A DNA stretch of 22,751 nucleotides, taken from IMG/VR virus record IMGVR_UViG_3300006917_002601, positions 1-22,751 of that record. One strand, 5' to 3'. Of this stretch, positions 1-22,751 are shown piece by piece. Within the stretch, counting starts at the first letter, position 1. The number at the start of each line of letters is the position of its first letter. This stretch comes from a virus. The notes beneath the pieces are model-generated. The model did not search any database. It saw only the letters and a program-made list of their open reading frames with translations, and had not been told where the DNA came from. The translations under genes were made by a program, and so were the position numbers.

Positions 1-297
1 GCCGCCAACACGGCGAACCTCGCGGGTCCGGTGGCCGTGGCGATGTCGGCCAACCTCGCTGGCACCTTCGGCTGGTACCAGATCGGCGGTCTCGCGGTCA
101 TGAAGAAGACCGCCGTCGCCGTCAGCCCGCAGGTCGCCATCTACCAGTCCGCCACGGCGGGCCGGGTGATGCCGACGGTGGCGACGGGCAAGCAGCTGCT
201 CGGCGCGCGCGCCGCCAATCTGGCGACGGTCGCGTCCGGTGTCTCGACGGTGATCGTCTCGATCAACCGTCCGCACAAGCAGGGCCAGATCATCTGA
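1..297 (+). CDS. C-terminal part of a capsid-region structural protein (partial)
   Basis: The reading frame is open from the first base of the window, so the start lies outside it. The visible 98 residues are rich in Ala, Thr, Val and Gly and have no charged clusters until the end (RPHKQGQII). The segment GGLAVMKKTAVAV followed by ATGKQLLGARAAN suggests a beta-rich virion protein such as a capsid decoration or stabilising protein. It sits upstream of a strong terminator and the tail genes, where capsid genes are expected. I do not recognise the exact family, so the capsid role rests on position and composition. Confidence 0.6.
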   Translation, partial: AANTANLAGPVAVAMSANLAGTFGWYQIGGLAVMKKTAVAVSPQVAIYQSATAGRVMPTVATGKQLLGARAANLATVASGVSTVIVSINRPHKQGQII

Positions 298-302
298 CGA
301 CT

Positions 303-337
303 AGGGGCGGCGGGTTCGCCCGTCGCCCCTTCCTTTC
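303..337 (+). terminator. Rho-independent terminator after the capsid-region gene
   Basis: Six bases after the stop codon, a 12-bp stem (AGGGGCGGCGGG paired with CCCGTCGCCCCT, with one G-U pair in RNA) closes on a TTCG tetraloop. The downstream side runs into the T-rich stretch TTCCTTTC. This is the clearest intrinsic terminator in the window. It would reduce transcription from the capsid genes into the tail genes, a plausible way to set a high capsid-to-tail ratio. Ribosome binding for the next gene (GAGG at 338-341) follows directly. Confidence 0.75.
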
Positions 338-346
338 GAGGTACGC

Positions 347-1165
347 ATGGCGCTGCCGTCGCGCGTTCTCAACTCCGGCGTCACCAGCCTCTCAACCGTG
401 GCGATCTGCGGAGAGGGCGCGAGCGACGTCTCGGCAGCAGGCAGCACCTCCAGCGACGCGGCGTCGCTCTCCAGCATCTACAACCGGATTTCCACGGTCG
501 CCGCAGGCGCTGGCGTGAAGCTGCCGCCGACCGAAATGGGCGCGACGGTCTACGTCGCGAACGCGGGCGCCAACAACCTCACCGTCTATCCCTACGACAC
601 CGGCTCGACCATCGTCGGCGCGGCGTCGAACGTGCTGCTGCCGCTGGACTCGGCCTTGTATTTCGCGGTCTCCAACACGCGCTGGGAGGTCCTCCAGGGC
701 TCAGGCACCATCCTGCCGGGCGGCTACGGGTCGTTCTACTCGACCGCCACCCAGACCGCCGCGCTCGTCAACACGGCCTATCCCCTCACCTTCAACAACA
801 CCTCGGCATCCTTCGGCGTGAGCATCGGCACCCCGACCTCGCGCATCGTCGCCGCGCAGACCGGCGTCTACGTGATCGACTTCTCCGCGCAGTTCGACAA
901 GACCGCAGCGGTCGCGGCGGCTGCCTACATCTGGCTGCGGGTCAACGGCGTGAACGTTCCAAACAGCGCTGGCAAGGTGTCGATCCAAGGGGCCGACGCC
1001 GAGACCATCCCGTCGTGGAGCTACGTGCAGGCGCTCAGCGCGGGCCAGTACGCCGAGCTGGTGTGGTCCACCTCCGATACCAACGTCTTCATCGCCGCCT
1101 TCGCCGCCTCCGCGCCGGTCCCGGCGATCCCCTCCGTCATCGTGAACGTGACCCAGATCGCATGA
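347..1165 (+). CDS. Virion protein with a duplicated N-terminal domain and a C1q-like jelly-roll C-terminus
   Basis: This 272-residue protein has two parts. Residues 1-115 closely resemble the whole protein encoded at 1957-2316: shared SRV, ICG-GA, GVKLPPTE, NAGA-LTVYP and GSTI motifs. Residues about 125-272 have the pattern of a small trimeric jelly-roll (C1q/TNF-like) domain seen in phage decoration and fibre proteins: YSTATQT, SRIVAAQTGVYVIDFSAQF, IWLRVNGVNV, LSAGQYAELVWSTSD and a final PSVIVNVTQI. It is therefore probably exposed on the virion surface, for example as a head or tail decoration. ATG 347 has GAGG upstream. Its stop overlaps the next start as ATGA. The assignment is from sequence pattern and context only. 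Confidence 0.72.
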   Translation: MALPSRVLNSGVTSLSTVAICGEGASDVSAAGSTSSDAASLSSIYNRISTVAAGAGVKLPPTEMGATVYVANAGANNLTVYPYDTGSTIVGAASNVLLPLDSALYFAVSNTRWEVLQGSGTILPGGYGSFYSTATQTAALVNTAYPLTFNNTSASFGVSIGTPTSRIVAAQTGVYVIDFSAQFDKTAAVAAAAYIWLRVNGVNVPNSAGKVSIQGADAETIPSWSYVQALSAGQYAELVWSTSDTNVFIAAFAASAPVPAIPSVIVNVTQIA

Positions 1166-1944
1166 TCCTCGCCGGAAACCTCGACCAGACCCTGCCGATC
1201 GTCTGCAACGTGGACGACGACGTCGTGCGCGCGCACGTGCAGGCGTCGTGCAAGCTGAAGCTGCCGTGGCTTGAGATGGTCGAGGCGCACGACCGGCCCG
1301 CCATCGTGGTTGGCGGCGGCCCGTCGATGCGCGCCCTGCGCCCGATGATCCTGGCGCTGCGGAATGGAGGGGCCGAGGTCTTCGCCACCAACGGCACCGT
1401 GCCGATCCTGTACGCAGCGGGCATCTCGTCGGATCACCATGTCCTGCTCGACGCCCGGCCCGAGAACGTCGCCTTCGTGGAGGGGCCGAAGCCCCAGCAC
1501 TACCTCGTCGCCTCCCAGTGCCACCCGGACCTGTTCCGGGCCATCGCGGGCCACCCGGCGACCATCTGGCACCCGGCCTACCCAGAGATCGACGAGTGGA
1601 TCGGCCACCGCGAGGCCGTGCTGATCGGCGGCGGCACGACGGTCGGGCTGCAGGCCCTGTCGATCGCCTATGCGCTCGGCCACCGCAAGATCCACCTCTT
1701 CGGCTTCGACAGCAGCTACTCCGAGGCCGGCGAGGGCCATGCCTACCCGCAGCCGCTCAACGCCGACGAGGAGCGCCAGGAGTTCCGCGTGGGCGACCGC
1801 GCCTTCATCTGCGCGCCGTGGATGGCCCGTCAGGCGATGGAGTTCCAGATCGCGTCCCGTCAATTGTGCGATGGGGACGCGGAATTGTATGTTCACGGCA
1901 CGGGACTTCTCCCGGCCATAGCCGCCCAGATGGGCAGAAACTGA
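1162..1944 (+). CDS. MptE-like / DUF115-family protein in the virion cluster
   Basis: The product has 260 residues. Residues about 42-52 form a glycine-rich nucleotide-binding-like loop (IVVGGGPSM). ATNGTVPILYAAGI and HHVLLDARPENV follow, then GGGTTVGLQALSIAYALGHRKIHLFGFDSSY near residue 155. This order matches the 6-hydroxymethylpterin pyrophosphokinase MptE-like domain (DUF115), also found in motility-associated glycosylation factors. The phage function is unknown; glycan or nucleotide-sugar related modification is a possibility by family analogy only. ATG 1162 overlaps the previous stop (ATGA), and longer in-frame starts upstream would lie inside the preceding gene. Its position between two paralogous virion genes is odd and suggests it acts on virion proteins or was inserted there. 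Confidence 0.7.
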   Translation: MILAGNLDQTLPIVCNVDDDVVRAHVQASCKLKLPWLEMVEAHDRPAIVVGGGPSMRALRPMILALRNGGAEVFATNGTVPILYAAGISSDHHVLLDARPENVAFVEGPKPQHYLVASQCHPDLFRAIAGHPATIWHPAYPEIDEWIGHREAVLIGGGTTVGLQALSIAYALGHRKIHLFGFDSSYSEAGEGHAYPQPLNADEERQEFRVGDRAFICAPWMARQAMEFQIASRQLCDGDAELYVHGTGLLPAIAAQMGRN

Positions 1945-1956
1945 AAGGACGTCCCA

Positions 1957-2316
1957 ATGCCGATCCCCTCTCGCGTGCAGGCCTCGGGCAACTCGGGCCT
2001 CGCCACCATCTCCATCTGCGGCGACGGCGCCACCGGCCTCACCGCGACCGGAACGACTGCGGCGGACGCGCTGCAGCTGTCGGCGGTCTGGAACACCGTC
2101 GGGACCACGGCGGCCAGCACGGGCGTCAAGCTCCCGCCGACCGAGGCGGGCGCGATGGTGTGCGTCTACAACGCGGGCGCCAGCACGCTGACGGTCTACC
2201 CGGCGACGGGCTCGACCATCAACGCCGGCGCCTCCTCGCTCAGCGTGACCTCGACCACGCGCGTCCTGTTCATCGCGACGAGCGCGACGACCTGGATCTC
2301 GATCGCGGGCGCCTGA
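1957..2316 (+). CDS. Small virion protein, paralogue of the N-terminal domain at 347
   Basis: A 119-residue protein, Thr/Ala/Ser/Gly-rich and predicted to be all beta. It aligns over its full length with residues 1-115 of the protein at 347-1165, sharing about 45% of positions by eye (PSRV, ICG-GA, GVKLPPTE-GA, NAGA-LTVYP, GSTI). It therefore seems to be the stand-alone version of that domain and probably assembles on the same virion site. GAAAGGA lies about ten bases before ATG 1957. The next gene starts two bases after its stop. No catalytic motif is seen. Confidence 0.72.
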   Translation: MPIPSRVQASGNSGLATISICGDGATGLTATGTTAADALQLSAVWNTVGTTAASTGVKLPPTEAGAMVCVYNAGASTLTVYPATGSTINAGASSLSVTSTTRVLFIATSATTWISIAGA

Positions 2317-2318
2317 TC

Positions 2319-2858
2319 ATGCCGCTCGACAGCGACATCGCCAACGCCGACGCCAAGCTCCATGTGGAGTTCTACGACCACAAGGAGCTTGGCCGGCCGT
2401 TCGTCCGCATCATGGTGCCGGGCGACACGACCAACATCATCGACCAGCCGGTGCGCGACGACCACAAGGAGCGGTTCCCGCGGCAGTGGCTGCACTTCCA
2501 GATGCAGTCGGAGAACGGCGACATCCCCGGCACGAAGCTGGAGGAGTGGCACCGCACCTCGCCCGCGGACATTTCCGACGCGCAGGTGGCCGAGCTTCAG
2601 ATCCTGAAGTTCCGCACCGTCGAGCAGGTCGCCACCGCGTCCGACGCGCAGATGATGCGCGTTGGCATGGGCGGCGTCGGGCTGCGGCTCAAGGCGCAGG
2701 CGTTCCTGCGGCTGAAGTCGGATGCCACCTCAAGCAGCGAACTCGCCGAGGCCAAGGCCAAGCTGGCGGCGCTGGAGGCACAGGTCGCGGCGCTGATGGC
2801 CGCCAAGGACGAGGCCCCGCGTCGCGGACGCCCGCCGATGAACGACAGGAGCGCCTGA
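2319..2858 (+). CDS. Hypothetical virion-cluster protein with C-terminal coiled coil
   Basis: A 179-residue protein. Residues 1-110 are charged and globular (LHVEFYDHKELGRPFVRIMVPGD, WLHFQMQSENGDIPGTKLEEW). Residues about 138-165 form a heptad-rich coiled coil (ELAEAKAKLAALEAQVAALMAAK), ending in the basic tail RRGRPP, which resembles an AT-hook core. The gene lies between decoration-type genes and the connector gene, so it may be a scaffold or head-completion factor; I do not recognise the family. ATG 2319 follows the previous stop by two bases, and no good Shine-Dalgarno is visible, so coupled translation is likely. Confidence 0.65.
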   Translation: MPLDSDIANADAKLHVEFYDHKELGRPFVRIMVPGDTTNIIDQPVRDDHKERFPRQWLHFQMQSENGDIPGTKLEEWHRTSPADISDAQVAELQILKFRTVEQVATASDAQMMRVGMGGVGLRLKAQAFLRLKSDATSSSELAEAKAKLAALEAQVAALMAAKDEAPRRGRPPMNDRSA

Positions 2859-2859
2859 C

Positions 2860-3768
2860 ATGGGCTCGACGATGGTCCAGCTTGTCCAGCAAGTCTCGAA
2901 CGAGCTGGGCCTCGTCGCGCCGTCCACCGTGGCGGGCAACAACGCGCAGGACGTCATCCAGACCCTCGCGCTGATGAACGCCTCGGGCTACGAGCTTCTC
3001 AAGCGCCACGATTGGCGCGAACTGACGCGGCCCTACCGCTTCACGGTCCAGTACCTTGCCACGACGGGAACGTGGAACACCTCGTCGGCGGCGATCACCG
3101 GCATCCCCGACACGACCGGCCTCGACACGACCTACATGGCGGTCGGCACGGGCATCAACCAGGACACGTTCATTCAGTCCGTAGACAGCGGCACGCAGGT
3201 GACGCTCAACCAGATCCCGGCATCCGCCGGGACCGGCGCGGCGATCACCTTCGCCAAGACGAAGTACGCGCTGCCCAACGACTACGACAGCCTCGTCCCG
3301 CGCACGCAGTGGGACAAGAGCAAGCGCTGGGAGATGCTTGGCCCTGAGAGCCCGCAGCAGTGGGAATGGCTGCTCTCGGGCTACATCTCGACAGGCCCGC
3401 GCATCCGCTGGCGGCTCTACGGCGGCTACTTCCAGATCTGGCCCGCCACGACGACCTCGGAATACCTCGGCTTCGAGTACCGCTCCAAGGGCTGGGCGCT
3501 GTCGTCTGCCGGCGCGGTGAAGAACAGCTTCACCGCCGACGACGACACCTGCGTCTATCCCGACCGCGTCATGGTCCTGATGACGAAGCTCAAGTATTTC
3601 GAGGCGAAGGGCTTCGACACGACGGCGCTCTACCGCGACTTCCTGCGCGAGCTGGAGACCGCGATGGGGCAGGACATGTCGGCGGCGAACCTGTCCTTCG
3701 CGCCGCGCCCCGGCACGGTGCTGATCGGCTACGACAACATCCCCGACAGCGGCTACGGGTCCACCTGA
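2860..3768 (+). CDS. Head-tail connector / P22 gp4-like tail accessory protein
   Basis: A 302-residue protein. The N-terminal part (VQLVQQVSNELGL, DVIQTLALMNASGYELLKRHDW) is helical, like the adaptor proteins that sit under the portal in P22-like phages. A beta-rich insert with TTYMAVGTGI follows, and then LPNDYDSLVPRTQWDKSKRW, WRLYGGYFQIWP and helices near the end. It lies immediately before the gp10-like hub gene, the order seen in P22-type tail machines. It is longer than P22 gp4 (about 166 residues) and matches the extended podovirus form. AGGAG lies nine bases before ATG 2860. The name is by pattern and order. Confidence 0.68.
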   Translation: MGSTMVQLVQQVSNELGLVAPSTVAGNNAQDVIQTLALMNASGYELLKRHDWRELTRPYRFTVQYLATTGTWNTSSAAITGIPDTTGLDTTYMAVGTGINQDTFIQSVDSGTQVTLNQIPASAGTGAAITFAKTKYALPNDYDSLVPRTQWDKSKRWEMLGPESPQQWEWLLSGYISTGPRIRWRLYGGYFQIWPATTTSEYLGFEYRSKGWALSSAGAVKNSFTADDDTCVYPDRVMVLMTKLKYFEAKGFDTTALYRDFLRELETAMGQDMSAANLSFAPRPGTVLIGYDNIPDSGYGST

Positions 3769-3769
3769 C

Positions 3770-5335
3770 ATGGTCAGGCCGTCTCCGATCATGCGCGCGG
3801 CCAAGCAGGCGACGGCGCGCGTCGCGTCCGTGCCGGCGCCCATCGGCGGCTGGAACGCGCGCGACAGCCTCGCGAACATGAAGCCGACCGACGCGGTGTC
3901 GCTGACCAACTACTTCCCGACCGCGACCAACGTCGTGCTGCGCGGCGGCTACCAGAAGCACGCCACGGGCCTGCCCGGTCAGGTCGAGACGCTGATGGCG
4001 TACAACGGCGCCACGACGCAGTCGCTGTTCGCGATCTCGGGCAACAACATCTACAACGTGACGAGCGCGGGCGCGGTCGGCGCGGCGGTCGTGTCGGGCC
4101 TGACCAACAGCCGCTGGGAAAGCACGAACGTCGCCACCGCTGGCGGCAACTTCCTCTACGCGGTCTCGGGCGGCAACAGCCCGCTGCTCTACGACGGCTC
4201 GACCTGGACGGCGATCACAGGCGCCTCGACGCCTGCCATCACGGGCGTGACGACGAGCGAACTCGACAACGTCACGCTGTTCAAGAATCGCCTGTGGTTC
4301 ATCCAGCGCAACACGCTCAAGGCTTGGTATCTGCCCACGCAATCGGTCGGCGGCGCCGCACAGGTGCTGGACCTCTCGACGGTCGCGCGCAAGGGCGGCT
4401 ATCTGCTCGCGATGGGCGTCTGGACGATCGACGCGGGCTTCGGCCTCGACGACAACCTCGTCTTCGTCACGACGCAGGGCGAGATCATCATCTATCGCGG
4501 CACCGACCCGGCCAACATCTCGACGTGGTCGCTGGTCGGCGTATGGGCGATGGGCGCGCCGATGGGCAAGCGGTGCCTCGCCAAGTTCGCGGGCGACCTC
4601 GCCTACATCGCCTTCGACGGCCTGTTCCCGCTCTCGCAGGCGCTCCAGAGCGCGCGCGTCGCGCCGCAGAGCGTGGCGCTGACCGACAAGATCCAGGGCG
4701 CGTTCGCAAGCGCCACGACGGCCTATCAGGGCTTGTTCGGCTGGGAGATCTGCGTCGCGCCGAAGTTCAACGCCATCGTAGTGAACATCCCCGTCGGCAC
4801 CGGCTCGCAGCAGCAGTACGTGATGAACACCATCGTGCAGAGCTGGTGCAACTTCACCGGCTGGCCCGCCAACTGCTTCACGCTCCACAAGCAGGATCTG
4901 TGGTTTGGCGGCACCGACTACGTCGCCAAGGCGTGGACGGACGATCACGCGGACGACAACGTCGCCATCTCCGCTGGCGCGCTGCAGGCCTTCAACTACT
5001 TCGGCTCGCGCGGCCAGAAGAAGATCTTCACTCGGGCGAGGCCCAACCTGTTCGCGGACGGGCAGCCCTCGGTCTTCGTGGGCATCAACGTCGATTTCCA
5101 GACCAACGACACCTCGGCTCCGCTGGCCTATCTGCCGCCGACCGGCGCGGTCTGGGACACGGCGATCTGGGATAGCTCGAACTGGGGCGCGGGCCAGAAC
5201 ATCTCGCTGAACTGGCAGGGCGTCACGGGCGTGGGGTACTGCGGGTCGATCAACTTCCGCTCGGCCAGCAAGGGCCTGTCGCTGGAATGGGCCGCGACGG
5301 ACGTCGTCTTCATGCCGGGCTGGGTCGGCATATGA
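3770..5335 (+). CDS. P22 gp10-like tail hub / packaged-DNA stabilisation protein
   Basis: A 521-residue, beta-rich protein without signal peptide. It opens with PIGGWNARDSLANMKPTDAVSLTNYFP, a signature-like start of the family that forms the tail hub and closes the portal after packaging. Repeated short beta blades follow (LFAISGNNIYNVTSAG, FLYAVSGGNSPLLYDG, LVFVTTQGEIIIYRG, LAYIAFDGLFPLSQ, LWFGGTDYVAKAW), consistent with a beta-propeller-like body. The gene starts one base after the connector stop and its own stop overlaps the next start (ATGA), so the tail proteins are probably made in fixed ratio. A second in-frame ATG at 3791 is a possible alternative start. Confidence 0.72.
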   Translation: MVRPSPIMRAAKQATARVASVPAPIGGWNARDSLANMKPTDAVSLTNYFPTATNVVLRGGYQKHATGLPGQVETLMAYNGATTQSLFAISGNNIYNVTSAGAVGAAVVSGLTNSRWESTNVATAGGNFLYAVSGGNSPLLYDGSTWTAITGASTPAITGVTTSELDNVTLFKNRLWFIQRNTLKAWYLPTQSVGGAAQVLDLSTVARKGGYLLAMGVWTIDAGFGLDDNLVFVTTQGEIIIYRGTDPANISTWSLVGVWAMGAPMGKRCLAKFAGDLAYIAFDGLFPLSQALQSARVAPQSVALTDKIQGAFASATTAYQGLFGWEICVAPKFNAIVVNIPVGTGSQQQYVMNTIVQSWCNFTGWPANCFTLHKQDLWFGGTDYVAKAWTDDHADDNVAISAGALQAFNYFGSRGQKKIFTRARPNLFADGQPSVFVGINVDFQTNDTSAPLAYLPPTGAVWDTAIWDSSNWGAGQNISLNWQGVTGVGYCGSINFRSASKGLSLEWAATDVVFMPGWVGI

Positions 5336-5763
5336 TCGTCGCGGGGCCGCATGTCGGGCATTGGGTGCTGGGCCGCATCGGCGGCTTCTTCGACCCGGTC
5401 TGCATGTCGGCCATCGGCTGGGAGAGCGACGGCAAGCTGACCGCAGGCGCGGCGTACCGCGATTGGAATGGCGTGTCGATCGAAGGCCAGATCGCCGCTG
5501 ACAGGCCGTTGACGCGCGGCTTCATCTCCGCGATCTTCGACTATCCGTTTCGGCAGCTTGGCGCGCGCAAGATCATCGCGACGACCAGCGCGGACCACAT
5601 CCGCAGCATCCGGCTCTTGCGCCGCCTCGGTTTCGTTGAGGAGGCCTGCCTGCGCGATGCCTCGCCGGGCGGCGACCTCATCATCTGCACCATGCGGCGC
5701 GATGACTGCCGCTTCCTAGGAGAGCGTCATGGGCAAGAAGGCTTCCGCACCGCCAGCACCTGA
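5332..5763 (+). CDS. GNAT-like N-acetyltransferase of the podovirus tail cluster
   Basis: The product has 143 residues and a degenerate GNAT fold. HWVLGRIGGFF and the strand AIGWESDGKLTAGAAYRDWNG come first. FDYPFRQLGARKIIATTSADHIRSIRLLRRLGFVEEACLRDA gives the acetyl-CoA binding helix and the typical LGF. The end, GDLIICTMRRDDCRFL, matches the C-terminal strand of the family. Small GNAT genes are often found between tail and ejection genes of podoviruses; their substrate is not established. ATG 5332 overlaps the previous stop. The last 35 bases overlap the next gene in another frame, an unusually long overlap for this genome. Confidence 0.75.
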   Translation: MIVAGPHVGHWVLGRIGGFFDPVCMSAIGWESDGKLTAGAAYRDWNGVSIEGQIAADRPLTRGFISAIFDYPFRQLGARKIIATTSADHIRSIRLLRRLGFVEEACLRDASPGGDLIICTMRRDDCRFLGERHGQEGFRTAST

Positions 5764-6640
5764 CTACGCGGGCGCCGCGAAGGCGCAGGGTGCCGCCAAC
5801 GTCGAGGCTGCGCGCGCCTCGGCCATGCTCTCCAACCCGAACGTCTACGGCCCGCTCGGCACGCAGACGGTGACCTACGATGGCGACATCCCGACCGTGC
5901 GGCAGACGCTCACGCCGCAAGCGCAGGCGACGCTGGATGCCCAGCAGCAGGTCGAGCGCAGGCTGGCCCAGCTTGGCCTGCAGGGCATCGGAACCGCCGA
6001 AAGCACGCTCGGGACGCCCTTCCAGACGCAGACGGGCGACCTAAACACCGTCTTCGACCTGTCGGGCCTCCCGCGCGCGCCGGTCAACGCCGGGACGACC
6101 GCGCAGGAAGCGATCATGGCGAGGCTGGAGCCGCAGATCCAGCGCAGCCGGTCGCAGCTGGAGACGCAGCTTGCCAACCAAGGCCTGGCGCGCGGCGGCG
6201 AGGCCTACAACGCCGCGATCCGCGAGCAGCAGCAGCAGGAGAACGACCTTCGCTCGCAGGCGGCGCTGCAGGGCATCAACCTCGACACGCAGGCCCGGCA
6301 GCAGGCGGCGGCGGAGCAGCAGGCGGCGATGGGGTTCGAGAACCAGGCGCGCGCGCAGGCCCTGCAGCGCGAGTTGTCGCTCCGTTCGCAGCCGCTCAAC
6401 GAGATCATCGGCCTGATGGGTGGCTCGCAGATCCAGATGCCGCAGTTCGGGGCCTATCAGGGCCAGCAGGTCGCGCCCGCCCCGATTTTCGGCGCGGCGC
6501 AGGCGGCGGGGCAGAACGCGATGCAGCAATATGGCATCCAGCAGGCCGGTCTCAACGCGCAGTCTTCGGCGCTCGGAGGACTGTTTGGCACCGCTCTCGG
6601 AGGCTGGGGCTACGGCGGATTCAAGAACCCGTTCCGCTGA
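5729..6640 (+). CDS. Putative ejection (internal virion) protein, first of three
   Basis: A 303-residue protein starting MGKKASAPPAPDY, with long Ala/Gln-rich helical stretches (residues about 60-90 and 125-225, with runs such as REQQQQEND and RQQAAAEQQAAM). The C-terminus is Gly-rich (LFGTALGGWGYGGFKNPF). This composition and the place after the tail hub and before two larger Ala/Gln-rich proteins fit the proteins ejected with the DNA in P22-like phages (gp7/gp20/gp16 type). AGGAG lies nine bases before ATG 5729. The start is inside the preceding gene. The role is inferred; no enzymatic motif is visible. Confidence 0.65.
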   Translation: MGKKASAPPAPDYAGAAKAQGAANVEAARASAMLSNPNVYGPLGTQTVTYDGDIPTVRQTLTPQAQATLDAQQQVERRLAQLGLQGIGTAESTLGTPFQTQTGDLNTVFDLSGLPRAPVNAGTTAQEAIMARLEPQIQRSRSQLETQLANQGLARGGEAYNAAIREQQQQENDLRSQAALQGINLDTQARQQAAAEQQAAMGFENQARAQALQRELSLRSQPLNEIIGLMGGSQIQMPQFGAYQGQQVAPAPIFGAAQAAGQNAMQQYGIQQAGLNAQSSALGGLFGTALGGWGYGGFKNPFR

Positions 6641-6655
6641 TTTCTGGAGGCATAG

Positions 6656-7885
6656 ATGGCCGTTTCATTCAACCTGCCCGACCCATACGAGGCCCAGAAG
6701 GCCGACATTGCCCGTCGGCAGAAATACGCCGAGGCGCTCCAGCAGCAGGCGTTCCAGCCCGTCGAGATCCAGAGCTATCAGGGCATCCAAGCGCCGATCC
6801 CCGTCGCTGCCGGTCTCGCGAAGGCGCTGCAGGGGCTCATGGGCGGATACTTCGCCGGGCAGGCTCGCGACGAAGCCCGCGAACTCCGCGAAGGCGACAT
6901 CAAGAAGGGCCAGGAGTTCGCCGCCGCCCTGCAGGGCGCGAAGACGCCAGAGGAGCGCGAGAAGCTGACGCTGGAGGCGCTTGGTGGCACGATGGGCCAG
7001 CGCGCGCAGGGGATTGCCGGGCCGATGCTGGGGTTGACCGAAACTCGGGCCGAAGCCGAAAGGCGTCGCGCGGCTACTGCGGAGCAGAGGGAGGCCGATC
7101 GCGCTTTGCGTGAAAGCATCGCGCTCGGTCAGCAGGAGAATGCAAGGCTGCTTGCCGGCGTAGCCGCCGGTTCGCGTGCGGATGCGCTGGAGGCTCGTCG
7201 TGAGGCGGAAGCGGGTCGTCGCGAGGACCGGCAGCGCGAAAGAGAGCGCAGGGAGCGCGAGAGCGTCGAGCGCCGCGAGCAGCTGACGGCGCCCGAGCAG
7301 CGGCAGCTGTTCCAGCAGGAAGACCAGATCAGCGCCGGGCAAAGCACGCTGTCGCTGCTTGCCGAGGCGCGCAGGTTGAGCGGCCAGTTCCGAGGCGGCG
7401 CTGGCGCGGGCATGATGGCTTACGCCGGGTCGCAGGCGCGCTCGGCTGTCGGTATGGCCCCGAGCGAGGAAAGCAACGCAATCATCAACTACGACAACCT
7501 CGTCAAGGAGCAGGCGCTCGCCAACCTGAAGACGACCTTCGGCGGCAACCCGACCGAGGGCGAGCGCAAGGTTCTGCTCGAGTTGCAGGCCAGCAGCGGC
7601 AAGACGCCCGAGCAGCGCGCCGACATCCTCGACCGCGCCGTGAAGTTGGCAGAGGACCGCATCCGGGGTGCCGAGGCGCGCGCGGAAGCCATCCGCACCC
7701 GCAGCTACCGCCAGCCCGGCGGCCAGCCTGCCGCGCCGACGCCTCCCGCAGCCCCCCAGCGACCCGCGGCCCCGCAGGCTCCTGGGGCCGCGCCGGGGCA
7801 GCAGCCGGCGGGCGGTGGCCTGACGCCCGAGGAACAGCGCGAGCTTGAGGCCCTGCGCGCGCGGTTCCCGAGGGCTCAACGATGA
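6656..7885 (+). CDS. Putative ejection (internal virion) protein, second of three
   Basis: A 409-residue protein, mostly helical and highly charged. Residues about 130-225 form a long Arg/Glu-rich coiled coil (RREAEAGRREDRQRERERRER). A compact block follows with GGNPTEGERKVLLELQASS and RADILDRAVKLAEDRIRGA, a motif pair recurrent in phage virion proteins. The last 60 residues are a Pro/Ala/Gln-rich tail. CTGGAGG lies six bases before ATG 6656. Its stop overlaps the next gene (ATGA). It is probably carried in the capsid and ejected with the genome. Exact equivalence to a P22 protein cannot be settled by eye. Confidence 0.65.
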   Translation: MAVSFNLPDPYEAQKADIARRQKYAEALQQQAFQPVEIQSYQGIQAPIPVAAGLAKALQGLMGGYFAGQARDEARELREGDIKKGQEFAAALQGAKTPEEREKLTLEALGGTMGQRAQGIAGPMLGLTETRAEAERRRAATAEQREADRALRESIALGQQENARLLAGVAAGSRADALEARREAEAGRREDRQRERERRERESVERREQLTAPEQRQLFQQEDQISAGQSTLSLLAEARRLSGQFRGGAGAGMMAYAGSQARSAVGMAPSEESNAIINYDNLVKEQALANLKTTFGGNPTEGERKVLLELQASSGKTPEQRADILDRAVKLAEDRIRGAEARAEAIRTRSYRQPGGQPAAPTPPAAPQRPAAPQAPGAAPGQQPAGGGLTPEEQRELEALRARFPRAQR

Positions 7886-9606
7886 GCGATCGCGAGGAAC
7901 TGCTGGCCCTTCGCCGCTTGGCCGAGCTTGAGGCTCGCGCTGGCGCACAGCCGGCCTCTCAGCCCCCCGCCACCCCGCAGGCGGCCCCGCAGGCCCCGCA
8001 GGCGCCCGTTCCGCGCACGAACATGGAGCAGCTGGGCCTCGGCACCCGGGCGACCGCTCAGGGGCTCCTAGGGCTTCCTGGGCTCGTCTACGACGTCGCC
8101 GCCATTCCGCAGAACCTCCTGTCGAACGTGCCGGGTCTCGGGTGGATGCGCGCCAAGCCCGCCGCCCAGCAAGTCTCCGAAGCCGCGACCGCAGTCGGCC
8201 TGCCCGAGCCCCGCGACGCGGGCGAGCGCATCATGGGCGCGGCGATCCAAGGCGTGGCGGGCGTGCCGACCGGGTATGGCCTCGGCGGCGTCGTGCGGCA
8301 GCAGGCCGGAGCCGCCGGGCAGCGGCTGGCCGATGTCCTGCAGGCCGCGCCCTTGCAACAGGCGGTCATGGGTGCCACGGGTGGCGCGGGATCGCAGGCG
8401 GCGCAGGAGGCCGTGGGGCCAGAAGCAAGCCCGGCTGCCAAGGCCGCCGCAGGCGTTGCTGGCGGCCTTGCCGGTGCGGCTGCGCCGTCTCTCGCCCTTG
8501 GTGCCGCTCGGCGCGCCGTGACGCCGCTGCCCGCTCGCCTGACCGAGGAGGAACGCCGTCTGGTGCAAGTAGCGCAGCGCGAGGGCGTTGATCTTCCGGT
8601 TGGCGCACAGACCGGCAGCCCGACCGTCAAGCTGGCCGAAAGCGCGCTGGCTCGGCTGCCCGGATCGGCCGGCGCGGCGCAGAACCAGCAGCAGCGGATG
8701 CGCGAGCAGTTCCAGGGCGCGGTCATGCGGACGACCGGAGAGGCCGCGACAGACGTGCGGCCCGAGACGCTCGACCGCGCTTTCGGGCGCATCGGGCAGC
8801 AGTTCGGCAATCTGATCGCGCAGACGCCGCAGGTCCGGTTGGATCGCGATTTCTTCCGCGCGGTCGATGACATCGAGCGTCAGTATGTGCGCCGCATGGA
8901 CGTCAACATCCGCCCGCCGGTCACCTCGTACATCGACGAGTTCAATCTGGTGCGCGGCGCGCCCAACGCGGCCATTCCTGGCGACGCTTATCAGAACATC
9001 TCGTCCAACCTCAAACGCATGGCCCGGTCGAACCAGAACCCCGAGGCCCGACTTGCGCTGAACCAGCTTGCCAACGCCCTAGACGATGCCGTCGAGCGTC
9101 AATTCAGCGGGCCGCTGAGGCAGGAATGGCGCGAGACGCGCCAGCAGTACCGCAATCTGCTCGCCATCAACGATGCCGCCTCCAAGGGAACGGCGCAGGA
9201 TCGTGCGACAGGCAATCTGTCTCTGGGCGCCTTCCAGCAGGCGGTGCGCGCGCAGGACAAGGCTGGATTTGGCAGGGGGCGTGGACAACTCAACGACCTC
9301 GCGCGCCTTGGTGGCTTCATCGCGGACAAGATCCCGAGCAGCGGAACGTCGGAGCGCACGCAAATGGCGAACGCGCTTTCGCTCGCTCCAGTTGGCGGCG
9401 GCGGCATGATCGGCATGGCAACCGGCAACCCCATTCTCGGGATGGCTGCCGGCGCAGCTGCGCCGTGGGCTGTCCAGCGCGCGCTGCAATCCGCGCCTGG
9501 TCGCGCGTACCTTACCAACCAATTGATGGCTGGCCCAACGCCGCTTTCGGGTGACGCGCGCCGCGCCGCCCTCATCAACGCTCTCCAGCAGGGGATCTCT
9601 CCATGA
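7882..9606 (+). CDS. Putative large ejection (internal virion / DNA transfer) protein
   Basis: A 574-residue protein. The start (REELLALRRLAELEARAG) echoes the end of the preceding protein (EQRELEALRARF), so the two share a short helical element. Pro/Ala/Gln-rich linkers follow to about residue 45. Ala/Gly-rich hydrophobic segments (VAGGLAGAAAPSLALGAA near 195; GGGGMIGMATGNPILGMAAGAAAPWAVQ near 510) could insert into membranes. A helical middle region (about 250-450) contains KLAESALARLPGSAGAAQ. This matches the idea of a protein that forms part of the DNA-transfer channel through the host envelope. It starts in ATGA overlap and ends in ATGA overlap with the tail fibre gene. Confidence 0.65.
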   Translation: MSDREELLALRRLAELEARAGAQPASQPPATPQAAPQAPQAPVPRTNMEQLGLGTRATAQGLLGLPGLVYDVAAIPQNLLSNVPGLGWMRAKPAAQQVSEAATAVGLPEPRDAGERIMGAAIQGVAGVPTGYGLGGVVRQQAGAAGQRLADVLQAAPLQQAVMGATGGAGSQAAQEAVGPEASPAAKAAAGVAGGLAGAAAPSLALGAARRAVTPLPARLTEEERRLVQVAQREGVDLPVGAQTGSPTVKLAESALARLPGSAGAAQNQQQRMREQFQGAVMRTTGEAATDVRPETLDRAFGRIGQQFGNLIAQTPQVRLDRDFFRAVDDIERQYVRRMDVNIRPPVTSYIDEFNLVRGAPNAAIPGDAYQNISSNLKRMARSNQNPEARLALNQLANALDDAVERQFSGPLRQEWRETRQQYRNLLAINDAASKGTAQDRATGNLSLGAFQQAVRAQDKAGFGRGRGQLNDLARLGGFIADKIPSSGTSERTQMANALSLAPVGGGGMIGMATGNPILGMAAGAAAPWAVQRALQSAPGRAYLTNQLMAGPTPLSGDARRAALINALQQGISP

Positions 9607-10865
9607 GTTTCAACGGCTCCGGCACCTTCCAGATCAACACCGCAGGCCAGCCGGTCGTAGCGGGAACGGTCATCACCGCGACCGCCTTCAACGCGCTGAC
9701 CGCCGACCTCGCGACCGGGCTCTCGACCTGCGTCACGAAGGACGGCCAGACGACGGTAACGGCTAACCTTCCGATGGGCGGAAACAAGCTGACCGGCCTC
9801 GGCGCCGGCACGCTCGGGACCGACAGCGCGCGCTTGTCGCAGGTCCAGGGCGGCATCTCCAGCCTGCTGGGCGTCTCGGGCATCGACACGATCACCGGCT
9901 CGGGCTCGCCACAGGTGACCACCTACGCCACCGGCCAGATGTTCTGGTTCGTCGCCAGCGGCACCAACACGGGCGCGGCGACGCTCAACATCGACAGCCT
10001 TGGTGCCAAGTCGATCACGCGCGGCACGGCGGCGCTGGCGGCGGGCGACATCATCAGCGGCAGCGTGGCGCTGGTCGTCTACGACGGTACGCAGTTCCAG
10101 CTCCTGTCGATCAACAGGTCGATCCAGGTCAACGGCACCATCGCCTCGGCCACCACGACCAACATCGGCGCGGCGAACGCCGAGTACCTCGCGGTCAGCG
10201 GCACCACCACGATCACCGCCTTCGACACCGTCACCGCTGGCATCTACCGGGTGCTGAAGTTCGACGGCATCCTGACCCTCACGCACAACGCCACATCGCT
10301 GATCCTGCCGGGCTCGGCGTCGATCACGACGGCGGCAAACGATGTCGCGGGCTTCCGGTCGCTGGGCAGCGGGAATTGGCGCTGCGAGTGGTATCAGCGC
10401 GCGAGCGGCGCTGCGGTGGTCAATCCATCGGCCACGACGAGCGTGGCTGGCGTGGTCACGCTCGCCACCGAGGCCGAGGCGCTGACCGGCACCGACACCT
10501 CGAAGGTCATCACGCCCGAGACCGGCAAGGCGGTGAACACGCGGCTCCAGCAGAACAGCCAGAGCGCCGACTACACGCTGGTCATCGGTGACGCTGGCAA
10601 GCAGATCTTCCACCCCAGCGCCGATACCTCCGCGCGCACGTTCACGATCCCGGCCAACGGTTCCGTGCCGTTCGCGGTCGGCACCGCCGTGACGTTCATC
10701 AACCAGAACGGCGCCGGCACGATCACGATCGCGATCACGACCGACACGATGCGCCTCGCTGGCGACGGCTCGACGGGCTCGCGCACCCTGGCCGCCAACG
10801 GCATCGCGACGGCGGTGAAGGTGACATCGACGGAGTGGTTGATCAGCGGCACGGGGCTGACCTGA
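9603..10865 (+). CDS. Tail fibre protein
   Basis: A 420-residue, Thr/Ala/Gly-rich beta protein. The N-terminal part has the common phage fibre signature KDGQTTVTANLPMGGNKLTGLGAG, normally near the tail-attachment end. The middle has GQMFWFVASGTNTGAATLNIDSLG and a collar-like segment SVAGVVTLATEAEALTGTDTSKVITPETG (residues about 280-310), as in many tail fibres. The C-terminal domain ends in TSTEWLISGTGLT. It probably links the tail to the receptor-binding adhesin encoded next. ATG 9603 overlaps the previous stop, and its own stop overlaps the next start by one base (TGATG). Confidence 0.8.
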   Translation: MSFNGSGTFQINTAGQPVVAGTVITATAFNALTADLATGLSTCVTKDGQTTVTANLPMGGNKLTGLGAGTLGTDSARLSQVQGGISSLLGVSGIDTITGSGSPQVTTYATGQMFWFVASGTNTGAATLNIDSLGAKSITRGTAALAAGDIISGSVALVVYDGTQFQLLSINRSIQVNGTIASATTTNIGAANAEYLAVSGTTTITAFDTVTAGIYRVLKFDGILTLTHNATSLILPGSASITTAANDVAGFRSLGSGNWRCEWYQRASGAAVVNPSATTSVAGVVTLATEAEALTGTDTSKVITPETGKAVNTRLQQNSQSADYTLVIGDAGKQIFHPSADTSARTFTIPANGSVPFAVGTAVTFINQNGAGTITIAITTDTMRLAGDGSTGSRTLAANGIATAVKVTSTEWLISGTGLT

Positions 10866-12436
10866 TGTCGGCGATCCACCAAGTCCTGCTCGCTGGCGGC
10901 GGAGCAACCTATCAGATCGCCAACTCGCTGCGCTTTCGAGCGGCGAACAGCGCCTATCTCAGCAGGACGTTTGGTTCACCGACTAGCTCGACTGTCTGGA
11001 CGTTCTCGGCATGGTGCAAGCGAGGCACCCTTGGCTCAACGTCGTATCTCCTCGGGGCGAGCACGACGACGAACTTCGGTTTCAACTCGTCTAACCAGCT
11101 TGTGCTGACCCTCAATGGCACGACGGCCTGCACCTCGACTGCGGTGTTCCGCGATCCTTCTGCATGGATGCACATCGTCTACCAGCAGAACGGAAGCGCG
11201 CAGACGATCTACGTCAACAACGCATCGGTCGCGACGGGCACGACCGCCGCTGCAATCTTCAACACGGCCATCGCGCATCAGGTCGGCGCGGCCAACACGA
11301 CCAATTTCTTCGACGGTCACCTTGCCAACGTCTATTGGATCGACGGCCAGGCCCTGACGCCCTCTTCCTTCGGCCAAACCGACGCCACCACGGGCGTGTG
11401 GGTGCCAAAGGCGTACAGCGGAACCTATGGCACCAACGGCTTCTTCCTCCAGTTCAAGGATGCCACCAGCACCACCACCATCGGCTACGACACCAGCGGC
11501 AACTCCAACAACTTCACGACGAGCGGCATCTCGGTGACGAGCGGCACGACGTTCGACCAGATGACCGACACGCCGACCAACAACTATTGCGTCCTAAGCC
11601 AGATCAACAAGTCGACCGCAGGCGGCACCGTCAAGAATGCTGGCCTCACTTGGAATTCCGGTGGGGGCGGCGCTACTTTCTATCTGGTGCAAAGCACGTT
11701 CGTGCTTTCAGGGAAGTGCTATTGGGAATTCGTCGTCCCAGCTTCCATTACATTCCCTCGCCCTGGAATCATGCGGGCCGATCAATCTCCTCCATCAAGC
11801 GGAGCTTCTTATTGGCCCGGAGGAGGCTCTGGTCCGGCCAACAGCGTCGGATATGTATGCAATGATGGAGATATCTACGTCGGAGGAGTTGCCGTTGTTA
11901 CAGGCGCGACTCCGTCCGCTGGCGACATCATCATGTTCGCGTTTGACGCTGCGACCGGCGAACTTTGGGTCGGTCGTAACGGAACGTGGCTCAACTCCGG
12001 TGATCCAGCCGCTGGGACTGGAGAAGTCACGACGGTCTCGCTTTCCTATAGTTGGGTGGCAACGGTGTGCGATGCTTCTACGCAAGACGCGGATATCAAC
12101 TTTGGCCAGCGCGTGTTCAGCTACACCCCGCCCAGCGGCTTCACGGCACTCTCGACCGCCAACATCGCCAGCACCGCGGTCACCACCAGCGGCTCGTTCA
12201 CCGGCAACGCAGCGGCGGATGGGCCTTTCGTGTGGACGAACGGCAACCCCGCGACGTTGGTGATCAACGGCAATGCGGTGACGTTCGGCACCCACGCCGA
12301 CAAGACCGCAGGCGGTTTCAAGCTGCGGACATCCTCGGCCAGCTACAACGCGAGCGGGTCCAACTCCTGGACGGCGACCGCTGGTAAGCGGTTCGTGCAA
12401 GTCAAAAAGCCCAACAACGCGCAGGTGAACCCATGA
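10865..12436 (+). CDS. LamG-like and SPRY-like adhesin (receptor-binding tail protein)
   Basis: A 523-residue protein. Residues about 20-190 look like a laminin-G/concanavalin-type beta sandwich: LRFRAANSAYLSRTF, WTFSAWCKRGTLGS, WMHIVYQQNGSAQTIYVNN and ANVYWIDGQAL. Residues about 270-425 match the phage SPRY domain: SGKCYWEFVV, NSVGYVCNDGDIYVGG, GELWVGRNGTWLNSGDPAAG and FGQRVFSYTPPSGFTALSTANI. Both folds bind ligands, so a role in host surface recognition is likely. ATG 10865 is chosen because it overlaps the previous stop; a longer frame from 10835 lies wholly in the fibre gene. The SPRY part, about 11640-12080, is visibly poorer in GC than its surroundings. Confidence 0.8.
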   Translation: MSAIHQVLLAGGGATYQIANSLRFRAANSAYLSRTFGSPTSSTVWTFSAWCKRGTLGSTSYLLGASTTTNFGFNSSNQLVLTLNGTTACTSTAVFRDPSAWMHIVYQQNGSAQTIYVNNASVATGTTAAAIFNTAIAHQVGAANTTNFFDGHLANVYWIDGQALTPSSFGQTDATTGVWVPKAYSGTYGTNGFFLQFKDATSTTTIGYDTSGNSNNFTTSGISVTSGTTFDQMTDTPTNNYCVLSQINKSTAGGTVKNAGLTWNSGGGGATFYLVQSTFVLSGKCYWEFVVPASITFPRPGIMRADQSPPSSGASYWPGGGSGPANSVGYVCNDGDIYVGGVAVVTGATPSAGDIIMFAFDAATGELWVGRNGTWLNSGDPAAGTGEVTTVSLSYSWVATVCDASTQDADINFGQRVFSYTPPSGFTALSTANIASTAVTTSGSFTGNAAADGPFVWTNGNPATLVINGNAVTFGTHADKTAGGFKLRTSSASYNASGSNSWTATAGKRFVQVKKPNNAQVNP

Positions 12437-12912
12437 TTGGCTGGGCCTTGTATGCGGCATGGTGCGCGTTTTGCTGGCGGCTGCGCGGCGGGATGATCAG
12501 CCAGATCACGCTCCAGCGGTTCGGCTATGCGCTCTCGACGGGCGAGACAAGGATGGCTTGCGCGTTCCTCATGGCGCTGCCGCTTGCCATCTTCAATCCG
12601 TGGCTCCTATCGGTCGCTCCTGCGGCCTTCGCCGCCATGGCCCTCGGTTACTTCGACAAGTCGATGGGGCTCGAGGAACCGGGCCGCGACCATGCTTTCC
12701 TCGCTCTCTGGGGCGTCGCGGTGGCTGCCATCATGCTGGTGCCGATCGCGATCCTGCATCGCTCTCCGTTGATGCTGGCCTTCTCGGCTCCCGGCCTGCT
12801 GGTCGCTGCGGCCTACGACATCAACAAGCGTTTCGGTGGTCGCTGGACCGAGCGCGCCGAGTGGATGACGGGCGCGATCTTCGGAGGCATCCTGTGGGCA
12901 GCGGCGTCGTGA
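12433..12912 (+). CDS. Multi-pass membrane protein next to the lysis genes
   Basis: A 159-residue, strongly hydrophobic protein with about five membrane segments: residues 2-15 (weak), 40-60 (ACAFLMALPLAIF), 60-75, 87-108 (LALWGVAVAAIMLVPIAIL) and 110-127. Amphipathic loops (DKSMGLEEPGRDH, DINKRFGGRWTERAEW) separate them. It starts in ATGA overlap with the adhesin gene and precedes the holin genes. It may be a lysis accessory or a superinfection-exclusion protein, but I do not recognise the family. The function is open. Confidence 0.65.
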   Translation: MIGWALYAAWCAFCWRLRGGMISQITLQRFGYALSTGETRMACAFLMALPLAIFNPWLLSVAPAAFAAMALGYFDKSMGLEEPGRDHAFLALWGVAVAAIMLVPIAILHRSPLMLAFSAPGLLVAAAYDINKRFGGRWTERAEWMTGAIFGGILWAAAS

Positions 12913-12935
12913 ACGATGGATTTGGAGGACGAGAA

Positions 12936-13013
12936 ATGGCGGGTCGGAGCGACATGGCCCAGCCCCGAGGCACGGCGCGTCTCGCCGCCTGTCGCCTTGC
13001 ACACGCTACCTGA
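12936..13013 (+). CDS. Possible 25-residue small ORF before the XhlA-like gene
   Basis: ATG 12936 is preceded by a good Shine-Dalgarno (GGAGGA, six-base spacing) and reads 25 codons to TGA at 13011. The peptide starts MAGRSDMAQ, is basic, and has no clear membrane segment. It would fill an otherwise empty stretch of 129 bases between the membrane protein and the XhlA-like gene. Nothing supports a function. It may simply couple translation to the next gene, or be a chance ORF. Confidence 0.3.
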   Translation: MAGRSDMAQPRGTARLAACRLAHAT

Positions 13014-13041
13014 CCCCATCGCGCCGCCGAGGAGGACTGCC

Positions 13042-13278
13042 GTGCAAGAACAAGCCCTGTTGGATCACGCGCAGCAGATCGGTGCGCTGAAGTCCGAGGT
13101 CGCGCACATGACCGACCGCATCGAAGACATGGACAAGAAGCTCGACCAGATCATCGCGGCGGCGAATATGGGCAAGGGCGCGTGGCTCGCGGCGGTGAAG
13201 GCCGGCGGCATCATCGCAACGCTCGGGGCCGGCGCCGCGTGGCTCTGGGGCCACCTCCAGACCTTCATGCATCGCTGA
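13042..13278 (+). CDS. XhlA-like lysis protein (coiled coil plus one TM segment)
   Basis: With the GTG start at 13042 the product has 78 residues. Residues 5-40 form a coiled coil (HAQQIGALKSEVAHMTDRIEDMDKKLDQI), followed by one C-terminal TM helix (about 55-72, GGIIATLGAGAAWLWGHL) and a short basic end. This design matches haemolysin XhlA-type proteins, which work with holins at the inner membrane. GTG 13042 is chosen because AGGAGGAC lies five bases upstream; the in-frame ATG at 12916 would add a Pro/Arg-rich leader and has no Shine-Dalgarno. The gene is followed ten bases later by the 3TM holin, which supports a lysis role. Confidence 0.68.
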   Translation: MQEQALLDHAQQIGALKSEVAHMTDRIEDMDKKLDQIIAAANMGKGAWLAAVKAGGIIATLGAGAAWLWGHLQTFMHR

Positions 13279-13288
13279 GGAGACCGAC

Positions 13289-13696
13289 ATGGCACCCCTG
13301 CTCGCCGCCCTGCTGCCGATCTTCGGGTCGGTGATCGACAAGGTCATCCCCGACAGGGCCGCCGCCGACAGGGCGAAGCTCGAGGCGCAGGCGCAGCTCG
13401 TCGCCGCCGCCACCCAGGGCGCGCTCGCACAACTCGAGGTCAACAAAGTCGAGGCCGCGCACCAGAGCGTGTTCGTCGCGGGATGGCGACCGGCGATCGG
13501 CTGGGTGTGTGCGGCCGCGCTGGCCTACAGCTACATGCTCGTCCCGCTCGTCGGCTTCACGCTCGCCCTGCTCGGGCAGCCGGCGCCGCGCTGGCCGGTG
13601 CTGGACAACAACCTGTGGGAGCTAATGTTCGGCATGCTCGGCATGGGCGCGCTGCGGTCGTGGGACAAGGCGCAGGAGCGCAAGGGTGGCGGCTGA
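13289..13696 (+). CDS. Three-TM holin of the GTA_holin_3TM type
   Basis: A 135-residue protein. Residues 1-18 are hydrophobic (LLAALLPIFGSVIDKVIP). A charged helix follows (residues 22-65: DRAKLEAQAQLVAAATQGALAQLEVNKVEA), then HQSVFVAGWRPAIGWVCAAALAYSYM and LVPLVGFTLALLG, and a C-terminal helix (LWELMFGMLGMGALRSWDK). The GWRP-IGW motif before the second TM segment and ALRSWDKAQ at the end are typical of the holin family first named from gene transfer agents, where it permeabilises the inner membrane to release endolysin. It overlaps the endolysin start by 11 bases. TGAGGAGA lies five bases before ATG 13289. Confidence 0.85.
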   Translation: MAPLLAALLPIFGSVIDKVIPDRAAADRAKLEAQAQLVAAATQGALAQLEVNKVEAAHQSVFVAGWRPAIGWVCAAALAYSYMLVPLVGFTLALLGQPAPRWPVLDNNLWELMFGMLGMGALRSWDKAQERKGGG

Positions 13697-14201
13697 GAAC
13701 TGGGGCGAGGCTTTCCGCGCGCTGCTGCGCCACGAAGGCGGCTTCGTCAACCATCCCCGCGACCCCGGCGGCATGACCAACCTGGGTGTGACGCGGCGCG
13801 TCTGGGAGGAATGGACCAGCCATCCCGCGAACGAGGCCGACATGCGCGGCCTGACGCCGGGCATGGTCGAGCCGCTCTACCGCGAGCGCTACTGGCGCAA
13901 GGTTCGCGGCGACGAGCTGCTAGGGGGCGTGGACCTCGCGGTCTTCGATTGCGCCGTCAACAGCGGGCCGGGGCGCGCGGCGATGTTGCTGCAGCAGGCG
14001 ATCGGCGTCTGGCCGGATGGCGTGATCGGGCCAAAGACGATGGCGGCGATCAAGGCGGCGGATGCGAAGGCGACCGTGGATCGGTTCTGCGACCTGCGGC
14101 TGGCGTTCCTGCGCGGGCTGCCGACATGGCCGACGTTCGGTAATGGCTGGGAGCGGCGCGTCGAGGATGTGAGGCGGCAGGCGAAGGGGATGGTGGGCTG
14201 A
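13686..14201 (+). CDS. Endolysin, GH108 lysozyme-like with peptidoglycan-binding domain
   Basis: A 171-residue muramidase-like enzyme that cleaves peptidoglycan glycan strands. The N-terminal motif RHEGGFVNHPRDPGGMTNLGVT (residues 15-36) carries the probable catalytic Glu17 and is the signature of glycosyl hydrolase family 108. Residues about 80-125 (VDLAVFDCAVNSGPGRAAMLLQQAIGV, DGVIGPKTMAAI) form the partner peptidoglycan-binding domain. There is no signal peptide, so it depends on the holin encoded just upstream. The GTG start at 13686 has AGGAG seven bases upstream, inside the holin gene. It is the last gene of the rightward late module and faces the leftward early operon. Confidence 0.88.
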   Translation: MAAENWGEAFRALLRHEGGFVNHPRDPGGMTNLGVTRRVWEEWTSHPANEADMRGLTPGMVEPLYRERYWRKVRGDELLGGVDLAVFDCAVNSGPGRAAMLLQQAIGVWPDGVIGPKTMAAIKAADAKATVDRFCDLRLAFLRGLPTWPTFGNGWERRVEDVRRQAKGMVG

Positions 14202-14211
14202 CGCGCGGTCG

Positions 14212-14227
14212 CTACTCGCAAGAGTAG
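14212..14227. terminator. Small hairpin at the convergent late/early junction
   Basis: CTACTC and GAGTAG form a perfect 6-bp stem around GCAA, a GNRA tetraloop on the plus strand. It spans the last codons and stop of the minus-strand gene and begins ten bases after the endolysin stop. No T-run follows on either side, so intrinsic termination would be weak. It may be an RNA end-stabilising or a partial bidirectional terminator. It is the only structure in the 10-base gap between the convergent modules. Confidence 0.3.
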
Positions 14228-14757
14228 ACGCTCTCCGACCGCCGCAGCTGCAGCCATCGCGGCACGGTCGTGAAGGACTTGTCGCGGAACAGGACGCGGT
14301 TGGTCGGCTGGATGGTCAGGCGACCGCCATCGGTTCGCAGGAACATGAACTCCTTCGCCTGCGCCGGCGCGTGTGTGTAGGCGTCCCCGACCGGGATGGC
14401 CGTGAACAGGTATTCCGCGCCCAGCTCGGCGTCTGCCGCGCGCACGATCGCGCCGAGGCCGTCGAGGTAGTCGTAGGTGTGCAAGGAGAACTGCGAGCCA
14501 TAGCAGTCCCATTCCTGCGCGTCCTTGATCGTCCACGGATCGGGATCGGTGCAGAACGCCAGCGCGTGAGGCGGGAGGTCTCGGTAGACCGCGCCGCACT
14601 CGAGCAGCACCGTGCAGCCCCATGCGCGGCCAGGATGGCTGTGCAGGCCGAACCAGACCGCCGGGAACCACTCGTCGGCACCGAAGCCGATGAAGGCGCC
14701 GCAGACCGAAACGTATTGATGGCGTGGCAGGCTGCCGCTGGCCGTAAACAGCGTCAT
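14212..14757 (-). CDS. Hypothetical protein, last gene of the leftward early operon
   Basis: A 181-residue protein with no signal peptide or TM segment. It is rich in aromatic and acidic residues: GAFIGFGADEWFPAVWFGLHSHPGRAWG, AVYRDLPPHALAF, DPDPWTIKDAQEWDCYGSQFSLH and FLRTDGGRLTIQPTNRV. The pattern suggests a compact mixed alpha/beta enzyme or binding protein, but I recognise no family. ATG 14757 is chosen because it overlaps the stop of the 28-residue membrane peptide (ATGA) and no independent Shine-Dalgarno is seen; this pairing suggests the two are made together. Confidence 0.62.
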   Translation of the reverse strand: MTLFTASGSLPRHQYVSVCGAFIGFGADEWFPAVWFGLHSHPGRAWGCTVLLECGAVYRDLPPHALAFCTDPDPWTIKDAQEWDCYGSQFSLHTYDYLDGLGAIVRAADAELGAEYLFTAIPVGDAYTHAPAQAKEFMFLRTDGGRLTIQPTNRVLFRDKSFTTVPRWLQLRRSESVYSCE

Positions 14758-14840
14758 CGCAGCGCCATCGCGATCGTGATGGCCCACAAGGCGACGTAGC
14801 TCGTCACCGCTACCCACGCGGCGATGGTGCGGATGGTCAT
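14754..14840 (-). CDS. 28-residue single-TM microprotein
   Basis: The frame runs from ATG 14840 to TGA 14756-14754. A basic start (MTIRTIAAW) precedes about 18 hydrophobic residues (VAVTSYVALWAITIAMAL) and a final Arg, so almost the whole peptide is one membrane helix. A very strong Shine-Dalgarno (GGAGGAGGGA) lies a few bases upstream. Both ends overlap neighbours as ATGA. Such spacing and ribosome site are not expected by chance. A role in membrane perturbation or exclusion is possible, but nothing in the sequence proves it. Confidence 0.6.
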   Translation of the reverse strand: MTIRTIAAWVAVTSYVALWAITIAMALR

Positions 14841-15001
14841 CGTCCCTCCTCCGCTTCCACGACCACCAGCCCGGCGGCCTCGATCGCGTTGACCACCCGA
14901 ATCAGGAACGCCAGCCGATGCCAATCGACCGGGCAGTCGGGATCGGGTGCGTACTGGTAGAGAGCGCGGAACGCGCGGCGCGCGGCGACGGCGGGGGTCA
15001 T
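14837..15001 (-). CDS. 54-residue hypothetical protein
   Basis: A small protein starting in ATGA overlap with the methyltransferase stop and ending in ATGA overlap with the 28-residue peptide. It contains ARRAFRALYQYAPDPDCPVDWHRLAFL followed by a helix (VVNAIEAAGLVVVEAEE). It is predicted to be helical and soluble. The only support is the perfect coupling on both sides and the codon-like composition. The family is unknown. Confidence 0.55.
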   Translation of the reverse strand: MTPAVAARRAFRALYQYAPDPDCPVDWHRLAFLIRVVNAIEAAGLVVVEAEEGR

Positions 15002-16851
15002 CGTTCGCTCTCCACCGCAGCGATCCGCTCGCCCAGATACCGCATCACCGGCACGGCCATGCTGTTGCCAAGCGCCTTGTACCGGGGCCCGTCGGGGCAC
15101 TCGCTTGCGGGCCTGTTGCGCCAGGGGATTGCGGTGTACCCATCCGGAAACCCTTGCAGGCGCTCGCATTCAACGGGGGTCAGGCGGCGGACTTGCATTC
15201 CCTGCGCAGCGATGTCGCCCGGAAAGCCGGTTGTCTGGTTCGCGCCGACAGACAGCGTGTCGGCGGTTTCGCACGCCGCCGTAGCCAGAAACGTCTGCTG
15301 CTTCATGCCCGGCTCGGCGGCCAGCGCGCCGGCGACGCCAACCTCACGCACCTCGTCGCGCTGGTTCTGGGTGAAGGCGACCGCCATCTGCCCGCCGCCG
15401 TTCGCGTGGCTGCTGGCGTGGCCCATCGCTCGCAAGGTCGGAGCGATGTCGGACGCTGCATCGGCGCCGTGGTCCTTGCAGGAGAACGCCACCGCCACCG
15501 CCACCATGTGCCCGTCAGTCTGATGACCTGGGCTCAACGTCTGAGCGCCGCCGCGGCTTGACCGCGCCATGAGCGGCGGAACGGGGTCTTCAATCGCCAC
15601 CGCCACCGTTGCGACGCCGCCCTTCGACCCGCAGCCCAGCGCGTGCGTGGAGCCATCGGTTGACGATATGGGATCTTGCGTCGGATGGAAGGCCACCGGC
15701 ACCGCAACGGCGTGGACATCATGGCCGTGCATCGCGTTCAACGTGAACGAGGGGCCGTCTTCCTGCGCGACCGCATTGCCTTTGCTGCCCTGCATGTTGA
15801 TCATCGGCACCGGCACCATGACGGATGGGCCAGACCCGGTCGTCGTGGCGCCGCCAGTTGACAGCGTGGCCGCAACATCGCCGGTCAGCGCGCCGTTGTA
15901 GTGGTCGACTGCCACCGGCACCAGCGGCGTCCCGCGCCCCGTGCCGTCTTTCGAGGCGTCGAAGCCCTCGCCGCGCAGGGTGTGGGCGACGAAGGTCTCG
16001 CTCTCAAAGTCAAGACGCCCATGCGGCCCGCCATACGCGTTGCACGCCGTAGCAACGTCGATCGGCCCCGCCGTTTTGTTGCCGCCATAGGCAGCGATCA
16101 GCGCGCCATCTAGCTCTGCGTCGGTGCCGAGGCCGCCACCGCCTCGAGTGCGCGCCGCAAGGATAGGGGCAGTTCTTTTCCGCGCCGCTCGGCGCGGCGC
16201 AGGATGCCAGCGCATGCTTTCGATGACAGGTAGAAGCGCGTCGGCAGCGGCCCAGTTTCCAGCACCTGCGCGAGCGAGCACGAAGACCCGGCGCCGTCGT
16301 TGCGCCAGGCCGAAGAACTGGGCGTCCAATACGCGCCATGCGGCGCATCGGCTGGGTCCAGAAACCACGCCCGCGTCGGTCCAGCCTCGTCCTCGCGGCG
16401 GCTCGAGGGCGGCATCGCCGCCGACCAGTCCGCCCAAGAGCGAGCCGAAGGCGTTGTCTTTGACGCTGAGTAGACCGGGCACGTTCTCATAGACGACCCA
16501 GCAGGGCGCGCGTCCATCAGCGCGTCGAACAGCGTCGATTGCATCGGCAATCCTCACATAGGTCAGGGTCAGGTTCCCGCGCGCGTCGGAGAGCGAACCG
16601 CGCAGGCCGGCGACGGAGAACGCTTGGCACGGTGGCCCGCCGACGAGGATGTCCGGCGCCTCGACCTCGCGCGCGAGGATGCGCTCGGGCAGCGCGGTCA
16701 TGTCGCCCAGGTTCTCGACGCCCGGCCAGCGCGCAGCGATCACCGCGCTCGGGAAGGCCTCAATCTCCGAGACCCATGCCGCGCGCCAGCCGAGGCCGTG
16801 CCACGCAGCCGACGCGGCCTCGATGCCAGAGCAGACGGAGCCGAACCTCAT
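14998..16851 (-). CDS. DNA (cytosine-5-)-methyltransferase with enlarged, repetitive variable region
   Basis: A 617-residue enzyme that would transfer a methyl group from S-adenosylmethionine to C5 of cytosine in DNA. Motif I is FGSVCSGIEAASAAW (residues 3-17) and motif IV is GGPPCQAFS with catalytic Cys75. Motif VI is ENVPG (122) and motif VIII is QRRRRVFVLA (184). A motif IX-like RRLTPVECERLQGFPDGYT lies near 555 and motif X is LGNSMAVPVMRYLG near 595. All catalytic blocks are present. The region between VIII and IX is about 350 residues, much longer than a usual target-recognition domain, and consists of about six degenerate units with (V/A)AVAF and TL-x-G elements. Likely jobs are protection of phage DNA or self-marking. 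ATG 16851 overlaps the upstream membrane-protein gene (ATGA). Confidence 0.9.
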   Translation of the reverse strand: MRFGSVCSGIEAASAAWHGLGWRAAWVSEIEAFPSAVIAARWPGVENLGDMTALPERILAREVEAPDILVGGPPCQAFSVAGLRGSLSDARGNLTLTYVRIADAIDAVRRADGRAPCWVVYENVPGLLSVKDNAFGSLLGGLVGGDAALEPPRGRGWTDAGVVSGPSRCAAWRVLDAQFFGLAQRRRRVFVLARAGAGNWAAADALLPVIESMRWHPAPRRAARKRTAPILAARTRGGGGLGTDAELDGALIAAYGGNKTAGPIDVATACNAYGGPHGRLDFESETFVAHTLRGEGFDASKDGTGRGTPLVPVAVDHYNGALTGDVAATLSTGGATTTGSGPSVMVPVPMINMQGSKGNAVAQEDGPSFTLNAMHGHDVHAVAVPVAFHPTQDPISSTDGSTHALGCGSKGGVATVAVAIEDPVPPLMARSSRGGAQTLSPGHQTDGHMVAVAVAFSCKDHGADAASDIAPTLRAMGHASSHANGGGQMAVAFTQNQRDEVREVGVAGALAAEPGMKQQTFLATAACETADTLSVGANQTTGFPGDIAAQGMQVRRLTPVECERLQGFPDGYTAIPWRNRPASECPDGPRYKALGNSMAVPVMRYLGERIAAVESER

Positions 16852-17009
16852 CGCAAACCCGCCAACACAATCACCACCGCGCCCGTCACGACGCCGAGCA
16901 GAGCGAAGGCGAACCAGTAGACCGCCGCTCCCTGCCACCGCCGATCCTCGTCCATCCAAGCCAGCACATCCCTGCTGGCCTGGACGCGGCGCTCCTGCTC
17001 CTCGGTCAT
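16848..17009 (-). CDS. Small single-TM protein upstream of the methyltransferase
   Basis: A 53-residue protein. The N-terminal half is charged (MTEEQERRVQASRDVLAWMDEDRRW). Residues about 31-51 form one TM helix (YWFAFALLGVVTGAVVIVLAGL). AGGAGG lies eight bases before ATG 17009; an ATG two codons earlier (17015) is only two bases from it and less likely. The stop overlaps the methyltransferase start (ATGA). It is the first gene after the pentamer array. The function is unknown. Confidence 0.6.
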   Translation of the reverse strand: MTEEQERRVQASRDVLAWMDEDRRWQGAAVYWFAFALLGVVTGAVVIVLAGLR

Positions 17010-17026
17010 TTCCATTTCCTCCTTTT

Positions 17027-17344
17027 GCCTGCCTCACCGGGCCTTACCGGGCCTCACCGGGCCGTGCCGCGCCATGCCCTGCCTGCCTCGTTGTGCCATG
17101 CCACGCCCCGCCTGCCTTGCGCCGCCGCGCCGTGCCCGACCGTGCCCTGCCTGCTTTGCTTCGCCCTGCTGCGCCACGCCGCGCCATGCCGCGCCATGCC
17201 TGCCATGCCTTGCCCTGCAAAGCCGCTCCTTGCCTCGCCCCGCCCTGCCTCGCCTGCCTTGCCGTGCCCTGACGTGCCGAGCCGTGCCTCGCCGCGCCCT
17301 GCCTGCCATGCCCCACCACACCAAGCCCAACCACGCCTTGCCTT
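17027..17344 (-). repeat. Degenerate pentanucleotide tandem array, (RNGGC)n
   Basis: Read on the minus strand, the array starts inside the TAA stop of the upstream gene and ends about ten bases before the Shine-Dalgarno of the next. It is a continuous run of about 65 units of the form RNGGC (A/G, any base, then GGC). Seven units are shortened to AGGC, occurring roughly every 6-11 units. About 58 pentamers and 7 tetramers give exactly 318 bases. The GGC core is kept in most units while the second base varies freely. Because T is almost always followed by GG, all three minus-strand frames lack stop codons. It fills the only intergenic gap over 150 bases in the leftward operon. Its function is unknown. 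Confidence 0.88.
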
Positions 17345-17798
17345 ACCCGGCGCGCTTCTTGCGCTCGTTGCGCGCAAGAAACTTGTCGATGCTCGCGCGC
17401 AGCTCGTCGCTGGCGTCAAGCGCGTCGGCGTAGCGCAACAGCCGCGCTTGGACGCTTCGCAGGTCGGTCAGCAGATGCGCGATGACCGCCCGCGTCGCTT
17501 CCGGCGACGACTGCACCACCGAGACCGCGACGTACTCGCGCGATCCCCGATCGACGTTGAGGTATGCGCGCACAGGCGGCTCGTTCGGCTTGTGCGGCTC
17601 CAGATGAACGACCACGCGGCGGATCAGCCCGCGCGCCTGAAGCAGCCGATACTTCTCTGCAGCGTCGGCGTCGTCCCAATCGAACATCGAGTGCAGCGCC
17701 GAATTGGCGCTGCGTGCCCGATCCACGACTGCTTCTGGCGTGAGCTTGTCGCCAAGCTCGCTCGCCATCTCCTCCAGTTCACGCTCCCAGCGGGTCAT
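17343..17798 (-). CDS. Hypothetical early protein paired with the RAMP-like gene
   Basis: A 151-residue protein. An N-terminal helix (WERELEEMASELGDKLTPEAVVDRAR) is followed by ANSALHSMFDWDDADAAEKYRLLQARGLIRRVVVHL, a mixed strand segment (VRAYLNVDRGSREYVAVSVV) and long C-terminal helices ending KFLARNERKKRAG. The central motif of small residues, FxWDD and YRLxQARxLI is my impression of a recurring phage protein near recT genes, but I cannot name it. ATG 17798 overlaps the upstream stop by one base (TGATG), so the two are likely made together. The TAA stop is the first base pair of the pentamer array. Confidence 0.65.
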   Translation of the reverse strand: MTRWERELEEMASELGDKLTPEAVVDRARSANSALHSMFDWDDADAAEKYRLLQARGLIRRVVVHLEPHKPNEPPVRAYLNVDRGSREYVAVSVVQSSPEATRAVIAHLLTDLRSVQARLLRYADALDASDELRASIDKFLARNERKKRAG

Positions 17799-18427
17799 CA
17801 CGACACCACCTCGAAGGTGCCCCAGCCGAGCCCGTAGCTCTCGCGGCTGAACGGGCGACCCTCGCCGACGCCGATCTGCATCCCGGCGCGAGCCAGGAGA
17901 TTGGACACATCTCCGACCCGGAACTGATCGCCGTCCCAGCGCACCCGCAGCGTGGCGCTCCAGCGCCGGAACATCGGCCTGGAACGCAGGTCGGTCACGC
18001 CCGTCTGGTTTCGCGTCGCGGCGACGTGCTGCTCGTAGTCGCCGATGATCCGCACCAGCGGCTGTCCGCTGACGAGGTCGAGTCCGTCCGCCTCGACGAA
18101 GACGGACATCTTCGCCATCGTCATCTTGAAGCCGACCAGGCGGCAGGCATCGATCATCGCCGCGCGCCATGCCGACGCCGGAAAGCCGATGGTGCCATCC
18201 TCCAGGCGGTGCAACGCCGCCTCGCAGTCAGCCGCGAAGTCGCGCGCCTCGCGCTCCTTCTTCGACTTCGCCGTCGATCCGGCCTCGTGCTTCTCGCGCA
18301 TCTTCTGGCGCGCCTTCTCCGAGAAGGCGGCCATGACCAGCGGCGCGGTGCCGACGATCTCGAACTGCGCGCGCTCGAACTTCGGCGCGGCGATGGTGAC
18401 GATCTCTTGCTTCGTGAACGCGTTCAT
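17798..18427 (-). CDS. Phage protein with a possible RAMP (Cas7-like) fold, next to recT
   Basis: A 209-residue protein. It begins with a strand and EIVGTAPLVMAAFS (residues 24-36), then a Lys-rich segment (QKMREKHEAGSTAKSKKERE). GFPASAWRAAMIDACRLVG follows (81-99), then RSRPMFRRWSATLRVRWD. The C-terminal glycine-rich stretch AGMQIGVGEGRP and YGLGWGTFEV (181-207) resembles the G-rich loop of RAMP proteins (hGxGxxRP, then YGLGWGxFxh). If real, it is a single-stranded nucleic-acid-binding fold, which would suit a gene beside recT. GGGAGG lies five bases before ATG 18427. The fold call is my inference; no catalytic residues are visible. Confidence 0.6.
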   Translation of the reverse strand: MNAFTKQEIVTIAAPKFERAQFEIVGTAPLVMAAFSEKARQKMREKHEAGSTAKSKKEREARDFAADCEAALHRLEDGTIGFPASAWRAAMIDACRLVGFKMTMAKMSVFVEADGLDLVSGQPLVRIIGDYEQHVAATRNQTGVTDLRSRPMFRRWSATLRVRWDGDQFRVGDVSNLLARAGMQIGVGEGRPFSRESYGLGWGTFEVVS

Positions 18428-18441
18428 CTGAACCTCCCTTT

Positions 18442-19383
18442 TCAACCAGCCAGATCCGCCACCCGGCGGCGGCTCTCCTCCATGATGCGCTCATGCGCCT
18501 CGGGCGACGCGGCGCTGATGTCGTCGAGGTTGCCGCGCTGCGAGAGCATCACGCGGTCGATGTCCTTGACGCTCGCCGCCTTGCGGATCGCCGCGACGAC
18601 GGCGCGGGCGCGCTCGGCCAGCTCGGGAGAAAGTGCGCCGGTCGGGGCCTCTGGTGAGGAGGCTGCGGAGGGGGAAGGCTCCGCATCCGACGCGGCCGGC
18701 GCGATGTTGTCGGCCTCTTGTTCCACGTTGTCGAGCAGGGCGTCCATCGCGGCGCTGACGGCGGCGAGGGGGGTGGAGGGCGGGGGCGTGATGTCGCGCA
18801 TGGTCACGCTCGACGGCGCGGCGAGGTCGTCGTCGGCGTGGATGCCCAGCACGGCCTCGGGCATGTAGCGCCGCGCCCACTCGCGCGCACCGCGATAGGC
18901 CAGCATCTGGTCGGTGTTCTTCTTCCACTGCTCGTTGCTGGTCTTCCAGCCGCCGACCGTGCCGACGACCGCGCGCGGCGCGACGTCACCGATCAGCTTG
19001 CCCAGCACCGTGACCTGGCGCTGGTCACCAGCGCCGCTGTATTGGTAGTCGAGGCTGCCCTGCAGCTTGCCCGAGGCGTTCACGACGGCGGCGATCAGCT
19101 TGCCCTCGTAGCCAAGCTTGCCCGACAGCACGTAGGTGTGCTGCGCGACGGCGAACGGGTCCATGCGCCAGCGGAAGGCCTGCGCCGCGACGAGGAAACA
19201 ATCGCCCAGCTTGCCCTCGCCGCGCAGATGCGCGGGCGCGAGCGAGGCGCTCGACATCAGCTTCGCGACGCGCTGGAGCTGGCCGAAGATGTCGCTGTCG
19301 AGGTAGACGGCGACGGGGTCCGAGAAGTCCACGGCGACGGCGCGCGGCGCGGTGGCGGTCGGAAGGTTGGTGACGTTGGTCAT
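18442..19383 (-). CDS. recT: RecT-family single-strand annealing protein
   Basis: A 313-residue protein. The core (about residues 30-185) has the RecT pattern: IFGQLQRVAKLMSSASLAPAHLRG, DCFLVAAQAFRWRMDPFAVAQHTYVLSGKLGYEGKLIAAVVN and GGWKTSNEQWKKNTDQMLAYRGAREWARRYMPEAVLGI. RecT proteins coat ssDNA and anneal complementary strands during phage recombination. An acidic/Pro-rich linker (186-250) and a helical C-terminal domain (ELAERARAVVAAIRKAASV to the end) follow. It starts in ATGA overlap with the exonuclease gene, giving a classic RecE/RecT pair. An SD-like AGGGAG lies eight bases upstream of ATG 19383. The next gene is 14 bases away. Confidence 0.9.
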   Translation of the reverse strand: MTNVTNLPTATAPRAVAVDFSDPVAVYLDSDIFGQLQRVAKLMSSASLAPAHLRGEGKLGDCFLVAAQAFRWRMDPFAVAQHTYVLSGKLGYEGKLIAAVVNASGKLQGSLDYQYSGAGDQRQVTVLGKLIGDVAPRAVVGTVGGWKTSNEQWKKNTDQMLAYRGAREWARRYMPEAVLGIHADDDLAAPSSVTMRDITPPPSTPLAAVSAAMDALLDNVEQEADNIAPAASDAEPSPSAASSPEAPTGALSPELAERARAVVAAIRKAASVKDIDRVMLSQRGNLDDISAASPEAHERIMEESRRRVADLAG

Positions 19384-20249
19384 TTCGTATACTCCCTCTG
19401 GATGGATGCGTTGATCTCGTTGGCGGCCCACTGCGGCAGGCCGATTTCGACTACACCCGTGGTGTAACCCGTCCAGCTATCATCCGCAACGCTTTTCGCG
19501 AAGCGGCGCAGGATCTGGCGCAGCTGCTGGTCGGCGGCGCTCGCGGCGTCGGCGGACAGGGCGGCGACGTAGCCGAGGTGGGGCTCGTCGTTGCCGACGA
19601 CCGCGAAGCAATGCGTCGGGCGCTGGATGCCGAGCGTCGAGGCGACCAGCCGAAACATCGCGTCACCGAGGTCGTACCTGAGATTGGCGGCGGTCTTGCG
19701 CCAGGAGTTCGGCGCGGGCGACGCGGTGGTCTTCAGGTTCACCGCCAGCCCGGCGCGCGAGATGTAGAGGTCGGGTCGGCACAGCAGCGTGAGCCCGGTT
19801 TCCTCGTCCTTCGCGACCATCGTCACCTCGGCGCGACCGCCGGCCTCGAGCAAGCGGCGGGCGTCGGCGTTGCGCATGAGGCCTTCGCGCATTCCGACGA
19901 TCCGCATGTGGTCGGAGAAGCTGACGATCTGTCGATCGCCCTGTTCTTCGCGCCACGCCTTGCCCTCGCGGGTCGAGAGATTGAGCCCCTCGGGCTTGAC
20001 CGAGAAGCGCGCATGGAAGGCCTCGGCGCCCTCCAGGATGTAGCAGTGCGCGGCGGTCCCCAGCGCCATCGACGCGCTCGGCTCGCGGTGGACACGGGCC
20101 GGGTTGCCGCGCCAGAAGGCGTGAGCGTGGGCCGGGCATTCGGTCTCGTAGGCGACGAGGTCGCTGCCGCTGACCGCCGGAGCCGCGAAGGCCTCGGCGC
20201 TCAGGTACGCCTCGAACGAGACGTCGTTGTGGATGCCGTCGTTGATCAC
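19380..20249 (-). CDS. Exonuclease VIII-like PD-(D/E)XK protein with altered catalytic motif
   Basis: A 289-residue protein. SFEAYLSAEAF and SGSDLVAYETECPAHAHAF come near the N-terminus, and SMALGTAAHCYILE (60-73) holds the conserved His68. The nuclease block (139-175) is AEVTM with Glu141, CRPDLYISRAGLAVNLKTT with Asp160 and Lys173. The residue expected to be the second acid of the PD-(D/E)XK motif is Asn171. The nearest relatives are RecE/exonuclease VIII-type enzymes that resect dsDNA to make 3' ssDNA for RecT. The GTG start at 20249 has AGGGAG seven bases upstream and overlaps the previous stop (GTGA); no better ATG exists near the conserved start. Confidence 0.8.
   Translation of the reverse strand: MINDGIHNDVSFEAYLSAEAFAAPAVSGSDLVAYETECPAHAHAFWRGNPARVHREPSASMALGTAAHCYILEGAEAFHARFSVKPEGLNLSTREGKAWREEQGDRQIVSFSDHMRIVGMREGLMRNADARRLLEAGGRAEVTMVAKDEETGLTLLCRPDLYISRAGLAVNLKTTASPAPNSWRKTAANLRYDLGDAMFRLVASTLGIQRPTHCFAVVGNDEPHLGYVAALSADAASAADQQLRQILRRFAKSVADDSWTGYTTGVVEIGLPQWAANEINASIQREYTK
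19452..19466. promoter_or_regulatory. Third, perfect copy of the operator palindrome inside the exonuclease gene
   Basis: TACACC-CGT-GGTGTA is a perfect 6-3-6 palindrome with the same arms as O1 and O2. It lies about 70 bases upstream of the recT start, in coding sequence. It could be an intra-operon operator, a roadblock, or a coincidence. The match to the consensus is better than either promoter site. Confidence 0.3.
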
Positions 20250-20392
20250 TTGTCGATCTCCCTCTTCATCTGCCTGTGGACCCAGCCGCGCAGGGCCGCG
20301 AGGCGGCTCGCCTTCTTGCCGCGCGGGGCGTGGGCCGCGCGCTTGATCATGCTGCGGTAGACCCGCAGCAGCTTGCGCTTCTCGGTGGTCAT
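20246..20392 (-). CDS. Small basic protein before the exonuclease
   Basis: A 48-residue, highly basic protein (MTTEKRKLLRVYRSMIKRA, then HAPRGKKASRLAALRGWVHRQMKREIDK). Its 15 or so Lys/Arg residues suggest DNA or RNA binding. The start overlaps the previous stop (ATGA), and its TGA overlaps the GTG start of the exonuclease gene. The perfect coupling on both sides is the main evidence that it is real. The function is unknown. Confidence 0.6.
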   Translation of the reverse strand: MTTEKRKLLRVYRSMIKRAAHAPRGKKASRLAALRGWVHRQMKREIDK

Positions 20393-20568
20393 CGGTTGCC
20401 CTCCAGTTTGGCAAGATCACGCTCCAGCTCCGCGATCCGCTGATGCGCGAGCAGGTAGTCTAGACTGTGGGGATCAAGGTCGCGGGCCAGCTCGACCCGC
20501 AGGGCGATGCGAGCGCGCAGGACGCCGGGCGTCTGCGGGATCGCGGTGGCGGCGGGAAGGCGCTTCAT
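20389..20568 (-). CDS. 59-residue helical hypothetical protein
   Basis: ATG 20568 overlaps the TGA of the preceding 21-residue peptide gene. The peptide (MKRLPAATAIPQTPGVLRARIALRVELARDLDPHSLDYLLAHQ, then IAELERDLAKLEGNR) is a basic helix followed by a coiled-coil-like C-terminus. The stop overlaps the next start (ATGA). It is probably a small dimeric regulator or subunit, but no family is recognised. Confidence 0.55.
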   Translation of the reverse strand: MKRLPAATAIPQTPGVLRARIALRVELARDLDPHSLDYLLAHQRIAELERDLAKLEGNR

Positions 20569-20630
20569 GCCAGCACCATGATCGCAGCCAGGACGAAACC
20601 CATGAGGGCCTGCAGCCAGAGGGGGGACAT
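20565..20630 (-). CDS. 21-residue hydrophobic microprotein
   Basis: ATG 20630 overlaps the previous stop by one base (TGATG), and the TGA at 20565-20567 overlaps the next start (ATGA). The peptide is MSPLWLQALMGFVLAAIMV plus two residues, essentially one short TM helix. An SD-like AGGGGGGA lies about five bases upstream of the start. Its small size makes it the least certain member of the chain, but both joints have the genome's usual coupled form. Confidence 0.48.
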   Translation of the reverse strand: MSPLWLQALMGFVLAAIMVLA

Positions 20631-20935
20631 CAGCGGTCCCCCCTGAGCCAGTCGGGATAGTCGCCGTCGAAGGGCTCGGCGGGCGTCGCATCGTCGCGGA
20701 TGAAGCGCGCCGTGGGGTCGGTGAGCCGCTCGACGAGGATCTCGGCGTCGTAGAGGACGCCGCGCAACTCGCTCTCGGAGATGGCGCGGCAGTTGTAGTG
20801 CTGCTCGTTGATCTCCTCGACCTCCTGCGCGACCGCGCGCAGGATCGCCTCGATCTTGTCGTAGGCGGCGTGGCGCATCTCGTTGAGGCGCTCGACGCTG
20901 CGCTGCGCGTTGTCGATGTCCATGATCGCAGCCAT
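20630..20935 (-). CDS. Helical early protein, second gene of the leftward operon
   Basis: A 101-residue acidic, mostly helical protein (MAAIMDIDNAQRSVERLNEMRHAAYDKIEAIL, then RAVAQEVEEINEQHYNCR). It ends in a Pro/Asp-rich tail (DDATPAEPFDGDYPDWLRGDR). GGAGG lies about eight bases before ATG 20935, which is two bases after the previous stop. No known domain is seen. Early position and acidic charge would suit an interaction protein for a host target, but that is inference. Confidence 0.6.
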   Translation of the reverse strand: MAAIMDIDNAQRSVERLNEMRHAAYDKIEAILRAVAQEVEEINEQHYNCRAISESELRGVLYDAEILVERLTDPTARFIRDDATPAEPFDGDYPDWLRGDR

Positions 20936-20937
20936 GA

Positions 20938-21255
20938 TCAGCCCTCCATCTCGGCGTGGATCGCGCTTTCGGCGTGACAGGCCATCTCGACGACCATGTC
21001 CACCGCCTGGTTGGTCAGGTCCACGAACTGATCGCTGATCGCCTTGTCGGTCGCGGTGTTGCCGGCGCCGACGTTGTCGAGCTGTCGGTTGCAGATGTCG
21101 CGCAACCGGGTGATCGCGGCGATGATCTCGCGCTCGGCGCGAATCTTCGCGCACTCGATCGCGCGCAGCGCGTCGTCGGCGCTCTCGACGAAGTCGGCGC
21201 TGCGGATGAAGGTCTCGCCGCGCTCGTCGTCGTTGCGGTAGGTCATTATCGGCAT
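20938..21255 (-). CDS. Helical early protein, first gene of the leftward operon
   Basis: A 105-residue protein (MPIMTYRNDDERGETFIRS, then ADFVESADDALRAIECAKIRAEREIIAAITRLRDI), mostly alpha-helical with heptad-like spacing. AGGAGGGA lies six bases before ATG 21255, the best ribosome site of this operon, as expected for a first gene. About 40 bases separate ATG from the proposed pL start site. It is followed two bases later by the next gene. The family is not recognised. Confidence 0.62.
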   Translation of the reverse strand: MPIMTYRNDDERGETFIRSADFVESADDALRAIECAKIRAEREIIAAITRLRDICNRQLDNVGAGNTATDKAISDQFVDLTNQAVDMVVEMACHAESAIHAEMEG

Positions 21256-21301
21256 TGTCTGTCCCTCCTGGTTTCTGCCCGGCACCACCCGGACAAGTCG
21301 A

Positions 21302-21329
21302 AACATACACCATCGGTGACCGGCTGCAA
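21302..21329 (-). promoter_or_regulatory. Proposed leftward early promoter pL
   Basis: On the minus strand, TTGCAG (21324-21329) is separated by 16 bases from TATGTT (21302-21307). Each hexamer matches a sigma-70 consensus at 4 of 6 positions. It would start transcription about 21295, some 40 bases before the first gene of the operon. The operator O1 lies across the spacer and the upstream end of the -10. The call is a reading of weak consensus supported by position. Confidence 0.5.
21306..21320. promoter_or_regulatory. Operator-like palindrome O1 (in pL)
   Basis: TACACC-ATC-GGTGAC. The left arm is identical to that of O2, and the right arm matches four of six bases of the ideal GGTGTA. It overlaps the proposed pL promoter, so a dimeric regulator binding here would block leftward transcription. 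The neighbouring Cro-like protein is the obvious candidate. Confidence 0.5.
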
Positions 21330-21352
21330 GCGCTCTCCGCGAAATTGTGTGC

Positions 21353-21379
21353 TTGACCTCTACACCGCGCGTGTAGTAG
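21353..21379 (+). promoter_or_regulatory. Proposed rightward early promoter pR
   Basis: TTGACC (21353-21358, 5 of 6 to the -35 consensus) is followed after 15 bases by TAGTAG (21374-21379), a poor -10. The expected start site, about 21386, is only a few bases before the ATG at 21389. O2 sits exactly in the spacer. The -35 is good and the -10 weak, so the exact start is uncertain. Confidence 0.42.
21361..21375. promoter_or_regulatory. Operator-like palindrome O2 (in pR)
   Basis: TACACC-GCG-CGTGTA, an almost perfect 6-3-6 palindrome; flanking bases extend it to CTACAC-N5-GTGTAG. It lies between the -35 and -10 of the proposed pR. Together with O1 it gives a pair of matching sites, one per divergent promoter, centred 55 bp apart. 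Confidence 0.58.
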
Positions 21380-21388
21380 CCGTCGCGG

Positions 21389-21592
21389 ATGACCTTGAGC
21401 CAGTTCATCGCCGCCCTCGGCGGCACCTACGCCACCGCCCGCGCGTTCTGCACGACGCCGCAGGCCATCTCCAACTGGAAGCGCCGCCAGCGGTTGCCCG
21501 CCGCGCGGCAACTCGAGGCCTTCCGCATCGCGCGCGCCAAGCGGCTTGCGTTCGATCCGGTCGCCGCGACGCGCCGCGAGGCCCGGCGATGA
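21389..21592 (+). CDS. Cro/YdaS-like helix-turn-helix regulator
   Basis: A 67-residue basic protein. Residues 4-32 (SQFIAALGGTYATARAFCTTPQAISNW) form the HTH: LGGT then TTPQAISNW is typical of Cro- and YdaS-type phage regulators. RLPAARQLEAFRIARAK supplies the last helix. It is the first rightward gene, next to divergent promoters with paired palindromes, so it probably controls the switch between early operons. No CI-type repressor is found in the control region. No Shine-Dalgarno is visible before ATG 21389, and the proposed start site is so close that the mRNA may be leaderless. Confidence 0.8.
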   Translation: MTLSQFIAALGGTYATARAFCTTPQAISNWKRRQRLPAARQLEAFRIARAKRLAFDPVAATRREARR

Positions 21593-22326
21593 AGCGCGAC
21601 ACCGCGATCGAGCGCGTGTCCAACGCGCTGCGGGCCGAGGGCGGGCGCGCCTCGACGCAGCGGCTGTGCGAAGTGCTGGCTAGCATGGACAGGGGGTTGG
21701 TGTTGATGGCCCTCGCGCATTTGAAGCGCCGCGAGCTGGTAGACAGCGACTACGCTCCGCGCAAGCCGCCCGAGTGCGGCTGGACCTACTGGTTCACGCC
21801 CGCGAAGAAGGTGCATCGCGGCTCGCGGTTCAAGGCTGCTGTCAGCAACGGATACACCCGGCTCGTCGTCGAGTACCTCGACGCGGCTGGCGGCGAGGCG
21901 CCGATCGATGCGTGGCTCGCATGGGGCGCGCAGATCACGCATCGGGTGCGGCTGCACAGCGGCGTTCACAGCCTGCGGCGGCGCGGGCTGATCGAGGTCG
22001 GCAAGGCGCGCGTTCGGCTGACCGACACGGGCCGACAAGCGCTCGCGCTCGGGCGCACGGTGGCTCCCATCGCGCCGACCATCGCGGACTTCGAGGACAT
22101 TGCCGAGCCCGAAACGCGATCAACCGATCCCGAGGCCTGCGTCGCGCGCGCCGAGAAGCTCTGGCCGAAGTTGATGCGCGGCCGCAGGTACGAGGACATC
22201 CCGGCGCATCTTATCCGCCCGCAGCGCCTGCTGCGATGGACGCCGCCGCTGGTGGAGCGCAGCATGACCGGGTCGAGCGGGGCAATGCTGGCCGAGAGCC
22301 GCAGCGCGGAAGGAGGGTCGCCGTGA
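21589..22326 (+). CDS. Tandem winged-helix protein, possible replication initiator
   Basis: A 245-residue protein. Residues about 5-70 (IERVSNALRAEGGRASTQRL, MALAHLKRRELVDSD, YWFTPAKKV) and 88-153 (YLDAAGGEAPIDAWLAW, HSLRRRGLIEVGKARVRLTDTGRQAL) each look like a winged-helix domain. A C-terminal region with RAEKLWPKLMRGRRYEDIPAHLI follows. In lambdoid layouts this position after cro holds a replication O-type gene, and many such proteins carry winged helices. It starts in ATGA overlap with the regulator and ends in GTGA overlap with the resolvase gene. A transcription regulator is the main alternative. Confidence 0.6.
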   Translation: MKRDTAIERVSNALRAEGGRASTQRLCEVLASMDRGLVLMALAHLKRRELVDSDYAPRKPPECGWTYWFTPAKKVHRGSRFKAAVSNGYTRLVVEYLDAAGGEAPIDAWLAWGAQITHRVRLHSGVHSLRRRGLIEVGKARVRLTDTGRQALALGRTVAPIAPTIADFEDIAEPETRSTDPEACVARAEKLWPKLMRGRRYEDIPAHLIRPQRLLRWTPPLVERSMTGSSGAMLAESRSAEGGSP

Positions 22327-22697
22327 GAACGTGGCGCGGCGTCATCCTGGGCGAGCCCGCCAGCAAGGCCAACAGCCGCCGCATCGTGCGGTTCGGGTCG
22401 AAGTTGCGGGTCATCAAGAGCGAGAAGGGGCTCGCGTATATCGAGGCTGTCGCTCGTCAGGTGCCGGAACTGCCAGCGCAGGACCAGCTGCTCGCGCCGA
22501 TCCGCATGACGGCGCACATTTTCTACGCCTCGCGGCGACCGGACCTCGATCCGTCGCTGATCCTCGACGCGCTGCAGGGCCGCGTCTACCGCAACGACCG
22601 CGCGGTGAGAGAAATGCACCTGTACCATCACCTCGACCGGGACAATCCCCGCGCCGAGATTTTTCTAGAGGAGATGACCGATGAGTACGAACAGTAA
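22323..22697 (+). CDS. RusA-like Holliday-junction resolvase
   Basis: A 124-residue protein. LGEPASKANSRRIV at the start and RPDLDPSLILDALQGRVYRNDRAV (72-95) match the RusA family, with acidic residues Asp74, Asp76, Asp82 and Asp92. HHLDRDNPRAEIFLEEM ends the fold. The helix after Asp76 is two residues shorter than in E. coli RusA and lacks the usual Lys; this variant is probably common in phages. It would resolve branched recombination or replication intermediates before packaging. GTG 22323 has AGGAGG about six bases upstream and overlaps the previous stop. Confidence 0.8.
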   Translation: MRTWRGVILGEPASKANSRRIVRFGSKLRVIKSEKGLAYIEAVARQVPELPAQDQLLAPIRMTAHIFYASRRPDLDPSLILDALQGRVYRNDRAVREMHLYHHLDRDNPRAEIFLEEMTDEYEQ

Positions 22698-22751
22698 AAA
22701 GAGCGAATACCTAACTCCAATTGAGGCCGCGCGTGAATTGATGATGACACC
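22681..22751 (+). CDS. Start of a lower-GC gene, possibly an excisionase-like HTH (partial)
   Basis: ATG 22681 has GAGGAG seven bases upstream and overlaps the end of the resolvase gene by 17 bases in another frame. The first residues (MSTNSKKSEYLTPIEAAREL) look like the start of an excisionase or MerR-type helix-turn-helix (LTPIEAA). The visible 71 bases are about 45% GC, far below the rest of the window. The gene runs past the window edge. Confidence 0.5.
   Translation, partial: MSTNSKKSEYLTPIEAARELMMT

Follow-up and report, generated by a model that had tools for sequence, protein, structure and literature searches.

Organisation of the leftward operon

The window analysed here is the complete 22,751-bp IMG/VR fragment of record IMGVR_UViG_3300006917_002601. 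Its minus strand carries a leftward operon running from about 21,255 to 14,212, in which profile matches placed an exonuclease VIII-like protein, a RecT-like protein, a cytosine methyltransferase and several uncharacterised proteins. The first gene, g105 (20938..21255), has the Shine–Dalgarno sequence AGGAGG and is followed by g101 (20630..20935), the microprotein gene sp21 (20565..20630), its usual 3′ neighbour g59 (20389..20568) and g48, which codes for a small basic protein (20246..20392). The exonuclease VIII-like protein (DUF3799; 19380..20249) and the RecT-like annealing protein (18442..19383) come next, then g215 (17798..18445; PHROG 4652) and g151 (17343..17798; PHROG 15946), both with no assigned function. 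A GCC-rich degenerate repeat array (17030..17342) separates g151 from the microprotein gene sp53 (16848..17009). Beyond sp53 lie the C5-cytosine DNA methyltransferase (14998..16851; PF00145, 3e-35), g54 for a small soluble protein (14837..15001), the microprotein gene sp28 (14754..14840) and g181, a 181-residue conserved phage protein (14212..14757; PHROG 3704, labelled ‘ferredoxin’). All of these genes are on the minus strand.

A gene with sub-threshold YdaS/Cro similarity diverges from the leftward operon, and a RusA-type nuclease gene lies further along the strand of that gene. Because of its gene content (RecT, exonuclease VIII) and this divergence, the operon is probably early in type. 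A sigma-70 scan of the region did not find a promoter.

The lysis genes, coding for a three-helix GTA-type holin and a GH108 endolysin, occupy the strand opposite to the microprotein operon. Lysis regulation typically uses small single-span proteins, and the lysis cassette ends at 14201, close to the sp28 end of the operon, so the microproteins might be lysis-timing (antiholin-like) proteins. However, the cassette has a holin and an endolysin of its own on the other strand, and the microprotein genes belong to the recombination operon; holins and antiholins are encoded with the lysis cassette, which was the case for none of sp28, sp21 and sp53. We consider a role in lysis timing very improbable.

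Several neighbours showed features of their own. The Pfam domain of the methyltransferase was matched at both ends of the protein, with a long, low-complexity-looking stretch in the middle. The repeat array spans about 300 bp in degenerate GCC-rich units of 5–10 bases; similar arrays were seen 5′ of sp53 in about eight other relatives, and recT lies directly there in others. The g181 family is present in many viral contigs, and phage records name it PurM, phosphoribosylaminoimidazole synthetase or ferredoxin. As the Pfam and NCBIfam searches gave no match to g181, the PurM/ferredoxin-type names look doubtful. A nucleotide search with the region returned a 71-bp methyltransferase stretch as its sole match.

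The three microprotein genes

The sp28 gene codes for a predicted single-span product of 28 residues, MTIRTIAAWVAVTSYVALWAITIAMALR. It overlaps g54 upstream and g181 downstream, by ATGA in each case, and its start is preceded by GGAGGAGGGACG, with GGAGGAGGG as the Shine–Dalgarno sequence. The predicted single-span product of sp21 has 21 residues, MSPLWLQALMGFVLAAIMVLA. Its gene is joined to g101 upstream by TGATG and to g59 downstream by ATGA, and its ribosome site is G-rich and non-canonical. The sp53 product, 53 residues long and also predicted to be single-span, is MTEEQERRVQASRDVLAWMDEDRRWQGAAVYWFAFALLGVVTGAVVIVLAGLR; its N-terminal half is charged and its single transmembrane helix is C-terminal. 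This gene has an ATGA overlap downstream only, with the methyltransferase gene, and its 5′ side faces the GCC-rich array. It has its own ribosome site, AAAGGAGGAAATGGAA (AGGAGG), at normal spacing. A 55-residue version of sp53 starting at 17015 was rejected, as this start is too close to GGAGG, and 53 residues is the right length.

All three ORFs were found exactly where the original prediction had placed them, with the ATGA and TGATG junctions that it described, and the strong ribosome sites it had assigned to the 28- and 53-residue genes were recovered at sp28 and sp53. Stop–start overlaps (ATGA or TGATG), the mark of coupled gene pairs, were present at every end of the three genes in the window except the upstream end of sp53. 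The usual minimum of gene callers is 90 nt. The genes of 87 and 66 nt, sp28 and sp21, fall under this minimum and are easily missed by annotation, as had been proposed; the 162-nt gene could be called.

Evidence for coding

Related IMG/VR loci were collected via RecT, g181 and g59 and with a profile of each microprotein. There were 34 distinct alleles of sp53 (the search rows include L062, an unrelated acidic protein), 33 of sp28 (row L057 ends at the contig end) and 24 in the sp21 slot. Frame-disrupting changes in relatives, named beforehand as the observation that would count against the genes, were looked for, and not one allele had a frameshift or an internal stop. Allele lengths differed in frame only, with start and stop conserved. 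The ORFs were intact in 100% of the homologous segments (19 for sp28, 15 for sp21 and 24 for sp53), whereas 20 control ORFs of similar size in other frames of the same operon were intact in a mean of 46% of segments.

Chance ORFs are plentiful in such GC-rich DNA: 134 ORFs of at least 20 residues overlap the 12.5–22.7 kb region, and one of the 20 controls was also fully intact. However, an origin by chance is scarcely credible for three ORFs that are intact in all segments, change length in frame, keep their starts and stops and show substitutions of the coding type.

Substitution events were counted by parsimony on neighbour-joining trees. For sp53 there were 65 synonymous and 46 nonsynonymous events, giving an omega of about 0.24 (p = 7e-14). 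Clade A of sp28 showed 27 synonymous and 32 nonsynonymous events (omega about 0.43, p = 0.0014), and sp21 showed 14 of each (omega about 0.36, p = 0.007). A synonymous excess was absent from the event counts of sp28 clade B (5 alleles). All-pairs pN/pS values for sp28 (0.81) and sp21 (1.07) were indistinguishable from column shuffles; this measure is uninformative for the two shortest ORFs, probably because deep clades are mixed in it. Judged by these substitution patterns, the signature of coding is decisive for sp53 and moderate for sp28 and sp21. Taken with the frames, sp53 is almost certainly a real coding gene, sp28 very probably one and sp21 quite probably one.

Predicted membrane helices and the conserved faces of two

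Maximum Kyte–Doolittle hydrophobicity in a 17-residue window was 1.88 for sp28, 2.30 for sp21 and 2.73 for sp53. Small single-span membrane proteins have been described as products of ORFs of 60–180 nt with one hydrophobic helix of 15–30 residues (PMC10903887). All three microproteins have this size and such a helix, and are conserved in other genomes. The AlphaFold2 model of sp53 is a single helix over residues 3–52, with a mean pLDDT of 83 that reached 96–97 in the membrane half. It is likely that the three microproteins sit in a membrane.

Conservation along the helix was periodic in two of them. The best angle for sp28 was 100 degrees (p = 0.0096; clade A, 0 of 5000 shuffles) and for sp53 105 degrees (p = 0.0092). 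The corresponding test gave no periodicity for sp21 (p = 0.59), which keeps its hydrophobic character without a conserved face. Both sp28 and sp53 conserve specific residues on one face beyond hydrophobicity, including Y15 and W19 of sp28 and the GxxxG motif of sp53 (G39, G43); among 31 sequences this motif was missing only where divergence was greatest. These faces suggest specific helix–helix contacts and not a general alteration of the membrane. Self-association of sp28 or sp53 could explain the face pattern equally well.

The microproteins resemble the YohP-type small membrane proteins (PMC7549839, PMC12719787), which have about 27 residues, a single membrane helix and no catalytic domain. 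Production of YohP lowers the membrane potential (PMC12719787), and the microproteins might likewise be unspecific membrane-active peptides lowering membrane potential or fluidity. Their size and hydrophobicity match those of E. coli YohP (27 residues), and in sp21 the hydrophobicity is conserved but no helix face is. A generic peptide would accept any hydrophobic exchange, but sp28 and sp53 keep their one-face residues (Y15, W19, GxxxG), and we regard an unspecific membrane activity as unlikely. The genes described here also differ from YohP in being chained by overlaps in a phage operon of early type, and sp28 differs in having a conserved helix face; relationship in sequence was gauged through the family libraries, which gave no match.

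Exchange of neighbouring genes

Families F6, F8, F10, F13 and F17 are clusters made from the neighbouring genes in this analysis. Among relatives, sp53 was preceded by recT, in many cases with a 4-base overlap, by a repeat array or by the small-gene family F8, and was followed by the methyltransferase, F6, F17 or g54-like genes. Downstream of sp28 we observed g181, F10 (which by eye resembles AlpA-type regulators), F13 or others. The downstream overlap of sp28 and sp53 was almost always the same four bases, ATGA. As the neighbours are swapped and the ATGA overlap is nearly always kept, sp28 and sp53 are cassettes and not leaders of one gene.

ATGA pairs were translationally coupled in 13 of the 14 cases tested (PMC6728339), and the junctions here have the same geometry as those ATGA/TGATG termination–reinitiation pairs. 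The linked units differ, being membrane genes of 21–53 codons, and two of these genes exchange their neighbours. The small ORFs could be coupling spacers that carry ribosomes to the next gene, with an incidental peptide. Such a role would fit the ATGA/TGATG joins at almost every end, the near-constant position of g59 directly after sp21 and the weak all-pairs synonymous signal of sp21 and sp28. It would also fit the ends of the two shorter genes: the last codons of sp21 are almost identical in DNA even across clades, so part of this conservation may serve the ribosome site of the next gene, and in sp28 the tail varies together with the gene that follows. However, the cores of sp28 and sp53 are kept before several different downstream genes, the omega of sp53 is low, the helix-face periodicity is a pattern at the protein level, and hydrophobicity is not required of a spacer. 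We consider a spacer role rather improbable.

A hydrophobic microprotein was found directly upstream of g59, or one gene off, at 55 of 57 distinct g59 loci; 45 of the 55 were sp21-like and 10 were a 27-residue version that replaces it. Overlapping gene pairs often code for subunits of one complex (PMC10666635), and the microproteins could be anchoring or assembly subunits for adjacent soluble phage proteins. This possibility is strongest for sp21 with g59, and for sp21 a role tied to g59 is as possible as the docking considered below. In one clade, however, a different, 64-residue gene stands between g59 and the sp21 homologue, MHLVFAALMGATIAAIMVLA, which is chained to it, and sp28 and sp53 swap partners freely. 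Overall, we consider a role in anchoring or assembly unlikely.

Families, hosts and known systems

Searches of PHROGs, Pfam, NCBIfam and PADLOC gave no match to sp28, sp21 or sp53. Annotated phage records searched with sp53 gave no match either, and a second profile scan gained no more distant relatives of it. The prediction of hidden membrane microproteins in an early operon was borne out in that the three are real, conserved genes for hydrophobic, predicted single-span microproteins in the leftward recombination (early-type) operon, absent from the family libraries searched.

One case was cellular. On a contig of an alphaproteobacterial MAG, the genes g59 and sp53, a homologue of g181 and an AlpA-like gene are followed by phnD/phnE-like genes, the latter identified by our own reading. 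The contig is apparently an integrated prophage, with a binning or assembly error as the alternative. A search of 385 sampled genomes from the MAG's class added no further sp53.

The lambda CIII gene lies near recombination genes. CIII, an inhibitor of FtsH (PMC1838920), is like the microproteins a small helical membrane-associated polypeptide of a temperate phage, but its helix is amphipathic, shows coiled-coil features and does not span the membrane. The CIII family model gave no match to the three microproteins in PHROGs, Pfam and NCBIfam. The exclusion proteins HK97 gp15, Tuc2009 Sie2009, TP-J34 Ltp and P22 SieA (PMC10883804), which lie in the inner membrane, are also small and phage-encoded. 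SieA, however, is a prophage-expressed protein of 162/164 residues that crosses the membrane three times, whereas the microproteins here have 21–53 residues, one predicted segment and a place in a recombination operon. Models of superinfection-exclusion families (PHROGs, Pfam, NCBIfam, PADLOC) did not match them. Lambda CIII, HK97 gp15 and P22 SieA may serve as functional models, and we claim no membership in their families.

Proposed role of the microproteins

The results suggest that the three are conserved small membrane proteins of phages, of which at least two would dock onto membrane proteins. We infer expression, membrane insertion, docking, its target and its benefit as follows. The leftward early-type operon would be translated with the finishing ribosome restarting at the ATGA/TGATG overlap of most junctions, and the products would be inserted in the inner membrane as single-span microproteins. 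With ATGA at its start and (A)TGA at its end, an sp28 or sp53 cassette could be swapped between neighbours and leave the chain unbroken. Through its conserved helix face, each of these two products would dock on a further membrane protein, most probably one of the host, and this docking might tune host takeover, lysogeny control or the exclusion of other phages. The sp21 product may dock in the same mode or be tied to g59.

The explanation as a whole, with three genuine phage single-span membrane microproteins of which sp28 and sp53 are exchangeable cassettes docking on a membrane partner, has in our judgement an even chance of being right. Whether sp28 and sp53 work through partner docking is likewise finely balanced. 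A host protein as partner, with takeover or exclusion as the benefit, is a tentative suggestion. It is more speculative still, and rather doubtful, that early-type operons of these phages hold interchangeable membrane-helix cassettes bounded by overlaps, each docking on a particular host membrane protein. If this were true, the sp21 slot and the 22- and 23-residue peptides of relatives would be further members, the swaps would follow changing hosts or competing phages, and the set would be a miniature counterpart of the anti-host gene islands of phages.

Few parts of phage genomes are as poorly annotated as their very short membrane genes. The present loci add three families absent from the libraries searched, with several lines of coding evidence: frames against a same-operon control, substitutions and, for two of them, face periodicity. 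The conserved faces supply concrete residues to mutate or use as bait, by which the partners of early phage membrane peptides become testable.

Further peptides and a contig with two sp53 regions

Related loci contained other small hydrophobic peptides. A further chained one, MREVHWLMLVMSALLIALGLFM, was observed at 5007–5075 of locus L129 and occurs at a few loci only. Another hydrophobic ORF codes for 23 residues, MVLGWQDFVVIGIIVWALLDGRR, and has a GGAGG site; it lies at 1287–1359 of L164 (reverse strand) and was also present in L165, L170 and L182. In these relatives it belongs to the opposite operon, which runs rightward, and in some it is joined by ATGA to a gene of 224–279 or more residues; its position in the sibling contig falls past the end of our window. 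Finally, contig IMGVR_UViG_3300042906_001042 (38.9 kb) carries two differing copies of the sp53 region near its opposite ends (L021/L118 and L033/L116); this might reflect the joining of two related phages or a tandem arrangement.

Follow-up and report, generated by a model that had tools for sequence, protein, structure and literature searches.

The window analysed here is a virus record 22,751 bases long. It encodes a methyltransferase in which motifs VIII and IX are separated by a variable region of 361 aa (residues 194-554), and the question raised by this locus is what that region does and where it comes from. The reading frame is intact on the minus strand, with an ATG at 16851 and a stop at 14998, in agreement with the coordinates of an earlier annotation made from the DNA letters alone (the sequence-only reading). 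The start at 16851 is favoured by an overlap between this ATG and the stop codon of a small upstream ORF (55 aa), for which no PHROG match was found. The coordinates of all features are summarized in Table 1.

The protein, P0001, matches PF00145 (E 3.3e-35), and its match to phrog_116 spans residues 1-614 (E 2.7e-78), covering the full-length core of the phrog_116/Dmt family. Motifs I, IV (PCQ), VI (ENV), VIII (residues 184-193), IX (555-569) and X were all located, so that the catalytic motifs are intact, as the sequence-only reading had held. In an alignment of 27 sequences (A3), the catalytic P, C, E-N-V, Q-R-R and G-N are invariant. On these conserved motifs, P0001 is predicted to be a C5-cytosine DNA methyltransferase (PF00145). 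Its best PDB relative by sequence is M.HhaI, and a Foldseek search with a model of the short relative L054 also returned M.HhaI as the best structural match (E 2.8e-18), which places the likeness in the core fold. Type II C5 methyltransferases of the single-TRD kind, such as M.HhaI, have one target-recognition domain (TRD) and one target.

The variable region of P0001 consists of ten distinct cassettes of 20-39 residues each, which lie nearly end to end in the order of Table 1 and cover 85% of the region; the names of the cassette families are our own. Profiles trained without L004, the 100%-identical copy of the window protein among the relatives, recovered all ten in place when run on P0001 (E 3e-7 to 2e-28). 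Ten is the top cassette count among 207 variable regions, and is reached by one other protein, L071. The sequence-only reading had proposed about six degenerate, low-complexity units built on (V/A)AVAF and TL blocks. Repeated units are present, but six is too low, as each of the ten was recognised by leave-out profiles. The blocks are real as well, being the seams and the common core of the cassettes, but the units are distinct, conserved families and neither degenerate repeats nor low-complexity sequence.

In 22 full-length cassettes, the common grammar is a hydrophobic strand (VAF), a variable loop, x-T-L-x-A, a loop and a hydrophobic strand. TL forms the common core, and Leu is the sole nearly invariant column across the 22 families. 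PTISARP, GEGFD, SVGANQT and other short cassettes start at or near TL, without the preceding loop, and may be half-modules. Self-alignment of the variable region, which the sequence-only reading had made its check, gave a score of 68 against 44.8 ± 8.2 in 60 shuffles (maximum 62). The score is above chance but modest, as expected if the units have a common grammar and not a common sequence. An origin of the repeats in low complexity or slippage was rejected: the only arrays that Tandem Repeats Finder gives within the gene are two short ones, of 19 and 27 nt, and every unit belongs to a recognisable family.

Table 1. Features of the methyltransferase locus, in positions of the window.
Feature	Positions	Strand	Evidence and remarks
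C5-cytosine DNA methyltransferase CDS (predicted), P0001, 617 aa	14998..16851	-	translation; PF00145 and phrog_116 matches
N-terminal catalytic core, motifs I-VIII, residues 1-193	16273..16851	-	GGPPCQAFS 71-79, ENV 122-124, QRRRRVFVLA 184-193; aligns with M.HhaI
Cassette 1, PTISARP, residues 228-252	16096..16170	-	leave-out E 4e-12
Cassette 2, GGNNT, residues 256-288	15988..16086	-	leave-out E 4e-16
Cassette 3, GEGFD, residues 288-313	15913..15990	-	leave-out E 3e-18
Cassette 4, YNGALTG, residues 313-342	15826..15915	-	leave-out E 3e-7, over residues 313-333
Cassette 5, MINMQG, residues 348-383	15703..15810	-	leave-out E 2e-28, from two other sequences; also in L007, L009
Cassette 6, HPTQDP, residues 387-417	15601..15693	-	leave-out E 7e-18
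Cassette 7, DPVPPL, residues 418-452	15496..15600	-	leave-out E 2e-27, from two other sequences; also in L034, L042
Cassette 8, CKDHG, residues 454-492	15376..15492	-	leave-out E 9e-25; 93.5% DNA identity to the CKDHG of L006 at another array position
Cassette 9, AQN, residues 491-522	15286..15381	-	leave-out E 2e-21
Cassette 10, SVGANQT, residues 529-548	15208..15267	-	leave-out E 7e-10
C-terminal catalytic core, motifs IX-X, residues 555-617	15001..15189	-	RRLTPVECERLQGFP and GNSM
Small ORF, 55 aa	16848..17015	-	hydrophobic C-terminal stretch; stop overlaps methyltransferase ATG (ATGA)
RecT-like single-strand annealing protein, upstream of methyltransferase	18442..19383	-	phrog_561 E 2.3e-50
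Exonuclease VIII-like gene, upstream of methyltransferase	19380..20459 (stop-to-stop frame; start codon not settled)	-	phrog_412 E 1.1e-57

Relatives were collected by scanning IMG/VR and GTDB with short query peptides taken from three proteins; some of the peptides lay inside cassettes. For this reason, and because two of the scans gave the best 80 of 171 and the best 80 of at least 597 relatives, the sampled cassette frequencies are biased. Of 256 loci, three were the window's own and were left out; the remaining 253 yielded 228 ORFs with both core halves (those lacking one half through a frameshift, an insertion or a contig end were excluded from the count) and 207 distinct variable regions, with a median length of 222 aa. 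In the first 55 relatives, the variable regions were visible mosaics of common short pieces. We described them by 44 cassette profile families, the seeds of which were picked by eye, and obtained 954 non-overlapping matches in the 207 regions and none in shuffled or reversed copies. Recognised cassettes cover 57% of the residues in these regions, leaving 43% unassigned, and in regions under 500 aa each cassette adds about 33 aa to the length (r = 0.76). Profiles were preferred to gapped BLAST, in which cassettes were fused into long alignments with a median of 136 aa and 36% identity, and whose zero intra-protein matches may be an artefact; in a first automatic family search, some segments spanned two cassettes. 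The families HPTQDP and HGTQDPC are close kin.

A tblastn search with P0001 matched 674 of 50,697 phage records, at least via the methyltransferase core. We chose eight named phage relatives by hand among 60 matches listed of the 674, and at a threshold of E 1e-2 seven of the eight carry at least two recognised cassettes: JK004 (3), CobraSix (4), NV1.1.1 (4), Chantilly (5), TC7 (5), P1 Dmt (2) and BL94 (2). None of the 44 family profiles recognised a cassette in ZF40 gp27 at that threshold. The hosts of the chosen phages are several Pseudomonadota and Akkermansia, and Clostridia are found among the genome loci with arrays. The family AQN is present both in Clostridia arrays and in Pseudomonas phage TC7, and CKDHG is common to L004, L006, TC7, CobraSix and NV1.1.1.

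In its layout P0001 resembles the Bacillus phage enzymes (SPR, SPbeta, phi3T, rho11s, H2), in which one C5 core carries several tandem TRDs between motifs VIII and IX. Tandem TRDs in Bacillus phage enzymes are described in papers that cite the original work (PMC8936443, PMC5923457, PMC12707154). Two units of M.SPbeta (mtbP of SPbeta) are matched by cassette profiles, one strongly and one weakly. The DMRQAS profile matches residues 347-372 (E 2.2e-5) and the IPGNWIG profile residues 357-372 (E 3.5e-4), and none of 200 shuffles plus one reversal reached 1e-2 or below with any of the 44 profiles. Single-family profiles are significant at this unit only; sub-threshold matches were seen at residues 305-320 for CKDHG, CTEHSAK, GQGGAEI and RMGTGGG (E 1.3-5.6), and at 356-371 for MINMQG (E 1.3). 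A generic profile of the 22 full-length cassettes found both units, at 308-322 (5.8 bits) and 346-372 (8.4 bits), with a shuffled 95% limit of 0. The same profile found no unit in P1 Dmt or ZF40 gp27, and a search of PDB sequences up to E 10 gave 8 chance matches, none of them a methyltransferase. In BLAST, CKDHG of P0001 pairs with the first M.SPbeta unit, in an alignment continuing through motifs IX-X (E 3e-6), and MINMQG pairs with the second (E 0.32).

M.SPbeta 290-322 aligns weakly (2.2 bits only) with M.HhaI 227-257 (ending RIYSTRGIAITLSAYGGG), which we take to be the M.HhaI recognition region, and a stretch of this alignment (TLSAYGGG) carries the TL-x-x-x-G grammar. KQQTYLAQ, with which the AQN cassette ends, is aligned in the A2 profile to M.HhaI from residue 261 onward, shortly before motif IX. 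M.SPbeta is a multispecific Bacillus phage enzyme with discrete targets, and the location of its TRDs is taken as background. The repeated TRD units of the sequence-only reading are supported at the level of sequence, in that the TRD slot is filled and M.SPbeta is matched clearly at 347-372 and weakly at 305-322. By position and sequence, the ten cassettes are putative TRDs, and P0001 falls among the candidate multispecific C5 methyltransferases with tandem TRDs.

The cores of P0001 and M.SPbeta are only 24% identical over 226 aligned columns, too distant for close kinship. P0001 may work like the Bacillus phage enzymes, and judged by its core it is a separate branch. The Bacillus phage enzymes have two to a few TRDs, whereas P0001 and its kin have up to ten cassettes, drawn from 44 recognised families across phages of several phyla; P0001 would carry more TRDs than are known for the Bacillus enzymes. 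The original papers on TRDs are Wilke 1988 and Trautner 1996.

We consider it probable that P0001 is a multispecific orphan C5-cytosine methyltransferase with about ten tandem TRDs, acting in anti-restriction, with cassettes that come from a shared pool. One catalytic core (motifs I-VIII plus IX-X) would serve the array, and the typical cassette (strand, variable loop, T-L core, loop, strand) would have the layout of the M.HhaI recognition region. Most likely, each cassette docks in turn at the TRD position beside the core, and each docked cassette most likely directs methylation of its own short target. Phage DNA would thereby be protected against many restriction enzymes at once by one gene.

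A role of the array in binding a partner protein or in regulation of the enzyme, instead of in reading DNA, would be compatible with the AlphaFold2 models, in which the core of the window protein is folded and the array is not (pLDDT about 27-45 over the array), and in which the array region of L054 is likewise unfolded beside a folded core. The unfolded arrays also count against the TRD reading. We find a non-DNA-reading array highly improbable, as the array sits at the TRD position and matches M.SPbeta, and the occurrence of AQN in such distant settings as Clostridia arrays and phage TC7 makes a common partner unlikely.

Where the N-cores of two proteins are less than 60% identical, mean amino-acid identity is 61% between same-family cassettes and 47% for the core (averaged over 42 families), with third codon positions of the cassettes at 37%; the extremes are DPVPPL (89%) and YNGALTG (40%). 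We claim only that conservation of the cassettes roughly matches that of the core, because the similarity cut-off by which families are defined raises within-family identity and because local alignment gives 58% for the aligned part of the core. Third positions at identical fourfold residues agree at a rate of 0.334 in cassettes and 0.372 in the core, with 0.261 expected from composition alone. With conservation close to that of the core and fourfold sites near saturation, the cassettes are therefore old and under purifying selection.

Cassettes are also rarely duplicated within a protein, with 10 duplicates observed against 78.3 ± 7.1 under random dealing and 61-68 under position-preserving dealing; 87 non-redundant proteins hold 7, against 38.6 ± 5.1 expected. 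Either a second copy brings no benefit, as would be the case if the cassettes read different targets, or recombination removes direct repeats.

These data bear on the idea that a single TRD works, probably the last cassette before motif IX, and that the other cassettes are inactive, decaying or spacers. L054, with little beyond one cassette, would fit, as would the families that are mostly last in the array (mean relative position 0.93 for RGREGG, 0.84 for MERGRDG and 0.80 for AQN). However, the mid-array family GEGFD (mean relative position 0.46) is as conserved (76% identity, third positions 43%) as the mostly-last RGREGG (66% and 37%), whereas decaying spacers would diverge; GEYVDDG, at 0.50, is lower, with 54% identity. 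Given also the rarity of duplicates, we regard a single working TRD as improbable.

Another possibility is that the whole array forms one extended, loosely discriminating DNA-binding surface, and that many cytosines are methylated in a degenerate context. Relaxed specificity is reported for members of the C5 methyltransferases of a phage group with long arrays of T-(I/V)-x-A units, comprising RR1-A, phi2LM21, Pyei1 and JCM7686_0772 (PMC3925955, PMC5537653, PMC6536676). The same sources name RR1-A as a homologue (PMC5537653) and Pyei1_p05 as a homologue with about 69% identity (PMC6536676). The generic 22-cassette profile finds two units each in RR1-A and Pyei1_p05. The individual cassette profiles gave no match in RR1-A, whose core similarity to P0001 is weak, and we treat the group as a separate, second array family. 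A loose surface leaves unexplained the separately conserved families, the moves of single cassettes and the rare duplicates in the family of P0001, and the cassettes match units of M.SPbeta, an enzyme with discrete targets. Relaxed specificity of the whole array is thus unlikely in our view, although less so than a single working TRD, and arrays of discrete TRDs would offer a concrete explanation for the phage m5C methyltransferases reported with relaxed specificity. Phi2LM21_p23, a homologue in the second array family, is reported to have given no protection in E. coli (PMC5537653), and failure of such an enzyme in a foreign host is therefore possible.

Among the 207 proteins there are 193 different ordered arrays. 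Co-occurring family pairs are found in both orders in 98 of 445 cases, and in 80 of 214 among pairs present in at least three proteins; when each 80% core cluster is represented by a single protein (89 in all), these numbers become 59 of 318 and 39 of 99. As measured by the mean Jaccard index, cassette sets overlap by 0.055-0.163 in the bins where N-cores are less than 85% identical, by 0.317 at 85-95% (245 pairs) and by 0.278 at 95% or above (122 pairs, of which 25 share nothing and 5 have identical sets). In 88 pairs, the sets differ although the N-cores are at least 96% identical. Cassette content is tied to the catalytic core only loosely.

The exchange is not entirely free, nor is it entirely random. 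On a core tree (FastTree, 137 proteins, 16 families, 60 label shuffles), four of the 16 families change as often as shuffled labels, as if dealt randomly: DTTQIT (19 holders, 18 changes, shuffled mean 18.2), GQGGAEI (13, 13 and 12.7), HPTQDP (12, 11 and 11.7) and MERGRDG (9, 9 and 8.8). For IQAGAL and RGREGG, the changes equal the lowest of the 60 shuffles. The other ten change less often than in all 60, among them GEGFD (24 changes against a shuffled mean of 46.1), CKDHG (31 against 42.9), AQN (23 against 38.7), IRSGCEG (3 against 8.8) and LNDQGG (4 against 9.8). PTISARP, VTNGPPF, SHWDDL and NQEVFS are nearly always first in the array, and five of eight listed genome-locus arrays (L087, L089, L090, L092 and L096) have much the same order. 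Cassettes thus both descend vertically and move.

Single events can be seen in ten pairs of close relatives aligned as DNA. L249 and L245 differ by the presence or absence of a single GEGFD cassette, 93 nt in frame, between flanks that are 96.6% and 88.7% identical. In the comparison of L187 with L195, two other cassettes stand in place of the last one (flanks 92.8% and 95.4%). L004, the window's copy, aligns with L006 up to the end of GEGFD at 85%, in one gapped alignment across a differing second cassette; beyond this point, only CKDHG, at its different array place, and then the tail can be aligned. L139 and L170 give one gapped alignment without a clean edge. Such natural in-frame gains and losses leave the genes open.

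At the seams, the cassettes of P0001 have direct DNA repeats of 19 nt at 79% and of 12 nt exact. The VAVA seams of the window gene appear as near-identical 12-nt DNA at eight sites in the variable region. The centres of seven of them lie no more than 9 nt from a cassette start, whereas 0.74 would be expected from codon-shuffled sequence (at most 5 in 300 shuffles). This near-identical DNA could provide microhomology for recombination. The sequence-only reading had suggested that repeats shuffle specificity by recombination. Reshuffling is supported, mainly as exchange of whole cassettes between phages, but intragenic recombination between repeats as the main route is weakly supported, as the direct repeats at the seams are short (12-19 nt). 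We propose that cassettes behave as discrete DNA modules, which phages gain, lose and swap, that the pool they come from is common to the phages of several bacterial phyla, and that the shared VAVA seams, together with phage annealing recombinases such as the neighbouring RecT, perhaps help the exchange.

A broader proposal, which we put forward tentatively and hold to be somewhat less than an even bet, is that dozens of TRD cassettes form a pool across phyla, recombined at seams into arrays of up to ten that write about ten changeable motifs. Each family would have one fixed specificity, the methylome would be readable from the array, and anti-restriction could be retuned. We found no description of a shared cassette pool of this kind in the open-access literature searched. 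Should each family have a fixed specificity, a decoder for the methylation patterns of many phages would come from a few dozen expression tests, which would also supply a list of natural parts for the engineering of programmable cytosine methyltransferases. The arms race with restriction would become directly testable, by comparing the array with the restriction enzymes of the hosts that a phage has met.

P1 Dmt, a tblastn relative of P0001, carries GEYVDDG (E 7e-17) and HETGQGF (E 5e-4). With two recognised cassettes and an annotation as a bifunctional enzyme with Dam activity, it differs from P0001, which has ten and no fusion. The P1 Dmt record gives C5 activity only as 'perhaps', and GEYVDDG and HETGQGF are candidate readers for it. 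A search of 5,426 E. coli genomes with one relative matched 85, and in 50 of the 60 among the matches listed, the match was to the fused adenine-methyltransferase part only.

Cassette order is largely fixed across the arrays of five Clostridia genome loci (L087, L089, L090, L092 and L096), which share the order LNDQGG-CTEHSAK-RMGTGGG-IRSGCEG-IYGGNKR-AQN-IPGNWIG, whereas arrays outside these loci are more shuffled. In P1 Dmt, for which C5 methylation is given only as 'perhaps' in its record, two cassettes were recognised, GEYVDDG and HETGQGF.

In the relative L042, the catalytic PCQ motif is interrupted by a long insert that has intein-like features, beginning with Cys and ending in HN-C. The variable regions of the L064 and L067 relatives, of 769 and 586 residues respectively, both contain long non-cassette-like stretches, which may derive from a homing insert, an intron or an intein.

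The methyltransferases of phages RR1-A and Pyei1 form a second, separate phage C5 family, with an array built of T-(I/V)-x-A units; relaxed specificity is reported for their relatives (PMC3925955). Both types are encoded by a single phage, ZF40, whose gp27 belongs to the family of the window methyltransferase and contained no recognised cassettes in the cassette-family profile search.

Directly upstream of the window methyltransferase and the small ORF that overlaps its start, Tandem Repeats Finder detected GC-rich tandem repeats with periods of 5 to 54 nt, with chance-looking ORFs on both strands.

Coordinates of the compared genes and of the upstream repeats
Feature	Source	Coordinates
Methyltransferase relative		L042:2995-5688
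Methyltransferase relative		L064:2992-5982
Methyltransferase relative		L067:2935-5502
dmt	P1	L259:1486-3750
gp27	Pectobacterium phage ZF40	L262:1468-2502
RR1-A-type methyltransferase	Pectobacterium phage ZF40	ZF40 record 12705-14594
RR1-A C5 methyltransferase	Rhizobium phage RR1-A	L267:41579-43672
Pyei1 C5 methyltransferase	Paracoccus phage Pyei1	L268:926-2947
GC-rich tandem repeats	Window	17031-17334
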